From assembly GCA_003151275.1 (NCBI GenBank), contig PLXC01000094.1, forward strand, positions 110,037 to 174,036: DNA of 64,000 bases. The letters are read 5' to 3'. Within the stretch, counting starts at the first letter, position 1. Each line of letters starts with the position of its first letter. Positions 1 through 64,000 of this stretch are shown in pieces. A program made the position numbers and the translations under genes. Origin of the DNA: Candidatus Melainabacteria bacterium (GTDB taxonomy: Bacteria > Cyanobacteriota > Vampirovibrionia > Obscuribacterales > Obscuribacteraceae). A model generated the notes under the pieces. That model had not been told where the DNA came from and did not search any database. It saw only the letters and a list, made by a program, of their open reading frames with translations.

Positions 1-8
1 TAATTTGT

Positions 9-1196
9 ATGATACGTAAGACCATCTATAACGAGTTGCTAAAACGGCTCCACGAAAAGCGTCGATTTGTTCAAGTGCTAGCCGGTCCCCGGCAAGCGGG
101 TAAGACAACGGTGGTTCGGCAGGTAATGGAGGCATCAAAGATGTCTGCTCACTATGCCTCCGCTGATGAACCCACCTTGCGTGACCGTACCTGGCTTGAG
201 CAGCAGTGGGACATTGCCAGGCTCAAGGCCAAGAAGGCAAAGACTGGCGAGTTGCTTGTACTCGACGAGATTCAAAAAGTCGCCAACTGGTCAAGTGTAG
301 TAAAAATGCTTTGGGATGCAGACACACGCTCTGGCGTTCCCCTGAAAGTGGTTTTGCTTGGCTCAGCTCCCTTGCTTATCCAGAGTGGTTTGACTGAAAG
401 TCTGGCCGGAAGATTTGAAGTGATAGCGGTGCCGCATTGGTCATTCACCGAAATGCGCGAAGCGTTTGGCTGGAATCTGGAACAATATATTTTTTACGGC
501 GCGTATCCTGGTGCCGCCGAGCTAATCAGTGACCCGGAACGGTGGCGGCGTTATATGCTGGATTCGTTGATTGAAACTACAATTTCGCGGGACATCTTGC
601 TTCAAACGCGCATTGATAAACCGGTGCTTCTGCACCGCCTATTCCAGCTTGGTTGCGCCTATTCCGGCCAAATCCTTTCCTATCAGAAAATGATCGGTCA
701 ACTTACCGATGCAGGAAATACCACAACACTTGCTCACTACCTGGAATTACTGGAAGGCGCAGGTATGTTGGCAGGGCTTTCCAAATATGCTTACGGTCAG
801 GCGCGACAACGTGCTTCCAGTCCTAAACTGCAAGTACTTAATACCGCCTTAATGAGTGCGCAGGATCAACGCTCCATTGCCCAAGCCAGGCAGGAGAGCG
901 ATTATTGGGGGAGACTGGTGGAATCCTGCATCGGTGCTCATTTGCTCAATTCCAGTCTAGGAACGAGCATCACGGTCAACTATTGGCGCGAGCGAAACCA
1001 TGAAGTGGACTTTGTTTTGCAACAAGGCAAGACTACGGTTGCAATCGAAGTAAAAAGCGGCGCACGCCGCGAATCGCTTCCAGGCATGGAAGCTTTCGTT
1101 CGGCAATTTAAACCCAAGCGTCAATTACTAGTGGGCGGGCAAGGCATTGAGCTGGAAACATTTCTTTCCAAACCAGCTGCTCACTGGCTTCAATGA
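9..1196 (+). CDS. AAA+ ATPase with C-terminal DUF4143 domain
   Basis: 395 residues. The N-terminal P-loop domain shows Walker A GPRQAGKTT (residues about 26-34) and Walker B LLVLDEIQ (about 82-89). A winged-helix-like middle follows (LSYQKMIGQLTDAGNTTTLAHYLELLEGAG). The C-terminus YWRERNHEVDFVLQQG with IEVKSG is the PD-(D/E)XK-like strand pattern typical of DUF4143 proteins. The family is common in bacteria and archaea, often near toxin-antitoxin loci. It is a cytoplasmic ATPase whose substrate is not established. The ATG at position 9 is the first in frame, but the window edge lies 8 bp upstream, so an earlier start cannot be excluded. It is co-directional with the toxin-antitoxin pair that follows after 129 bp. 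Confidence 0.9.
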   Translation: MIRKTIYNELLKRLHEKRRFVQVLAGPRQAGKTTVVRQVMEASKMSAHYASADEPTLRDRTWLEQQWDIARLKAKKAKTGELLVLDEIQKVANWSSVVKMLWDADTRSGVPLKVVLLGSAPLLIQSGLTESLAGRFEVIAVPHWSFTEMREAFGWNLEQYIFYGAYPGAAELISDPERWRRYMLDSLIETTISRDILLQTRIDKPVLLHRLFQLGCAYSGQILSYQKMIGQLTDAGNTTTLAHYLELLEGAGMLAGLSKYAYGQARQRASSPKLQVLNTALMSAQDQRSIAQARQESDYWGRLVESCIGAHLLNSSLGTSITVNYWRERNHEVDFVLQQGKTTVAIEVKSGARRESLPGMEAFVRQFKPKRQLLVGGQGIELETFLSKPAAHWLQ

Positions 1197-1208
1197 GACA
1201 CTGAGCTA

Positions 1209-1320
1209 GCCATTTGCGAAGTATCGAACGTCCATAGTTCAATCGGAAGATCAGAGTCACACTCTTGAGCGCAGCCATTGCCAGTTTTGCCAAATGGCGT
1301 TATGATCGTAAGCAAATGGC
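1209..1320 (+). promoter_or_regulatory. Promoter and operator-like repeats of the Xre/RES pair
   Basis: A -35 TTGCCA (1278-1283) and -10 TATGAT (1301-1306) are separated by exactly 17 bp. The octamer CAAATGGC occurs at 1291-1298 and 1313-1320, 22 bp apart (two helical turns). Its reverse complement GCCATTTG lies at 1209-1216 and a partial copy at 1274-1281. Repeats bracketing the -10 box just before the antitoxin start fit autorepression by the antitoxin or the complex. This is inference from the sequence pattern. Confidence 0.55.
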
Positions 1321-1325
1321 AATGA

Positions 1326-1763
1326 GTGCACAAATTAATGGATAAAGACAGAGTAATTCGGGCGCTTTCCGATTGTGTTACCTTGCGAAAAGACATAAAT
1401 TCAGAGATTGAGATGCTCGACGTTTTGACCGAAGGTCTGCCATTTGAAATATTGGCGGCTATGCAGCATCGCGGCATCATTGATGACACTGAACTTAGTA
1501 CATTCATTGCACCGCGCACGTTGGCACGCAGAAAAAGCGAAAAGCGGTTTAGCCCCGAGGAATCAGACATCATAGCTAGACTGGCACGAATACACGATTT
1601 TGCAGTTGAAGTTTTCGGCAACGAAGTGAAGGCAAGAAAATGGCTGAGAACATCAAACAGAGCACTTAAGAAACATCTTCCGCTGGAGTTGCTGAAGACC
1701 GATTATGGTGCGCGAATAGTCGAATCACTGCTTGGTCGAATCGCTCATGGCATTTATTCCTGA
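1326..1763 (+). CDS. Xre/MbcA/ParS-type antitoxin (DUF2384)
   Basis: 145 residues. The C-terminal half carries the toxin-binding DUF2384 pattern: LARIHDFAVEVFGN followed by a KARKWL segment, then LL and a final helix IVESLLGRIAHGIYS. The N-terminal half would supply the Xre-like DNA-binding part. The translated start is a GTG at 1326; an ATG at 1338 is an alternative. The stop codon overlaps the start of the next gene by one base (TGATG), the usual coupling in Xre/RES operons. Known function of the family: neutralises a RES-domain NAD+-consuming toxin and represses the operon. Confidence 0.85.
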   Translation: MHKLMDKDRVIRALSDCVTLRKDINSEIEMLDVLTEGLPFEILAAMQHRGIIDDTELSTFIAPRTLARRKSEKRFSPEESDIIARLARIHDFAVEVFGNEVKARKWLRTSNRALKKHLPLELLKTDYGARIVESLLGRIAHGIYS

Positions 1764-2200
1764 TGCTCGTTTACCGAATTTGCGGACGTCCCTATGTAGC
1801 TCTAGATGGTGAAGGGGTGCGACTATATGGCGGTCGCTGGAACTCGCCTGGTCACCCGGCCGTATACACATCTACTCACTTGTCCCTTGCAGCATTGGAA
1901 TATCTAGTGCACGTAGACTTTGACAATTTGCCAACAGATTTGGTGTGGTCGAAAATCGAAATCCCCGACACCGCTGCCATCGAAAACTTCCCGAAAGCTA
2001 TCGCACCAAACGAACGAGACGCCGCACTCTTCGGAGATGACTGGCTCAAGAACAGACGAACGCTTGCACTTTTAGTACCATCGGCAGTGCTGTCTGTAGA
2101 ACACAATGTAATCCTAAACCCAGCGCACAGCGAGATGGCTGGTGTGAGAACTTTAGAAACAAACACATTCGAATTTGATGACCGATTGTTCAAAGCATAA
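1763..2200 (+). CDS. RES-domain toxin (NAD+ phosphorylase/hydrolase family)
   Basis: 145 residues, the normal length for a single RES domain. The family core is intact: YRICGRPY at the N-terminus, GGRWNSPG, VYTSTHLSLAALEYLVH and the late NVILNPAH. The conserved Arg, Glu and Ser positions of RES toxins are present. RES toxins such as MbcT and Res deplete NAD+ and arrest growth, and are held in check by the DUF2384 antitoxin encoded just upstream. The one-base overlap with the antitoxin implies coupled translation. It seems complete, unlike the frameshifted RES copy near 17.3-17.7 kb. Confidence 0.88.
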   Translation: MLVYRICGRPYVALDGEGVRLYGGRWNSPGHPAVYTSTHLSLAALEYLVHVDFDNLPTDLVWSKIEIPDTAAIENFPKAIAPNERDAALFGDDWLKNRRTLALLVPSAVLSVEHNVILNPAHSEMAGVRTLETNTFEFDDRLFKA

Positions 2201-2338
2201 GGATGCGAAAGCAGAACAGCCTCTCTAAATTGTAGATGTGCTAAAAAGGTTTAAGTCAGTTCTGGCTGCGGCAGCAGCTACCGACATTCAGGAACACCAG
2301 CCCACAAGAATAAGGCGAAGCAGAGGGGACGATATCCT

Positions 2339-2746
2339 TTACTGCGCAACCAACAATCTGTGCAACTCGTCATCACCCTCTACGCGACAGTGCTGCAGTA
2401 CGTGATCGCGAAGCTTGCATCTAATTGCATCTCCGTCTGGACCTTGATTCGCGCCCAGCGCAACGAGAGCAAGAACTTCAATATGTGCTAACCGTTGGTC
2501 TAACTCTTGCGCCCAAATAGGAGCGTGACATTTGTTAGCCTCCTCGCTTTCTAAGCGCTCCAATACCCATTCTCTGACTAACGCACTGACAGGTTTTTTT
2601 CGAGTTCCGGCCAATTCATACAGGCGCTTTATGTCCTTCCCTTCAAGTCTAAAGTTAAATTGTCCTCGCGCGGCAACTGACTCCAATGCCTCTTCCTGGA
2701 GTTTTCTTCTGCGCTGTTCGCGCTCTTTATCGGTAAGTCTTGGCAT
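2339..2746 (-). CDS. Ribbon-helix-helix antitoxin-like protein (partner of BrnT-like toxin)
   Basis: 135 residues. A charged N-terminus (KEREQRRRKLQEE) precedes a ribbon-helix-helix-like segment, FNFRLEGKDIKRLYELAG then PVSALVREWVLERLE, at about residues 30-68. The rest is helical and unassigned. It starts 2 bp after the stop of the toxin-like gene at 2749-3009, so the two form an operon with toxin first, the BrnT/BrnA order. The same segment recurs in the protein at 15992-16213 (VQFRLDEDTMLLLMKAADH then PLGTLVRMWTVERLS), so the two are paralogues. The antitoxin role is inferred from fold and context. Confidence 0.7.
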   Translation of the reverse strand: MPRLTDKEREQRRRKLQEEALESVAARGQFNFRLEGKDIKRLYELAGTRKKPVSALVREWVLERLESEEANKCHAPIWAQELDQRLAHIEVLALVALGANQGPDGDAIRCKLRDHVLQHCRVEGDDELHRLLVAQ

Positions 2747-2748
2747 GT

Positions 2749-3009
2749 TTAGTCCTCGTTATATTGGATTTGCCAGGCTGGCGTTACGTCGTCAGCATGA
2801 AATACGACCTCATCGTCATTGATATAAGTCAAACCAACTTCTAAAGGTGAACCTTCTCTATCGAAACCTACTGCCATGTCCTGGGAATTTCCATCATCAT
2901 CGTCATGGATTTTGAACCACTTCGTCATACCCCACCGATCTAACAGAACCTCTTCTATTTGATCTTCTGTTATGTCATGCTCAAACGCGCTTTGCCGAAA
3001 TCTCAACAT
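2749..3009 (-). CDS. BrnT-like toxin-family protein
   Basis: 86 residues. The pattern FEHDITEDQIEEVL, then a phosphate-tolerant middle, then LEVGLTYINDDEVVFHADDVTPAW, matches small RelE-fold, BrnT-like proteins (helix, then strands ending in hHAh with a terminal W or Y). The BrnT family comprises ribonucleases of type II toxin-antitoxin systems. The partner antitoxin starts 2 bp downstream. A decayed paralogue with the same beginning and end is found at 16203-16495. No catalytic residue can be assigned with certainty from sequence alone. Confidence 0.7.
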   Translation of the reverse strand: MLRFRQSAFEHDITEDQIEEVLLDRWGMTKWFKIHDDDDGNSQDMAVGFDREGSPLEVGLTYINDDEVVFHADDVTPAWQIQYNED

Positions 3010-3020
3010 CAGCTCATCCC

Positions 3021-3035
3021 GTACAACAATTGTAC
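3021..3035 (-). promoter_or_regulatory. Inverted-repeat operator candidate for the BrnT-like operon
   Basis: GTACAA and TTGTAC form a 6-bp inverted repeat with a 3-bp spacer, 12-26 bp upstream of the toxin-like start on the minus strand. Read on the minus strand the region also offers a TACAAT -10-like hexamer overlapping the repeat. A ribbon-helix-helix autorepressor site over the promoter is the natural reading, but this is inference. Confidence 0.4.
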
Positions 3036-3557
3036 AACACCAATGGCTAAAAGTGTCGGCACTCCCGAGCTAGCAGCACTGAGTAAAACTCCGCCTGGAG
3101 CTACCGGCTGGTCGCAGTAATCTCGTGATTGCTTTGAATTTTTCTTCAAAATCCCTCTTCGGCTCCACGCAAGGCACTAAATGCGATGGCTACTGAAAGC
3201 ACATCTGTAATTTGCATTTAGTTGTCTTTTGGTGCATCAATACTGTGTATCGAACAGACCTATTTTTACTACGTATTCCTGAGGATTAAGGTTCAAAATG
3301 ATCCAACAATCCACAGTTAATTAATCTCGCGTTGCTATCAGGACAGACCAACACTCCCTGATCAAGCAAATGTCGTGGGTGCCGACTTTTCCCAACGAAT
3401 CTAAATCGGATATGGTGCCGGCGCACTGTGGGTAACATTGCCGACACCTCTAGCAGGTGTCACAGAGGGAGGCACATCGCCAGGGTTAGTGCGGCGATGA
3501 TGACTGCACCGCATTTGGTTTCGCCAGTAAATCCTTTCCTATCGTTGTTGAAATGAT
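3036..3557. other. Intergenic stretch without a supported gene
   Basis: About 520 bp lie between the BrnT-like operon and the membrane protein gene, with no reading frame of convincing composition. The one clear structure is an inverted repeat, GACACCT (3443-3449) and AGGTGTC (3455-3461), with a 5-nt loop. No T-tract follows on either strand, so it is not called a terminator. Confidence 0.5.
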
Positions 3558-3950
3558 TCAATGCAAAGTGACCATCACATTGGCGATAAGCGGAGTAATA
3601 GCGAGATCAATCGCAATTAGCAACACAATAAGCTTAGGACGAAGCGACTTCGCTATAAGTAGCGCTAACGCATCAATCAAGATTATAGTAAAAAAGTAAA
3701 CCACCTCGGACAAAAGCCACGCATTCATTTCGTGAAGAGCTCCGTGGTGCAGCTCACTTACGAGCCTGAAGCTGTACATCAGCACGATACACTCTAGAAA
3801 TGCTAAGGCAATCGGCAGGGCCCAGATTTGCCATTTTGCAGAGGGTTTCACAAAATACAAAACTAAAAGCTTACTTGCAAAAAGTAGCGGACAAAGCAAA
3901 GGCACCAAAAATATCATCGCCGCCAATTCGCCTGGAATTTGATCATTCAT
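3558..3950 (-). CDS. Small polytopic membrane protein, unknown function
   Basis: 130 residues with four strongly hydrophobic segments (about residues 9-33, 44-63, 79-101 and 104-127) separated by short charged loops. I recognise no family. The composition is that of a true membrane protein rather than a chance frame, and the start lies 86 bp from the divergent DUF4329-like gene, leaving room for promoters. An overlapping plus-strand frame (3800-4036) is weaker and is treated as not coding. The function could be an immunity or accessory role for the divergent gene, but nothing in the sequence proves it. Confidence 0.55.
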   Translation of the reverse strand: MNDQIPGELAAMIFLVPLLCPLLFASKLLVLYFVKPSAKWQIWALPIALAFLECIVLMYSFRLVSELHHGALHEMNAWLLSEVVYFFTIILIDALALLIAKSLRPKLIVLLIAIDLAITPLIANVMVTLH

Positions 3951-4036
3951 ACTCAGCTCTCATTGTTCAGCTCTGCTTATCTCCACCGATTGAGTATAGC
4001 GTTACATCATACCCTTCGACGGAACAGCCGTCGCGG

Positions 4037-4549
4037 ATGTATCGAAGAGTTCCTGATGTCGCCGGCACTGTTGTTCATGGATTTCGATCAATTCTCCAAA
4101 ATTCTGATCGAGATAAAGGTGAATACGAATTTTCTGTTGGAACGCACGATCAAAAGCTTTTCAGCTCCAGCCAATTTTTTACACCCTCGACGAAAAAAGT
4201 GAATGGCTATGAAGTTCATCCATCATTAGGGTCAGCTGAAGTAAGAGGTCATGGGGACACGCCCATAGCGCTAATTCACTCTCATCCCAATGAAAAAGAT
4301 GCTGATCCGTGGCACTTCTCGACCACTGACAAAGACCAGGCTGATGTGCTGCAGGGTCAACATCCTGAAACACCAGTCAGAGCATTTTTGCTTACACCCG
4401 CGCCAAAAAATCAAATTTTGGTTTACGACCCAAATGATAAAGCGCATCCCAACGGCGAAGAAGTTGGGCATTTCGAACCAAATGGCACCTTTACTATCTC
4501 GAACGAAAAATACCGAAAAGAATTTGAGAAATACAAGGTCGCTCAATGA
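4037..4549 (+). CDS. DUF4329/JAB-like domain protein
   Basis: About 170 residues from the ATG at 4037; the frame is open upstream to 3800 but that part overlaps the divergent membrane gene. The core reads IALIHSHPN, then WHFSTTDKDQAD, then VRAFLLTPAPKNQILVYDPND. This is the H-x-H ... S-x-x-D arrangement of JAMM/JAB-type metallo-domains and of DUF4329, often found at the C-terminal tips of Rhs and other polymorphic toxins. No signal peptide or long N-terminal carrier is attached, so it may be a detached effector tip or a stand-alone enzyme. It converges with the gene at 4625-5899. Confidence 0.6.
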   Translation: MYRRVPDVAGTVVHGFRSILQNSDRDKGEYEFSVGTHDQKLFSSSQFFTPSTKKVNGYEVHPSLGSAEVRGHGDTPIALIHSHPNEKDADPWHFSTTDKDQADVLQGQHPETPVRAFLLTPAPKNQILVYDPNDKAHPNGEEVGHFEPNGTFTISNEKYRKEFEKYKVAQ

Positions 4550-4624
4550 CCGAAGGTCACCAATTAAACATAAATCGAGAAAAGCGGCGGCACGATAGTT
4601 TGATCAAATTCAAGCCAAGACCGA

Positions 4625-5899
4625 TTACTCGGTGACTCTCGTCAACTCGAATATCTCGTGATACGGATGATCGACGGCCCAACTGCAGTCAGCCCAATAT
4701 TGCGGCCCAAATTTATCAACTTTCAATTTGTCTGTGATTTCATCAAGAACAATTGTGATGGTGGCGGTGCGATACGGACCAAGTTTGCTCATGCAGTCGG
4801 TCTGTGCATAACAGTATCCCTGCTTACTCTCCAGGGCGGCACCCTGATTCGGTTTAAGTTTCGCATCTAAAAAACAGATTGCGTTATCTGGTAGACCCAC
4901 CACGCGCCACTTGGGGCCAATCTTCACGTATTTGCCTGAGAAGGCACCATTTTGTTCCTCAACAAGTAATTCTGATCCATTTGGATGGCGCCAACGTCCC
5001 GCTATATTTTTCCAGGCGTCTTTATCGCTACAAATATCCGCGGGGGGATTAAGCGCAAGGATGTCTCGGTACTTTTGCGGAATGAGCATATACCGCTTCA
5101 GCAACCGCTTGTACTCTGTGCAGTTTGCTTCAATTGCCTTGCGTCCTGTTTTCACCAAGAGCTCGAGACGCGCTCGATCAGTTCCGACCACTCCCTTTTT
5201 TTTGTCAACCTTTCCTCCCGATGCATGATCCTTACCAAAATTAAAATGCATTGAGCTCTCCCAGGCTTGCTCTGGTGTGAGCGTGGCTCCGATCCAAGAG
5301 TCAGGGACAAACGCATCCTTGCCCCACGTCCAAGGATTGTCCGGATCAGCGCCTGGAAGCATATTCACTACCGGAAACGCATGTGGCGCATCAGTTCGCA
5401 CAATAGTCGCCCCAATACCGGATGGGCTTAGAAGCGCGGCCATGGTAGCCGCGTGTTCCTCACAGTAGCCAGCTTGAATTTCCCATGCTGCCTGCGCCAA
5501 AGCCGTTCCGTATAGCTCGCCCCGCTTGTTGAGTTCCTCTCGCCTGTAAACTAATTCTCGTGGGCTGACGATCGGCGAATTGTATGTGCGACCCGTGACT
5601 GAAAAAGGCACCACAGTTTGAAGCACAACATTTCCGGCGCTATTCAGAGCAACTATTCGATCAGTCGCCATGTCTCGCGCCACTTCGGCTTTCGCCCGCG
5701 ATGATTGAATTGGGTCACGACGTTGAACCTGCTTAACGATGTCAACGGCATCTTCGAAATTCTCTGGCGCTTGTCGCCCGGCTGCTGAGACATGCTTGAT
5801 CATGCAAAAGAGCATGATGACTGACACCAAGGACCAAACTGTAAGTGGCAATCTGGTTTTCAATGGTTCTCGCAATCGGTGAGCCCGCGTGAATCTCAT
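4625..5899 (-). CDS. Secreted transglutaminase-like (papain-fold) protein
   Basis: About 424 residues from the ATG at 5899; an upstream in-frame start at 5965 would add 22 residues. A basic N-terminus leads into a hydrophobic stretch LPLTVWSLVSVIMLFCMI ending HVSAAG, a likely signal peptide or anchor. The core AGYCEEHAATMAALLSPSG, then TDAPHAFPVVN, then FVPDSWIG gives Cys, His and Asp in the order and spacing of transglutaminase-core domains. The C-terminal part (SELLVEEQNGAFSGKYVKIG) looks like a beta-rich secreted domain. The family reading is inference from the triad pattern. The substrate is unknown; protein or peptidoglycan processing outside the membrane is plausible. Confidence 0.6.
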   Translation of the reverse strand: MRFTRAHRLREPLKTRLPLTVWSLVSVIMLFCMIKHVSAAGRQAPENFEDAVDIVKQVQRRDPIQSSRAKAEVARDMATDRIVALNSAGNVVLQTVVPFSVTGRTYNSPIVSPRELVYRREELNKRGELYGTALAQAAWEIQAGYCEEHAATMAALLSPSGIGATIVRTDAPHAFPVVNMLPGADPDNPWTWGKDAFVPDSWIGATLTPEQAWESSMHFNFGKDHASGGKVDKKKGVVGTDRARLELLVKTGRKAIEANCTEYKRLLKRYMLIPQKYRDILALNPPADICSDKDAWKNIAGRWRHPNGSELLVEEQNGAFSGKYVKIGPKWRVVGLPDNAICFLDAKLKPNQGAALESKQGYCYAQTDCMSKLGPYRTATITIVLDEITDKLKVDKFGPQYWADCSWAVDHPYHEIFELTRVTE

Positions 5900-6445
5900 C
5901 AGTATACATCGTCGATTCGGTCGACTGGGAGCGTCAAAAAGTGCGCCTGAGCATAGCCACGTCACGCAAAGTTTACGGCATAGTTTTGCAGCGGCGCAGC
6001 TTTACAGGGTCGCCACATTCCCAGAGACCGAGCACCGAATGCGGTGACGACCAATGTGAACACACTCGAACTCTTAACATATGCCTTTGCCAATAGCTCA
6101 GTAGAAAGGAATGAGCGCTTTATGATTGAGGGACAATCAAGAAATGTGGAAAGAGTACCGCGCAACTGTTCATCTCAGACGCGAATGGGATACACCGCGT
6201 GCTGTGCGAAGCGAAATGAAAATGTTGAATCTCGTTCACAGTAAGCGCCGAAAGCGACGCGCGAAACAGCAGTCATGTTTTCACGCTGAGCAAAATGAAT
6301 TACATTATTTCCCGGGAAGCAATCGCTCCTCTTTTAAAAACTATCCAAACAACCTCATTGAAAAGGCGGCTAACTTCCGACTCCGATAGCTTCGACCAAG
6401 CTCCTCTGTGGAATATAAATATTAGGCTCTAAAAGGTGGCAACCC
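5900..6445. other. Intergenic stretch upstream of the minor pilin operon
   Basis: About 545 bp without a supported gene. Overlapping short frames of 66-87 codons on the plus strand lack recognisable domains. Just before the operon, TATAAA at 6414-6419 could be a -10 box with a weak -35-like TTCGAC at 6391-6396 (17-bp spacer). The ribosome binding site AAGGTGG sits at 6433-6439. Confidence 0.4.
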
Positions 6446-7012
6446 TTGGCTCTTGTAGAGATATGCATCGCCGTTGGCTTAAGCGGTATCCTAGTCTTAA
6501 TGCTTTCTGGGATGCTATCGCAAACGCTTGTATTATCGACTGTAAGCCAAAACCAACTCATAGCGGCACATGCAGCGGAAGAATTACTTGAAAATGCCCG
6601 TGTGATGACTTACGGCGAAATTTCGACTCTTGTAAATGCTTCGACAATCAACTTGGGCCAGGCAATCACATTTGTTGTAAACGCCGATGGAACTCCTTCT
6701 CAAACCGCCCTCAGGCCGAGTTCCCTGCCAGTACAATTGGACTTAACCGACACGAGCACCGTTTATGGTGAAGTCAATCCATCCAATCCTGGAGTAATTA
6801 ATCCAGGCGGCAAGTGGTTGCCCGGGTTTGGCAATTATTTTCGAGGAACTGCAACAGAGACAGTCACTGCGAACAGCAGCGGCGGTATTAACTGGTATGA
6901 GATAACCATAGAAATTGCGTACAACGGGAACACCGCATCAAATAGTCCAAACACTAAAAAGCTGACGCGTAAAGCTTATATAGTTAGTCAGGGACTGGAT
7001 TTCCACCAATGA
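6446..7012 (+). CDS. Minor pilin/pseudopilin-like protein lacking a leader peptide
   Basis: 188 residues. The N-terminus ALVEICIAVGLSGILVLMLSG is the conserved hydrophobic helix of type IV pilins, with Glu at the usual position 5. A TTG at 6446 with a well-placed AAGGTGG (6 nt away) starts the protein exactly where a mature pilin would begin. No Gly-Phe/Met cleavage motif precedes it: in frame upstream is KRWQP, then a stop at 6416. It overlaps the next pilin gene by 4 bp (ATGA), so it belongs to a three-gene minor pilin operon (PilV/GspI-like position). The missing leader is either real or a sign of a damaged start. Confidence 0.75.
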   Translation: MALVEICIAVGLSGILVLMLSGMLSQTLVLSTVSQNQLIAAHAAEELLENARVMTYGEISTLVNASTINLGQAITFVVNADGTPSQTALRPSSLPVQLDLTDTSTVYGEVNPSNPGVINPGGKWLPGFGNYFRGTATETVTANSSGGINWYEITIEIAYNGNTASNSPNTKKLTRKAYIVSQGLDFHQ

Positions 7013-7818
7013 AACAAAATCAGCTGAGATCTTCTAAGGGAATGTCGCTGATAGAGATGTTAGCAACAATCATAATTATGGGAATTGTTGCTGCAGGAAT
7101 TAGCGAAATAGCTGTAACGCAAAACGTAGTTGCATTCAGAACTTTTAACAAGCTGGATGCGTTAACGAATGCCAGACGAGTGGCCTCGTTCATTGAAAGA
7201 GACGTACATAATGCCAAATTTATTGGCTACATATTTAACGCAAATCCCAATCAATTTCCAGGACCTCCATCATATTCGCTTAACGCACAAACGCTCATTT
7301 TACAGACACCTGTATTTTACACGCCAGCATCTAACGGAGGTTTTCCTGCCATTCCGACCCAGTCATCTACTTCCAAACATTGGAACGTAGATACTGTTGT
7401 GTACCAAGTTGTAGGAGATTCAGCGCGTGCTGGCACTGGCCAATTTGTGTTACAGAAAACCGTTTATCCTGGAGACCACCCGGCAGGATATGAACCGGCA
7501 CCAACAGCCTCAGCGCAAACGATTCTTACGGGTATCGTTGGACCTGTCGACCTGAATGCGGCAGCCGACCCTGTTGCCTTAACTCCTCCTCCAAAGGTAT
7601 TCGGCTTCTTTCCAAAATCGTATCCACTTTATGTTCCGAACTTTCCGACTGGTGTGCAGCCCGATGCTAGCGACGTAAACGGTGTGTCCATTAACCTTGA
7701 AGTCTTTAGTGATGCGGCTTCCAAACGAATTGATCAAACTCCGCGCTCAATGGCCTTTAGAACAGAGATGTACATGCGCGGCAATTTTTCCAGCCCAGTC
7801 AATTACTACTACCCATGA
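7009..7818 (+). CDS. Minor pilin PilW/GspJ-like prepilin
   Basis: 269 residues. The leader MKQNQLRSSKG ends in Gly and is followed by MSLIEMLATIIIMGIVAAG, the class III prepilin signal with Glu at +5, so cleavage by a PilD-type peptidase is expected. The size and the later text (FIERDVHNAKF, then a long beta-rich domain) fit PilW/GspJ pseudopilins. It overlaps both neighbours by 4 bp (ATGA), indicating translational coupling. It acts at the inner membrane in priming pilus or pseudopilus assembly. Confidence 0.8.
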   Translation: MKQNQLRSSKGMSLIEMLATIIIMGIVAAGISEIAVTQNVVAFRTFNKLDALTNARRVASFIERDVHNAKFIGYIFNANPNQFPGPPSYSLNAQTLILQTPVFYTPASNGGFPAIPTQSSTSKHWNVDTVVYQVVGDSARAGTGQFVLQKTVYPGDHPAGYEPAPTASAQTILTGIVGPVDLNAAADPVALTPPPKVFGFFPKSYPLYVPNFPTGVQPDASDVNGVSINLEVFSDAASKRIDQTPRSMAFRTEMYMRGNFSSPVNYYYP

Positions 7819-9437
7819 AAAACCGAACTTCCAACCGACACCCCAAAAGAGGTTCTAATGACGGATACTCCGTCCTTTTCGTCATCACAATGGGCGTAAT
7901 AGCGCTGATAGGTGTTATGGCTGTAACGGATTCTCTGGTGTCGGCACAACGAAACGTGGCCTCTCAAGTCTACATGGATGAAGCTTCTTCCGCAGCTGAG
8001 AATGCACTGCAATACGCCCTTGGCGTTCTCAATCTCGCTGCAAGCAATGGCACACTCTCCAGTGTCACATCACCTATCGCCATCCCTTCGTCCATCATGG
8101 GTAATGCTACGGTTGTAGTCAATATGGCGCAAATCCCTCTAGCATTATTAGCAGATCCGAAGAATCCCACTCCGTTATTTAGTCAGCAAACAAACCCTAT
8201 TGGTCAATCTCAAGACTATCGCTTATTGAGTGCACAAGCGCAGTACGGTATGTACAGGCGCACAATAAATGTTGTTCTAGGCCCAAATCCTTTTCCAACA
8301 ACTCCCCCTGGGAAAACGCCACCGCCGCCAGTCAGCAATTATTTCAATCAGGCGCTTTTGAGCAATCAAGGAATGCAGATTAATGGCGTTAGTGTTCAGT
8401 TTGATCCCAATTATGTTAGCAGCGGTTCTTATTCGCCTGCTTCTTACGGACAGACAATAGTAACCAGCAATGGACAAATCCAGCTAAGCGTTCCAACTGG
8501 TCAGACTGTTCCGCTCAGCATTGATGGAGGAATGAATGCTCCTAGCTACAACGCTCCGGCTATGGGTCAAGACAAGAATGGCAATCCAACCTCCTCGATC
8601 CTCGTCAATGGAAATGTGTCCTACACTGGCCCCAGTAATCCTAATCCATATGCGGCTAATTTTGTAACTGACCTAGGCTTGCCCACGCCGACGGTGGGCG
8701 CAAATATACTGGGGGACGGCCAAGGAGCCGGAGCGCAAAATTCAGCTGGTAAACTTGCAAATACTGCATTACCAACCCAGCAAGCACCAGCGCAGATTCA
8801 AAATGCCACATCTCCAGCAGGTATCAATGTCACTGGTTCACCCGGCAGTTCGTCGACTACTGTGGTGCCACAAGGCAATGTGACCAGTCTCGGCGCCATA
8901 AATCTGACTGGCACCAGCTCCATGACGTTAAGTCCTGGACAGTACGTCGTCAACTCTATTTCGACTTCCCCCAACTCAACAATCAACATCAATATGCCAG
9001 GTGGTTCTGGCACGCCTTCTCCTGTTCAAATTTATATACAAGGCGATACACCGAATGGCTCAGCACTGCAACTTCAAGGCAACATAGTAGGCAGCACTTC
9101 GGCAAGCAATCTTCAAATTTTTTATAACGGCTCGCAGCCTATCACTGTAAACCAGGCGGGTAGCTCGAATTTCAGCTTTTACGGACAGATTTATGCACCT
9201 AACTCCAATGTCACCATCAACACCACAGGCGGAATCTTTAACGGATCGGTGGTTTCGAACAATCTTAGTTTGAGTGGGACTGGGAAGTACTATTATGATC
9301 CCCGAACGATTGCAAGCAGTGGCATAGCCCCTCCTAAGGGCGCAGCAGCTGGACCTGGTTATACAATTATTCCAAATAGCCCCGCTAGTCAGTTTAATGT
9401 TTTGTCGTGGCAAGAACAGACCACTGGTGCTCAATGA
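7815..9437 (+). CDS. PilX-like protein with large Ser/Asn/Gly-rich DUF7305-type domain
   Basis: 540 residues. A short basic N-terminus (NRHPKRGSNDG) precedes YSVLFVITMGVIALIGVMAV, a PilX/TadE-like anchor helix with DEASSAAENALQYALGVL after it, as in PilX proteins. Residues about 155-500 are rich in Asn, Gly, Ser, Thr and Pro and contain a polymer-like beta region (SSMTLSPGQYVVNSIST, FYGQIYAPNSNVTI), the pattern of DUF7305 domains found behind pilin anchors. It is the last gene of the minor pilin operon and much larger than a standard PilX. A role as a surface-exposed tip or adhesin is inferred. Confidence 0.7.
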   Translation: MKNRTSNRHPKRGSNDGYSVLFVITMGVIALIGVMAVTDSLVSAQRNVASQVYMDEASSAAENALQYALGVLNLAASNGTLSSVTSPIAIPSSIMGNATVVVNMAQIPLALLADPKNPTPLFSQQTNPIGQSQDYRLLSAQAQYGMYRRTINVVLGPNPFPTTPPGKTPPPPVSNYFNQALLSNQGMQINGVSVQFDPNYVSSGSYSPASYGQTIVTSNGQIQLSVPTGQTVPLSIDGGMNAPSYNAPAMGQDKNGNPTSSILVNGNVSYTGPSNPNPYAANFVTDLGLPTPTVGANILGDGQGAGAQNSAGKLANTALPTQQAPAQIQNATSPAGINVTGSPGSSSTTVVPQGNVTSLGAINLTGTSSMTLSPGQYVVNSISTSPNSTININMPGGSGTPSPVQIYIQGDTPNGSALQLQGNIVGSTSASNLQIFYNGSQPITVNQAGSSNFSFYGQIYAPNSNVTINTTGGIFNGSVVSNNLSLSGTGKYYYDPRTIASSGIAPPKGAAAGPGYTIIPNSPASQFNVLSWQEQTTGAQ

Positions 9438-9661
9438 TTGGACGCCGCATAACACTAACTTGCGGGACCGCTCCGGATTACTAAATTAGCACAAACACGC
9501 CTTAATGCCTGTCGTATTCGAGTTCTCACTGTTGGTCACCGAATGACAGAAAGGCCACACGCAAGTACCACATATGGTGACACGCCGAAAAGAGAGAAAG
9601 CCATAACTCACGCCTGACGGAACGACTACCGCGCAAATGGAAACGACCGTTCAACTCTTCG

Positions 9662-10420
9662 TCACTGGCTAGGCTCGTCGATACCAATCTTGTGTAGTTG
9701 CTCTAAGGCTCGCTTTTGAATTTCTTCGGATGGAGCTGTTTTATAAACCCGCAGCCAGAGCGAAGTCAGTTTCGTGTGCGCCCTATCTTGGATGACCGGA
9801 TCTGTCGAGGAATAGTAAATGCTATCCCAAACATTCACCTCCTTGATGGTGGACGGAATTTTTGCTTCGAGTATGTCAGCTTGCCGACTAAGCCATCGGG
9901 GAGAGTCGGAAAATTTCGCTGCCATTCGATAATACTTTGCAGCTTTCACTTCATCGTGGGCGTATAAATATTGGTTGATACCAGCGATAAAGGGTAAACA
10001 CCAATTGTCAGGATTTTCATGAATTCCATGGTCAATTATTTTTGCAGCGTTTTCGGGATGATGTTGTTCGCTACCTATAAGAAAGGCGGCATAAAAGTAG
10101 ATGTTCACAAACTGGGGATCAAGAGCCGAAATTAATTCAATATATTTCAGAGCGCACGAATACCCATCTCGTTTTCGTTCATATTTATCACCAACATATT
10201 GAACAAAAGCTAGCCAAAAGAAGTCCGCTAAAATTTGATCAAGCCCAAGTGACATAAGCTTAACTGCACTCGGTCGCGGTAGAAAAAATCTCGATTCATT
10301 TTGTGTTGATTCTTGAGGGACTATTGCTTTTTCAAATGCTATCCGTGAAAAAGCAATTATAGGCACCAATATCAATACCAGCGCAAAATCTACTAACAAC
10401 TTAGAAGAATAACATCGCAA
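9662..10420 (-). CDS. Membrane-anchored TPR-like protein near pilin genes
   Basis: 252 residues. The N-terminal hydrophobic segment LLVDFALVLILVPIIAFS is probably an uncleaved anchor. It is followed by FFLPRPSAVKLMSLGLDQILADFFWLAFVQYVGD and helix pairs of tetratricopeptide type (YIELISALDPQFVNIYFYAAFL; AAKYYRMAAKFSD). Proteins with this anchor, SLG-D-ILADFFWL motif and TPR tail occur beside pilin and secretion genes in other bacteria. It lies 47 bp downstream of the major pilin-like gene on the same strand, so co-transcription is likely. The exact role is unknown. Confidence 0.65.
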   Translation of the reverse strand: MRCYSSKLLVDFALVLILVPIIAFSRIAFEKAIVPQESTQNESRFFLPRPSAVKLMSLGLDQILADFFWLAFVQYVGDKYERKRDGYSCALKYIELISALDPQFVNIYFYAAFLIGSEQHHPENAAKIIDHGIHENPDNWCLPFIAGINQYLYAHDEVKAAKYYRMAAKFSDSPRWLSRQADILEAKIPSTIKEVNVWDSIYYSSTDPVIQDRAHTKLTSLWLRVYKTAPSEEIQKRALEQLHKIGIDEPSQ

Positions 10421-10467
10421 GACTCGTCGCTATTACCCACAACTAACGGGCACTTTAATCACAAAGT

Positions 10468-11022
10468 TTATTGGTTGGACAAAACTAGAGTCGTTTGTAC
10501 ACCCGACGAATTCAAACCCGAGCCTGGAAGCGCAATTTTGGTCTTACCAGAACCTTGAATAGCGTAGGTGGTGGGGATAGTTCCTACCCCTCCCAGAACG
10601 TAGCCATTGTAAAACACAGAACCGGCACTGCTTAGCGATCCTGGCGGCGCTGCTCTTGTTCCTTGGACATCAGTCACCGTGCCCAATATCACCGCTTCTT
10701 GCGCGTTTATAAAAGGATTAACTGGCCAATTTCCGGGCGTGTTGCCGTTCATTTGGCTATCACCTCCCGGAAAGTAATTTTTAAAACCAAGTGAGGTGGG
10801 ACCTGTTGGATAATTGCCACCATTATCAGTGGCAAAGGATTCCGCAGCGATTTGTGTCGTACGCATATTTGCCTTCACCGACGCTTCACGGGCTTTGTCT
10901 TGCGCGCCAATAAAGTTCGGTAGCGCAATCGCGGCCAAGATGCCGATGATGATCACGACGACTAGCAGTTCGATTAGGGTAAAGCCCCTAGCGCTGCGCA
11001 CCATTTTCTTACTAACTCGCAT
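10468..11022 (-). CDS. Type IV pilin / GspG-like major (pseudo)pilin
   Basis: 184 residues. The textbook prepilin leader MRVSKKMVRSARG is followed by FTLIELLVVVIIIGILAAI, with Gly at -1 and Glu at +5. KAREASVKANMRTTQIAAESFATDNGGNYPTG is the GspG/PilA-like continuation. The C-terminal part is Gly/Ser/Pro-rich with no Cys pair. A purine-rich ribosome site (GAGGGGAAAG) precedes the ATG. It is the best candidate for the main pilus subunit served by the three minor pilins encoded at 6.4-9.4 kb. Confidence 0.85.
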   Translation of the reverse strand: MRVSKKMVRSARGFTLIELLVVVIIIGILAAIALPNFIGAQDKAREASVKANMRTTQIAAESFATDNGGNYPTGPTSLGFKNYFPGGDSQMNGNTPGNWPVNPFINAQEAVILGTVTDVQGTRAAPPGSLSSAGSVFYNGYVLGGVGTIPTTYAIQGSGKTKIALPGSGLNSSGVQTTLVLSNQ

Positions 11023-11246
11023 ATCTTTCCCCTCTCAGTTCAGTCACCAGATTTGATTGTATGTCGGGTTTTCCAGCATTGATACTGTTGATTACCCTGA
11101 AAAGCGTTTCTTACCGTCAGCCGATAGAACCCTCGCTTGCGCTTAACTATACTTAAGGATGCCCACGCTCGTTTTGAAAATAACGCCTGTCACATCCGCC
11201 GGCAAAAGAAATCTGGAAATCCCAAATCGACCAACAATAGAGGTTC

Positions 11247-14200
11247 TTGGACCCAAATCTTCACCCAAAGTCCATAAAACCGAATTACAATGTCAGTATG
11301 AAGAAGGCTACTGTTGAGGTCGGGGCGCTCGCATGGGCACACCCGCTAGTTAGAGACTGGTTCCTTGAGAAATTCGGCTCCGCAACCGAACCCCAAGAGC
11401 AGGGTTGGCCGCACATCTTAGCCGGCAAAACAACGCTCATCTCGGCACCAACAGGTTCCGGAAAAACTCTAGCTGCTTTCCTGGCCTGTATCGATCGGCT
11501 GGTTCGTTTGGCAGTCGACAACAAACTCACTGATAAAACTTCCGTCGTCTACGTTTCGCCGCTCAAAGCACTCAGCAATGACATTCAGAAGAATCTTGAT
11601 GCACCACTTGCTGAAATTCGGACACTCGCAGAATCGCGCGGCATCGAACTGGCAGAGATTCGCACTGCGGTGAGAACCGGCGATACTTTGACGCGCGAAC
11701 GGCAAGCGATGGTGCGCCGCCATCCCCACATCTTGGTGACGACTCCGGAATCGCTTTTCATTTTGCTTACTGCTGAAAAAAGCCGCGAGTTGCTCGCCAA
11801 TGTTGAAACGGTAATTGTTGATGAAATCCACGCCGTGGCTGATGATAAGCGGGGATCGCATTTGTCTCTTTCAGTCGAGAGATTGGACAAGGTAGCTAAG
11901 CAAACTCCTAACAGAATTGGTTTATCAGCCACACAAAATCCTATTGAACTAGTGGCGAAATTTTTGACAGGCTCGCAGGGAGAAACGCCTGTCATCGTTA
12001 ATGTTGGTCACCGTCGACAGATGGACATTGCGATCGAGCTTCCGACTCAGCCGCTTTCCCCAGTCGCATCAATGGAATTGTCGGAAGAAAATTTCGACAG
12101 ATTGGCCGAATTGGTGAACGAGCATCGGTCGACTTTGGTTTTCGTAAATACTAGAAAACAAGCTGAACGAGTTGCAATGCATCTTGCTTCGCGCGTCGGC
12201 GAAGACAACGTCGCCTGCCACCACGGAAGTCTGTCTAGACAACTTCGCTTCGCCGCTGAGTCGCGATTGAAAAACGGCGAAATCAAAGTTTTGGTAGCTA
12301 CTGCATCGCTGGAGTTGGGAATCGACATCGGCTTTGTCGACTTGGTTTGTCAGGTCAATTCAGTTAAGACAATCGCTACCGCCCTGCAACGGATTGGGCG
12401 GTCAGGGCACTGGCGGGGAGCTATTCCGAAGGGAAGATTGTTTCCTTATACAAGGGATGAGCTTGTAGAAACGGCGGCTCTTGTGCGAGCAATAAAACAT
12501 GGCGACTTAGACACGCTTGTTATTCCAGAGTGTCCTATTGATATTTTGGCCCAGCAAATTGTCGCCATGGCGGCCGTAGAAGAGCTTGATGAGGAACAGC
12601 TCTTTGACGACGTCAGGCGCGCATATCCGTATCGCAATTTAGGTCGAGAAAAATTCGATCGGATTATTCAAATGCTTTCAGACGGCATCTCCTCCAGTCG
12701 AGGAAGATACGGCGCCTATTTGATGAGAGATCAAGTGAATGGAAAGATCCGCGCGCGGAGAGGTGCACGACTGGCAGCAATCACCAGCGGTGGTGCTATA
12801 CCCGAAAGCGCTTTGTATGGAGTGATTGCCGAACCGGATGGATTGTCAGTGGGAACACTTGACGAACATTTCGCGATAGAAAGTCACAGAGGCGATGTCG
12901 TGCTGCTCGGCAGCACATCATGGCGCATCCGCAGAATCGACAACGTCGCCGGTAAAGTTTACGTTGAAGACGCGCATGGTGCATCACCGTCCGTTCCATT
13001 CTGGTTCGGGGAGGCGCCCGCTCGTTCGGACGCACTCTCACATCACGTTTCAGAACTAAGAGCCAAGATTGATGAACTGACGAAAAATGTTGGTGTGGAT
13101 TATGGTGCACATACGAAACCAACTCCCGAAATCAAGCACGCTATAAACTGGATCAAAGATGAATGTGGTGTCAACGATTCAGGAGCCGAGCAGCTCATTG
13201 AATACATTGTTCAAGGACGCGCCATTCTTGGTGCCGTACCGACTACGAAACAGATAATAGCGGAGCGCTTTTTTGACGAAGGTGGTGGCATGCACCTAAT
13301 TCTGCATGCTCCTTTTGGCGGTCGGATCAATCGCGCCTGGGGACTCGCTCTTCGCAAGAAGTTTTGCCGCAGTTTCAACTTCGAACTGCAAGCTGCTGCA
13401 ACAGAGGATGGATTAAGCATTGCTCTCGCCGAGCAGCACAGTTTTCCACTAGGAGATGTTTTTTACTACCTAAACGAACAAAATGTTCGCCATACCCTTG
13501 AACAAGCTTCGTTGGCAACTCCAATTTTCTCCACCAGATGGAAGTGGGATGCCACCAGATCCTTGGCGCTTCTTCGTTTTATGGGCGGCAAGAAAGTGCC
13601 ACCATATTTACAAAGGTTGAGATCTGACGATTTGCTAGGAGCTGTTTTTCCAGCGGCTGCCGCGTGTCAGGACAATAACCCGGGAGATATTGAGCTTCCA
13701 GATCATCCACTAATAGACGAAGTTATGAAGGACGTCCTCACAGAGGCGATGGACATCGAGGGTCTCGAGTCGATACTTCGAGATATCGCCAGCGGCGCAA
13801 TCAACTGTTTGGCAATTGATACTCCAACACCGTCTCAATTTGCTGCGGAAATTATAAATGCGAACGTCTATGCATATTTAGATGATGCTGGCATAGAGGA
13901 AAGACGCACTCGCGCTGTTGAGATGCGACGAGTGCTACCGAACTCTGTTCTGAATAACGAACTTGGACGCCTCGATCCGACCGCCATAGCAAAAGTGGTT
14001 GAGCAGGCATGGCCCGATGTGCGGAATGCAGACGAATTGCACGACATGCTGAAATCCGTGATCGCAATTCCTCAATCAAATGTGAGGCTTCAAAACGATC
14101 CCGCTAAGGACTGGCAAGAGTATTTTGAGAATTTGCAATCAGCGAAACGCGCTACAAAAATCCAGATTGGCGCGGCTAAATTATGGGTCTGCGCTGAGCG

Positions 14201-15878
14201 CGTCAGCACGGTGAAATTGATTTGGCCGGATGCCGTTTTCGAAAACGACCTTTCTTCAATCTGTGAAAGTCCTAGCGACAGATCTGCGGCGGTATTGAAT
14301 GCGGTGCGCGGCTGGATGCAGATTGTCGGACCGGTTCTCGTTACAGATATCGCGGAACTGCTGCAGCTCAGTGAGCGCGATGTTGAAATAGCCTTCGTGC
14401 AAATGGAGTCGGAGGGCGCGATCTTAAGAGGTCAGTTTAGCGATCGAGTGACGTTGTCGAACGTTGTAAAAGGCATCGCATCACTGGCGATATCCGAATA
14501 TGAGTGGTGCGAACGAAGACTGCTTGCCCGTATTCACAAACTGACTATCACTTCTCTGCGACAGAAAGTTGAGCCAGTCTCCGCTGGTGCGTATGTCCGT
14601 TGGTTGGCTTCATGGCAGCATCTAGCGCCTGGCACACAGCTCGCCGGAGAGCGCGGTTTGCTTGAAGTAATTCGCCAATTGCAAGGTTTTGAAATTCCGG
14701 CCAACGTTTGGGAAAGAGAAGTGCTGGCAAAACGAGTGCGAAATTATACTCCGGACATGCTCGACAAACTGTGTATGAAGGGATCGGTAGGATGGGGAAG
14801 ATTGAGTATGCATCCCGCTTTAACCGGTGCGGATTTGCCTGCGACTTCAGAACTTAAGAATAAGAAGTCGGCGTTCCTCAAACATTTCGCTCCTCCAGAC
14901 AAATTCGCAGACATAACAGCAAAATCCAAAGGCAATTCGGATTTGACGCTCACACCACCAATTCCAATTGCAAGAGCACTTGAACGAAGAAGCACTCAGC
15001 AAGACGCTTCCAGCCAGTCGGAAGACAATCCGAATCCAAATCCAAATCCGAGTCCGAGCCCGAGTCCGAATCCAATTCAAAACTCAGATCAAAGCAAAGA
15101 GAGCGGCGCTGAAATCTTAGCTCTAAGCCCGGGTGCGATTAAGCGCATAGTACCGACAAGCGTAGCGCCAATAACTTTTTTCGTCAGAGATGAAGCTGAC
15201 TGGATGACCTGCCTTCCTAAATCAGGAGCCAATGCTGATTTATCCAGGCTAAGTTATGCGGCTCAAACGGTGGAACAATTCTTAGCGCAACGAGGAGCAA
15301 GCTTCTTTGCTGACATTGTGCGGGGCACGGGACTCCTAAAAACTCAGATCGAAATGGGACTTTGGGAACTAGTCACTGCTGGACTTGTTTCCGCAGACGG
15401 TTTCGATAACCTTCGCTCATTGATCGATCCGAAACGCCGAAGTGGGCAAGGTCGCGGCTTGACCAAACGCTTCCGCGACAACTATGGACGATGGACACTT
15501 CTGCACGCGGAGCACAGCGTAGAGAAGAAGAAGGGCTTGGAATCGATGTGCAAAATCTTGTTGGCGCGCTACGGCGTAGTATTTCGTGACGTGCTAAAGC
15601 GGGAAACAAATCTGCCACCATGGCGGGAGCTACTCGCCGTGTTCAGACACATGGAAGATCGAGGCGACGTGAGGGGCGGCAGATTTGTAGCCGGATTCGT
15701 CGGCGAGCAATTTGCTCTCTCCGAAGCCGTTGACTCATTGCGTGCAGCCAAAAGCAAACAACCTTCCGAACAAACAATCTCGGCATCAGCTGCCGATCCG
15801 CTAAACATGATCGGCACAATTTTGCCGGGCGATAAATTAGCTTCTGTTTCAAAAAAGAACGTCGAATTGTCTTGTTGA
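11247..15878 (+). CDS. lhr: Lhr-type ATP-dependent helicase, long form
   Basis: 1543 residues, close to the length of long Lhr proteins. Walker A APTGSGKT (about residue 72), DEIHAV box (about 194), VFVNTRKQAERVA and the GRSGHWRG motif of the second RecA domain (about 390) are all present, followed by winged-helix and Lhr-core beta segments and a long C-terminal region. Lhr enzymes are 3'-5' DNA/RNA helicases with roles in repair. The first in-frame start is a TTG at 11247; the ATG at 11298 is an alternative, and neither has a strong ribosome site. An unusual low-complexity Asn-Pro/Ser-Pro linker lies at about residues 1261-1276. Confidence 0.9.
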   Translation: MDPNLHPKSIKPNYNVSMKKATVEVGALAWAHPLVRDWFLEKFGSATEPQEQGWPHILAGKTTLISAPTGSGKTLAAFLACIDRLVRLAVDNKLTDKTSVVYVSPLKALSNDIQKNLDAPLAEIRTLAESRGIELAEIRTAVRTGDTLTRERQAMVRRHPHILVTTPESLFILLTAEKSRELLANVETVIVDEIHAVADDKRGSHLSLSVERLDKVAKQTPNRIGLSATQNPIELVAKFLTGSQGETPVIVNVGHRRQMDIAIELPTQPLSPVASMELSEENFDRLAELVNEHRSTLVFVNTRKQAERVAMHLASRVGEDNVACHHGSLSRQLRFAAESRLKNGEIKVLVATASLELGIDIGFVDLVCQVNSVKTIATALQRIGRSGHWRGAIPKGRLFPYTRDELVETAALVRAIKHGDLDTLVIPECPIDILAQQIVAMAAVEELDEEQLFDDVRRAYPYRNLGREKFDRIIQMLSDGISSSRGRYGAYLMRDQVNGKIRARRGARLAAITSGGAIPESALYGVIAEPDGLSVGTLDEHFAIESHRGDVVLLGSTSWRIRRIDNVAGKVYVEDAHGASPSVPFWFGEAPARSDALSHHVSELRAKIDELTKNVGVDYGAHTKPTPEIKHAINWIKDECGVNDSGAEQLIEYIVQGRAILGAVPTTKQIIAERFFDEGGGMHLILHAPFGGRINRAWGLALRKKFCRSFNFELQAAATEDGLSIALAEQHSFPLGDVFYYLNEQNVRHTLEQASLATPIFSTRWKWDATRSLALLRFMGGKKVPPYLQRLRSDDLLGAVFPAAAACQDNNPGDIELPDHPLIDEVMKDVLTEAMDIEGLESILRDIASGAINCLAIDTPTPSQFAAEIINANVYAYLDDAGIEERRTRAVEMRRVLPNSVLNNELGRLDPTAIAKVVEQAWPDVRNADELHDMLKSVIAIPQSNVRLQNDPAKDWQEYFENLQSAKRATKIQIGAAKLWVCAERVSTVKLIWPDAVFENDLSSICESPSDRSAAVLNAVRGWMQIVGPVLVTDIAELLQLSERDVEIAFVQMESEGAILRGQFSDRVTLSNVVKGIASLAISEYEWCERRLLARIHKLTITSLRQKVEPVSAGAYVRWLASWQHLAPGTQLAGERGLLEVIRQLQGFEIPANVWEREVLAKRVRNYTPDMLDKLCMKGSVGWGRLSMHPALTGADLPATSELKNKKSAFLKHFAPPDKFADITAKSKGNSDLTLTPPIPIARALERRSTQQDASSQSEDNPNPNPNPSPSPSPNPIQNSDQSKESGAEILALSPGAIKRIVPTSVAPITFFVRDEADWMTCLPKSGANADLSRLSYAAQTVEQFLAQRGASFFADIVRGTGLLKTQIEMGLWELVTAGLVSADGFDNLRSLIDPKRRSGQGRGLTKRFRDNYGRWTLLHAEHSVEKKKGLESMCKILLARYGVVFRDVLKRETNLPPWRELLAVFRHMEDRGDVRGGRFVAGFVGEQFALSEAVDSLRAAKSKQPSEQTISASAADPLNMIGTILPGDKLASVSKKNVELSC
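15027..15074 (+). repeat. In-frame hexanucleotide-type repeat coding (N/S)P dipeptides
   Basis: Eight consecutive dipeptide codon pairs (Asn-Pro x4, Ser-Pro x3, Asn-Pro x1) inside lhr. It is likely a flexible rod-like linker that can vary in length by slippage between strains. Confidence 0.8.
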
Positions 15879-15991
15879 TCAGTTGCGCAAACGAGGTTAA
15901 CTTGCGCCGCCAAATTTTCTTAAAACGGCTTGAAGACCCGCTTGGAGCACATGCGCTCCAGACGGCGGAAGCGGGAGCGCGTAAAAAAAGA

Positions 15992-16213
15992 CTATTTCAT
16001 ATAGCCTTCAGCAGATAGCCGTTCGACTGTCCACATACGCACCAACGTGCCTAAAGGAATTTTTTTATGGTCAGCCGCTTTCATCAAAAGCAACATCGTA
16101 TCTTCATCTAATCGAAACTGAACTGTGCCAGCTACGCTTATCTCTTTCTTGGCTTGTGTGCGAAGTTTGTTCAATCGCTCTTGCCCTGTTAGTTTGTTTC
16201 TCTTAACCTGCAT
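15992..16213 (-). CDS. Ribbon-helix-helix antitoxin-like protein, orphaned
   Basis: 73 residues. The segment VQFRLDEDTMLLLMKAADH, then PLGTLVRMWTVERLS aligns with the putative antitoxin at 2339-2746, so they are paralogues. The basic N-terminus (MQVKRNKLTGQERLNKLRTQAKK) is shorter. The start codon lies inside the end of a broken BrnT-like toxin gene (16203-16495), a typical overlap of the intact operon. The antitoxin frame has stayed open while the toxin frame is dead, which would be harmless to the cell. Confidence 0.65.
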   Translation of the reverse strand: MQVKRNKLTGQERLNKLRTQAKKEISVAGTVQFRLDEDTMLLLMKAADHKKIPLGTLVRMWTVERLSAEGYMK

Positions 16214-16495
16214 ACCCTAACCTCTTTTTGAATTCTTTCTGGTAGCTTTTGCCTGCATCCATTGCGTGGAAGACGTGTTCTCGGTCCTCATTTTCAAATT
16301 ATTCGATACCGATTTCCAAAATGCGGCCAGAGAACGTCCAACCTATGATCATCGCCCGATCATCGCCCGATCATTGCCACGATCACTCGGTTCTAAGTCC
16401 TCAGCGAAGGAGAGATCCGATTCAAACACTTCTTGAATTTCGCGATGAGTGACGTCGTTCTTTTGGATGTTGTCGTCCTCAAATGTCGTATTCAC
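16203..16495 (-). pseudogene. Decayed BrnT-like toxin gene (11-bp duplication plus in-frame stop)
   Basis: Read from a GTG at 16495 with a perfect AAGGAG ribosome site 5 bp away, the frame begins VNTTFEDDNIQKNDVTHREI. It parallels FEHDITEDQIEEVL of the intact paralogue at 2749-3009. A tandem duplication of the 11-mer ATGATCGGGCG (about 16355-16380) shifts the frame to an immediate stop. Removing one copy restores IIGWTFSGRILEIGIE, then a TAA, then FENEDREHVFHAMDAGKSYQ, the expected toxin end. Two independent lesions show that the toxin is dead. The downstream antitoxin start overlaps its last codons. Confidence 0.75.
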
Positions 16496-16623
16496 GGACG
16501 CTCCTTATTTACTTGTAAGCTATTGTATTACAAAACAGGACAACGCACAAGCGAGATGATTGAAAAGTAGACAAAATTGTCGACCGGGACTATCATGGAA
16601 AATGTCTACCATGGAAACAATCT

Positions 16624-17286
16624 ATGACCGCTTCACAAGAAGAAAGGCTAAGAAAAGCTGTTCCAAGAGCACAGGAGCAGGTGACAGAACTCATGCTCCT
16701 TACTCTGGAAACAGCCGAGTCAGAGCCGAAAGGCTCAAGCCGCACTGTCGTTCTTATCCGGGCAATCAAGGCAATTCTTCAAGTAATCGGAAACATTGAT
16801 GCTGGCAAAGTTGCATCAGCTTCGTCTGATTTTGAACTCCTTCTGTCTTTGCTGGAAGAACCGGAAGTGATAGCGACGCTATCAAAGAAAGATCCGCTAG
16901 CAAGCGCCAAACTCAGAGGTCTCCAGGCTCAACTACAGATTTTGGAAGCCGAGGGCGGTTGCGTTTCAGCTGAAGAAGCTGGTGCCTTGATCGGAATTAA
17001 AAAAGCTGCGATCTACAAGGCGAGAACCGAGGGTCGCATCCTCGGGTTACCGCGTGGGCAAAATCAGTTTGTCTTTCCCGTATGGCAATTCACTGAAGGA
17101 CGGCTCATCAACGGGCTTAAGCAGGTCTATGCGGCGCTAGAATGCAGCCCCTGGATGAAAGCCTCATTTATGCTGTCACCCAACACACGATTGAATGATG
17201 ACACGCCTATAACTGTTCTTCGGCGTGGCGAGATAGACAAAGTTGTTCAGACCTGCAAACTACTAGGAGAGCACAGCGCTGTCTAG
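16624..17286 (+). CDS. DUF2384-type antitoxin-like protein with extended N-terminus
   Basis: 220 residues. The middle VSAEEAGALIGIKKAAIYKAR looks like a helix-turn-helix, followed by a QFVFPVWQF patch and a C-terminal region seen in antitoxins paired with RES toxins (predicted RLINGLKQVYAALECSPWMKASFMLSPN). The N-terminal 100 residues are helical and unassigned. It directly precedes, and slightly overlaps, a frameshifted RES toxin gene. The order is the same as in the intact pair at 1326-2200, but the protein is a different subtype. The antitoxin role is inferred from partner and fold. Confidence 0.65.
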   Translation: MTASQEERLRKAVPRAQEQVTELMLLTLETAESEPKGSSRTVVLIRAIKAILQVIGNIDAGKVASASSDFELLLSLLEEPEVIATLSKKDPLASAKLRGLQAQLQILEAEGGCVSAEEAGALIGIKKAAIYKARTEGRILGLPRGQNQFVFPVWQFTEGRLINGLKQVYAALECSPWMKASFMLSPNTRLNDDTPITVLRRGEIDKVVQTCKLLGEHSAV

Positions 17287-17688
17287 AATCGCGGAACCAC
17301 CTTCTGACTTGCATAAGCGAAAGCTGCCCATTTTCGAAAAAACTGGTCAGCTTTTCCGCATTTCTAGTGCTGCTAGAGGCAAGAGTGGTGTCATTTATTT
17401 TGGTATCAACATGACAGAACGATTCGATGATCCGAAAGGGAAATTCGGTGTTTGTTATTTGGCGAAGACGAATATGCAGCTTTCATCGAAGTTTTCGGAC
17501 AAGCAAAAAAACTTTTGATCGATCTTGCCTTCGTGCACGATCGGGCCATTTCTCTTCTAGAGCCGAAAAGAAAATTGCGATTAGTTGATATTACCGGCTC
17601 AGGTGATCCGCCTGGGCAAGTTATTGGACCATTACAAGTTTGGAATCAAAACCTGAGCACTCATCCAACGTTGAGACCGGCTGCTTAA
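17279..17688 (+). pseudogene. Frameshifted and truncated RES toxin gene
   Basis: One frame reads LFRISSAARG, then VIYFGINMTERFDDPKGKFG, then VCYLAK, the first half of a RES domain. From about position 17463 the homologous text continues only in another frame: GEDEYAAFIEVFGQ, then LLEPKRKLRLVDITGSG. A single missing base at this point (around TTGGCGAAG) explains the switch. The C-terminal third of a RES domain is absent; the frame ends in unrelated sequence within a short tandem repeat. The preceding antitoxin gene is intact, so this is a disarmed toxin-antitoxin locus. Confidence 0.7.
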
Positions 17689-17716
17689 ACTTGGGAGACC
17701 GGCGGCTCAAACTTGG
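17673..17716. repeat. Two tandem copies of a 22-bp repeat
   Basis: 17673-17694 and 17695-17716 match at 20 of 22 positions (unit begins GAGACCGG and ends AAACTTGG). It sits where the RES pseudogene loses homology, 35 bp before the kinase gene, and may mark the truncation junction. Confidence 0.7.
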
Positions 17717-17750
17717 GTATAAGTGATGTAGGTCCTGACCAGAGTGCGCG

Positions 17751-19850
17751 ATGGACACAATGAAAACAGATCCCAATGCGGCAAGACCGAGCTCCAACGG
17801 AGGCGGCAATTCTTCCGCCGCCCGCCATCCGCTCAATGTCCAATTTGAACCGGGCGACATGGTAGCCGAGCGTTATCAAATCATCTCGGTTCTGGGTCGA
17901 GGCGGGTTTGGTTGCGTATACAAAGTATTGCAAGTTCTTCTGAAGAAAGAGTTTGCTCTCAAGACTCTGAATCCAATCAACACCTCGGAAATAACCATCC
18001 TGCGGTTGCACAAAGAAGCGCAAGCTGCAAGCCGCTTGGATCACCCCAACCTGGTTCGGGCTGTGGATTTCGGCATGCTCGAAGACTCGCAACCTTATCT
18101 TGTGATGGACCTGGTGGAAGGTCCAACGCTTAGCCAATACCTGAAACAAAATGGCAAAGCACCATTGAGAACGGCACTGCAGTTATTCTTGCCGCTGTGC
18201 AATGCGTTAGCATACGCGCACCAACAAGGCGTCGTTCACAGGGATTTAAAGCCCAGCAACGTAATCCTTGCTGCAGATGATTCGGGGCAACATCAATACG
18301 TTCCGAAAATAGTAGATTTCGGCATCGCCAAGCTTCAGTCGTCCGAGTTGTCGCGGGCAATGACTCTAACTACAACCGGCGAAATCTTCGGAACGCCGCT
18401 GTACATGAGCCCGGAGCAATGTATGGGAGCGGGCGTCGATGGTCGCAGTGATATTTATGCCCTGGGCTGCATGTTGTTTGAGACACTAACCGGCGCACCA
18501 CCTTTTTCCGGAAGCAATCCACTCGAAATTATGATGCAGCACGGTACCGGAGTTGTGCCTTCACTGAAGGAAGCGTCGCTTGGCGAGACATTTCCCCCAG
18601 CGCTCGAGCGTGTGATCCATCGGATGCTCGCTAAGGATCCCAAAGATCGATACCAAGACTGTTCGGCTGTGGCTGTAGATCTCGCTGCGATAGATCGTGG
18701 CGACTTCGGGCTAATAAGCGACTCACCAACTGCAATTCTGCTGCGACAACAACGTCGACAGCAAGTATCTTCTTCACTGCTCTTTGCTGTCATGGGCATC
18801 ATCGGTGGTGCCTCCATCGGCTATGCAGCGCACCAATATTTAACACCATCACAACCTGTGCAAAGTGTTGCCAAGGTAGTTGATGAAGGTAAGGGCTTTT
18901 TGGGGCTAGACACGCGCTTCACCTACTACTCGAAAATCGAAGATGGTAAAAAAATCTTTGAGTTTCCTGGGTTCCTTAGGCATAAGTTGGGCGACATTCT
19001 CTGGTGGCAATCTGGCAAGTTGCATTCTGTTCCTGCCATTAAAATCCAACAAGTGCCCAAAGATGCAAAGCTTATATTCAGGGTGGAGGGCGACATATTG
19101 GTATCACCCGACTTGTGGGCGCGCTTTCATCGTCTAGAATTTCAGGGCATCCTCGTTGATCTCCATAGTTGCTACGTTGAAGAAGAGGCGTTGAATCAAT
19201 CCATCCATGAGATTACTCAACAACCGAACCTTCAAATTCTGACTCTCTACAAGAAAGTAATGTCGCGAAAAACATTTTTGGGTATAGGCGGTTTATCACA
19301 GCTTCGCTGGTTCGACGCGACCGTTATCAGTGTTGATGACAGCGAAATTAAAGGCGAAGTTTTAGCGAAACTTCCGAATTTGCAGAATCTCCGTGTCTTG
19401 CGCTTGGAGCTAGTCGAGGATATAACCCCTGCCTTGATTGAATTGTCTAAACGGAATTCACTGCGCAGACTCTCACTACCTCACAATAAGTTGACTGAAA
19501 GCGATCTCAAACTGATAACCAAACTACAGTCAGTTGAAGTCTTGAGTTTGACTAGGAACGATCTGCAGAAGTTGAAGATAGACGTTCTGGCGGAACTCGG
19601 AAAAATGCCGAACCTCAAAAAAGTCATCGTGGATGCGGAAGTGTTGAGCTCAGCCAAGCCACAAACTTTGAGCAAACTAACCGGATTGTTGATCTTGACG
19701 GACAACGCACAACTGCCAGAGCCCATCAGACAAGCCATCGCGGGTAATGCTGGTCTCAAGGTAATTCAAGATTCAGCCCTGAAAAAGAGAGATGGCGATT
19801 GGTTTGATCCGTCTATAGAAGACCCCGAACCAATTATTGGTTCGAAGTAG
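17751..19850 (+). CDS. Hanks-type Ser/Thr protein kinase with transmembrane helix and leucine-rich repeats
   Basis: 699 residues. The kinase domain (about 43-310) has GRGGFGCVYKV glycine loop, FALKTL lysine, HRDLKPSN catalytic loop, DFGIAK and TPLYMSPE activation end, so it looks active. A membrane helix follows at about 345-365 (SLLFAVMGIIGGASIGYAA). The outer part (about 480-660) contains leucine-rich repeats such as LPNLQNLRVLRLELVEDITPAL and LRRLSLPHNKLTESDLKLI. This layout is a bacterial receptor-like kinase: cytoplasmic kinase, external sensor. The ligand and targets are unknown. A second kinase with similar parts is at 41900-44542. Confidence 0.88.
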   Translation: MDTMKTDPNAARPSSNGGGNSSAARHPLNVQFEPGDMVAERYQIISVLGRGGFGCVYKVLQVLLKKEFALKTLNPINTSEITILRLHKEAQAASRLDHPNLVRAVDFGMLEDSQPYLVMDLVEGPTLSQYLKQNGKAPLRTALQLFLPLCNALAYAHQQGVVHRDLKPSNVILAADDSGQHQYVPKIVDFGIAKLQSSELSRAMTLTTTGEIFGTPLYMSPEQCMGAGVDGRSDIYALGCMLFETLTGAPPFSGSNPLEIMMQHGTGVVPSLKEASLGETFPPALERVIHRMLAKDPKDRYQDCSAVAVDLAAIDRGDFGLISDSPTAILLRQQRRQQVSSSLLFAVMGIIGGASIGYAAHQYLTPSQPVQSVAKVVDEGKGFLGLDTRFTYYSKIEDGKKIFEFPGFLRHKLGDILWWQSGKLHSVPAIKIQQVPKDAKLIFRVEGDILVSPDLWARFHRLEFQGILVDLHSCYVEEEALNQSIHEITQQPNLQILTLYKKVMSRKTFLGIGGLSQLRWFDATVISVDDSEIKGEVLAKLPNLQNLRVLRLELVEDITPALIELSKRNSLRRLSLPHNKLTESDLKLITKLQSVEVLSLTRNDLQKLKIDVLAELGKMPNLKKVIVDAEVLSSAKPQTLSKLTGLLILTDNAQLPEPIRQAIAGNAGLKVIQDSALKKRDGDWFDPSIEDPEPIIGSK

Positions 19851-19895
19851 TGCTGATTCTTAGTGATTGACTCTTTTTAAGCGATAATCAAATGC

Positions 19896-20024
19896 ATGGC
19901 TACGATTTCGAAATTAGAAATCATTGATGCGTTAGAGGACCTTGGTCGGCTAGCGGCGGCTCAACAAGTTACGCTCGAACTCATTCCCAGCAAGAAATCT
20001 GGGACAGCCTCGCTCCATTTATAG
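19896..20024 (+). CDS. Short ORF, possible remnant of a larger gene
   Basis: 42 codons, beginning MATISKLEIIDALEDLG. The N-terminus (ALEDLGRLAAAQQVTLELI) resembles the opening helix of some nucleotidyltransferase-fold proteins, but the frame stops where a catalytic domain would begin. It could be a truncated remnant or a chance frame; no strong ribosome site is visible. Confidence 0.25.
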   Translation: MATISKLEIIDALEDLGRLAAAQQVTLELIPSKKSGTASLHL

Positions 20025-20093
20025 TGCCCGGCTGCGAATTGAAAGCAAAGTATGACGTACAGCATCGAAACAGCTGCGTCGATCTTTGTTCGA

Positions 20094-20123
20094 TGCCGGC
20101 TAGGGAGCCGGCGCTCCCGGGTA
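20094..20123. repeat. GC-rich interspersed hairpin repeat, intergenic copy
   Basis: The sequence contains GCCGGC followed by GGGAGC-CGGC-GCTCCC, a 6-bp stem with a 4-nt loop. Near-identical copies are inside the GT9 gene at 22394-22517, and diverged ones in the tract at 55.7-55.85 kb, so this is a dispersed element of the genome. Confidence 0.7.
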
Positions 20124-20126
20124 GAC

Positions 20127-20156
20127 AAAAACGTGCCGCTCGACTCGAGCAGCACG
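20127..20156 (-). terminator. Rho-independent terminator of the small gene at 20184-20420
   Basis: On the minus strand the stem GCTCG/CGAGC (loop of 3) extends across one mismatch into CGTGC/GCACG and is followed at once by five T residues. It lies 28 bp beyond the stop of the 78-residue gene and supports that gene as real. Confidence 0.7.
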
Positions 20157-20183
20157 CATAAGAATGATTCTTTCGAAAGGCGA

Positions 20184-20420
20184 TTAGACTGTGGCCAACT
20201 CACGTTCAGTGCCAGCTTTGTGACGGTCATGGGCAACCTTGCGAGGACGGTTGAGGTGATCCATGAAACGACGATGAGCCAATGTGTCGATCTGAGACTG
20301 AGAAGTCTTATCCGGAACAGACAACACAAACTCGTCGGTTTTTTGTACCTTCGGTCTGTGAGCAAATTTACCAACTAGATAAAGGTAACCACCGCGAGTA
20401 GCATAAACGTAATGGATCAT
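20184..20420 (-). CDS. Small hypothetical protein (78 residues)
   Basis: Begins MIHYVYATRGGYLYLVGKF. The ATG at 20420 has an AGAAAGG ribosome site 8-9 nt upstream, preferable to the first in-frame start at 20519. The sequence is basic and soluble: KVQKTDEFVLSVPDKTSQSQ, then a His/Arg-rich tail (HRRFMDHLNRPRKVAHDRHK). No family recognised. A clean terminator follows, so it is a monocistronic gene. Confidence 0.55.
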   Translation of the reverse strand: MIHYVYATRGGYLYLVGKFAHRPKVQKTDEFVLSVPDKTSQSQIDTLAHRRFMDHLNRPRKVAHDRHKAGTERELATV

Positions 20421-20642
20421 GTTGCCTGCCTTTCTGACTATCTGCCGGGATTGGTATGTAGCCAGCACCATAATAGCGTGATCGCAGAAAAGTTGCTGGG
20501 TAGCAGCTGCGAACCGCACATACTGTACACCAAGTCATAGTAGGCGCGAAGTGCTATTTCAAGAGGAATAATAACAATGTCTGAAGCTTTCTCGTTGCAT
20601 TGCGTAGATCGGCATTCTGTGCGGATCTTCGCTGACAAAGAA

Positions 20643-21854
20643 TTATTGAGATTCGCTAAGGATTAGTCCCAGATCATCCCCGACTTGCACAGTCACGGTG
20701 CTTTCTATATCTCCAACGGAGGCATTAACAATATCTCCAGTCTCGTTGAGGTCGACTCTGACTTGCTCTGCATCATCCGAATTGCCACGCTGGGCAATGA
20801 TTCTTGTTTGCTTGTACGGTCCGATTTTGATCCTCGACTGCTTGACGGTGACGATGTAACCCTTATGTTGCAATATCTTTGCAACCTTGAAAGCCAAGCC
20901 TGGTTTGGAACTTGCGTTTTGAATTGTGACGCGCATTTCGTTACGTAGAGACGTTACAAAACTAGATCCCATCAGCCGGCCGACTATACCTCTTATCTCT
21001 GCTTTGCTCGAATTCCAACCGCCAGTTCCGCTGAAGTTGCCCGGAAGCATTGCCATGGTTTGATTCTTCTTCGGTATGGCGCGCACGAATGTCGCCATCG
21101 ACATCATGTCGGCGACACTCAAGTCGGTCGAAACATATTGGTTTGCGATCTCGATAAGCCTCGGGAGATGGCTCCAGGAGTCAGGTTGGAGGGCCTTGGC
21201 CAGCACAGCCCTTATGAAGATTTGTTGACGCTGCACTCGGCCGATGTCACCAAGCGCATCATGCCTGAAGCGCACGAAGCCCATAGCCTGGTTCCCCGTC
21301 AGGGTATGCGGACCTGGTTCGAGGTCTATCTTTAGCTTCGCCGTCCAATCCATATAGTGCATCTTCGCGGGCACGTCCACGGTGATACCGCCAAGTTCGT
21401 TGACCAGTTCGACCAAGCCGTGCACATTCATTACCACATAATGGTCGACAGGAATCTGCAGAAGGCTGCTTACGGCGCGCACAGCCAGATTCGGACCGCC
21501 GATAGCATTAGCCGCATTGATCTTCTGAACGCCGTTGTCGGGAATCAGCGCTTCGGTGTCGCGCGGAATCGAGAGTATGCCTAGCGCATCGCGAATTGGA
21601 TCCAATCGACATACCATAATGGTGTCAGATCGTCCGGTGAATGCATTCTGATCTATTTTTTTATTGCGCCTACCCAAGTCGGTGTAAACCACGTCTGTAC
21701 CGAGCAAAAGCACGGTCGTCGGCTCAGTCAGACTGCCAAGCCGCAAGGAAGGTGGTATCAGAGTCGGCTTGAAATACAAAGTCAAAATGTAGCCGACCAC
21801 GCCCCCAACAAGGGCGCAGATAAGTAAAACGAGAGACCAGTTTGTCGGACGCAA
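20643..21854 (-). CDS. LytR-CpsA-Psr family protein with LytR C-terminal domain
   Basis: 403 residues. One N-terminal membrane helix (WSLVLLICALVGGVVGYIL) is followed by the LCP domain: VLLLGTD, GRSDTIMVCRLDP, LGILSIPRDT, KINAANAIGG, DHYVVMNVHGLVELVNELGGI and FRHDALGDIGRVQRQQ, which contains the Arg/Asp residues that bind the polyprenyl-pyrophosphate substrate. The C-terminal MRVTIQNASSKPGLAFKVAKIL is the LytR_C domain. LCP enzymes attach glycopolymers to peptidoglycan at the outer face of the membrane. The start is a TTG with AGGA upstream. It diverges from the GT9 gene with only 34 bp between. Confidence 0.9.
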   Translation of the reverse strand: MRPTNWSLVLLICALVGGVVGYILTLYFKPTLIPPSLRLGSLTEPTTVLLLGTDVVYTDLGRRNKKIDQNAFTGRSDTIMVCRLDPIRDALGILSIPRDTEALIPDNGVQKINAANAIGGPNLAVRAVSSLLQIPVDHYVVMNVHGLVELVNELGGITVDVPAKMHYMDWTAKLKIDLEPGPHTLTGNQAMGFVRFRHDALGDIGRVQRQQIFIRAVLAKALQPDSWSHLPRLIEIANQYVSTDLSVADMMSMATFVRAIPKKNQTMAMLPGNFSGTGGWNSSKAEIRGIVGRLMGSSFVTSLRNEMRVTIQNASSKPGLAFKVAKILQHKGYIVTVKQSRIKIGPYKQTRIIAQRGNSDDAEQVRVDLNETGDIVNASVGDIESTVTVQVGDDLGLILSESQ

Positions 21855-21888
21855 TCTCGATATCCTAATGTAGAGTCTGGGATATTAT

Positions 21889-23130
21889 ATGAAGATGATT
21901 CCAAGGTTACATAAGACAAACAAAATACTGGCCATAAATTTTGGCGGCATCGGCGACGAAGTTCTCTTCTTGCCTACTCTCAAAACGCTTCGTGAAGCTT
22001 ATCCCGATGCGCACATCACGCTTATGTTGGAGCCTCGCTCTCAATCAATTAAACAAATCACCAATCTTATAGATGACACAGTAACGTTTGACATCAAAAA
22101 GCGACCGCTCTTCCTGGCAGATATTGTCGAGGTTGTTCATCTTATCCAAGATGGTGAGTATGAGCTGGTTTTGTCATCTGGCAGTTCGAAGATGGTGTCG
22201 ATTCTTTTGTTCTTAGGCGGATCAACCTGGCGGATTGGCTATGACTCAGGTCCGCTTTCCAGGCTGTTGTTGACTCATCCAGTCCGGTTGAATCGCGAAC
22301 AGTATGCGTCGGACATGTATCACGATCTGGCGGCCTGTCTTGTGGAACCCACAGCTAGAGGGCGATTCGGAACGCCAGCGAATCAAGGCGAAATGCCGGC
22401 TGGGAAGCCCGCCCTCCCAGGATCGCGATTAGTTGAAGAGCAGCGCCCTTACGATAAAGTGCCGGCTGGGGAGCCGGCGCTCCCGGGCTCGACTGACGAG
22501 CCGGCGCTCCCACGATCCCAAACCATTCCAGAGATAGACATACCTGCCGACAGCATAGCGCGCATGGAAGATTTCTTGCGCATGAGTGATACCAAAGGCG
22601 ATGCTAGAAAGGTGTTGCTACACCCGGGCACGAGTCGTTTGGCTGTTGAAAAAGGAATCATCAAAACTTGGGAAATCAATGACTGGATCGAGCTTATCAA
22701 CAAGCTCAACGCTGATTCGACAATGCAACCTATTCTTGCCGGTGGTCCCGACGACATCGAAATAATTCAGTCGATCCAAGCCAACTTGCCACCAGATTCC
22801 AAACTTATATCATCAGCGGGAAAAACCAAGAGCCTAGCTGATCTTGCTGCTTTGACAAAGCTTTGCGATGTGCTTGTTTGTGTCGACTCAGCCCCCATGC
22901 ACATCGCAGTGGGCGCTCAGAAGCCAGTTGTAGCAATGTTCGGACCAACAGACGAAGCGAAGCTACTGCCGAAACATCCACTCTTCAAAGCATTGCGAGC
23001 TGCTACGGCTTACCCGCCGACTCTAGCCGTTCGCGGCGTTCAGCTTCCGCCAAGTACTGTGTTCCAGTCTGTGAAGGATTTATTGAAGGAATTGACAGTC
23101 CAAGAAAACTCTCCGGCACTTCACCGTTAA
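21889..23130 (+). CDS. GT9 heptosyltransferase-like glycosyltransferase with repeat insertion
   Basis: 413 residues of GT-B fold. The N-terminal domain opens KILAINFGGIGDEVLFLPTLKTLREAYPDAH. The C-terminal domain has the family signature LLHPGTSR, then ILAGGPDD, and LTKLCDVLVCVDSAPMHIAVG with PVVAMFGPTDE. At about residues 165-210, between the domains, the sequence is low-complexity and Pro/Gly/Ala-rich (MPAGKPALPG, VPAGEPALPG, DEPALPRSQ). It is encoded by three copies of the genome's hairpin repeat. GT9 enzymes transfer sugars to LPS or other envelope glycans. The last 128 bp overlap, antisense, the end of the response-regulator gene. Confidence 0.85.
   Translation: MKMIPRLHKTNKILAINFGGIGDEVLFLPTLKTLREAYPDAHITLMLEPRSQSIKQITNLIDDTVTFDIKKRPLFLADIVEVVHLIQDGEYELVLSSGSSKMVSILLFLGGSTWRIGYDSGPLSRLLLTHPVRLNREQYASDMYHDLAACLVEPTARGRFGTPANQGEMPAGKPALPGSRLVEEQRPYDKVPAGEPALPGSTDEPALPRSQTIPEIDIPADSIARMEDFLRMSDTKGDARKVLLHPGTSRLAVEKGIIKTWEINDWIELINKLNADSTMQPILAGGPDDIEIIQSIQANLPPDSKLISSAGKTKSLADLAALTKLCDVLVCVDSAPMHIAVGAQKPVVAMFGPTDEAKLLPKHPLFKALRAATAYPPTLAVRGVQLPPSTVFQSVKDLLKELTVQENSPALHR
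22394..22517 (+). repeat. Three GC-rich hairpin repeats inside the GT9 coding region
   Basis: Copies at 22394-22421 (one hairpin arm altered), 22460-22491 (intact GGGAGC-CGGC-GCTCCC) and a partial at 22498-22517. All keep the reading frame, encoding PAGKPALPG, PAGEPALPG and EPALPRS. Same element as at 20094-20123. Confidence 0.8.
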
Positions 23131-24130
23131 CGAGCAATTGACCGTCTTCTCCGATCACAGAGATAAGCGCGTTGACCATTTTGGGGTCGAATTGAGTTCC
23201 AGATTTTTCGCGCAGTTCAGCGATTGCCTTGTGATGTCCGATCGCCTTGCGATAAGGCCGGTCGGTTGTCATGGCGTCATAGGCATCTGCGACAAGAATG
23301 ATTCTTGCACCAAGCGGAATTTCGTCACCCTTGAGTCCGTCAGGATAGCCGGAGCCATCCAAAAATTCGTGATGGTGCAAAACGAATTCGCGCGCACGCA
23401 CTAATCCGCTCAACTCACCGATAATTTGAGCGCTCTTGACCGGATGCTCAGACATGATTTTGTGCTCTTCAGGTGTGAGCTTGGCTGGTTTCCAGAGAAT
23501 TGACTCGGGCACGCCGATTTTGCCGATGTCATGCAGAACGCCTGCCAACTCGACATCTTTCAAAGTTTCAAGAGGAAGACCAAGTGCCCTTCCAATCAAC
23601 ACGGCGAACCGGCTCACTCTCAAACTGTGTCCGGAAGTGTAATCGCACTTCGCGTCCAAAGCGTCTGCAAGCGCCCTGATCGCCCCGGTGGAGAGCTCCT
23701 CAAGTTGCGCAAAAGCGGCTTTAAGTTCGCCAATCAAGCGAATATTGTTTTCCTTCAGTTCATAGGTCTCAAGAGCGCGCTTGACTGTCAGTCGCAACTC
23801 GTCTGCGTCCCACGGCTTCGGAATGTATTTGTAGACATGCCCGGCGTTGATCGCGTCGATTAGCGCCTGAACATCGGTATAGCCGGTGATCAAAATTTTG
23901 ATGGCGTCCGGGCGAATCTCAATTGATTTCTCAAGAAGCTGAACGCCAGTCATCATTGGCATACGCTGGTCGGTGATAATCAAACTGACATCATGCTCCA
24001 GCAGCGCCTTGACGGCTTCTTCGCCACTCATGCAGAGAATCGATTCGTGCTCATCGCCCAAAACGCGGTTGAGCAGCCGAACATTTGCTATTTCGTCGTC
24101 AACAACCAGAATTTTGTGTCGCCTTGCCAT
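23003..24130 (-). CDS. Response regulator with HD-GYP cyclic-di-GMP phosphodiesterase domain
   Basis: 375 residues from the ATG at 24130, which has GGAG 8 nt upstream (an in-frame start at 24163 is less likely). The receiver domain has ILVVDDE, the phospho-acceptor Asp in LIITDQRMP and KPWDADEL. The output domain has HSLRVSRFA, the HD pair in VLHDIGKIG, HHHEFLDGSGYPDGL and LVADAYDAMT, all HD-GYP hallmarks. It should hydrolyse c-di-GMP when phosphorylated. It lies 51 bp downstream of a histidine kinase gene on the same strand, its probable partner. Confidence 0.92.
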   Translation of the reverse strand: MARRHKILVVDDEIANVRLLNRVLGDEHESILCMSGEEAVKALLEHDVSLIITDQRMPMMTGVQLLEKSIEIRPDAIKILITGYTDVQALIDAINAGHVYKYIPKPWDADELRLTVKRALETYELKENNIRLIGELKAAFAQLEELSTGAIRALADALDAKCDYTSGHSLRVSRFAVLIGRALGLPLETLKDVELAGVLHDIGKIGVPESILWKPAKLTPEEHKIMSEHPVKSAQIIGELSGLVRAREFVLHHHEFLDGSGYPDGLKGDEIPLGARIILVADAYDAMTTDRPYRKAIGHHKAIAELREKSGTQFDPKMVNALISVIGEDGQLLVNGEVPESFLGLSIPSINPSQTGTQYLAEAERRERLESAGKP

Positions 24131-24181
24131 CAGTGATCTCCGTTGGGCGGTTGCCAACCGCAAATTACGACCAAGCTTTCT

Positions 24182-26311
24182 CTAGTCTGGGTCAAGAGCC
24201 GAATCTTGTACAGTCCTCACCAAGTCCGAAGGTCTGGCATAAATCGGGATTTCTACCCGAAATGTCGTTCCCTGGTTAGGCGATGATTCGCAGAAGATCT
24301 GCCCGCCATGCCGTTCGATGATCGAATGGCAAATAGACAAACCTAACCCCGTTCCTTGACCAACTGGTTTGGTGGTGAAGAAAGGTTCAAAAATTTTACT
24401 CTGAACCTCTGGTTTAATACCAGACCCATTGTCAGAAATAGAAGTTACAACTTTATCGTGATCGACTTCAGTTCTGATTGTCACCTTTGGCTCAGGAACC
24501 GAACCCATAGCCTGCGCGGCGTTTGAGAGAAGATTCATCCAAACCTGATTGAGTTGCCCTGGATAGCAGAGAACGGGTGGAATGTTTGCAAAGTCAGTTT
24601 CGACGGGGATTTTGTCGCGTCCGTAAAATTCGGAAAGAATTTTCAAAGTCGACTCGATGCCCTCCTGAATCGATGCTTCCTTCAGTTCGGCTTCGTCGAG
24701 GCGGCTAAAACTGCGTAAGTTGCGGATAATATGCCTGATTCTGTCAGCTCCTTCATTGAGGTCAGCGAGAATATTGTCCAGGTCAGTAACCAGGAAGTCG
24801 TATTTGAGGGACTTCTTCAACCCGTCGAACTCTCCTTTCTGATCGCTCTGGATTTTATCGACAGCGCCAATTATCCTTTTTAGATCTTCAAAATATTCAC
24901 GCAGGTACGGCAAATTGCCGTGAACGAAGTTAATCGGATTGTTCAATTCGTGGGCAATGCCAGCAACTAAACGACCCAGCGACGCCATCTTTTCCTGATG
25001 GATCAGTTGTGACTGAACCGTCCTCAACTCTGAATTCTTGGCGTCCAGATTGAGATTTTTGTGCAGCAAATCTTTGTTCTTGCGCGAAAGCTGGTCAACC
25101 AACTCAGCATGCTCAATGGCAACGACAACTTGTCCTGCCACAGACTTGATCAAATCGAGTTCAGAAGCAACCCACTGCCGCTTGTTATCACGTTCACCGA
25201 TCAGCAACACACCTTTTGACTCATCGGCATACATCATTGGTTGGATCACCAACGAGCTGAAGTTGAGGCGTTCAACCTCCTCCTTGATCGGCTTGAAAGT
25301 CTCATGTTTACCGGGGTTTCGGAAGACAAAGACCTTGATCAAATTGTTGTTCACCGGATCGCGCTCATAGTTAGATTTGTTTTCCAAAACAAACGCACAG
25401 ACAACTGAGTTGAAGATGCCGCGGGAATCTCCGTTATCTGACTTCAAGGCCGAGCTGATCGATTCACACACCACCGGCGGTTCGTCAGGATAGGAGCTGT
25501 GACAAACAATCGCGCAACTGCTCACTTGCAATGCCCGACCCAACTCATCCACAGCAGTTTCGAAAATCTGATTCAGGTCGAGGGTGCTACGCAAGGCTGA
25601 GTTGATGGAATTGATCAAGAGTTCGCGAGCAGCCTGTCCTTTCACTTCGTTGACTAACTGTTCATTAGCTTTGAGCTGCTCTCTGAGCCGGTTTGCGCCC
25701 TGTTCAGCCAACCCCGACATGTATTCACAGAAGCGTCCCCAAATAAATGCGACGCTAACCAGCAGTGCGCTTCGACCAAGAATGCGCCGCCACAATTGCT
25801 CCGAATATGCGGCAGCGAGCCCAGCTGCTTTATCCGGGTCGACCAAGTAGGGAAGCAGACTGGCATTTTCAGCCAGCAAAATACCGACATATGAGAGTGA
25901 GACGAAAAGCGCTGTGCGCGTGATTCCTTCTCTTCCAAACGTATAACTGGAAAGCAAAATGGGCAACAAATATAAAACGTAGAGATCTGATTCGACCCCA
26001 CGAGTGAAGTGGACAAGTCCAGTCAAAGCAAGCACATCAGATCCAATTAGCACCGCATTCAGTATCGCTAATTGCTGGTCGGTCGACAAGAGTCGCACCT
26101 TGAGTGCGAGCAAAGCTGTGCCAGCATATGCTAGTACGGAAATGATGAGCACAAGAACGGGCTGGTAATCGAAGTCTGTGCGTGTATAAAGTCCGATACC
26201 AATGGAGAGAAACATGCCGACAGCGGCGAAGGCGAGCCTGAAAAAAAGCAGCTTCTCCGTCTTTAGATAGAGATCCGAAACTGGCTCTAGAACAATGACT
26301 TCATCGGTCAT
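24182..26311 (-). CDS. Membrane sensor histidine kinase with GAF domain
   Basis: 709 residues. Five to six membrane helices (about 22-205) are followed by a coiled segment, a GAF-like domain (about 230-415, GRALQVSSCAIVCHSS to QVVVAIEHAELV) and a coiled coil. The H-box is MASLGRLVAGIAHELNNPINF, and the ATPase domain has NQVWMNLLSNAAQAMG, ISDNGSGI and GQGTGLGLSI. The catalytic His and N, G1 and G2 boxes are present. Only 2 bp separate it from the upstream TPR gene, and the HD-GYP regulator follows, giving one signalling operon. The stimulus is unknown. Confidence 0.92.
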   Translation of the reverse strand: MTDEVIVLEPVSDLYLKTEKLLFFRLAFAAVGMFLSIGIGLYTRTDFDYQPVLVLIISVLAYAGTALLALKVRLLSTDQQLAILNAVLIGSDVLALTGLVHFTRGVESDLYVLYLLPILLSSYTFGREGITRTALFVSLSYVGILLAENASLLPYLVDPDKAAGLAAAYSEQLWRRILGRSALLVSVAFIWGRFCEYMSGLAEQGANRLREQLKANEQLVNEVKGQAARELLINSINSALRSTLDLNQIFETAVDELGRALQVSSCAIVCHSSYPDEPPVVCESISSALKSDNGDSRGIFNSVVCAFVLENKSNYERDPVNNNLIKVFVFRNPGKHETFKPIKEEVERLNFSSLVIQPMMYADESKGVLLIGERDNKRQWVASELDLIKSVAGQVVVAIEHAELVDQLSRKNKDLLHKNLNLDAKNSELRTVQSQLIHQEKMASLGRLVAGIAHELNNPINFVHGNLPYLREYFEDLKRIIGAVDKIQSDQKGEFDGLKKSLKYDFLVTDLDNILADLNEGADRIRHIIRNLRSFSRLDEAELKEASIQEGIESTLKILSEFYGRDKIPVETDFANIPPVLCYPGQLNQVWMNLLSNAAQAMGSVPEPKVTIRTEVDHDKVVTSISDNGSGIKPEVQSKIFEPFFTTKPVGQGTGLGLSICHSIIERHGGQIFCESSPNQGTTFRVEIPIYARPSDLVRTVQDSALDPD

Positions 26312-26313
26312 TG

Positions 26314-28164
26314 CTACATGTACTCCGAAGCACGTTTGAACACTTCAGCGGCTTCGCCAAAGCGGCCGAGCGTCTTAAGCGCTGCTCCCCATGCGTCATA
26401 AACGTCTGCGTCGTAAGGATCTATCTCTGAAGCTTTTGCGTACTTCTCCAAAGCAAGCTCGTGCAAACCGAGTAAGGATAAGCTTTTGCCCCACGAATAA
26501 TAGAGAAGGGCGTCACCGTCAAAGACAGTAGACGCGACTCTAAATTGTTCGTCAGCTTCCACGAATCTGCCTTGAGACAAAAATATCTGTCCCGTAAGAA
26601 CGAGTGCGTTGCCGTTAGTCGGATCCGCTTGAATCATGGTCTCCAGCAAACTCAGCGCTTCTTGCATTCTATTCTGTGCCCGTAGCGCCTTCGCCAGACT
26701 AAGTTTTGCATCAGCATCCATCGGCGAAATCTCCAACAACTTGAGAGATCTGGCCATTACCGCATCAAAGTGTGATGCACGCAACAAAGTCTCAATCACT
26801 TCTTTCTCAGGCAGAAGGCACTTCGGATCTCTTGTAATTGCCTCGCGATACTCGAGAATCGCTGCGTCAGCGCGTCCGACAGCCTCAAGGCTACGCGCCA
26901 GATGCAAATGTCCAAGCGCATATTCGCGATTCAAGGCCAGACATTGACTGAATTTATCTATCGCTTCGGCATGTTGGCGATTCAGCGCATAACAGCATCC
27001 CAAGCCATCGAGCGCCATGTAATTCGTAGAGTTTTGGAATATTGATTTTTCGAAATTTTCTTGTGCAGCGGCGCTGTTGCCCAATGCCAAATTGGCGTAA
27101 CCCAGCCAAAAATCGAGATCCGAGCTCTTAATACCTTTAGCTTGAATTTGATTCAAGCGGTCCAGCGATTCCGAATATCGACCGACCATCAAATAGGTAA
27201 TCGCGCTGTTCAAGGCAATTTCCATTTGATTTGGATTAACTTCAAGGGCCTTTTCAAACGCCTCTGCGGCAAGTTCAAATTCTTGCAACGAAGTGCGCAC
27301 CAAGCCCAAATTGAGGTGAGCCCCGGCAAAAGTGGGATCAACATCAACTGCGTACACCAACTTTTCAGCAGCTTCATCCATACGATTGGCCCGAAACAAG
27401 TTCACGCCCCAGTCGTTATAGGTCACCGCCCGATCTTTGGCAGAAAGCACGCGAGTCGTCACCCCGACTGCTTCTTGGTAGTGCCTGATCGCCTCATCGA
27501 CTTGACCAAGTTGCACCAATGCACCGGCCCAATTTCTTTGCACAACAGCCAGAGAGTTGTCTACCTGCCAGGCTTTTGCAAAACATTGAACGGCGTCTTC
27601 AAACTTTCCCATCGCCGCCAGCGTCACGCCCAAACCGTTGTAAGCCTCTCCCAGTGTGGGTGCGACATTGCACGCCTTTTGGAAATATTGCACGGCTTCC
27701 ACAAACTGTCCCTGATTGAAACAAGCAACCGCAGCCTGGTAATAGGCTGACGACATTTGTGGATTCAATTTGATCGCTTGGTTGAATTGACCAACAGCAC
27801 CGCTCAGCTTACCCATCGCAGACAGGGCCAAGCCCCAGTGCAAATGCCCGACCGCAAAATTGCCCTTGCGCTCACACGCCTCGCGAAACTCAGGCATCGC
27901 CTCTTGCGGACGATCTTCCTTCAGGAGCGTGAGACCGAGGTGGTAGTGCGCTTCGGGACTGTCAGAGAAAATCGACAATGAGGTTTTGAGATGGATCTCG
28001 GCATCGGCATAACGACCCATGTTGAAGCAGAGAACGCCAAGCTCATATTCAATTTGCGGGTCATTGGGCTGCTGCGAAGCATGGCGACTCAAGATCGAAT
28101 AAGCTTCGTCCCATCTCTGTTGAGAGATGAGGTCGTTCACTAAGCTCATTACATTGGCTGCCAT
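26314..28164 (-). CDS. Tetratricopeptide repeat protein (about 16 TPR units)
   Basis: 616 residues, essentially all TPR. Repeats such as PEAHYHLGLTLLKEDRPQEAMPEF, GEAYNGLGVTLAAMGKFEDAVQCF and ADVYDAWGAALKTLGRFGEAAEVF recur every 34 residues. No signal peptide or membrane segment, so cytoplasmic. It is the first gene of the operon with the histidine kinase and HD-GYP regulator, and probably serves as a protein-interaction scaffold or activity sensor for them. A 230-bp region with no gene separates it from mraY upstream. Confidence 0.9.
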   Translation of the reverse strand: MAANVMSLVNDLISQQRWDEAYSILSRHASQQPNDPQIEYELGVLCFNMGRYADAEIHLKTSLSIFSDSPEAHYHLGLTLLKEDRPQEAMPEFREACERKGNFAVGHLHWGLALSAMGKLSGAVGQFNQAIKLNPQMSSAYYQAAVACFNQGQFVEAVQYFQKACNVAPTLGEAYNGLGVTLAAMGKFEDAVQCFAKAWQVDNSLAVVQRNWAGALVQLGQVDEAIRHYQEAVGVTTRVLSAKDRAVTYNDWGVNLFRANRMDEAAEKLVYAVDVDPTFAGAHLNLGLVRTSLQEFELAAEAFEKALEVNPNQMEIALNSAITYLMVGRYSESLDRLNQIQAKGIKSSDLDFWLGYANLALGNSAAAQENFEKSIFQNSTNYMALDGLGCCYALNRQHAEAIDKFSQCLALNREYALGHLHLARSLEAVGRADAAILEYREAITRDPKCLLPEKEVIETLLRASHFDAVMARSLKLLEISPMDADAKLSLAKALRAQNRMQEALSLLETMIQADPTNGNALVLTGQIFLSQGRFVEADEQFRVASTVFDGDALLYYSWGKSLSLLGLHELALEKYAKASEIDPYDADVYDAWGAALKTLGRFGEAAEVFKRASEYM

Positions 28165-28395
28165 TACTAAATGATATCGGTCATTAGCGTTATTCGCCGG
28201 TAGCTTATCGAGGCAAGCTTCGCAGTTTATCCTGACCCATCGTATATTCTTGGCATCTACCTAAACTGACATTATAAGAATAGCCTGTCCCAGACCTCGA
28301 TTATCGGAGCTACATGTTACGGACTGATTCGGATTTTCAGTCCGGCGGAGCATCAGAATTACTCTGTGCCCAAACATTGCGCTGATCTACTGACT

Positions 28396-29511
28396 CTAAC
28401 GCCAGTAGTACAAAAATCCGAGGACTGCGACGCAGAGCGCAAACTGAGCGATCCAGAAATAGACAACGACTTGCCATTCGGGCACGCCCTTTTCCCCGAG
28501 AACAGCCTCAAAGTGGTGATGAAGCGGTGCCATGCGAAATATGCGCTTGCCCTCGCCTGGCAATTTGTGGGTCAGTTTGTAGATGATTAGGGCTGGCTGA
28601 GACATCGGCTTTTCCGGCGTGAATGGCTTTGTCAGTTTGTAATACGCAACCTGCGCCATCACAGAGAGTGCCTCGGCGTTGTAGATCAATGAAAGCGGAA
28701 TGAACCAAATCAAGATTCCGCCTGCAATTACAAGGGCCGCCATGATTCCACCGATGAAAAGACTGCCCGTATCGCCCATGAAAACCGAGGCGGGGTTGCG
28801 GTTCCATAGCAAAAATCCAAGCACTGCACCAGCCATGATTGCAGACATGACAGCGAAATTGATTTGCCCAGTGGCCAGAAAAATTAGGGCCATAGTGGCG
28901 AAGACTTGGGTGCTTGTGCCAGCGGCCAAGCCATCCATGCCATCGTGCAAATTCACAGCGTTGGCTGTTGCAGCAGTGAGGAACGCGCCAAACAACAAGT
29001 AAAAAGCAAGACCGACATGATGCCCTTGAACAAAAACCGTTGCCGGAGCCGTTACTATGTGAGCTGGATAGTACAGCGTGGTGCCTGTTTGGTATAGAAA
29101 CCAACCGAGCAAAAGACCGACAACGGTTTCGATGCCTAATCTAACTTTGCCAGAAACGCCTTTGTTGCCTTTCTGCATCACCTTGGCCGCGTCGTCGACT
29201 AGCCCAACAATTCCGCAAACCAGACCCCAGACGAAAACGAGCGCTACATGCGAATCGAAAGATTTGCAGTCAAACACCATCCAAATCACCATAGCCACAA
29301 AACTGGCGATGATTATGCAGACACCACCTGAAGTAGGCGTCTTGGCTTTATGCGCGTGACTAGCGGGTCCGTCTTCGCGCAGGTATTGCTGGATTTGAAA
29401 CTTCTTCAACCAGCCGATATATGGGAACAACAGCACAGCAGATATCACCAGCGATACCAACGCTAACCCTAGAAGGTGCGGTGGCTCAGTGTATCCTGGC
29501 AAATAATTCAA
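28396..29511 (-). CDS. mraY: Phospho-N-acetylmuramoyl-pentapeptide transferase MraY
   Basis: 371 residues and about ten membrane helices. MraY signature residues are present: KTPTSGG near the N-terminus, the Asp pair in GLVDDAAK, NLHDGMDGLAAG (usually NLTDGLDGL), FMGDTGSLFIGG and the MAPLHHHFE loop. The enzyme makes lipid I from UDP-MurNAc-pentapeptide and undecaprenyl phosphate at the inner membrane. The start shown is a TTG; the frame is open further upstream without a clear better start. It stands apart from other mur genes here, so it is not in a dcw-type cluster within the window. Confidence 0.95.
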   Translation of the reverse strand: MNYLPGYTEPPHLLGLALVSLVISAVLLFPYIGWLKKFQIQQYLREDGPASHAHKAKTPTSGGVCIIIASFVAMVIWMVFDCKSFDSHVALVFVWGLVCGIVGLVDDAAKVMQKGNKGVSGKVRLGIETVVGLLLGWFLYQTGTTLYYPAHIVTAPATVFVQGHHVGLAFYLLFGAFLTAATANAVNLHDGMDGLAAGTSTQVFATMALIFLATGQINFAVMSAIMAGAVLGFLLWNRNPASVFMGDTGSLFIGGIMAALVIAGGILIWFIPLSLIYNAEALSVMAQVAYYKLTKPFTPEKPMSQPALIIYKLTHKLPGEGKRIFRMAPLHHHFEAVLGEKGVPEWQVVVYFWIAQFALCVAVLGFLYYWR

Positions 29512-29562
29512 AAGATAATCTTCAGCGAGACAGAAATTAGTTCCTATCTTAATCGAGATCGT

Positions 29563-30078
29563 CTAATCGAGATAGAAGTTAGTTACGATCTTACGATGAT
29601 CTTTGGCGTAGCTTACAGATTCTAATAATGTATGGCTTGTGTGATAGAGGAAGCAGATTGTTTGCTGCGCTCTGTCGATGATTTCGTGGTTGCAGATTTT
29701 GCTGGCATCGGCGAGTGTCATCGTGCGGCGTTCTGGATATTCAGTAATATTTTTGATGCCGATCAGCAGGTCTTGCACTTCGCTCGGCTGTTGACCAAGC
29801 GTCTGAGGAAGGATGACTTCGAGACGATCTGGATTTGCACGTTGGGCTCCGCGAATCACTGCCATGTTGCACCCGTTAGCACCACCACTGGTGACTACCT
29901 GGTTGCCGGATAACACGAGGGCATAGCTGAGCATCTCCACCAATTGCTGGTGAGTGAGAGGCAGGTTGCGCGTTCCGATTATCGCCACTCGCCGTGGACC
30001 GGATTGCTGAATGAGGAGCAACTCTGAAGCTAGCTCATCAACTGTGGGGATTGTCGCGGCTGTGGGTTCTAAAGGCAT
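29563..30078 (-). CDS. DprA-like SLOG-domain protein (cyanobacterial type)
   Basis: 171 residues. The Rossmann-like core shows RRVAIIGTRNLPLTHQQ, VVTSGGANGCNMAVIRGA and LEVILPQTLGQQP. This is the SLOG/LOG-type nucleotide-binding fold shared with DprA but without the flanking DprA domains. Short proteins of this kind are annotated as DNA recombination-mediator A-like in Cyanobacteria. The function is unproven; nucleotide or DNA binding is possible. The gene lies 51 bp upstream of the mraY start on the same strand and may be co-transcribed. Confidence 0.75.
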   Translation of the reverse strand: MPLEPTAATIPTVDELASELLLIQQSGPRRVAIIGTRNLPLTHQQLVEMLSYALVLSGNQVVTSGGANGCNMAVIRGAQRANPDRLEVILPQTLGQQPSEVQDLLIGIKNITEYPERRTMTLADASKICNHEIIDRAQQTICFLYHTSHTLLESVSYAKDHRKIVTNFYLD

Positions 30079-30312
30079 ATGTTTTTGTACCAGTTTGAGT
30101 ACCGTGCTAAGATTTTATTTGATAGTCCGCCCCTAGATTACCTGTCTTGGCGAGTCTGAGGCTGTCCGACGTCTGCGCTGTTTACAAGTTTTAATCAACA
30201 GCTGGCTGTTCTTGCCACACAATTAAGTCGGAGTGCATATCTCACTGAGTTTTAAGAGCTTACGCAAGTTTTTGGAATTCGCGCAAAGGCAGGCTTGGGA
30301 AGGATTAACGGT

Positions 30313-30333
30313 CGGAATCATAGCATGATTCCG
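30313..30333. promoter_or_regulatory. Perfect inverted repeat upstream of the PcrA-like gene
   Basis: CGGAATCAT and ATGATTCCG flank a 3-bp spacer, 60 bp before the helicase start. With arms of 9 bp and near-perfect dyad symmetry it could be an operator or an mRNA hairpin. The rest of the 315-bp region 30079-30393 shows nothing else I can support. Confidence 0.4.
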
Positions 30334-30393
30334 GACTGCGGCATGTCATGAGCAGTTTATCGGCGGCTATCGTTAAGGGGACAGATCATATAT

Positions 30394-33129
30394 ATGAGCA
30401 CAGGCACAGGCGTCGTGGAAAATTCAGCTAATTCAAGTCTGTTGGCGAACCTAAATCCTCAACAGGCAGAAGCAGTATCACTAAAATGGGGACCTTCGTT
30501 GATCATTGCCGGAGCAGGCAGCGGCAAAACGACCGTATTGACGCGCAGAATCGCCTATCTCATCGCCGAATTGGGTCAAGAGCCCGATAGCATCCTGGCT
30601 GTCACGTTCACCAACAAAGCCGCCGGTGAGATGAAAGCTCGGGTCGAGAAGATAGTTGGATTTGATGAAGCTCGCCGAATCACTATAGGAACGTTCCACA
30701 GCGTTTGCGCCAGAATCCTTCGTCGCGAAATAGATGAATATCAAAGCGCTGAAGGCTTTCGCTGGAACAACAACTTCGTCATTTATGACGAGACTGATAG
30801 CGTCAACATCTGCAAAGCTGTAATCAAACGCATGAATTTGGACGAAAAGGTCTTTGTACCCAAGAGCACGAGATACGAGATCTCTGCCTTGAAAAACGAC
30901 GGACTCAGCTCAGCAAAATATGCTTCTACAGCCAAAACATATAAAGAGCAGAGACTATCCGAAATATATTCTGCCTTTCAAGCGGATCTCGCTCGCAATA
31001 ATGCACTCGATTTCGATGATCTGATTTTGATCTTTACTGAACTGATGAAGACCAATCCGAACGTGCTGGCTCGCTTGCGCAATCGATTCCGCCATATTTT
31101 GGTTGACGAATTTCAAGATACCAATAAATCTCAAGCCGATCTGGTCAGCATGATCGCTGGTCCGACCTCGCATATGAAAATCGATCACAGCAACAATTGG
31201 GAAGAGCGAACGTTGATGGTCGTTGGTGATGTGGACCAGTCAATTTATTCTTGGAGAAAAGCTGATTTCAAAATCTTGCTTGGTTTCCAGAACGACTACA
31301 AAAACGCGACGATGATCAAATTGGAAGAAAACTATCGCTCTACCAGTACGATTTTGGATGTCGCAAATAGCATCATCGAAAACAACACCGAGCGTTTGGA
31401 AAAAGTTCTGCGTTGCAACAAAGGTAAAGGATCCAAAGCTCAATGCTATGAAGCACAAGATGAAATTGATGAAGCGCATTATGTCGTCGAAGAATTAAAA
31501 CGACTGAAAGAGCGTGGCAAGACACTTTCGGAGTGCGTCATTCTCTATCGCACCAACGCTCAAAGTCGCGCAATTGAAGAAGTGCTCGTGCGCAATCATA
31601 TGCCATACACGTTGGTTGGTTCGACTCGATTCTATGAGCGTGTGGAAATAAAAGACATAATCGCTTATCTAAAGCTCGTCTACAACCCAAAAGATGGTCA
31701 AGCATTTAATCGTGCCATCAATACACCAAAACGTGGAATCGGAAAAACGACGATCGACAAAGTCGAAGCTTTTGCGGAGCAACATGCAATCAGCATGTTG
31801 GATGCTTGTGAGTGCGCTCTGCAAATTCGGGATTTATCACCGAAAACTCAACAAGGTTTAACTGACTTTGCAGGCTTGGTGCGGCGTTGGCAAAATGCAG
31901 CTGCGGTCAGTTCAGTCTCAGAACTTTTGCAATTGATCCTCGCTGACATTCGATATATCGAAAAGCTCGAAGAAGATATGAGGAATAAAGATGAATTGGC
32001 TGAAGGAAGAATTGAAAACCTTCGAGAATTTGTCAACGTCGCCAAAGAGTTTGAAGACGTCGCCGACGAGCCTGATTTAGACTCATTCTTAACGCGCATA
32101 TCACTTGTAAGCGATCTCGACGCCGTAAAAATGGATGAAGACACCGTCAAGTTGATGACCTTGCATGGTGCGAAGGGATTGGAATTTTCTGCAGTATTTT
32201 TGATGGGACTGGAAGAAGGACTCTTTCCTCACATTCGCTCGCTAGACTCGCCAAGCGCAATGGAAGAAGAACGAAGACTTATGTATGTGGGAGTGACTCG
32301 GGCCGCCGACCTTCTCTACATTACATTTTCGCGTAAACGGATGTTGATGCAACGTGGTGCGGGGGCAAGCTTCACTTCTTCATATACAATTCCAAGCAGA
32401 TTCTTGAAGGAAATCACACCCGGTTTGTTGGCTGGATATTATCCAACCGCAACGCCTGACCCTTCTGAATATCCGACCCAAGGATATGCCAACGGTGGTA
32501 GCGGCGGCTATCAGCAGGACTCCAGTTATCGCGGAGGTAGAGGCGGATACCAGCAAGAATCCGATTATCGTGGTGGCAAACCATCATATGACGGTGGTGG
32601 CTCCAAATACGGTGACGACAGTTACGGCAATTCTGGTTATGGAAATTCGAATCGCGGCGCCGGTGCTGGTAGATCTGGCGGAAGCAATTCTGGCTATGGC
32701 AATCGCGGTGGATCTAACAGCGGCAACTCAGGTTATGCAAATCGCGGTGGCGGCTCCGGCGCAGCAAATTCCGGCTACGGTTCAACTAGCGGGAGCAACA
32801 GTCCAGCGCATTCCAATTACAACGCCAACGCCGGTTCGCGTCCGTCAGGTGAGCGTCCACGCGCTATGCGACCGGGCGATGCGAACAATGACCCGCGATA
32901 CGCCTCCAGCAATCCCAGAGAACAAGACGCAAATCGTCCACCAGGTCCAGCTGATACCTTCGAAAAGCTGGCGGTCGGTGATGCGGTTCAGCACATTAAG
33001 TTCGGCACAGGCAAAATTGTTCAAATAATTGGCGACGGCGGAAAAGAACTCTATAACGTTGAGTTCGAAGGGGGAGCAGGAAAACGCCTGCTCGATCCGA
33101 AGTTTGCAAAACTTATAAAGCTGTCCTGA
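30394..33129 (+). CDS. pcrA: PcrA/UvrD-type DNA helicase with Gly/Tyr-rich disordered region
   Basis: 911 residues. Superfamily 1A motifs: LNPQQAEAV (Q motif), AGAGSGKTTVLTRRI, TFTNKAAGEMK, LVDEFQDTN, VGDVDQSIYSWR, LEENYRSTSTIL, LMTLHGAKGLEF and YVGVTRAADLLY. The C-terminal 55 residues (FEKLAVGDAVQHIKFGTGKI to KFAKLIKL) are the PcrA C-terminal Tudor-like domain that contacts RNA polymerase. Between them, about residues 695-830 are rich in Gly, Tyr, Ser, Asn and Arg with GGY, GYGN and RGG motifs, far longer than in known PcrA proteins. Confidence 0.93.
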   Translation: MSTGTGVVENSANSSLLANLNPQQAEAVSLKWGPSLIIAGAGSGKTTVLTRRIAYLIAELGQEPDSILAVTFTNKAAGEMKARVEKIVGFDEARRITIGTFHSVCARILRREIDEYQSAEGFRWNNNFVIYDETDSVNICKAVIKRMNLDEKVFVPKSTRYEISALKNDGLSSAKYASTAKTYKEQRLSEIYSAFQADLARNNALDFDDLILIFTELMKTNPNVLARLRNRFRHILVDEFQDTNKSQADLVSMIAGPTSHMKIDHSNNWEERTLMVVGDVDQSIYSWRKADFKILLGFQNDYKNATMIKLEENYRSTSTILDVANSIIENNTERLEKVLRCNKGKGSKAQCYEAQDEIDEAHYVVEELKRLKERGKTLSECVILYRTNAQSRAIEEVLVRNHMPYTLVGSTRFYERVEIKDIIAYLKLVYNPKDGQAFNRAINTPKRGIGKTTIDKVEAFAEQHAISMLDACECALQIRDLSPKTQQGLTDFAGLVRRWQNAAAVSSVSELLQLILADIRYIEKLEEDMRNKDELAEGRIENLREFVNVAKEFEDVADEPDLDSFLTRISLVSDLDAVKMDEDTVKLMTLHGAKGLEFSAVFLMGLEEGLFPHIRSLDSPSAMEEERRLMYVGVTRAADLLYITFSRKRMLMQRGAGASFTSSYTIPSRFLKEITPGLLAGYYPTATPDPSEYPTQGYANGGSGGYQQDSSYRGGRGGYQQESDYRGGKPSYDGGGSKYGDDSYGNSGYGNSNRGAGAGRSGGSNSGYGNRGGSNSGNSGYANRGGGSGAANSGYGSTSGSNSPAHSNYNANAGSRPSGERPRAMRPGDANNDPRYASSNPREQDANRPPGPADTFEKLAVGDAVQHIKFGTGKIVQIIGDGGKELYNVEFEGGAGKRLLDPKFAKLIKLS

Positions 33130-33317
33130 ACGAGTCCGAATATATAAGACTAATGTCGCGACGCGGATCACAATCTGTGTCGCGATCGGTAACGGGCATT
33201 GTTGCCCACCGCTGAATCCAAGAGGACGCCGCCCCAAATTGCGCTTCTAGAAGCAACAATGGATGCGGATGGAAACTGCCGATAGAGCAAGGTTAGTACA
33301 GTTCGAGGAGTATCAAA

Positions 33318-33776
33318 GTGGCAGAAGAACGGACATTCGTAGCAATCAAACCAGACGGTGTTGAAAGAGGTTTGATCGGAGAAATAATCGGACGCTTTGA
33401 AAAGCGCGGGCTCAAGTTGGTTGGACTGAAATTGATGACCGTGACTAGCTCCAAAGCAGAGGAGCATTATGGTGAACACAAAGGCAAACCATTCTTCGAT
33501 GGTCTGATCCAGTTCATCACATCTGGTCCGATAGTGGCGATGGTGTGGGAAGGCAAAAACGCAATCGTTTTAGCACGTAGTGTCATCGGCGCCACCAATC
33601 CAAAAGACGCCACTCCCGGCACCATCCGCGGTGACTTAACAGTCGATTTGGGACGCAACGCTGTGCACGGTTCAGACAGCGCCGCCAGCGCCGAACGTGA
33701 AATTGGTATCTTCTTCAGCAAGCAAGAGTTGCTAGAAGATTGGCAACGCACGATTCACAAATGGATAAGTGAATAA
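33318..33776 (+). CDS. ndk: Nucleoside diphosphate kinase
   Basis: 152 residues, the normal length. The GTG start at 33318 has GAGGAG 7 nt upstream. [19 protein letters not shown] and the active-site histidine in [21 protein letters not shown] are intact. It transfers the gamma phosphate among nucleoside triphosphates by a phospho-His intermediate. It lies 188 bp after pcrA on the same strand. Confidence 0.97.
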
Positions 33777-34217
33777 GCAGAGCGAACAAGTCCGGGAAGT
33801 TTCTTCGTTCGTCCAGTCCTCACCTCATTAGAAGACGTGCCATGCGGAGCGATTCGCGTGGCACGTCGTTGTCTTCCGTGCTCGTGCTCGTGCTCGTGGA
33901 GGTTGGCGCCCAATTAAGCCTCTTCGTGATTCATGCTCAATGGTTCAATTTATGTTCGCTACACAACAAAAATGTTGATCCAGAAGAAGTTCACAGGCGC
34001 ATCACGAAAAAAACAGACTTGCTGAGTAATATGAAATTCTGAAGCACACCCTTATTAATTTTTCAAATCGCTGATCCAGCCTCTCAATGTTTGCGATCTT
34101 TCTCCCAATAATTTCGCACGATATTGAGCACAACTGACCGGTTAGGGTAGATCAATGTAGCGTTGAACCTCACCCTTAATTAGATTTGAAAGAGCCCTCG
34201 CGACGGAGTAGATACTC
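33777..34217 (+). other. Intergenic region with strong hairpin after ndk
   Basis: No gene is supported in these 441 bp. GACGTGCCA (33834-33842) and TGGCACGTC (33859-33867) form a perfect 9-bp stem with a 16-nt loop, 57 bp after ndk. No T-tract follows, so it may be a factor-dependent terminator, a processing site or an RNA element. A short CTCGTG repeat follows at about 33880-33900. Confidence 0.45.
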
Positions 34218-37200
34218 ATGTTGGCAGATGCTGGCGGCGCAACAACAGATACAACAAAGAAAGATCCAAAAGCGGTTGATGCTCAGACCGCTCAAGCTTC
34301 AGCCAACCTTTTAGCGGATGCTGTGACGCAGAAGGATCATGCCGCAGGCACAGACGGCGGTGCTGCTAATGCTTACACCTTGCTCAAAACAGGTGTGGAT
34401 CAGTATGCCCAAGACAAAACGCATACAACTGAAGATGTAAAAAAATACTGGGAGACTCTCTCGGCCAAACTAACGCAAAACGGAGTTTTGCCCGAATTGG
34501 CGTTGATTACAGGCAAGCAGAATCTAACCGAGTCAGACTTGCTCAAGGACGACAAGCCGGCTGTGCCGGTTCGGAGTCTGGATGATGAGACGCTTAATAA
34601 AACGGCCGACGAGCTTCATAAGGCCATTCACAACACAAGTGGCGCTGCCTTTTGGGAACACGACGATCCTGACAAAGATAAGATTTCGCAGCTTCTCGAA
34701 CCACTTGGACAAGAAGACCGTAAACGACTTGAAGAGATTTACCATGACAAATTTGACAGCAAAGGCGGAGCCGACACATTACGCCATGAGCTGAAAGACA
34801 AACTCGGTGGCGATAATGGTGTTGACTGGCGTCGGGCTGAAGCCGATTTAAATCGCACCGACGGCAAAACCAATGACGCAGGCGCACTCATGGTCGCTAT
34901 TACTGAATCGCGTGGCGACAAAGACAAAGGCAATGCTGAAATTCGCGGTGTTTTGGAAACTTTGAACTCCGAGCAAATTGCCAACCTGGATGCTGACTTC
35001 CGCAAAGCTTATGGAATTAGCTATCAGGACGCTCTTAAGAAAGCAAATTTGAGCGATGCCACAAAAGATGCTCTGCCGATTCTTGAAAAAGGCGTCGATA
35101 ACAAAACCAAAGACGACATCATCAAACTGGCTAATATTGCAGTAGATCGCGGCGACAAACATTTATTCGGCGAAGCCCTGCGCGGCGACACGGCTGATAA
35201 CGCGGCTGCCCGTCAACAGTTGATGAATGATGAAACCTTCAAGAATAAGCTGGCAGAAAAATTCAAGAGCCAGGGCTATGAAGATGGTGATGTCGATAAA
35301 AAAGCAAAATTCGAACAAAAAGTGGATCGTGTTGCCCTGGATTATTTGACCGAAGGTCGCATTTCTCTAGCCACCATTACATCTGAAGATACCGGCAAAT
35401 GGATTTTCAACAACGACGACAACGTGTCGCTAGCTGCTAAAAACGCTTCCCAAGACGAGCGCGATCAATACGCCCGGGGACGCGATGCGGCGTCTAAGGA
35501 TCCTAAACAACAAAGCGACCAGGAAAAAACGGACGCCGCATTTTACAACAAAATTCATAAAGCCTTCAAAAATGGTGGCAGTGACAAGCAAGTCGCAATT
35601 TGGGAAGACGAGCTCACTCACGGCAAAGATACGCTAATCACCTCAGTTGCAAAAACACATGACGACGGCTGGGGTCCTCTGAATTTTGGCTCCGGTACAA
35701 ATATGAACGACGCCATGACCCGCGTTGAGCAAATGAATGAAGAAGACTTCAAAAATTTGCAGGACCCAAAATACTACGCGCAGTTTAAAGACTCGCTGCG
35801 TAAGTACTCAGACGACGGCGAATATAACCGGATCATGGGGTTGGTCGACCAGAAGCTGGTTGACGACAAGGGTAATAAACGCGATTTTCTTGGATCGCAG
35901 ACAGTGCATCGTTCTCTTAGTGAGGTCGTTGACGACAATAAGAGCCATGCCTTCCTCTGCTTTGGCACCAGCTATAACGGCAAGAATATTCTCGACAACA
36001 TCGAGAACTTGAGCCAAGACGATGCCAAAAAATATCAAAGCGATGCGAACTTCCGCAAAGACGTAGACAGCCTGATCAACGGCAACTTGAGCGATGAAGA
36101 GAAGATGCTTGCGCATCGATTGCTCGATCAGTCGGCAAAGACAGGCGATCCACCGAAACTAGCTGGCGATGACGAAGCAAAGTTTTTGCACGACAAAATA
36201 CACGGTGCCGACGCACAAACATTGATTGCAGATGGGCAGGCAATGCTTGAAAAAAATCCAGACTTGCGTCAGCGATTGACCGGCAGTATTCAAGATCTGA
36301 AGGGAGATGATCTAATTCTCAAGGGCGACATCGAAGATGCGCTGACTGAGTCTTATTATAAATCGCAACCAATGCCGCCTGATGGATCATATGGTCTCGA
36401 TAATCCTACTGCAGACCAAAAGCTTCAGTCTATTTCTGACGATCTATTCAAAAACGGATCTCTCACCCTGCAGTCTAAACTCGACCTCAACTTCTCGAAA
36501 GTTGACTTGATTGGCGAAATCGCTAAAGCTCCAGAAGCCGAGCGCAGTCAATTGAGAGGCCAGCTTAATGAACAGGAACGCCAAGTCTTAGATGCCGCAG
36601 TTTCCAATCCGAATCAAGAATTGAGCACTGCAGATAAAATGCGACTGTTCATCATCGGCGATGGCGGAAATTATTCCGACTTCCAGGGCGAACTCGACAC
36701 GCTGCACAAAACAAATGACTTCAATGCCATTCAAAATCTGAAAGATGAATACTCGCGAAAATATCACGGCGACATCGACAACGATTTTCTCAATAAGGTT
36801 TCAAGTTCGGATAAGAACCTCTACAAGAATTTATTGACGCCGGAAAATGGCGACGGGCGTCAGACCTTCTACGACAATTTGAAAAAACAGCTAGACGAAA
36901 ATGGATTAAGCGTCGATGGCACCAGTTCGACGATGCAAAAATCGATTGATCAAAATGCAAATGCGCTTGAAGAATATCAAAAAATCTATAAAACACTGCC
37001 GCCAGACGCGCAGCAGGCTCTCGACAAATATTTCAACGATTCTCTTGAACAGTATAAACAATCAAAAGACAAATTAGCAGAAATTGTTGTGGACGCAGCA
37101 ATAACCGCTGCTGCGGTAACTGCCGTGATTGCCTCGGGCGGAACGCTGGCACCAGCCGCTATTGCTTTGTTGGCAACAGGCGCCGCTGCTTTCCGCGTTG

Positions 37201-40200
37201 GAGCGCAGAAAATTGTCGAAGGCAACGACTTTGATTCCTCTCCGCAAAACTTGATCAAGCAAGGTGTAATTGGGTTCACCAGCTTTGCCTTAAACTGTGT
37301 TGGTCCGGAAATGTTTGCAGCCGAAGGACCGCTGCTGAGCAGCGCCCTCGAGGGAACGCTCACCACAATTGGTGCCAAAACAGCACTCAAGGAAGGCGGC
37401 GAAACAGCGCTACAAGACTTGCTTAAGCAAGGGTTCACCAAAGGCGCATTGGACGACGGAGCGGTCAGCAAATTCGCCAGCAGCTATCTTGAGAACCCAG
37501 CAGAGGTTGATGCATTCAAGGCGAATCTGCAAGGTTCTTTCGATGCCTCCAATAAAGCTCTTACCACCCAAATGCAGGAACTCGCTCAGCAGCAGGCTGC
37601 GCAATGGGCGGAGAAATCAACTGGCGAAAAACTTGTGATCAGAGGCGGTGAACTCGTTCGCGAAGTCGGCACAAATGCAGGGATCGGTGCTGGTGCCAAC
37701 GTAACATCCGAACTCGTTGTGGCACCATTCAGCCCGGACGGCCTCAATCCCGATCGTTTGCTGGAAAGCGCATTTTCTGGTGCCGCAGCTGGTGCCGGCA
37801 TGACCTTGCTACTAAAACCTATTGGCTTCGGTGCCGGCAGACTTGCCGAGCGTTTCGGCGATCACGCCATGGTCGGCGATGGCGCGAACTCGGGCATCCC
37901 AATGAACGTCACGAAGGGCGAAGACGGACATCTTTATTACGACCCCAAAAACAACTTGCCCGGCTATGAAATCACGCGTCAAGACGGCAGTGTCGTCAAA
38001 GTCGAAGGTGACCAGCCGATCCGCTTCGAGAATGGCGATCAACTGACGAAGGCTCCAGACAACGTCAAGATCGAAGACCACGATGGCCAGACTGTGATAA
38101 CGGATGGCGTGCATGATGCCCCTGTCACCACGGCTGCACGCATGAATGATGATGCACCTGCCACCATGTTTGGTGATGAGAAAAAAGGCTGGTTCGGACG
38201 CCTCAAAGATGCAGTTTCAGACGCCTGGAAAGGAATTTGGGATAAAAAACCCGTCGCGCCGACCTTCAAAGGGCAAGATGACGTCGCGATTTCACTCAAC
38301 GGTCGGGAATACAATCTCGGTCCAGATGGCAAACTCCAGATCGGCCGCGGACTTGATTCAAGCCTAAGTCACGACGGCTATGTTTCTGGTAATCATGGAA
38401 CCCTCGAATACAAAGACAATAAATTTTACTATACCGACACCTCCACAAATGGATCTTATATTCAACGGAATGGGCAGTGGGAACGTCTTCCGAAGGATCA
38501 ACCAGTCGAAATCAATCCGCTAGACGAAGTTCGCCTTGGTGGCGTCAACGGCCCACCGCTCGATTTGTTTCCAAAGAGCGGACCGGTCGATCGCACGGTT
38601 TCACTTAACGGCGTAGACCTGCAGCCCGGAGCCGACGGCTCAATTCCTATCGGTCGTGACCAGGCGGGCTTGCAAGACGGTGCCAATGACATTTTATCCA
38701 TGCGTGTAAGCCGCGACCATGGCGATCTGCGATTTGACGGAAACACCCAGCAATATATTTTCACCGACCACCATTCCGGCAACGGCACATACATCGAACG
38801 CGCAGATGGCTCATGGACTCAGATTCAGGACGGCAAAATATATACAAGGGCCAAGGACGCGCCACCGGATCAGTGGGTTTATCAACAAGACAACAATTCC
38901 GCCTATGTAAAAGACGGCGACAAAATTCACCTCGCTTCTGAAAATGGCCCAGCAGTTATCGTTGCGGAGCAGCGAGGACGATTATTGCAGGATGGCAGTA
39001 CTCAGTACCACCGCCCTGAAGGCGATTACATCTACAAGCTAGATGGCGACTCTGTCTTCAAAAATCACAGCGGCGAACAAACCTTCCGTGATAAAGCGGG
39101 AAATGTCCTGCGAACCGAAAGCCCGACGGGAAAAAACATAGAATTCAAGTACGACAATAACGGCAACCTTACTGCAACCAAGATCAGTAACGGCCAAAGC
39201 TGGGAAGGATATCAAACCACAGATGGTGGCAAGACTTGGTTCCACGATACAGCCGACGCGGCTGCTCCCAATGGCTATCGCACCGAGCGATTTGACGGCA
39301 AAGTCGAAGTTAACGGTGACGGTTCTGTTCGCACAATTCCGAATGATGCCAGGCAGCCGATCGAGATCAAACGCGTCGACGGCAGTACGGAGAAAATGTA
39401 CAGTAATGGTTTCCATGAATATGAGCCGGCCGACTTCAACACCGAACGGGCAAATCTGCGAGCCGTTGCCGACTATACATTCGGCGATGCGGCGCAGCGC
39501 GATCGATTCTTGCAATTCTCGAGTGAATTTGAAGCACGCGCCGCGCGTGAAGGCATTCCGCAAGAGAAGGTAGCCGGAGTGTATCAACAGGTAGAACGTT
39601 TGATGCAGGGGGGCAACGATGCTGCTCTCAATGAAGCAGACCGTGCACGTCTAGCCGAGCAGATGATGTACAATGCGGCTCATCCGGAAACAATCGACCA
39701 GGGTGCTAACAACACTTGCAACGTCACGACCATAGAAATGAGAATGTTCGCGCGTGATCCAGAAGCGGCTGCACGCGTCATTACTGATGTTGCGCTTAAT
39801 GGGAAGTACGTCACACCGGAAGGGAAAGTCGTCGACGTAGGCCGCGTCGGCGGCCTTGAGTACAGACCAGATCCGGGCAAACCGGATATTATGTCCAATG
39901 GCTTCGATCGCGGCTCTAGCACCGGTGTCAAATACCCGGCTGATGTTAAGGCTGATGGTTACAGAAACTGGGCCGACGAAATTTTCCAGAACACCGCCGT
40001 CAATTTAAACTATTCAGATGCCACCACCTACATTACGCAAGAAGGTGGGAATTGGGTTAGAAAGCCAGTGCCAGAGGGCGGAGTGGTTCAGTATTCGAAC
40101 CGTCCTGGCGAAGGGGAGCGTCTTGTCTTGTACGGACCAGACGGGCGCTACTTGAAAACGACAGAGATCGGGCAGGGTCCCAACGTAGCTGCCGACGATC

Positions 40201-40571
40201 TTGGAGACATTTACAACAAACTGGTGCCGTCACACGCGCCCGATGGTTACATTGCCAACGGAGTAGATGACGGCTTCGTGATTGCCGGTAGACCAGGTCG
40301 CAGTGGCATGGTGGTGCCGCAAAGCGATAGCGACTTGTTCAAAAAATTATCTGAGATGGGGCAAAATGGTAAGCTACCCGCGATTGCATGGGTTGATACC
40401 GACAAGAGTCCGACTCTATTTGGTGCTCCTCAAGGTGATCATGGCAGTCACGTCGTAACCATTACCGATGTCGACCCCAAGACAGGCATGGTCAAAGTGG
40501 TCAACCAATGGGGTGAAGTTAACAACAAATGGATATCAGTGCAGGAGCTTTATGGGGCTTTGTATAGGTAG
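34218..40571 (+). CDS. Giant multidomain protein: annexin-like repeats, two FHA domains, papain-like peptidase
   Basis: 2117 residues, no signal peptide. Residues 1-950 are charged helical repeats whose spacing (DKDKISQLLEPLGQEDRKRL, then IYHDKF, then LRHELKDKLGG) resembles annexin repeats. About 952-1001 is an Ala-rich hydrophobic stretch (VVDAAITAAAVTAVIASGG). FHA domains lie at about 1353-1448 (IGRGLDSSLSHDGYVSGNHG, TSTNGSYIQ) and 1457-1576 (IPIGRDQ, VSRDHGDLRFDG, HHSGNGTYI). A short Rhs-like stretch (KYDNNGNLTATK) follows. The C-terminus has Cys1834 in QGANNTCNVTTIEM, His2078 in HGSHVVTI and Asn2096 in NQWG, a papain-like Cys-His-Asn triad. Inferred: a phospho-peptide-guided protease or polymorphic effector. 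The partner gene starts 6 bp downstream. Confidence 0.8.
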   Translation: MLADAGGATTDTTKKDPKAVDAQTAQASANLLADAVTQKDHAAGTDGGAANAYTLLKTGVDQYAQDKTHTTEDVKKYWETLSAKLTQNGVLPELALITGKQNLTESDLLKDDKPAVPVRSLDDETLNKTADELHKAIHNTSGAAFWEHDDPDKDKISQLLEPLGQEDRKRLEEIYHDKFDSKGGADTLRHELKDKLGGDNGVDWRRAEADLNRTDGKTNDAGALMVAITESRGDKDKGNAEIRGVLETLNSEQIANLDADFRKAYGISYQDALKKANLSDATKDALPILEKGVDNKTKDDIIKLANIAVDRGDKHLFGEALRGDTADNAAARQQLMNDETFKNKLAEKFKSQGYEDGDVDKKAKFEQKVDRVALDYLTEGRISLATITSEDTGKWIFNNDDNVSLAAKNASQDERDQYARGRDAASKDPKQQSDQEKTDAAFYNKIHKAFKNGGSDKQVAIWEDELTHGKDTLITSVAKTHDDGWGPLNFGSGTNMNDAMTRVEQMNEEDFKNLQDPKYYAQFKDSLRKYSDDGEYNRIMGLVDQKLVDDKGNKRDFLGSQTVHRSLSEVVDDNKSHAFLCFGTSYNGKNILDNIENLSQDDAKKYQSDANFRKDVDSLINGNLSDEEKMLAHRLLDQSAKTGDPPKLAGDDEAKFLHDKIHGADAQTLIADGQAMLEKNPDLRQRLTGSIQDLKGDDLILKGDIEDALTESYYKSQPMPPDGSYGLDNPTADQKLQSISDDLFKNGSLTLQSKLDLNFSKVDLIGEIAKAPEAERSQLRGQLNEQERQVLDAAVSNPNQELSTADKMRLFIIGDGGNYSDFQGELDTLHKTNDFNAIQNLKDEYSRKYHGDIDNDFLNKVSSSDKNLYKNLLTPENGDGRQTFYDNLKKQLDENGLSVDGTSSTMQKSIDQNANALEEYQKIYKTLPPDAQQALDKYFNDSLEQYKQSKDKLAEIVVDAAITAAAVTAVIASGGTLAPAAIALLATGAAAFRVGAQKIVEGNDFDSSPQNLIKQGVIGFTSFALNCVGPEMFAAEGPLLSSALEGTLTTIGAKTALKEGGETALQDLLKQGFTKGALDDGAVSKFASSYLENPAEVDAFKANLQGSFDASNKALTTQMQELAQQQAAQWAEKSTGEKLVIRGGELVREVGTNAGIGAGANVTSELVVAPFSPDGLNPDRLLESAFSGAAAGAGMTLLLKPIGFGAGRLAERFGDHAMVGDGANSGIPMNVTKGEDGHLYYDPKNNLPGYEITRQDGSVVKVEGDQPIRFENGDQLTKAPDNVKIEDHDGQTVITDGVHDAPVTTAARMNDDAPATMFGDEKKGWFGRLKDAVSDAWKGIWDKKPVAPTFKGQDDVAISLNGREYNLGPDGKLQIGRGLDSSLSHDGYVSGNHGTLEYKDNKFYYTDTSTNGSYIQRNGQWERLPKDQPVEINPLDEVRLGGVNGPPLDLFPKSGPVDRTVSLNGVDLQPGADGSIPIGRDQAGLQDGANDILSMRVSRDHGDLRFDGNTQQYIFTDHHSGNGTYIERADGSWTQIQDGKIYTRAKDAPPDQWVYQQDNNSAYVKDGDKIHLASENGPAVIVAEQRGRLLQDGSTQYHRPEGDYIYKLDGDSVFKNHSGEQTFRDKAGNVLRTESPTGKNIEFKYDNNGNLTATKISNGQSWEGYQTTDGGKTWFHDTADAAAPNGYRTERFDGKVEVNGDGSVRTIPNDARQPIEIKRVDGSTEKMYSNGFHEYEPADFNTERANLRAVADYTFGDAAQRDRFLQFSSEFEARAAREGIPQEKVAGVYQQVERLMQGGNDAALNEADRARLAEQMMYNAAHPETIDQGANNTCNVTTIEMRMFARDPEAAARVITDVALNGKYVTPEGKVVDVGRVGGLEYRPDPGKPDIMSNGFDRGSSTGVKYPADVKADGYRNWADEIFQNTAVNLNYSDATTYITQEGGNWVRKPVPEGGVVQYSNRPGEGERLVLYGPDGRYLKTTEIGQGPNVAADDLGDIYNKLVPSHAPDGYIANGVDDGFVIAGRPGRSGMVVPQSDSDLFKKLSEMGQNGKLPAIAWVDTDKSPTLFGAPQGDHGSHVVTITDVDPKTGMVKVVNQWGEVNNKWISVQELYGALYR

Positions 40572-40577
40572 TAAACT

Positions 40578-41093
40578 ATGGTCGTGACTGAGACATCCCT
40601 TGAATTACGAGACTTTGGCTGCATTGCGTCAATGCAGATGCCGCCAGGCTGGTCTGCGCCGCCGGAAGATGATCCATCTTCAGCGCCATTTGCCGAAATG
40701 CGCTTCTTTCCTGCATACGAAAAAGATACTTACGTGAGTGTGACATACACTAGGCGTCCCGAAGACGGCTCAATCCTCCAAGGAATTCTGTCAAAGCCGC
40801 CACATATGTTGCTGTTTGCAGAGCAGAACTCACTGCAATACATGTTAGGCGCCGACTTCTCAGCCAAGAGTTTTCGGGCTCTCAAGATCGCCACCGAACC
40901 CTGGAACCATCGCATGTGCATCATGATACGCGGTCGCTGGTTGAACACTCAGCATGACTGCCTCTGGCTTGTGACAAATAGAAATGAGGACTGTTCTTCC
41001 AAGCAGCAGGTGAACTTTCGGATCGCCCAAGACCATTCCATCAAGTTTCATCCGATGATCACAAGGTCTCTTCAATCGATAGCCTGGCGTTAA
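40578..41093 (+). CDS. Partner of the giant FHA/peptidase protein (candidate immunity or chaperone protein)
   Basis: 171 residues, soluble, no recognised family. ELRDFGCIASMQMPPGWSAPP at the start and IMIRGRWLNTQHDCLWLVTN near residue 112 are notable. It begins 6 bp after the giant gene, its AGGTAG ribosome site overlapping the preceding stop region, so translation is coupled. The C-terminal 60 residues recur (RGRWLNT ... HSIKFHP versus HGRWLNT ... HIFKSIKW) in the remnant at 41484-41675, which again directly follows a fragment of the giant gene. Conserved adjacency suggests a cognate pair: inhibitor, immunity protein or secretion chaperone. This is inference. Confidence 0.65.
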   Translation: MVVTETSLELRDFGCIASMQMPPGWSAPPEDDPSSAPFAEMRFFPAYEKDTYVSVTYTRRPEDGSILQGILSKPPHMLLFAEQNSLQYMLGADFSAKSFRALKIATEPWNHRMCIMIRGRWLNTQHDCLWLVTNRNEDCSSKQQVNFRIAQDHSIKFHPMITRSLQSIAWR

Positions 41094-41171
41094 TTGCTTG
41101 TCGTCCATAACCGAGCGAGCCAGTATTTAGAGATAAACCGGCTATTTCTCCGCTGCGCATTATGTATTATT

Positions 41172-41207
41172 TTCTAAAATCCGAAATCCTTCTAAAATCC
41201 GAAATCC
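41172..41207. repeat. Perfect 18-bp tandem duplication
   Basis: The unit TTCTAAAATCCGAAATCC occurs twice without a gap at 41172-41189 and 41190-41207, in the non-coding gap between the partner gene and its remnant copy. Confidence 0.9.
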
Positions 41208-41252
41208 GTATGGTTAAACGGTCTTAGCTTTCACCGGCTCTAAAAGCTGCTA

Positions 41253-41483
41253 CACGGAAAAGATTCGCTGATCACCGGTCTTGCGAACACTCACAACGAT
41301 GGCAAGGGTCCGTGGAACTGGGGACAAGGCACAAACATGAACGATGCCATGACGCGCGTCGAACAAATGAGTGCGGATGATTTCGAGCAATTGAAAGATC
41401 CAAAATACTACCAACAATTCAAACAGGCTTTGAAGAGTTACTCGGACGTGGGAAATGCCACCGGATACTTAACTGATAAGTGA
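41253..41483 (+). pseudogene. Remnant of a second giant-protein gene (N-terminal repeat region)
   Basis: Translation gives HGKDSLITGLANTHNDG, then GTNMNDAMTRVEQMSADDFE, then LKDPKYYQQFKQALKSYSD, and a TGA. It aligns without gaps for about 65 residues with residues around 464-538 of the giant protein (HGKDTLITSVAKTHDDG; GTNMNDAMTRVEQMNEEDFK; LQDPKYYAQFKDSLRKYSD). A stop precedes it in frame and no start is evident. The divergence shows a separate paralogue, not a recent copy. Confidence 0.8.
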
Positions 41484-41675
41484 ACAATAAAAATACACGG
41501 ACGTTGGCTCAACACTCTTGAGGAAACGATCAGTTGTCTGGTAGACGTTCGAGGCGACGGTCAGATAGTGCAACAAGTGTATTTCTGCGCTCCAGTGACC
41601 AGTTTTGCTGAATATCGCGAAATTGCCGATCATATTTTCAAATCCATTAAATGGAAGCTTCATGTAGAGCATTGA
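41484..41675 (+). pseudogene. Remnant of a second partner gene (C-terminal third)
   Basis: Starting immediately after the stop of the previous remnant and in the same frame, the text reads TIKIHGRWLNTLEETISCLV, ending DHIFKSIKWKLHVEH. It matches the C-terminal third of the partner protein at 40578-41093 (IMIRGRWLNTQHDCLWLVTN ... SLQSIAWR). The 5' two thirds and the whole C-terminal part of the giant paralogue are missing, so one deletion fused the two ends of an ancestral two-gene unit. Confidence 0.7.
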
Positions 41676-41899
41676 CGGCAGAAGCATTGCATTTCTTCTG
41701 GTATCGCTGGCGGCATTATGGTGGCTTAGCGGTGAATTTTCACGATAAATGTCTAGATGAGATCGAGAGGTTTTTATGTCAGTCGAAATAATCCGCCGCT
41801 GCAAATTTTGCTAAACGCAGCGCTACACCATGCTCTCAACATAATGCACAGTTCTGCGCACCGTCAGTGGTGACCTTGTGATCGGTGCCGGGACTTAAG

Positions 41900-44542
41900 T
41901 TAATGGCCTTTTTTCAAACTTTCGCTAAGGTTATGCAACTGAATCGCGTACTCTTGCGCTTCTTTTTCTTTGTGATCGGCATTCAACGTTTGGATCAAAA
42001 TTATATATGCAGGCTGAGAACCAGGCTGGTCTACCAACAACTCCTTAAGCATTCGCTCCGCGACTAAAGGCTGATTAAGATGTGCATATGTAGCAACTGC
42101 TAACAATCTGAGATCTGTCGATTGCTTCCAGACCTTAGGTAACTTTCTTAAAATTGTCATGGCGTGCTCATACAATGGCAATGCTAGCCGCCATTGTTTT
42201 TGCCTGTAATACAAATCACCCAGGCACCTCATAGGCGCGGTGCATTCGAGAGATTCGCCTTTGCCAATTTCTGAATATCGAGAAATAGCTTCTTTGAACA
42301 AAGGTTCGGCGACTGCTTCTGGTGAGTGATTAAACACATAGTCAAGTCCCAGGTTCGTAACGTTGTCGATCATCAGAGGGTCTTCGCGAGCGCGGTCATC
42401 GTCGAAGAGTTGGCGAATTTTCTCCCGAACCTTAATTGCGTTTTTCCTGTCTGAGTTCAGATCCAGCGCAGTTGCCTGCTGTAGATAAATGGTGCGAATA
42501 TCTCGACGCTGCCCTTGTTCGGCGGCTTTATCAAGCGGCTTCACTTTTTCCAAGGACTGGGCTGCTTCTTCTAGAATTTTATTGGCTTGTACAAACGCCT
42601 GCGAAGCGTCCTTAGGGATAGCGTGAGCCGCACCGGTGCTTCCACCTGTCCCGTACATCAGTAAGCATTCACCTTGATTCTTTAAGCATCGCGAAATTTC
42701 TCGGTAGTTAGGATCAGAATCACTTTTCAAAAGAGTGCTTGCTTGGCCATATTTTGCAGCTGCTAATTTATATAGCTTACTCATCTTCAGCTTATGAGCC
42801 TCTTTTACCAAAGCAGCTGCTGGAGTCATGTCTTTGGCGAAATCTATCAAGGAACACGCTGGAATTTTTTTCTTTAATCGGGCCAATCCGACTTTAGTTA
42901 AGTGATGACAATCAATTACTACCAATTTTTTCAGATTTTGTAAGCCAACTAAATTATCGACATCATCATTGGAGAATCCAGTTTTGGTCAGATTCAACTC
43001 GCGCAAATTAGTCAAATGCGCTACAACTTTTAGGCCTGCGTCATTGACAAACGTGCGCTCAAGGTCAAGCTCTTGCAGTGTCGTCATATCCTTCAGAGCA
43101 TGAAGATCTTTTACGTCTGTTCCTCTTAATCCTAGTTTTTCAAGTTTTAGTTTACTGATGTGTTCAAGTCCCAGATCATCTATATGAGCGTCGCTCAGAA
43201 TCAATTTGTTCGCATTGGTGGCGTTTCCCAGCAAGGCCATGTCACTATCATCAATGTCTCTAAAGCTGCCAATTTTAGTTAAATCTAAAAGAGGATCTTG
43301 CTGTCGCACCGCAAACTTTATTGCGTCCTCTTTCTGCTGTTTCGTCGATAGCTCGTTGATTGAAGAAGAAGAAGAAGAAGAGGGCGGCATCTCAGGGGTG
43401 ATAGATTTTTTCGACGGAGAAAAGAGAATCACGACGAAAGCAGCGGTAACGCACGCACAAATTGCTGCAGCAATGCCCCCTACTTGCCAGTTAGACAATC
43501 TGGGCGCTTTTTCGGTAAATCTGTCGAGTGCTTTGCCAGACTGCAGCCTACCTATAGCGGTCTTCAGTTCTTCCATAGATCGGTATCTGTAATCCGGATT
43601 TTTCTCCAACAAACGTGCCACCATGGCTTCAAGATCAGGGTCGAATTTCTTTTTCCCTAACAATGATTGACTCAACGAAACGGGCTTGTCGTTTAAGTGC
43701 ATCATCATCGTTTCGATTGATGTGGTGCCCGAAAATGGAGGAGCACCAGTCAACGTCTCGTACATGACACAACCAAGTGAATATAAGTCTGAACGACTGT
43801 CTGTTTTTCCACCTCTTGTCTGTTCAGGGCTCATATAAAGTGGGCTGCCAACTGTGTCCCCGGTCTTGGTCAACTGATTCGATCCATTCGGACCATCGTC
43901 GCCATCGATCAATTTTGCAATGCCGAAATCCATGATGCGTACTTCTTCTTGTCCCTCTCTGCGCGTCAGCATTATGTTGCTTGGTTTAAGATCGCGGTGC
44001 AGCACACCGCGATTGTGAGCGTGAGCTAGTGCATCGCATATCTGATCAAAAATTCGCAGGAAACGTTCAACTGAGAGCGGTCCATCCCGCTCAATCACTT
44101 GAGCAAGCGAAAGTCCTTGAACAAAATCCATGACCATGTAAGGTTGTCCAGACTCTGTGATGGAAAGGTCGTGAACACTAATGATGTATGGATGCTCCAG
44201 CATGCCCACTGCTTTACCTTCGACTTGAAAACGACGAAACGCTGTAGTCGATACCAGGTGTGGATGCAACATCTTGATGGCAACGACCTTATTGAGAACA
44301 GTCTGTCGAGCCTTGTAAATAACTCCCATGCCGCCCGCACCGATCGTGCCAAGAAATTCGTATCGATGCTTAAAAGCGGGTTCGTCTTCCAGCGCCTGGA
44401 TGAGATTCGTTCCGTCTTTGGGGCAAGAGGTCACTTGCGCCTCGACCTCAAGCCCGCAGGCAGGGCACTGCCTCCGTGCAGGAACAATCTGCTGGTCGGC
44501 TGCTTCCTGGAACTTGTTTTGCCTATCCTCGTTCATCGTCAT
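41900..44542 (-). CDS. Ser/Thr kinase with zinc ribbon, transmembrane helix, leucine-rich repeats and TPR tail
   Basis: 880 residues. A zinc ribbon CPACG ... CPKDG is at about 25-42. The kinase domain (60-330) has GAGGMGVIYKA, VAIKML, HRDLKPSNIML, DFGIAK and SPLYMSPEQ and looks active. The membrane helix IAAAICACVTAAFVVILF is at about 360. The outer part has leucine-rich repeats (about 435-560: LILSDAHIDDLGLEHISKL, LQELDLERTFVNDAGLKVV) and a TPR-like region (590-870: MRCLGDLYYRQKQWRLALPL). Same architecture class as the kinase at 17751-19850 with added modules. Confidence 0.88.
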   Translation of the reverse strand: MTMNEDRQNKFQEAADQQIVPARRQCPACGLEVEAQVTSCPKDGTNLIQALEDEPAFKHRYEFLGTIGAGGMGVIYKARQTVLNKVVAIKMLHPHLVSTTAFRRFQVEGKAVGMLEHPYIISVHDLSITESGQPYMVMDFVQGLSLAQVIERDGPLSVERFLRIFDQICDALAHAHNRGVLHRDLKPSNIMLTRREGQEEVRIMDFGIAKLIDGDDGPNGSNQLTKTGDTVGSPLYMSPEQTRGGKTDSRSDLYSLGCVMYETLTGAPPFSGTTSIETMMMHLNDKPVSLSQSLLGKKKFDPDLEAMVARLLEKNPDYRYRSMEELKTAIGRLQSGKALDRFTEKAPRLSNWQVGGIAAAICACVTAAFVVILFSPSKKSITPEMPPSSSSSSSINELSTKQQKEDAIKFAVRQQDPLLDLTKIGSFRDIDDSDMALLGNATNANKLILSDAHIDDLGLEHISKLKLEKLGLRGTDVKDLHALKDMTTLQELDLERTFVNDAGLKVVAHLTNLRELNLTKTGFSNDDVDNLVGLQNLKKLVVIDCHHLTKVGLARLKKKIPACSLIDFAKDMTPAAALVKEAHKLKMSKLYKLAAAKYGQASTLLKSDSDPNYREISRCLKNQGECLLMYGTGGSTGAAHAIPKDASQAFVQANKILEEAAQSLEKVKPLDKAAEQGQRRDIRTIYLQQATALDLNSDRKNAIKVREKIRQLFDDDRAREDPLMIDNVTNLGLDYVFNHSPEAVAEPLFKEAISRYSEIGKGESLECTAPMRCLGDLYYRQKQWRLALPLYEHAMTILRKLPKVWKQSTDLRLLAVATYAHLNQPLVAERMLKELLVDQPGSQPAYIILIQTLNADHKEKEAQEYAIQLHNLSESLKKGH

Positions 44543-44565
44543 CCGATAGTGCCAACTAGATCATT

Positions 44566-44596
44566 GTGCCCCGTGCGGAGAATACGCCCGGGGCAC
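44566..44596. promoter_or_regulatory. Hairpin in the leader of the zinc-ribbon kinase gene
   Basis: GTGCCCCG and CGGGGCAC form an 8-bp perfect stem with an inner GCG/CGC pair and a 7-nt loop, 24-54 bp upstream of the kinase start. No T-tract. It may control translation or act as an operator. Confidence 0.35.
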
Positions 44597-44656
44597 AGAT
44601 TTGTTGAAATGAGAATTAGCACAAAATCGACGCGGCAAAACGACTTTCCATCAAAG

Positions 44657-44689
44657 AGAGCCTCTGAAGCTCTGCATCCGGGGATGCAG
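44657..44689 (-). terminator. Putative terminator hairpins after the secreted repeat protein gene
   Basis: CTGCATC/GATGCAG with a CGGG loop (44672-44689) lies 16 bp beyond the stop at 44705. It overlaps an alternative AGAGC/GCTCT hairpin (44657-44673) that is followed on the minus strand by CTTT. The T-tract is short, so efficiency is uncertain. Confidence 0.4.
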
Positions 44690-44704
44690 CTCTTGCCTAG
44701 CGAC

Positions 44705-45898
44705 TTAGCGCCGGCGACCGCGCGTTCTTTCCCCGCGTCCGTCTTTTGCAGATCGTGCACCGTCAGCAGCGCCAAAGCGTTTAGCCTGTTCACCTTCTTG
44801 AGCACCATGGTGCGCCGCTCCAGCTCCAGCTGCTGCGCCACGTCGCGCCGATTGCTCACCTTGTTCAGCGCCGTAATGTGCCGCTCCAGCTCCAGCTGCT
44901 GCACCACGTCGCGCCGATTGCTCACCTTGTTCTGCTCCATAATGGGCGGCTCCTGCCCCGGCTGCTGCTCCATAGCGCGCGGCTTGCTGACCTTGTTCCG
45001 CTCCGTAATGGGCGGCTCCAGCTCCGGCTGCCGCTCCATATTCGGACTGATATCCCGATGCAACAAACGGATTAGCCGTTGGCTGTTGCCAGGTCTTATA
45101 ATTTGCGCCCTGTTGAAGTTGCTGCGCTTTGTACCAAGCTTGTTGTTGCTGCACAGCGGCGGCGTGATAGCTATTCATGTTGTTAGCTGCAACAGCGTTA
45201 GTGGTGGAATTGTTGATATAGACAGGCTTCCCTCCCTGATTGTAATAAGGGACGGGAGCAGCACCATAGTGGATTGGCGTGCCATAAGGAACGGTGTTCC
45301 AGTTCGAACCAGAAGTCATAGCAGCGCCGGCCATAGCACCTAAACCAGCAGCGGCTGCGGTAGTGACAGCGCTCGGTTGAGAGTTATACATCTGCGGAGG
45401 CGGCGCATATTGAGGCGGTGCATACTGTTGCGCTGCTGGTTGGGATTGAACTGCGCTAGCTTGCAATCTCTGCACCGCTTCGGTCAGGTCCACCTGATGG
45501 TCGGTCCTATCCATGTACCAATAACCACCTCGTGAGCCCATAAAGATTTGGACTGCAGGACCAGCCACGCCAGGGCCCGGTAGCGGCACGACTAGTCCTT
45601 TAGGAGTGACAACCATCTGTTGACCTGATGGACTCGTCTGGGTCTGCAAGGTCACCATAGAGACATCAGGGGGCAATTGTTCACCATTCGGCGGCACTGA
45701 TTGCTGCTGCAATACCGACTGCGGCTGCTGACCTGGCTGATTCTGTTGCTGCCCGGACTGTTGCTGCCTAGCTTCCCGCCTCTCTTGAATCCGATCCCGC
45801 AGACCTTGAGCCAGCGTGAATTGTGGGGAGCACAACGAGATCCCAGTCGCGATTGAAATTCCGACCAAACCAATGACAACTCGTTTCTCAAACTGCAT
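44705..45898 (-). CDS. Secreted low-complexity protein with tandem 22-residue repeats
   Basis: 397 residues. The signal peptide VVIGLVGISIATGISLCSP ends near FTLAQG. A Gln/Pro-rich region (about 35-75), a compact segment VVTPKGLVVPLPGPGVAGP with GGYWYMDRTDHQVDLTEAV, and an Ala/Gly zipper-like stretch (TTAAAAAGLGAMAGAAM) follow. Residues 287-374 are four copies of a 22-residue repeat, GAAAGAGAAHYGAEQGEQ plus linker, ending in an Arg/Lys-rich tail. No enzyme domain is visible. An envelope, matrix or nucleic-acid-binding surface role is possible but not shown. Confidence 0.7.
   Translation of the reverse strand: MQFEKRVVIGLVGISIATGISLCSPQFTLAQGLRDRIQERREARQQQSGQQQNQPGQQPQSVLQQQSVPPNGEQLPPDVSMVTLQTQTSPSGQQMVVTPKGLVVPLPGPGVAGPAVQIFMGSRGGYWYMDRTDHQVDLTEAVQRLQASAVQSQPAAQQYAPPQYAPPPQMYNSQPSAVTTAAAAGLGAMAGAAMTSGSNWNTVPYGTPIHYGAAPVPYYNQGGKPVYINNSTTNAVAANNMNSYHAAAVQQQQAWYKAQQLQQGANYKTWQQPTANPFVASGYQSEYGAAAGAGAAHYGAEQGQQAARYGAAAGAGAAHYGAEQGEQSARRGAAAGAGAAHYGAEQGEQSARRGAAAGAGAAHHGAQEGEQAKRFGAADGARSAKDGRGERTRGRRR
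44777..45040 (-). repeat. Four tandem 66-bp repeats coding 22-residue units
   Basis: Unit core GAAAGAGAAHYGAEQGEQ; the first and fourth copies carry variants (GQQAAR and HHGAQEGEQAKR). It is located in the C-terminal part of the secreted protein and prone to length variation. Confidence 0.85.
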
Positions 45899-46069
45899 AT
45901 GGGAACCTCTTCTGGGGTGTGACTGCTATCTACGCAGGCACAAAAGGAGCCCACCTGAGCAGCATTAGATCCTACCCACGATATCATCATTTTTTATCGC
46001 TCGAATTAACCGAAAGAGTGTGATCGATCTTGTAAACGATCGATACTTGCCGCTCTTATCACCTAGATC

Positions 46070-47113
46070 CTACAACGCTGCTCTTAGGCCTAATCTCAAC
46101 ATCCGTCGCAATCCGCCCTGAGCCTGCCGCCCCATCATGCCGCCTCTTTGCTGATTGTTATTAGCTTGCATTGCGGTTGGATTACCAATCATCGGTTCAC
46201 TTTTGGCTAGCTGTTTATCGACTTGACCATTGGCATCGCGTTGATCTTCGTGCTTGTCGTATTTTTGGCGCCCATAGTCAACATACTGAGCTACATCAAA
46301 CTGTGTATAGCGCTCGAATGGACGTTGAGCCATGCGTTGATGCATGAGTTGGTCCGTGGTCTGAAAAGCTTCAAACGGAATTTTCGCGCCCTTCACATTG
46401 GCTTGAGCAGCCAGGTTTGGATTCAAAATAGCGTCGGAGTTATGCAGTCTGTTTTTTGCTTCGTACTTCGCATCAAAGCCCTGCAAATGACTTCGCATTC
46501 TTTCTTGCTGTGAATGTTGCGCCGCATGCGCGAGATGCATTTGAACGAACATCTGATTTTTTTGAGCACGGCTTAGATTTGGATTAAGCCAAACTTGATT
46601 CAAGTCATTAGCAAGACCCATTTCAGATACTAGGTCTTTGGGATTCCAGAATCCCTGACAACATGAGAGAACAGTTCCGTCAGCTGAGAGCATGAACATT
46701 TGAATGTTGTGAGGACCGGCACCATTGGTGGTGTTAATTGCTTGCCCATCTACTTCATGTCTTCCGGAGATTCCGCAATAAGGTTCATTGGTGATGTCTT
46801 GCGTACCACAAACGAAATAATCTTTGAGTGCTGTGAATGCGGGGTCCTGCGAGAGCGACACGGCTCTCAAGCTGTTACCGGCGCTTCATGTGGCCCCACT
46901 GAGATTACCGAGCATATGCATCCAAAAGACCATCTTGCCATCGCGCTGCGCTTGATACTCAGCTTGAGGCAATGACTGGTGCCATTGGATTTGGGAGGTG
47001 AGTTGTGCGACGTTATTCTGCGTGACGTTGCCACTCATCAATTGAGGTCCAGCAAAGGAAGGTGAAGTGCTTGCGATGCACACAGCGGCAAGTAATGCGG
47101 ACCAATATTTCAT
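46070..47113 (-). CDS. Candidate selenoprotein: secreted thioredoxin-like protein with in-frame TGA
   Basis: The frame is open for 347 codons if the TGA at 46888-46886 is read as an amino acid; otherwise it splits into 75 and 266 codons. The signal peptide [21 protein letters not shown] is followed by [20 protein letters not shown], the opening of a thioredoxin-like fold. Then come [24 protein letters not shown] and [11 protein letters not shown], so the TGA sits where the redox Cys of such folds is expected. A stem-loop begins 17 nt after it. The second part keeps full coding character ([16 protein letters not shown]; Gln-rich tail). A nonsense mutation is the main alternative. Confidence 0.6.
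46851..46868 (-). other. SECIS-like stem-loop after the in-frame TGA
   Basis: On the minus strand GAGAGC-CGTGTC-GCTCTC forms a perfect 6-bp stem and 6-nt loop with G at loop position 2. The apical loop begins 23 nt after the TGA. This falls within the spacing and loop rules described for bacterial SECIS elements. The element is inside coding sequence, as in bacteria generally. Confidence 0.5.
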
Positions 47114-47334
47114 GATGGCTTCTCGCTAACTATTGTCAACCCATTAACGCATATACAGAGAGGTTTCGCTAGTATCGGATTCACAAAATCTGCACACATT
47201 CACCGCCCAGCATAGGTTTACAGCCCTACCAGGTTCACAGACTGCAGTCTTTTCTTGGCCAAGAATTCAGACAACTGCGAGACCGAGGTGGTTCTCGCTG
47301 GCCTTAACTGCCAATAACCTTTCAGCTTTGATTC

Positions 47335-48432
47335 TCAGTATTGCTCCGCAGAAAACGCTGGATATTGGGCCGCAGCGCGGTACAAATCAATGGGTAATCC
47401 ATCGGCAGCCTTTTGCCAGAAGCCTGTGACATGTTGAATAAGCGCGCCTGGGTCGGTCGATCCTTTCGATCGATCAGTGGGACCCGACACACCGAGCGGA
47501 TCCCAAACAGAGACTGAAGCAGGATCACCAATGCCGTCCATAAAAGCACCAACGTGAACAACTCTAGACATCATCCCGGGGTTCTGAGTAATCGTGTGCG
47601 ATTTGCTCGGTCCGGCAATCCTATATAACGTATCTATTTCTGGTGTCGTCCAGACAACCTTGTCATATTGCGAATCCATTTGCGCAAGCAACGCTAAACC
47701 ATCTGCGAATGCCTGGTCTGTCAAATAGCACCACTCTGTAATTTGCAAAACCTTGTCGAGTGATGCGCTCAGATTCCATATCATGTATCCATCTTTATGA
47801 ATGTACAATCGCCGCCGGGAACCAGGTGGAAACAACAATTGCATCCATCTAAAAGCACTTCGTTCGAGGCTTAAATTGTGCGTCTGGATCCATCTTTTGT
47901 GCAAAGCCTTGGCTTCGTGATGTTCTCCTAAGTCTACGGATTTGTATGATTTTGCTTTTCCCTGGATGCGATTTAAATCCGCAGTTGAGGTTTCTATTTT
48001 GTAGCGATGGTCTGTCACAGCCCAACCCATCGCACCATAGAATCCGTAATCGAATGGCCAAAGCGCTGAAACCGGCACTTCACGCTGATGAAGTTGCTGC
48101 AAACAATCGGTCAATAGCTTATTGACCAACTTTTGTCGACGATGTTGCGGGTGGGTAGCCACTCCTGCTATGCCACCACAATTAAGCCAGCGCTCACCAA
48201 CGTGCATGGGAAACTCGATTACCGCCGCCACCGCAGCCACCGACTCTCCTTCATAAGCGCCTACGATGTAGTCCATACCGCGGTCGCAAAGGGAAATTAT
48301 CCGATCGCGTGCGGCTTTGCTACCTATGACCGGGTCGGCATCTTCCAAGTTAAAGGCTAGCGACCATAGATCAATAATCTGATTGAAGTCGCTCTTCGGG
48401 ACTTCCTTAATGGCATAGGCCGCGGTTTGCAT
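47335..48432 (-). CDS. Eis-like GNAT N-acetyltransferase
   Basis: 365 residues from the ATG at 48432, preceded by GGGGAAG (the frame is open to 48537). The acetyl-CoA site GGIAGVATHPQHRRQKLVNKLL, then SALWPFDYGFYGAMGWAV and a second GNAT-like plus sterol-carrier-like C-terminal half match the Eis/DUF4081-type three-domain acetyltransferases. Such enzymes acetylate amines on small molecules, including aminoglycosides, or on proteins. It is transcribed away from the methyltransferase gene, with a perfect 24-bp palindrome between. Confidence 0.8.
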   Translation of the reverse strand: MQTAAYAIKEVPKSDFNQIIDLWSLAFNLEDADPVIGSKAARDRIISLCDRGMDYIVGAYEGESVAAVAAVIEFPMHVGERWLNCGGIAGVATHPQHRRQKLVNKLLTDCLQQLHQREVPVSALWPFDYGFYGAMGWAVTDHRYKIETSTADLNRIQGKAKSYKSVDLGEHHEAKALHKRWIQTHNLSLERSAFRWMQLLFPPGSRRRLYIHKDGYMIWNLSASLDKVLQITEWCYLTDQAFADGLALLAQMDSQYDKVVWTTPEIDTLYRIAGPSKSHTITQNPGMMSRVVHVGAFMDGIGDPASVSVWDPLGVSGPTDRSKGSTDPGALIQHVTGFWQKAADGLPIDLYRAAAQYPAFSAEQY

Positions 48433-48538
48433 ATTCTTCCCCAGTTTTGAGAGGATTATTTTACCCTGACCGGCTTGAAGTCGGTCAATTAAGCCCGTGT
48501 TTTGGGCTTCTTGGGGGAACCACCGGAGACTGTCCAAG

Positions 48539-48562
48539 ATTTAAACCGATATCGGTTTAAAT
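48539..48562. promoter_or_regulatory. Perfect 24-bp palindrome between divergent genes
   Basis: The half-site ATTTAAACCGAT is followed directly by its exact reverse complement. It lies 106 bp upstream of the acetyltransferase start and about 50 bp upstream of the methyltransferase start. The size and symmetry fit a dimeric repressor operator of LacI, TetR or similar type; the regulator is not identifiable here. Confidence 0.6.
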
Positions 48563-48610
48563 TCAAGTGGCTGAAAAGCTGACTAAACGAGCAAGTATTT
48601 GCGCAACAAT

Positions 48611-49384
48611 ATGCACTGTCCAGCAACCCGTTGGCCTCTTTTTCCAAAAGTAATGCCAAGTATTCCAATAAATTTCATCGAAGGGGTTAGCTTGTCGGCC
48701 ACCAGTCAAAGTGGAGTTAGCCGTGTGCTTGTGGAGTCCAGCGAGGAACGCAATTCGCTCAGTTGGGACCGATACGTCAGGTTGAATGCGGCTGCTGAGG
48801 CTATATTGCGTCTAACCACATCCAAAGCGAGCGTTCTTGACGTTGGTGGGTTTGATGGTGCCCTCGCCTTGTTTTTACCCCAATACGAGATCGACCTGAT
48901 CGATCCGGCCACCACCGGCGCCTCCCTTCAGCAAGCTCCGGTCCCAGATCAATCGTACGATGTAGCCGTTGCCGTCGACGTTTTGGAACACATTGAGCCG
49001 GCTCAGAGGGAGCTGAGTTTAAGAGAGTTAGCGCGCATTGCCAGGCGTTATGTGATTCTCAACTACCCACATCATGGAACGAAAGCCGCTCAGGAGTTGG
49101 TGTTTGCTGCCACCAGCAATCCGCTCATCCGCGAACATGTTGAATGGCCACTGCCCGATACGTCCTGGGTTTGTGAGATCATGTCCGGCCTCAAATTCAA
49201 AGGGCATGCTACGGCACATTCCAGCGTAGCTGTGTGGTTAGGTCAATACCTGACGTTGCAGCTCGCTCCACACACGGCGCTGGAATTAAACCGTTACTTG
49301 ATCGAGCACCATTCCAACGAACCATTCAAACAACCACTTTACGAACTTGTAGTTTTTGAGCGAACCGAGCCATACTATCTATAG
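48611..49384 (+). CDS. Class I SAM-dependent methyltransferase
   Basis: 257 residues from the ATG at 48611; a TTG at 48599 and an ATG at 48653 are alternatives, none with a strong ribosome site. The SAM-binding motif VLDVGGFDGALALFLPQYEIDLIDP, then YDVAVAVDVLEHIEPAQREL and LRELARIARRYVILNYPH are those of class I methyltransferases that resemble glycan- or lipid-modifying ones. The substrate is unknown. It is followed 59 bp later on the same strand by the small candidate selenoprotein gene. Confidence 0.8.
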   Translation: MHCPATRWPLFPKVMPSIPINFIEGVSLSATSQSGVSRVLVESSEERNSLSWDRYVRLNAAAEAILRLTTSKASVLDVGGFDGALALFLPQYEIDLIDPATTGASLQQAPVPDQSYDVAVAVDVLEHIEPAQRELSLRELARIARRYVILNYPHHGTKAAQELVFAATSNPLIREHVEWPLPDTSWVCEIMSGLKFKGHATAHSSVAVWLGQYLTLQLAPHTALELNRYLIEHHSNEPFKQPLYELVVFERTEPYYL

Positions 49385-49443
49385 GCGCTTGCAGTTCATG
49401 TACGCAGGACCTTAGTTTACAAATCAGTTCGGAGAAGTTGATT

Positions 49444-49632
49444 ATGGAGTCGATATTGTGGCCTCTAGCTGCCGTGGTTCTATATTTTGCTCTGCAACTA
49501 TGGATCCTGCCGAAAATTGGAATCCAAACCTGAATGAGCCGTTCCTGCTCGGTCGAGCAGAAAAAACCTGACATGCAAGCAACTAGCAAAGTTGAGAGTC
49601 CCGAGCCTGAGTTGGACGCCACTAACCACTGA
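49444..49632 (+). CDS. Candidate small membrane selenoprotein (62 codons, Sec at position 30)
   Basis: From the ATG at 49444 (GGAG ribosome site upstream) the text is MESILWPLAAVVLYFALQLW, then ILPKIGIQT, then TGA (49531-49533), then MSRSCSVEQKKPDMQ and a charged acidic tail to a TGA at 49630. The first 29 residues are one membrane helix. The TGA sits four codons before a Cys (Sec-x-x-x-x-Cys). Eleven nt after it begins a perfect 6-bp stem with a GGTC loop, the apical sequence of the E. coli fdhF SECIS at nearly the same spacing. If read as a stop the product would be a bare 29-residue helix. The function is unknown; membrane-bound redox is inferred. Confidence 0.65.
49545..49560 (+). other. 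SECIS-like stem-loop with GGTC apical loop
   Basis: CTGCTC-GGTC-GAGCAG: a perfect 6-bp stem with the loop GGTC, the loop starting 17 nt after the in-frame TGA (fdhF of E. coli: about 18 nt and GGUC). This is the strongest SECIS match in the window. Confidence 0.7.
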
Positions 49633-49655
49633 ACTTGAACGCGTGTGCAGCTACC

Positions 49656-51053
49656 TCATGATTGGCTGGCTGGTTGGTATTGTTCTGGCTTCATATTGAA
49701 AGTCCAGGCCACTGCGGCGTGCGCGCTCGTGATATGCGGGGGCACTCGTAAAAAATAGAATTTGTGGGTGCCATCAAGTTCCGGTGTGGGATTGGTCACT
49801 CTCACCACCACAACTGGTTCATCGTTCGGCAATACTTTCTTGTAGAGAACGCCGTACTCGTCAGCGTCTACCTCTACTGCACCTGAGTCATCGAGGTAGC
49901 GATCCAAACCATACTGTTGAATCAGAATGCGGCGTACTTCGACATTCTCTTGCTTATCGATTTGTTCAACTGTTATGTTCCGCGTGGCTTCTATCGCAAC
50001 GGCTGGAACCACGACTCCGTTCCAAGCATAGATTTTACAGCCATCTCGAAATTCCAGGGCCGGACCGTGGGCGTTGTGTAATTGATTTCTTTGATTCAGC
50101 TCCGCTCTAATTGGTGCCTCACATGCAATACATAATTTTTCAAAACACTCAATGTGAAACAGGTTGTCTTTTATCGTTAGCCAATCTAAAACGGGCTCGC
50201 GAATCTCTTCTGCCACAACTACAGGTAGATACTTGAGCACGAACGCCACAGGATCAAGGTCATGCATAGTTGTCGGTGAATTCAAACTCACTTGCAGCGT
50301 CTCAAAAAGTTGTTCCACAGGCTCTTTGGCCGGAGCGCTCAAGCCGAATAGGTTTGCAGTAGATGGCTTCAGGCGAGCCTTGCATAAGTCATTTACTGCC
50401 TTTTGCGTCTCGGGAGTTAGCTGAGAGAGAAACTCTCGTGCAAGATCTCCTAATAACTCGCGCAACTGAACAATCCCAAATTCAGCAACGATTAATGGCG
50501 TTCGCTCCATCCACCTGCGCTCGCCATTCTCGTCAGCGAGGCCGCGAAAAACTTCTCTCAATCGAAGCTTGATGTGCAGAGATAATTGGTCCGTAACCTT
50601 CTCCTGGGCTGCTCCGATTTTGCCGCTGACCGACAATTTTATGTCAGTGGTTGCATCACTGCCAAAAAGTTCTTCAATAGACAAGTGTTCTCCTTCAACA
50701 ACTTCAAGATGGAGGTGATCAATCTGTTCATTCAGTTTCTGCCACATCTGCTTCCATAGCGGGTCTTGCAATTCGCTTGCCAAATTCTGGCGCAAGGAAG
50801 AGTCGACTCCGATGCCCAGCAATCCGAGCATCGCCCTCATCGTCACGATCTGCCATGGGCTTTCACACCAGAGTATCAATGGCCCATCAATTTTGGCCGC
50901 TTTGTACAACCTGGCAATGGCTGCTCCGACTTCGTTTCTGTCCGGAGCTTGCTCGCGCACCACGTGGTGCCAATGCAAAGCAAACTGCATGAGCTCTTGA
51001 CTCTGCTGCTCAGTAAGCTGATCAAGCACCAGCAAGTTGGGTACATCCGCCAT
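49656..51053 (-). CDS. DUF6745-like protein
   Basis: 465 residues, no signal peptide or membrane helix. The C-terminal 150 residues (HNAHGPALEFRDGCKIYAWNGVVVP to ISAHAAVAWTFNM region) match the DUF6745 pattern seen in cyanobacterial and actinobacterial proteins. The N-terminal part is helical (APIRAELNQRNQ and LILWCESPWQIVTMRAMLGLL). Function unknown. It begins 6 bp after the stop of the large TPR gene, so the two are co-transcribed and likely co-functional. Confidence 0.7.
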   Translation of the reverse strand: MADVPNLLVLDQLTEQQSQELMQFALHWHHVVREQAPDRNEVGAAIARLYKAAKIDGPLILWCESPWQIVTMRAMLGLLGIGVDSSLRQNLASELQDPLWKQMWQKLNEQIDHLHLEVVEGEHLSIEELFGSDATTDIKLSVSGKIGAAQEKVTDQLSLHIKLRLREVFRGLADENGERRWMERTPLIVAEFGIVQLRELLGDLAREFLSQLTPETQKAVNDLCKARLKPSTANLFGLSAPAKEPVEQLFETLQVSLNSPTTMHDLDPVAFVLKYLPVVVAEEIREPVLDWLTIKDNLFHIECFEKLCIACEAPIRAELNQRNQLHNAHGPALEFRDGCKIYAWNGVVVPAVAIEATRNITVEQIDKQENVEVRRILIQQYGLDRYLDDSGAVEVDADEYGVLYKKVLPNDEPVVVVRVTNPTPELDGTHKFYFLRVPPHITSAHAAVAWTFNMKPEQYQPASQS

Positions 51054-51059
51054 CTGTTT

Positions 51060-53378
51060 TTAGCTCTCCTTTTGATCGTCGCCTTTTTTTTGAATGGATT
51101 TGGACTCCGCAATCTTACGTCTGATCGATTCTGCCAAAGTCAGTGGTGGAGCTTCTTCTGACTGAGGTAGTGTCGTTTCCACCTCATCGGCGCTTTCTTG
51201 CGCCTTCACCTCTGCGGACTTCGAATCATCAATATCGCGCTTTCCTAGTTGCCCAAGCGCCGCTTGCTCGTCATCGGAACCACTCTCGCTCTCAGCTTCA
51301 GCATTTTCGGTGAGAGCGGAAAGCCCTTGTAGCATCGAGCCTATTGAACCCAATGCTTTCTGCATTGTGCGGCGCATTCGTTCATCCCCCTCTGCTCGAG
51401 TCGCCACCGGCAAATCCTTCAACCGTTGCTCCACAGCAGCAGCTTCTTCGTTCTTCAGTTGCTTCTCCAAAATCGTTTTCAAACCCCTAAGCGGACCAGC
51501 AAGCGACCAATGGTTGCTACCCTTTGCACGTTCAGCCAATTCAACTGCACGCCGTCCACTGCGTTCAGCTTGATCAAAGCTTTTGATTACGCTGTAAGCA
51601 GAAGACAGCTGCTCCAGTGAGGTGATCAGGTCGTCATTGTCGGCACTGGCACCGAGAACTCTCTCTTGTATTGCGACAGCCTTTTCTAATAACGCGATGC
51701 CCTTCTTCACCGCATCTTCATCCACCTCAGTCGTTCCATTGTCTTGAGACGAAAAACGGAGATGAATCGGTATAGTTGTGAGCGCCTTCATCATCAGTTC
51801 GTGAGCGAACTCCAGGCTATCGGAACCGGTTTGCTCTTCACGCGCTTGCAAGTACTCTTGTTCCAGTGCTTCCGCTTGCTCTGTTTTGCCACGCATGTTG
51901 TACATCGCAGAAAGCAACCGCATGTATTGAATGACGGATGGATCTTTTGGTCCTTTAGTATCACGCAGCTGGTTATACTGCGTCAGCATCGCTGTAATAT
52001 CCGGATCTTCCACACCGGCTGCAAACTCTATTGCCACTGCCTGTTGATTGAGCAATGCAGCAATATCCATCTGTCCCTGGCTTAGTAAACATCTCGAAAT
52101 GCTCCGGATAGTTTCAGCAACTTTAGGATGCTTTTTGCCTAGATGATTCTTCTGTATTTTGAGAACCGCCGTAAAATATCCCTTCGCTTTTTCAGTGTCA
52201 CCATTGTTTTGTGTTATGCTCGCTAGAAAATTCAGAACCTGAGCTGTTCTCAGGCTGTCGGCACCAGACTCACTCGTCGCCACATCCAGTGCTTGTTTGA
52301 GAACCACCCGTGCCTCGTCATGTTTTTTCTCCGAATTTAGCTTATCGGCTAAGAAAATCATCGTCTCAATGTCTTTCTCATGGCTGCTAGCAATCTTGGT
52401 TTTCATCAAAACATCGGAGCGGTTGCTCAATTCTCGTGCTTCATCTTTCCTGTTCAAGCGTTTATAGACAATCGCCAAGTTGATGAGAGGCTTGATCAAG
52501 CCGGGATTTTCCTTGCCTAGTGTTTTCTCCTTAATCGACAACGCACGTTCAAAATGCCGAGCAGCCTCAATCAGATTGCCTTTATCCAAGTAGTAACCAC
52601 CGAGATTATTGATAGGTACTGCTGTGAGCGGACTGTTTTCGCCGTACGATTTGATCGCAATATCGATCGCATGCTTTATCATCTCCTCGACGCCCTCATC
52701 GCTCCCTTGCTGCTGGATAACAAAAGCCAAATTTCCCAGGCTATTTCCGATCAGCGGGTGTTCTTTTGGCAGGCATGATTTTCTGATCTCTAGTCCCTTG
52801 CGAAAGCCAGCTTCCGCCTCGTCCAATTGACCTAATCTGAGCAACACCAGACACCTGTTTCCAAGCGTGTCTGCGTAGTCTTCATGCGCCTCACCAACAG
52901 TTTGTCTTCGCATCTCCAGCGCTTCGTCCAGAAATTGCAAAGCGACGTTATTATCGCCTTGCTTCAAGTTGAGTTCTCCTAATTCGTTCAGCACCTCGGC
53001 AATATCTTTGTGCGGAGGCTGGTAGAGCACTTTTCTGATGCTTAATGCTTCCTCGAGATAGCGTTGTGCTTCTTCGAGGTAATTTTGCTCGTATGCCAGG
53101 CTTCCTAGTTCGTAAATAGCCTCGGAATACTCAAAGCTGCCATGTCCCTTCTTTTGTTCGTAGATGTCTTTCGCCTTGTTCAGGTATTGCTCAGACTCCT
53201 GATATCTTGCCAACTTTTGCAGAACGCGGCCATATTGCAGCAAGAGTTCCGCCTGCTGTTCTCCTTCGATAGAAAACTCTGCTTCCTGAACAGCGTCATG
53301 AAGAATTTGAGCGCCATCGAAATAGCGGCCTTCCTTATATGCGCGTTTACCGTCCTCCAAACTCTTGTCAGTGCCCAT
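51060..53378 (-). CDS. Kinesin-light-chain-like TPR protein
   Basis: 772 residues from the ATG at 53378, with GGAGAAGAAG upstream (the frame is open to 53426). Long TPRs of the 42-residue kinesin light chain type dominate: LAYEQNYLEEAQRYLEEALSI, LAFVIQQQGSDEGVEEMI, LGGYYLDKGNLIEAARHFERAL. The last 150 residues are acidic and Ser/Glu-rich. A cytoplasmic scaffold role is likely. It is part of an operon with the TPR gene 57 bp upstream and the DUF6745-like gene 6 bp downstream. Confidence 0.88.
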   Translation of the reverse strand: MGTDKSLEDGKRAYKEGRYFDGAQILHDAVQEAEFSIEGEQQAELLLQYGRVLQKLARYQESEQYLNKAKDIYEQKKGHGSFEYSEAIYELGSLAYEQNYLEEAQRYLEEALSIRKVLYQPPHKDIAEVLNELGELNLKQGDNNVALQFLDEALEMRRQTVGEAHEDYADTLGNRCLVLLRLGQLDEAEAGFRKGLEIRKSCLPKEHPLIGNSLGNLAFVIQQQGSDEGVEEMIKHAIDIAIKSYGENSPLTAVPINNLGGYYLDKGNLIEAARHFERALSIKEKTLGKENPGLIKPLINLAIVYKRLNRKDEARELSNRSDVLMKTKIASSHEKDIETMIFLADKLNSEKKHDEARVVLKQALDVATSESGADSLRTAQVLNFLASITQNNGDTEKAKGYFTAVLKIQKNHLGKKHPKVAETIRSISRCLLSQGQMDIAALLNQQAVAIEFAAGVEDPDITAMLTQYNQLRDTKGPKDPSVIQYMRLLSAMYNMRGKTEQAEALEQEYLQAREEQTGSDSLEFAHELMMKALTTIPIHLRFSSQDNGTTEVDEDAVKKGIALLEKAVAIQERVLGASADNDDLITSLEQLSSAYSVIKSFDQAERSGRRAVELAERAKGSNHWSLAGPLRGLKTILEKQLKNEEAAAVEQRLKDLPVATRAEGDERMRRTMQKALGSIGSMLQGLSALTENAEAESESGSDDEQAALGQLGKRDIDDSKSAEVKAQESADEVETTLPQSEEAPPLTLAESIRRKIAESKSIQKKGDDQKES

Positions 53379-53434
53379 AGTCTTCTTCTCCAGCGCATTG
53401 CTAACTGCACGATACTTAGTCCACAATCAGTCCC

Positions 53435-54115
53435 TCAAAACACCGTACTTCCGCCTTCTTCGTCCAGAGCCGTGAGAACTTCGATGCCGCGCTGCAGGCT
53501 CCGAAGCTGATTGTCATTTGGCATCGCTTCCATGGCCCGACGAAGATAATCCGCGGCAGTTTCGTACTCCATATCGACAGTCAAAGCCTGCGCCATCAAT
53601 GCAGCTGCCTGTGCATAATCGGGATTTATTTTCAATGCATTCTGTAAGGATGTTAAACAACGGGCTACGTCACCATGACGCAAATGGAAGTCCGCAAGCA
53701 ATCTGTGGGGCCATTCAAAATCCGGATACTCGACTATGAGTTTTTCCGCAGCCTTGCGTGCAACTTCAGGTTTCAGCCCGAGTTGGGGCTCGGCAAGCCG
53801 CAATCTTTCGATCGCTTCTGTTGGCACATCGTTGCGGGGTATCCGGGTGTGCAGGAAGCGCTTGCTCTCTATGGCAATCGAACCTACCGGTTCCAGAGCA
53901 ATTGCGCGGCTGAAGGATTCCCGCGCCTGCCCAAGCAAGCGTTTTTCCTCGTACCAAATACCAAGCTCGAAATATTCTCTGGCTGTAAAACCATCAGGCA
54001 CGATTTCCGGTGGTTTCCCAAACAAGACGACCTCCCTTTTAGCGTTCGGAGTTAAAAGCCCTGCGTATTTGCTGGTCTTGAGTGAGGAGACAGCGGAGAG
54101 CGGCACACTGATCAA
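53435..54115 (-). CDS. Small TPR protein
   Basis: 226 residues from a TTG at 54115. LGIWYEEKRLLGQARESFSRAIALEP and LADFHLRHGDVARCLTSLQNALKINP, then LMAQALTVDMEYETAADYLRRAM, are TPR helix pairs. The N-terminus (LTPNAKREVVLFGKPPEIVPDG) is unusual and unassigned. It probably heads the operon with the large TPR and DUF6745-like genes. Confidence 0.75.
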   Translation of the reverse strand: MISVPLSAVSSLKTSKYAGLLTPNAKREVVLFGKPPEIVPDGFTAREYFELGIWYEEKRLLGQARESFSRAIALEPVGSIAIESKRFLHTRIPRNDVPTEAIERLRLAEPQLGLKPEVARKAAEKLIVEYPDFEWPHRLLADFHLRHGDVARCLTSLQNALKINPDYAQAAALMAQALTVDMEYETAADYLRRAMEAMPNDNQLRSLQRGIEVLTALDEEGGSTVF

Positions 54116-54259
54116 GATAAAGTGCGAACCAGCTGGCAGCGGACAAATTTGAAACCAACAGCCATATTCCCTATTCGGAAAGACATATCTGCGCTTCCAC
54201 CAATGAAATTAACCAAATTGATCCAGTTTATGTTATGAAATCACGTCAATTAAAGTGAC

Positions 54260-55519
54260 TCAGGAAGGCATTGCTCGTAGAACAGCATCCAGAACCAAAC
54301 TCACATCAAGATCAACAAGACAGGCGACGGTGCCATATTTGCAAGTCTTGGAGTAGCAGGGCTGGCATTCAAGATTCAAGTGCACCGTTTCGCACTGGGA
54401 TCCGTATGGTCCGTTGCGCTTCGTCGGTGTGCTGCCAAAAACGCCGACTACCTTGGGCACACCGCTGGCGGAGGCAAGGTGCAGCGGACCGGTGTCAGCC
54501 CCTATAACGAGGGAGCTCTTTCTAAATACTGAGATCAGGTCGAGCAAACTCGTTTGACCCGTCAGGTTTAGCACCAGTTGATTGGGTCGCTTTGCTTCGA
54601 TGCCTGCGGCGATGGCAAAGTTTGACTCGCTCTCGGCAGGGCCACCCAGCAGCACCAACTGGCAACGATACTGTGCCGACAGTTGCTCACCAAGTTCAAT
54701 CCACTTTGATTCGGGCCAGATTTTGGTCACCCAAGTGGTGCCCGGAATTAATACTATATTGATGGGAATGGAATCGGCTGACCCTAAATTTGGTATTGAT
54801 GCCACCTGCGGTATTGGTGCCGTGGCTTTTATCGCAGCAGAATTCGGATCCAAAGATGACTGTACACCACCATTCTCCCGGAGATTGTGGACGCTGCCCG
54901 TTTCATCGACCCATTCGATTGACCCTACTCCTGGTGCCGCACAAAAAGGTGAAATAAGTAGCGCGGACATCTTGACATTAACGGAAGCTGGCAGTATAGG
55001 GAGCGGAAACTCAACTGGGAGGTTTGGCTCAGGCAGTCCCAAAACTTTCAAAACGTACTTAGCGACTCGTAGGTTCAACTCAACGACCGGGACATCATGT
55101 CCGAAATAGTTGCCTACATTTAGCTTGTGGGTCAAGAACTGTTCCGCAAATTCTCTAGTGTGATCGAATCCTGCCACCACCTTGGCACCAGAAGCTCCGG
55201 CCAGGAGACTGCTCTTGAGCAATCCTTGCAACTCCAGCACGGCATCGTATTTAGCATCACGCATAGCGGCAAAAAAGTGTCGTGCATCTGACATATTTTT
55301 CAGCCAGGCACCTGGTTGACCAATCTCACGGACCCATTTCTTGCCGCTGAAAACTATGACTTCGTCAATAGCCGGGTTATTGGAGAGAAGATCTGCAGAT
55401 GCCTGTTCAACCAGCCAGGAAATCTTGCAACCAGGAACAGCCTCCTTCAAGTAAGCGGCGACAGGGAGAGCGTGAATGACGTCTCCGATGGCGCTTAGTT
55501 TGACGATGAGGAACTTCAA
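54260..55519 (-). CDS. GT9 heptosyltransferase-like glycosyltransferase with interdomain insertion
   Basis: About 419 residues from the TTG at 55519, which has AAGGA 5 nt upstream; the frame runs on to 55660 without support. FLIVKLSAIGDVIHALPVAAYL and the C-terminal VLIPGTTWVTKIWP, LLGGPAESE, SSLVIGADTGPLHLASASG and YGTVACLVDLDVSLV are GT9 (WaaC/RfaF-like) hallmarks. Between the domains about 60 residues (SSIEWVDETGSVHNLRENGG region to NLGSADS) are not part of the normal fold. A different insertion lies in the same place in the other GT9 enzyme (21889-23130). It builds envelope glycans. Confidence 0.85.
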   Translation of the reverse strand: MKFLIVKLSAIGDVIHALPVAAYLKEAVPGCKISWLVEQASADLLSNNPAIDEVIVFSGKKWVREIGQPGAWLKNMSDARHFFAAMRDAKYDAVLELQGLLKSSLLAGASGAKVVAGFDHTREFAEQFLTHKLNVGNYFGHDVPVVELNLRVAKYVLKVLGLPEPNLPVEFPLPILPASVNVKMSALLISPFCAAPGVGSIEWVDETGSVHNLRENGGVQSSLDPNSAAIKATAPIPQVASIPNLGSADSIPINIVLIPGTTWVTKIWPESKWIELGEQLSAQYRCQLVLLGGPAESESNFAIAAGIEAKRPNQLVLNLTGQTSLLDLISVFRKSSLVIGADTGPLHLASASGVPKVVGVFGSTPTKRNGPYGSQCETVHLNLECQPCYSKTCKYGTVACLVDLDVSLVLDAVLRAMPS

Positions 55520-55653
55520 AGCTGTCCTTGGGTAAGTAGCCCGCGGTTTGTATGGTGCGGCCTGGTGCGGACCTATTCTAAACCAGCCCTGACAACATCG
55601 GGCAATAATGGGCTCAGATGTGAAGCAGTCAACCTCCCGGCGTCTGAATGAAT

Positions 55654-55937
55654 GCACCACGATGCCTCCACGGATGGTTCAGCAGTCGGAGAGAGGCTCG
55701 CCCCGAATAGTCAGGCACCATTCGCTCCAGATGCTCTTGAAGCCGGCAAGGATGCCAGCGCTCCCAGGCTAAGAGGCACCACTTTGCCTCCACAGATGGT
55801 TCAGAAGCTGGTTAATAACCAAACAAGGATGCCGACGCTCCCAAGAAGGATCGTTTGGACGCGCCTGGCAGGGTGGCCGTCTGAATTTATCACTTCCTTT
55901 AGCCACCATATCTGCCTCCACAGATGGTTCGGCACCA
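55654..55937. repeat. Intergenic array of spaced direct repeats with hairpin-repeat cores
   Basis: A 20-bp core, TGCCTCCACAGATGGTTC with flanking CACCA, occurs at about 55662-55681, 55783-55802 and 55912-55930, spaced 121 and 128 bp. Each interval carries a diverged copy of the GC-rich element (GATGCCAGCGCTCCCAG at 55751 on, GATGCCGACGCTCCCAA at 55828 on). It reads as two and a half copies of a composite repeat of about 125 bp. The rest of 55520-56292 holds no supported gene. Confidence 0.7.
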
Positions 55938-56113
55938 CCTTTAGTAATGTTCTGTAACTTTTAATCATCGGCGATACCAGCCATTAAAAGTGGTGCGGCA
56001 CCAGCTGTGGAGCGCGTTCCGCGAATCAACGCGCCCGCCGGGAATAGAAGAGGGCACCAAAAATGTATATGCATTGCATGGCCACTGCATAGATCTTTTG
56101 ATACAATTGATTT

Positions 56114-56138
56114 GCCACCTTAATTGGTGGTAGGTGGC
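56114..56138. promoter_or_regulatory. Inverted repeat upstream of the H1-like/RHH gene
   Basis: GCCACCT and AGGTGGC, a perfect 7-bp inverted repeat with an 11-bp spacer that itself contains GGTGG, 155 bp before the start. A TACAAT -10-like hexamer lies at 56102-56107. It is a possible operator for the ribbon-helix-helix protein. Confidence 0.4.
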
Positions 56139-56292
56139 ATACCAAACCTCAAGTCGCTCAATCAACATCGAGCGGCTCGCTAGGGCTATACCGGCTGCTA
56201 CCGGAAGCCCTGAACGTTTTCGCTCGGAAACATTATTTGAGCCCACGTTCTTTAGGCAATCCAACTATCCCCAAAGTCCAAAGGAGAGAGAC

Positions 56293-56631
56293 ATGACAGG
56301 AAATGCGCGCAAACCGGCTGCTAAGTCGAAAGCAAAATCATCAGCTAAATCGGCTCGTCCAGCCAAAGCTACGCACAAAAAAGTAAGTATGGCTCGCAAG
56401 GTAGCTCCTCGTAAGAGCGCCGCCAAACATACAACCAAAGCTAAGGCACCATCAGCGTCAAAGTCTGACGGTGATTACATGAAATTCAGCGGCAAATTCA
56501 CAGTACGTTTGCCTAAGTCCTTGCACCAAGCTCTCGTTGATCGTGCAGAAAAAGAAGGCGTTAGCCTCAATCTGTTCGTCACGAATGCTCTCTCACGCAC
56601 CGTCGCAGTATCCGGCAGCAAGAAGAGATAG
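56293..56631 (+). CDS. Histone H1-like Lys/Ala tail fused to a ribbon-helix-helix (HicB-type) domain
   Basis: 112 residues. The ATG at 56293 has a strong AAGGAGAG ribosome site; the longer frame to 56134 is not coding. Residues 1-58 are Lys/Ala/Ser/Arg-rich (KPAAKSKAKSSAKSARPAKA), like histone H1 or HU tails. Residues 65-105 form a ribbon-helix-helix of the HicB-antitoxin type: FSGKFTVRLPKSLHQALVDRA, then GVSLNLFVTNALSRTVA. There is no HicA gene beside it, so a nucleoid-associated or regulatory role is more likely than an antitoxin. It ends with a strong terminator. Confidence 0.75.
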   Translation: MTGNARKPAAKSKAKSSAKSARPAKATHKKVSMARKVAPRKSAAKHTTKAKAPSASKSDGDYMKFSGKFTVRLPKSLHQALVDRAEKEGVSLNLFVTNALSRTVAVSGSKKR

Positions 56632-56699
56632 TCCATTTGCTGTGCAGGACGTCTTTGGATCGTCCAGAGCGGCTTAGTCCAAAAACAAAGATTCAACGA

Positions 56700-56726
56700 G
56701 GGAGGTTCACTTGAACCTCCCTTTTT
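56700..56726 (+). terminator. Rho-independent terminator
   Basis: GGGAGGTTC and GAACCTCCC pair perfectly around a 4-nt loop and are followed by five T residues. It closes the H1-like/RHH transcription unit, 69 bp after its stop. Confidence 0.9.
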
Positions 56727-56950
56727 GTATGTGTCTGATACATTGTGATGATCAGAAGAAATTTTTAATGATGCCCACATGTGCAGTCTCTAATTCGAGA
56801 AACTTGAAATTGTCGGGCGCTCCGAGCCGTTAAAGGTTTCTCACCAAATCGCACTCCGCAACCTTATTTTGTGCACCTGTTATTGGCGTGACCGACCAGT
56901 TAGACTCTGTCCGTCCATCAGATGATTACTTACCAGGTATCAAATTCGAA

Positions 56951-58162
56951 ATGACAAATATTCCCCTGCTGAATCTCAAAGAGCAGTACAAATCCATTGG
57001 CACCGAAATAGAGCAAGCGGTGCTCGACGTACTTAGAAGCGGAAGTTACATCCTCGGTCAACATGGTGCGCAGCTTGAAGAAGAAATCGCTGCCATCAGC
57101 GGATGCAAATATGGCATCGGCGTTGCTAACGGAACGGATGCCCTGATCCTCGCCCTGTGGGCTCTTAACATTGGACCAGGCGATGAAGTAATCACGTCAC
57201 CATTCACCTTCGCCGCCACTGTCGAGGCGATCACCCTCCGCGGTGCCACTCCAGTTTTTGTCGACGCAGATGAGTGGACGTTTAACATTGATCCCAGATT
57301 GATCGAGGCTGCGATCACCAAGCGCACCAAAGCAATCATGCCGGTGCATTTGTACGGATTGCCGGCCGACATGGACGCAATCATGGAATTAGCTGAGCGC
57401 TACAACCTGAAGGTAATCGAAGATAACGCTCAGGCAATTGGTGCTCTATATAAAGGTAAGCCAACTGGATCGTTTGGCGACGTCGCCTGCACCAGTTTCT
57501 ACCCGACCAAAAATCTTGGTGCCGCGGGCGATGCAGGCATGCTCGTCACAAACAGCGCTGAACTAGCTGAAAGATTAAAGTGTCTGCGGGCTCATGGTTC
57601 CAAACAGCGCTATTTCCACGAAGAGCTGGGCGTCAACAGCAGACTGGACGAAATCCAGGCCACGGTGCTTCTTACCAAATTGCCCTATCTCAAGAAATGG
57701 AATCAAGGACGTCAGGTGGTGGCAGACCTTTATGAACACGCCTTCAATGGCATTCAAGGCATAATTGCTCCGCGTATTGGACTGCCGGGAGCCCCTGCTT
57801 CAGTGGCTCGTCAACTCTTGACTCACGTCTGGCATCAATACACCGTGCGCGTGTTGTCTGATGAAAAATCGAGTGCCAACGCCCGGGACCAAATGGCCAA
57901 GAAGCTCGGCGAGCGTGGAATCGGCTCTATGTGCTATTATCCTGTGCCTCTACATGTGCAACAAGCATTTGCCTATCTCGGATACAAGCATGGAGACTTC
58001 CCGGTCGCTGAAACACTGGCTAACGAAGTGTTGTCACTGCCGATGTATCCAGAGCTGACAAATGATCAGGTGAAAACCATCGCTGCAACGATAAGAGAAG
58101 TACTGGCCGAACGTGGTTCATTTGTACCTGCGACCGCCGTCACACCTGTATTCACTGGCTAA
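56951..58162 (+). CDS. DegT/DnrJ/EryC1 sugar aminotransferase
   Basis: About 403 residues from the ATG at 56951, the position where family members normally begin (MTNIPLLNLKEQYKSIG); a GTG at 56888 is an alternative. GVANGTDALILALW, SPFTFAATVEAI, VIEDNAQAIGA, and the PLP lysine in FYPTKNLGAAGDAGML are conserved. The family converts 3- or 4-keto sugar nucleotides into amino sugars using glutamate. One base separates its stop from the hexapeptide acetyltransferase gene, the typical WlbE/WbpE plus WlbB/WbpD pairing, so an N-acetylated 3-amino sugar is the likely product. Confidence 0.9.
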   Translation: MTNIPLLNLKEQYKSIGTEIEQAVLDVLRSGSYILGQHGAQLEEEIAAISGCKYGIGVANGTDALILALWALNIGPGDEVITSPFTFAATVEAITLRGATPVFVDADEWTFNIDPRLIEAAITKRTKAIMPVHLYGLPADMDAIMELAERYNLKVIEDNAQAIGALYKGKPTGSFGDVACTSFYPTKNLGAAGDAGMLVTNSAELAERLKCLRAHGSKQRYFHEELGVNSRLDEIQATVLLTKLPYLKKWNQGRQVVADLYEHAFNGIQGIIAPRIGLPGAPASVARQLLTHVWHQYTVRVLSDEKSSANARDQMAKKLGERGIGSMCYYPVPLHVQQAFAYLGYKHGDFPVAETLANEVLSLPMYPELTNDQVKTIAATIREVLAERGSFVPATAVTPVFTG

Positions 58163-58163
58163 A

Positions 58164-58952
58164 ATGCTGCAATCTGTCGATATTAGCTGCTCATCAATCA
58201 GTCCAGACGCTAAAATCGGCCAAAATGTGACGATCGGACCATTCGTGATCGTAGGCGCTGGCTCCGTTATTGGCGACGGTGTCGTGATCGAACCCGGCAC
58301 CATAATCTATGAAAATGTCCATGTGGGCGCCAATACTCGCATCGGTGCCCAATGCATCCTCGGTGAAAGAATTGGTGGCTATTTGCAGAGCCCACCCGAC
58401 ACAAATCCCGATCTACACATCGGACCCGATAGCGTCATCAGAGCTGGTGCAATCATCTACGCCGGCTGCAGTATGGGTCGCCGCTTCCAGACCGGTAATC
58501 GCTGCGTGATCAGAGAAGATAGTCACTTCGGCGACAACTGCAGCTTTGGTACGCTCTCGCAATCAGATGGATTCATTAAAGTGGGCAACGACTGCCGTTT
58601 TCACAACAACGTATTCATTGCCACTTACACAACTGTGGAAGACAACGTGCATTTCTATCCAATGTCATGCACCGTTGATAGCATGCACCCACCTTGCCAG
58701 AAAGGTCGAGAGGGTCCACATGTGGGCTCGGGATCGATCATTGGCGCCAAAGTTTTACTGATGCCGCGTGTGAAACTAGGCAAAAATTGTGTTGTCGCAG
58801 GCGCGTCGGTAGTTACCCACAATGTTGAAGAAGGCATGGTGGTGGCTGGTGCGCCAGCGCGAGTGATCAAGAAACGCGACGAGGTGCGGTGTCACATTGA
58901 AGATCGTCCAGCATACGAAGTGGCGCTGGAATCGGTCAAAGAGCCGACTTAG
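58164..58952 (+). CDS. Left-handed beta-helix (hexapeptide) N-acetyltransferase
   Basis: 262 residues from the ATG at 58164. Imperfect hexapeptide turns run through the sequence: ISPDAKIGQNVTIGPFVIVG, VVIEPGTIIYENVHVGANTRIG, CSFGTLSQSDG, and VGSGSIIGAKVLLMPRVKLG with CVVAGASVVTHNV. This is the trimer-forming fold of WlbB/WbpD-like sugar N-acetyltransferases and LpxA/LpxD. It is coupled to the aminotransferase upstream and followed 2 bp later by a membrane glycosyltransferase-like gene. Acetylation of the amino sugar made by its neighbour is the likely role. Confidence 0.85.
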   Translation: MLQSVDISCSSISPDAKIGQNVTIGPFVIVGAGSVIGDGVVIEPGTIIYENVHVGANTRIGAQCILGERIGGYLQSPPDTNPDLHIGPDSVIRAGAIIYAGCSMGRRFQTGNRCVIREDSHFGDNCSFGTLSQSDGFIKVGNDCRFHNNVFIATYTTVEDNVHFYPMSCTVDSMHPPCQKGREGPHVGSGSIIGAKVLLMPRVKLGKNCVVAGASVVTHNVEEGMVVAGAPARVIKKRDEVRCHIEDRPAYEVALESVKEPT

Positions 58953-58954
58953 AA

Positions 58955-61384
58955 ATGAGCACCGTATTCAGTGGCGGCTCAAGCACTAGCGTGGAAGAAC
59001 CAAAACCGCATCAATTCGGTAGATTTATCAAGTCTGAGAAACAGGCGACCGTAATCGCACTGGCCGTCGTGTGCCTGTTGGCAACGCTAGCCTATTCTTC
59101 CATTCTCTTTAATTGGTTCGTCGGTGACGACTTCGTTCATCTTGCATGGTTAAAAGAGGCAGTCAAAAATCCCGAACTAATCTTGAGAAACTTCCACAGC
59201 TCATGGCTTGACGGCACAACCACCAAGTTTTACCGCCCCCTAATTTCAATATTCATGGTCTCTGACTATCTGATCTCAGGCACCAACGGAATTGCCTTCC
59301 ATCTGACCAACTTGTTTTTTCTGCTGGCCTCATCGATGCTGCTCTTCTTTGTTGTCAGGGACACGCAGAGTGCCACCACGAAGAGCACCAGCTTCTGGTT
59401 TCCACTTATGGCGGCCGGCCTTTTCGCATTGTATCCACTCCACCCTGAGGCAGTATCCTGGATAACAGGACGCGTTGACGCCATCGTCACAGCATTCTTC
59501 CTCGCCAGCCTGTGGTGCTATATGAGATGGCGAACTAATCATGGCGGTCGTGCCGGCATCATTTTGCCCATCATATTTATGGTGCTTGGACTTACATCCA
59601 AAGAAATGGCCATTACTCTGCCGGCAACGTTTTTATTGTATGAACTAGTTATCGCTTATGACTGGCAAAAGTTTCCAGGCGTAAAAGATGTGCTAGCGAT
59701 GATCAAACCAACCATCCCCTTTTGGTTGCTGTTGGTGGCATATTTTGGAGTTCGATATTGGGCTCTTGGAACATTTGTTGGCGGCTACGACGATTCATTG
59801 ACGTTCATCTCCAACTGGCACGAATTCATCGGGGGTTGGATCCATGGACTGCGAATGCTGTTCGTGCCTGTAAACAGAACCTTGATGGGCGATCACAACG
59901 GTTTCACTATTGGCTGGGAAATCGTCGTCGCAAGCATGTTCGGTTGGGGACTGTACAACTGTTGGCTTAACAAAGGATTGGCGCGCTGCGCGGTTTTCTT
60001 CGTGATCTGGACGGCATTTTGCCTCGCTCCGGTGTACAAAATTTTCGCTATTGCCGATGACTTACAAGGTAGTAGACTCGCCTACCTGGCCACGGTTCCG
60101 ATAGCGGCTGGACTGGCGCTTGCCTTCGCGGATGGTGGCAAGAGCGGGCGCTGGGTCTTGTTGTTCAAACGAGTCTTGTTTATCGCTGTCTGGTTTTTCG
60201 CCGGCGCGCTGCTAACTTTCAACAACGCCCCCTGGGCACAAGCGGGTCACCAGGCAAATGCTATTCGAAAAGGACTGGCGGATTTATACAGCAAACTGCA
60301 AGGCGATCCACAAGTCATGTTGGTCGGTTTACCGGACGAAATTCATGGTGCTTATGTTTGCCGAAACGCGGTAGCCGGAATGACGATGGAGCCGCAATTT
60401 CCTCGCACACTTCGAAACTGTTTGATGGTCAATCGATTCGAACCGATTCTGCCGGTTGGCTTCTTAAAGAGCTCAATATCTCAGCATCGCGACTCGATAA
60501 AAGTGGCTAGATGGAACCAACAAAGTGGCGCCTTCGAAGAAGTTGTGATTCCAAAATTCGCCGACTTGACCGAAAACGGTACACGTCAGTGGAGCGGAAA
60601 AGCGCTAGCGCAGGTGGCTTACGGGGTTGGAGAAACCCAAATAGTGGATGCGCCAGGCAATGCTATTACTATTCACACAGACAACATTCGCTCCAGACCA
60701 ACGTTGCTGATCAAACCCGCCAATCTTCCAAGCTTTAACGCTGACTTTCTGCAAATCACTGTTAAAGGTATTCAAGTGCATGGACCAGTAAAACATTCCG
60801 GCGCAGACCTTGTGTACACGAATGATCTGTTGCCCCAAACAGATTTCCATAATCGCATCCATTCAAATTTAGAGCTCGTCGACAAACCACAAACTGTTCT
60901 CTTTCCTTTGCGCGCCCTTCCAGATTTTGCTCTTGGTGGCACAATTCATGCGTTCAGAATTCTTTTTCCAGAGGCATCAAAAGTAACAGTCCAGTCAATC
61001 GAGCTGATTCCAGCGCACCAGATCATGCCCTCGATTAACTTTCCAAATTCGGATTACCTTGGCTCAAAAGGGTTTTTGCACCTGGGCAAAGATAAACTGC
61101 AGTGCAAAATTTCATACGATGCAACTGGAATCGCAAATGCACAGTCGATAATTTTCGAGGTCACCAGACCGAATTTGCTGTTCAGTTCGCAAAACACTTC
61201 AGAACCAAGTACAGTCCTGATGTCCGAACTTAAGGGCGACCGAAAATCAACCGGTTCAATCACATTAGAGCGAAAAAACTTCCCCGCATTAGGATTATAT
61301 GAGGGGAGGGCCTGGGCTATAGACAAAAATGGTACTAGAATAGGCATTGCAGGAGACCACATTGTTATTGCGGTAGATTCTTAG
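58955..61384 (+). CDS. Polytopic GT-C-type membrane glycosyltransferase-like protein
   Basis: 809 residues. About ten membrane helices occupy residues 30-430. The first outer loop has FNWFVGDDFVHLAWLKEAV with an Asp-Asp pair and FYRPLISIFMVSDYL, the layout of GT-C enzymes (PMT/GT39-like). The GRVDAIVTAFFLASL region and ALYPLHPEAVSWI are family-like. Residues 470-800 form a large extracytoplasmic beta-rich domain without close match. It is the last gene of the amino-sugar operon (2 bp after the acetyltransferase) and probably transfers a lipid-linked sugar to an envelope acceptor. Confidence 0.75.
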   Translation: MSTVFSGGSSTSVEEPKPHQFGRFIKSEKQATVIALAVVCLLATLAYSSILFNWFVGDDFVHLAWLKEAVKNPELILRNFHSSWLDGTTTKFYRPLISIFMVSDYLISGTNGIAFHLTNLFFLLASSMLLFFVVRDTQSATTKSTSFWFPLMAAGLFALYPLHPEAVSWITGRVDAIVTAFFLASLWCYMRWRTNHGGRAGIILPIIFMVLGLTSKEMAITLPATFLLYELVIAYDWQKFPGVKDVLAMIKPTIPFWLLLVAYFGVRYWALGTFVGGYDDSLTFISNWHEFIGGWIHGLRMLFVPVNRTLMGDHNGFTIGWEIVVASMFGWGLYNCWLNKGLARCAVFFVIWTAFCLAPVYKIFAIADDLQGSRLAYLATVPIAAGLALAFADGGKSGRWVLLFKRVLFIAVWFFAGALLTFNNAPWAQAGHQANAIRKGLADLYSKLQGDPQVMLVGLPDEIHGAYVCRNAVAGMTMEPQFPRTLRNCLMVNRFEPILPVGFLKSSISQHRDSIKVARWNQQSGAFEEVVIPKFADLTENGTRQWSGKALAQVAYGVGETQIVDAPGNAITIHTDNIRSRPTLLIKPANLPSFNADFLQITVKGIQVHGPVKHSGADLVYTNDLLPQTDFHNRIHSNLELVDKPQTVLFPLRALPDFALGGTIHAFRILFPEASKVTVQSIELIPAHQIMPSINFPNSDYLGSKGFLHLGKDKLQCKISYDATGIANAQSIIFEVTRPNLLFSSQNTSEPSTVLMSELKGDRKSTGSITLERKNFPALGLYEGRAWAIDKNGTRIGIAGDHIVIAVDS

Positions 61385-61406
61385 GCATCATTCATTCCAA
61401 GGCATC

Positions 61407-61829
61407 GTGATTCAACCGGAAAAATTGCAAGCGAGTTTGATCGGGCAAAGATTGCTCGAGTCGGGACTGCTATCGGAAGAAAGACTGATTGAGGCTCTGC
61501 AGTTGCAGACTGAGACAGGTCTTCTACTCGGCGAAATTTGTCTGCTAAAAGGCTGGCTGCCATATGCAGGACTGAAAGAATGCTTACCGCCGATGCGATC
61601 GCGGCTAGGCGAGCGGCTGCTTGGACTTGGCTATATTGGTATGGAACAGCTGTGGCTGGCGATTCTCGAACAGCGAACCTGCGGTGAAAGACTCGGTGAA
61701 ATTTTGGTTCGTCGCGGTTGGGTTGATCGCCGGGTGATCGAACTGGTTGTGGCAAACAAGCGGCCAGGTAGGTCGCGGTCACCACGTGCAGTTAAGTTAG
61801 TCGTAAGAGCGAGCACAACCAAACACTAA
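61407..61829 (+). CDS. Stand-alone MshEN-like protein (possible c-di-GMP binder)
   Basis: 140 residues. Two helical motifs LIGQRLLESGLLSEERLIEALQLQ and RLGERLLGLGYIGMEQLWLAILEQ, each followed by a GE-L segment (LGEILVRRGWVDRRV), match the RLG-x(4-5)-G-x(5)-L-x(2)-AL-x(2)-Q pattern of the MshEN/GspE N-terminal domain, some of which bind c-di-GMP. There is no ATPase domain. The basic tail GRSRSPRAVKLVVRAS is unusual. The start is a GTG. It is near the amino-sugar operon and possibly co-transcribed. Confidence 0.6.
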   Translation: MIQPEKLQASLIGQRLLESGLLSEERLIEALQLQTETGLLLGEICLLKGWLPYAGLKECLPPMRSRLGERLLGLGYIGMEQLWLAILEQRTCGERLGEILVRRGWVDRRVIELVVANKRPGRSRSPRAVKLVVRASTTKH

Positions 61830-61932
61830 TTTTCGCTCGTTCAATCAATCAAAAGCTGATCAACTACCAAAAAATTTCACAACAGTTGGATCTGACAAAA
61901 TAAAGAAGTCAAGCAACTGGGACTAGAGCTGC

Positions 61933-61948
61933 GCTATACTTGTATAGC
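61933..61948 (+). promoter_or_regulatory. Operator-like inverted repeat upstream of the RelB/E-type pair
   Basis: GCTATAC-TT-GTATAGC: perfect 7-bp arms. It lies 20 bp before the antitoxin ATG, and TATACT inside it could be the -10 box, so the antitoxin can cover its own promoter. Typical of type II toxin-antitoxin autoregulation. Confidence 0.6.
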
Positions 61949-61967
61949 AACAGAGAAAGTGACAGCT

Positions 61968-62180
61968 ATGCTAGCGATCCGATTACCGAAAGAGATTGAA
62001 GACAGGCTCGACAAGCTGTCCAAGGCGACAGGAAGAAGCAAGTCATTCTATGCCAGGCAGGCCATCCTCGAACACCTTGGAGATCTCGAAGACTACTATT
62101 TGGCCGTTTCTAGACTCGAAGGCAACCTCCCTGATGTTCCTTTAGAGGAAATGGAGCGCAGACTTGGCTTGGCTGATTAA
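61968..62180 (+). CDS. RelB-like ribbon-helix-helix antitoxin
   Basis: About 70 residues from the ATG at 61968 (GAGAAAG upstream); a GTG at 61959 is an alternative. LAIRLPKEIEDRLDKLSKAT and SKSFYARQAILEHLGDLEDY form the DNA-binding ribbon-helix-helix, followed by the toxin-binding tail ending MERRLGLAD. It overlaps the toxin gene by 17 bp. Confidence 0.88.
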   Translation: MLAIRLPKEIEDRLDKLSKATGRSKSFYARQAILEHLGDLEDYYLAVSRLEGNLPDVPLEEMERRLGLAD

Positions 62181-62436
62181 GTTCGATCCGCACACCGAGA
62201 AAGACTTAAAATCAATAGACTCTGTTGACCGCAAACGTATTTTCAAATTTTTAAAAGAACGAGTGGCGCTGTTGGAGGATCCGCGAAGCATCGGCGAAGC
62301 CCTTTCAGGAAAAGAGTTGGGTCGTTTTTGGAAATATCGAGTCGGTCATTACCGACTAATTTGCGATATTAAAGATACAGAGATAACCATCGTTGTCGTT
62401 AGAGTTGGACAGCGAAGAGAAGTTTATGAAAAGTGA
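62164..62436 (+). CDS. RelE/ParE-family toxin
   Basis: 90 residues. IKFDPHTEKDLKSIDSVDRKRIFKFL, then GRFWKYRVGHYRLICDIKD and IVVVRVGQRREVYE are the RelE superfamily signature, with the Arg/Tyr residues typical of mRNA interferases. It starts on a TTG inside the end of the antitoxin gene. Appears intact. Confidence 0.9.
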   Translation: MAWLIKFDPHTEKDLKSIDSVDRKRIFKFLKERVALLEDPRSIGEALSGKELGRFWKYRVGHYRLICDIKDTEITIVVVRVGQRREVYEK

Positions 62437-62464
62437 TGAGCATATCGTTGTCTAGCGTTCGCAA

Positions 62465-62887
62465 GTGAGAGCCTCAATTTTAGTTAGAATGGAAGAATCC
62501 GAAACTACTCCAAAGCATCAAATTGGCAGCCAGACATCTGCCGGGTTTCCGTCTCCGGCCGATGATCATCTTGAACTGCCGCTCGATTTAAATTTGTTAT
62601 TGATCAAAAATCAGCCAGCCACATTTTTTCTGCGAGTCAAGGGCTGGGCAATGCTGAATAGTGGCATTCACGACGGCGATATTTTGATTGTCGACAAATC
62701 GGTCACTGCATCTAACGGAAAAATTGTTGTTGCTGCCATAGACGGTGACCTGGTTGTGCGGCGCTTTCAAAATCATGATGGACACGCGAGTTTAATCGCG
62801 GACGATTCATCCAAATCTATTGCTCTAAACAACAATGACGAAATAGAAATCTGGGGTGTGGCGACCAGCGTAGTGCACCATTTGTAG
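62465..62887 (+). CDS. umuD: UmuD-like protein lacking both catalytic residues
   Basis: 140 residues from a GTG (an ATG at 62489 is an alternative). It aligns with E. coli UmuD throughout: [14 protein letters not shown] has the cleavage site Ala26-Gly27 (Cys24-Gly25 in E. coli). The Ser nucleophile box GDSM is GWAM here, giving Ala62, and the catalytic Lys of VKKL is Arg99 in VVRRF. Thus the Ser-Lys dyad is gone while the fold and cleavage site remain. It overlaps umuC by one base. It may act uncleaved or be cut in trans by another LexA/UmuD-type protease. Confidence 0.85.
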
Positions 62888-63981
62888 TGGCACAGCCTAT
62901 GGAACAGTTTGCTCTTGTTGATTGCAACAATTTCTATGCCTCTTGCGAGCGGGTCTTTAATCCCCGCCTGCGAGAAAAGCCAATCGTGATTCTTTCCAAC
63001 AACGATGGCTGCGTCGTTGCGCGCTCCAACGAAGCAAAAGCCTTAGGCGTGAAAATGGGTGTGCCCTTTTTCAAAATCACGAGCTTGGTTGAGCAGCACA
63101 AAATCCATGTCCTCTCCTCCAATTACGCTTTGTATGGGGATATGTCAGCGCGAGTGATGAAAGTAATTGGTGAATTTGCACCGGCGCAAGAAGTTTATTC
63201 CATCGATGAAAGCTTCCTGCACCTCACTGGTATGCGGGATTTGGCGGGGGTTGGCAGTCAAATTCGTAATCGCGTTAAGGATTGGCTAGGTTTGCCTGTT
63301 TGTGTAGGTATCGCTCCGACAAAAACGCTGGCCAAACTATGCAACGCCACTGCAAAATCTTACAGCAAACTCGATGGAGTTCTGGATTACAATTCCTTGC
63401 CCGAAGAGCGCAAGACGCGACTTCTGCAATCGTTTGAAGTTGGTGACGTGTGGGGCATTGGCAGACGATTGACGGAGAAACTGAAGACGCTCAGAATCAC
63501 CACAGCTTATGCACTTAGAGAAAGCGATCCAGAAGAGATGAGTAAGCGCTTCAGCGTCGTAATGAAACGCACCATTACAGAATTGCGCGGTGTCAGCTGC
63601 ATAGACATGGAAAACATCGACGAAGCCCGGAAGCAAATTCTATCCTCACGATCGTTCGGTCGCGCCGTCGTAGACCTTTATGAATTGGAGGAGGCGGTCA
63701 CCATGTACACGAGCCGAGCCGCAGAAAAATTGCGCGGCGACGGGTCATTGGCAAACGAAATCAATGTGTATGTTCGAACCAGTCCCTACATGCAGGATGC
63801 GTATGCTGAAAGTGCAACGGTGAAATTTCCGCATCCAAGCGACGACACGATGTTTCTTGTCAAATACGCAGTGGAGGCACTTCGCAGCGTATACAAACCG
63901 GGCCTTGTCTATCAAAAAGCAGGGGTGACGCTCTTAAATCTGGTGCCAAATGAAGGGCAGCAGTTGTCGCTCTTCCTGTGA
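62887..63981 (+). CDS. umuC: UmuC, Y-family DNA polymerase, short form
   Basis: 364 residues, against about 420 in E. coli. The catalytic carboxylates are present: [14 protein letters not shown], then [31 protein letters not shown] and the little-finger region [15 protein letters not shown] are normal. The protein ends [10 protein letters not shown] right at the beta-clamp-binding motif QLSLF, lacking the 55-60 residues that follow in UmuC. It is a translesion polymerase acting with UmuD. The stop lies 19 bp from the window end, so no downstream sequence can be checked. Confidence 0.92.
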
Positions 63982-64000
63982 ATTGACGATTTAAATGTCC

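Follow-up and report, generated by a model that had tools for sequence, protein, structure and literature searches.

A candidate family of single-span membrane selenoproteins in Obscuribacterales and Verrucomicrobia, with a covarying SECIS hairpin and a large cysteine branch

The locus lies in a 64-kb stretch of DNA, hereafter the window, and consists of a short frame with one in-frame TGA, a hairpin just downstream of it, and an upstream methyltransferase-like gene (Table 1). An initial annotation, made from the window alone, had proposed a membrane selenoprotein candidate with a SECIS element. Read through the TGA, the frame translates as MESILWPLAAVVLYFALQLWILPKIGIQT-U-MSRSCSVEQKKPDMQATSKVESPEPELDATNH-stop, 62 residues. 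The hairpin has the sequence CTGCTC-GGTC-GAGCAG, with the stem beginning 11 nt and the loop 17 nt after the TGA. The in-frame TGA, the perfect 6-bp stem, the loop at that distance and a Cys five residues past the TGA had all been described in the annotation, and each was recovered here, the last as Cys35. The acidic tail that it also described is present in the window copy, but the tail is not conserved across the family.

Table 1. Features of the candidate selenoprotein locus, in window coordinates
Feature	Position	Strand	Basis or remark
Methyltransferase-like gene	48599..49384	+	Ends 59 nt upstream of the selenoprotein gene; Pfam Methyltransf_23/11
GGAG, ribosome-binding-site-like	49431..49434	+	9 nt 5′ of the ATG; from the sequence
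Candidate selenoprotein gene, 62 codons	49444..49632	+	TGA 49531 predicted to be read through as selenocysteine; terminal TGA 49630-49632
Single hydrophobic helix, residues 2-25, predicted membrane span	49447..49518	+	AlphaFold2 and Kyte-Doolittle
In-frame TGA, predicted selenocysteine, residue 30	49531..49533	+	Codon in 81 copies; Cys in database homologues
SECIS hairpin (candidate)	49545..49560	+	Stem 49545-49550 / 49555-49560; loop GGTC 49551-49554
Cys35 codon	49546..49548	+	Proposed redox partner of Sec30 (U-x4-C); Cys conservation

The methyltransferase-like gene is possibly co-transcribed with the selenoprotein gene, a weak link, and a relative of it was found near 10 of the 68 family copies examined for neighbours. 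In the closest relative, L001, only a 3′ remnant of this gene persists (9301-10000) beside an intact selenoprotein gene, and the methyltransferase was therefore rejected as an obligate partner. A 98-codon frame on the minus strand (49326-49622) was likewise rejected as a true gene, since the plus frame accounts for the data. Searches of the window for Rfam families and tRNAs returned nothing. Elsewhere in the window, a 2117-residue frame (34218-40571) has FHA stretches in two places and matches RHS repeats weakly, and a frame at 44705-45898 with repeated GAAAGAGAAHYGAEQGEQ-type units had no match in Pfam.

In E. coli fdhF, the SECIS hairpin lies just after the UGA, and the window hairpin has the fdhF loop, GGTC. 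When both strands of the window were scanned in any frame, the TGA at 49531 was the only one to have, 16-24 nt further along, a GGTN loop closed by a perfect stem of at least 6 pairs; 40 Markov-simulated windows contained a mean of 0.025 such arrangements, with a maximum of 1. The predicted fold was more stable than dinucleotide shuffles (z -2.1) and than synonymous recodings of the same peptide (z -1.6), 7% of which were equally stable. By itself the window fold is only modestly unusual; the case rests on comparative evidence. Scoring followed the geometric rules published in section 5 of PMC13188914, which in that section comprise a loop of 3-9 nt, a stem of 4-16 bp, a distance of 16-37 nt from the UGA, a G within the first two loop positions, and a minimum free energy of at most -7.5. 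The window hairpin falls within these limits (stem 6, loop GGUC, 17 nt, -9.5 kcal/mol over 39 nt).

When contigs were scanned with the translated frame, 27 loci were found, in Obscuribacterales/'Melainabacteria' MAGs and in Akkermansiaceae and other Verrucomicrobiales; L003, which is titled Proteobacteria, belongs to a genome (G019) that falls in the same order as the Obscuribacterales loci. All 27 loci, and a second copy in L011, carry TGA at the homologous codon, despite the Cys placed there in the query. Matches were found in 34 of the 53 genomes in the order of G001, the genome of L001, with 32 in the TGA form, and in 26 of the 239 genomes in the order of G014, an Akkermansiaceae MAG, at 27 places (26 TGA, one TGT). 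A phylum-wide search of 386 genomes drawn from a larger group returned only G001 itself and a weak TAG-containing match in G333. Across 81 copies, the window included, the codon is TGA in 78 and TGT (Cys) in three, and never TAA or TAG. This set comprises 68 copies that carry the usual LP motif (65 TGA, three TGT), on which the neighbour counts below rest, L149 (TGA), and 12 further copies (all TGA) that were checked for codon, tail and fold only. Some copies are near-identical sisters, such as L162 and L163, and two look partly decayed: L160 lacks a normal N-terminus, and in L165 the front half is missing, as are the Cys and any clean hairpin.

Protein databases revealed a large cysteine branch. 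A first profile search returned 283 proteins at E values up to 1, the best 120 of which were used, and a second profile built from Cys forms returned 709 at E values up to 0.01, again with the best 120 used. Among the matches listed were 199 distinct proteins, with Cys at the site in 117, an end one codon before it in 74, Trp in seven and Arg in one; with a Cys-only profile behind the second search, the Cys share is not to be read as a frequency. The 74 short entries, all among the best 120 of 283 in the first search, end at the TGA site and are the product of gene callers meeting the TGA. The Trp entries are probably translations of TGA with another code table, because one of them, P0003, is nearly identical to the TGA locus L075. 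Holders of the Cys form among the matches listed are named as Obscuribacterales, Deltaproteobacteria, Myxococcales, Planctomycetes, KSB1 and Acidobacteriota, and the branch amounts to hundreds of database proteins, some of them labelled Deltaproteobacteria, Planctomycetes, Acidobacteriota and KSB1. A single-sequence protein search gave no candidate sharing three words, and three Cys homologues used as queries had no match in a plasmid collection.

The alignment of 36 Sec and Cys forms showed Q18, L22, P23, G26, T29, U/C30 and C35 to be invariant in all 36. Coding is conserved on both sides of the in-frame UGA, UGA homologues occur in other organisms, and insertions downstream of the TGA preserve the frame across homologues. 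The coding character past the TGA that the initial annotation had perceived is thus borne out by frame-preserving conservation and, as described next, by a hairpin that covaries. The Cys homologues for which it had recommended a search exist in number, among the matches listed and as the three TGT copies, and they continue past the site in the same way; a set of homologues ending at the TGA with no conservation beyond it, which the annotation had named as the contrary outcome, was not seen.

The SECIS geometry was scored in 54 of the 78 TGA copies, drawn from a set of 56 that had been collected with a motif demanding a Cys after the TGA and from which L087 was excluded for folding; predicted folds were obtained for some of the other 24. 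Of the scored copies, 53 of 54 conform to the published geometry, with the loop 16-23 nt after the TGA, 53 reach an energy of -7.5 kcal/mol, and 46 have the loop GGUC. L026, with a stem of only 3 bp, lies outside the published geometry, and among the unscored copies L161, L164 and L165 were predicted to fold without a clear GGUC hairpin. Covariation was assessed in 46 aligned GGTC hairpins (44 distinct), a set that excludes Cys forms and copies with other loops. In this alignment 99.2% of cells are paired, and five of the six pairs show changes on both sides; 500 shuffles were compared with it on five measures, none of them equalling it on any, and sliding the partner strand by 1-3 columns reduced pairing to 23-53%. 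In L025, L096, L097 and L107 the stem sequence is wholly different, with the loop preserved.

Codon choice beneath the hairpin is pinned in the TGA copies with a CSV motif. All 40 of these use TCG and GTC, codons that supply 18% of Ser and 26% of Val, respectively, in the long frames of the window, and the wobble position of the Cys codon covaries with that of a Glu codon (TGT with GAA in 3/3; TGC with GAG or GGG in 37/37). Compared with synonymous recodings, the 54 hairpins had a mean z of -1.9; single copies are not decisive, because only 26 of the 54 individually reach the best 5%. Among the Cys forms, the loop of L059 reads GGUU, its C having been lost, and at the hairpin position of L153 there is no GGUC. 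The hairpin is still intact in L087 (L132, TGT), a close relative of the TGA locus L075; either Sec was replaced by Cys very recently, or the copy is a variant of the assembly.

The selenocysteine machinery was found to accompany the TGA form. At strict thresholds, tRNA-Sec was detected in 42, SelA in 38, SelB in 34 and SelD in 44 of the 53 genomes in the order of G001. TGA-form genomes carried these genes more often than genomes without the family for tRNA-Sec (30/32 vs 11/19, Fisher p 0.003), SelA (28/32 vs 8/19, p 0.001) and SelD (30/32 vs 12/19, p 0.009), and without significance for SelB (24/32 vs 9/19, p 0.07), all of these being P values that ignore shared ancestry and assembly completeness as confounders. 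In five genomes tRNA-Sec, SelA and SelD are all missing, and the TGA form occurs in none of these. Two TGA-form genomes (G011 and G021) gave no tRNA-Sec, four gave no SelA, and eight gave no SelB at the strict threshold. Among genomes with the family gene, SelB exceeded the cut-off in 16 of 18 and tRNA-Sec in 21 of 24; ARAGORN called tRNA-Sec(TCA) at 20 of the 24 best loci, the other four being ordinary tRNAs. In G001 all four components are present, and on its contig C98 the selenoprotein gene (L058, the same copy as L001, at 82277-82435) has selB (63720-65591) some 17 kb downstream on the other strand. The flanking frames of L001 and of the window begin alike, and the selB of the window organism may lie just past the window end.

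Taken with the TGA and TGT codons, the Cys homologues, the covarying hairpin and the sel genes of relatives, the selenoprotein proposed in the initial annotation is well supported, and the gene very probably encodes a 62-residue single-span membrane protein in which the TGA is decoded as selenocysteine. Were the TGA instead a genuine stop, the product would be a 29-residue membrane micropeptide and the hairpin a regulatory element. Gene finders do stop at this codon, as in the 74 short entries above, and TGA serves as a normal stop in the window, where it terminates 12 of the 30 long non-overlapping frames. A Verrucomicrobial subgroup, moreover, has only 9-11 codons and no Cys past the TGA. 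Termination would, however, leave unexplained that the Cys homologues run on with the same residues, that the 78 non-Cys copies all have TGA and never another stop, that the downstream insertions stay in frame, and that the hairpin maintains its spacing from the TGA, with its GGUC loop mostly kept; we consider it very improbable. Decoding as a different amino acid, as Trp or by plain readthrough, could draw on the Trp found in seven of the 199 entries among the matches listed, but these most simply reflect translation with a table in which TGA is Trp. The ordinary use of TGA as a stop in the window means that the code is not reassigned, and a reassigned TGA code was rejected on that ground; in addition, the replacement seen at the DNA level is Cys (TGT, 3/3), and a covarying hairpin and Sec machinery accompany the TGA. 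Such decoding is scarcely credible.

Termination is less well countered within the Cys-less subgroup, because several of its copies end 9-11 codons after the TGA. A Cys lies at most seven residues after the TGA in 72 of the 81 copies and is absent in nine, namely eight Verrucomicrobial copies (L109, L110, L112, L113, L114, L148, L156 and L157) and the decayed-looking L165. The Verrucomicrobial subgroup keeps the TGA, most of its members end 9-11 codons later with GGG/GGS-type tails, and several of its hairpins have AGGUG or CGGG-type loops. It represents either a Sec-only form or true termination at the TGA.

Selenocysteine decoding of the frame would, in our reading of the sequences, follow the ordinary bacterial route, and the protein itself would represent a new selenoprotein family and a new architecture. 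The window protein (P0001) matched no Pfam or NCBIfam family at E values up to 10; for 36 family members searched against NCBIfam, and ten Cys forms against Pfam and NCBIfam, every match fell far short of the cut-off or was no better than chance, and a PDB profile search gave one chance-level match only. No Pfam or NCBIfam model of a catalogued selenoprotein family matched. A 2026 catalogue of prokaryotic selenoproteins lists 119 families and subfamilies, (PMC13188914); the rows of parts 1 and 2 of the three parts of its section 7 give a domain model, and no such protein appears among them, a comparison that does not extend to Haft and Tolstoy 2025 or to the survey of groundwater by Deng et al. 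2026. Parts of PMC12013277, PMC4807772 and PMC5029168 were also covered. A literature search on the Obscuribacterales lineage returned nothing on its selenoproteins.

Like the fdhF-type selenoproteins of E. coli, the family combines a UGA, a hairpin whose GG(U) loop lies 16-37 nt further along, Cys homologues, and SelA, SelB, tRNA-Sec and SelD in its genomes. Unlike them, it matches no selenoprotein family model, it has U-x4-C in place of UxxC or CxxU, and the 62 residues of the window protein give no sign of a thioredoxin-like fold. TsoB (NCBIfam NF045694), a selenoprotein with a rhodanese/DsbD fusion, shares a connection to rhodanese, and its UxxxxU motif, as given in the catalogue (PMC13188914), has the spacing of U-x4-C; the NF045694 model, however, is 572 positions long, and the small membrane family does not match it.

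In the family layout, one membrane helix leads into T-U-(M/L)-S-x-x-C, and the tail beyond it varies. All 68 copies scored have a hydrophobic stretch in the 20 residues preceding LP, with a mean Kyte-Doolittle value of 1.98 (lowest mean 1.56). AlphaFold2 placed a helix at residues 2-25, with pLDDT of about 90 over residues 1-20 and low confidence in the rest, so that the Sec-Cys geometry cannot be judged from the model. The mean charge is -0.28 for the N-terminal stub, against +1.6 for the 21 residues that follow the helix, and the second value exceeds the first in 46 of 60 copies, an imbalance that points to a cytoplasmic Sec side. The eukaryotic proteins SelK and SelS are likewise short single-span membrane proteins with Sec in the cytosolic tail, near the C terminus, and their SECIS is of another type. 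The bacterial family resembles them in design, a likeness by description for which no sequence link is claimed.

A mechanism can be outlined from these features. The hairpin would recruit SelB (putative binding) and Sec-tRNA, and the ribosome would decode the TGA as selenocysteine, giving a product that starts with a membrane helix, continues with Thr-Sec-Met-Ser-x-x-Cys and closes with a polar tail that varies. In the majority form, Sec30 and Cys35 most likely constitute a selenol-thiol/selenenylsulfide pair at the membrane edge, although the copies without the Cys argue against this pair being a universal mechanism. At the membrane surface, the protein might then reduce or transfer reactive sulfur (persulfide, polysulfide or low-molecular-weight disulfide); its presumed partners are rhodanese, CoA-disulfide-reductase-like and persulfide-dioxygenase-like enzymes.

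This role was suggested by gene neighbourhoods. Sulfur genes lie within 4 kb of 20 of the 43 Obscuribacterales copies and of one of the 25 others (L153, through a weak opposite-strand match). They belong to a single sequence cluster that comprises rhodanese with YgaP-like helices, CoA-disulfide-reductase-rhodanese and persulfide-dioxygenase-like metallo-beta-lactamase-rhodanese proteins, and 25 of the 32 genes share the strand of the selenoprotein gene. In a control of six sampled genomes, 78 rhodanese matches in 37.8 Mb correspond to 0.0165 expected per 8-kb region, a figure that counts Pfam matches where the observation is a BLAST sequence cluster, with shared ancestry uncorrected. TauE (3/68), an ArsR/SmtB-type regulator (13/68), ACR3 (7/68), ArsA (8/68) and ArsD (8/68) also recur in these neighbourhoods. 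On the contig of L011, a frame at 4026-4730 fuses an ArsR-type helix-turn-helix to a rhodanese and lies between the two selenoprotein copies. Clusters for sulfide and persulfide detoxification contain an ArsR-type repressor, rhodanese, persulfide dioxygenase, CoA-disulfide reductase and TauE, and the same kinds of gene adjoin one subgroup of the family. Among the literature matches listed for such clusters, none names one with a small selenoprotein.

Because sulfur genes adjoin so many Obscuribacterales copies, a redox role for a membrane-tethered selenol is the best guess, and reduction or transfer of reactive sulfur at the membrane surface is put forward tentatively, from the neighbourhood of one large subgroup. 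For that subgroup the sulfur role is best supported; for the window copy, which has no sulfur, truncated haemoglobin or TANGO2-like gene within 6 kb, it is a guess. Neighbourhoods differ by lineage, and the role may for that reason not hold for all copies. Five Verrucomicrobial copies (L022, L023, L024, L138 and L139) have a truncated haemoglobin gene directly upstream, and a TANGO2-like (NRDE) gene, checked with Pfam in L026 only, lies 77-530 nt downstream of L025, L026, L143, L157 and the Cys form L153. These loci, together with a DsbH-like thioredoxin gene that adjoins L021 and lone copies such as that of the window, would agree with a general membrane-anchored redox relay acting on haem proteins, lipid peroxides or protein disulfides, with partners differing by lineage; such a relay is conceivable but rather unlikely, as it leaves the recurrence of sulfur genes near the Obscuribacterales copies unexplained. 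The ArsA, ArsD, ACR3 and ArsR/SmtB-type genes counted above, and a multicopper oxidase near L017, could instead point to a selenoprotein for handling arsenic or other metal(loid)s. The ars genes, however, are on the opposite strand and up to 6 kb away, and they lie mostly beside copies with the sulfur cluster (L002 being an exception), with most other copies lacking them; we judge this reading improbable. A broader proposal, likewise tentative, is that of a family of minimal membrane selenoproteins that crosses phyla and acts on reactive sulfur species, with a large Cys branch that would share its function.

Selenoprotein families have mostly been discovered through resemblance to known proteins. 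The present family is easily missed, because it has no convincing match in Pfam, NCBIfam or the PDB, its proteins have only about 60 residues, and ordinary gene calling truncates them to half their length. It spans the non-photosynthetic relatives of Cyanobacteria and the Verrucomicrobia, and would add to the Obscuribacterales a selenoprotein architecture in which one membrane helix holds Sec at the membrane edge. The sulfur-gene neighbours and the large Cys branch offer a handle on a possible membrane step in the defence against reactive sulfur. If this is true, the family would be a bacterial counterpart, in design, of SelK and SelS: a membrane-tethered selenol for reactive sulfur species.
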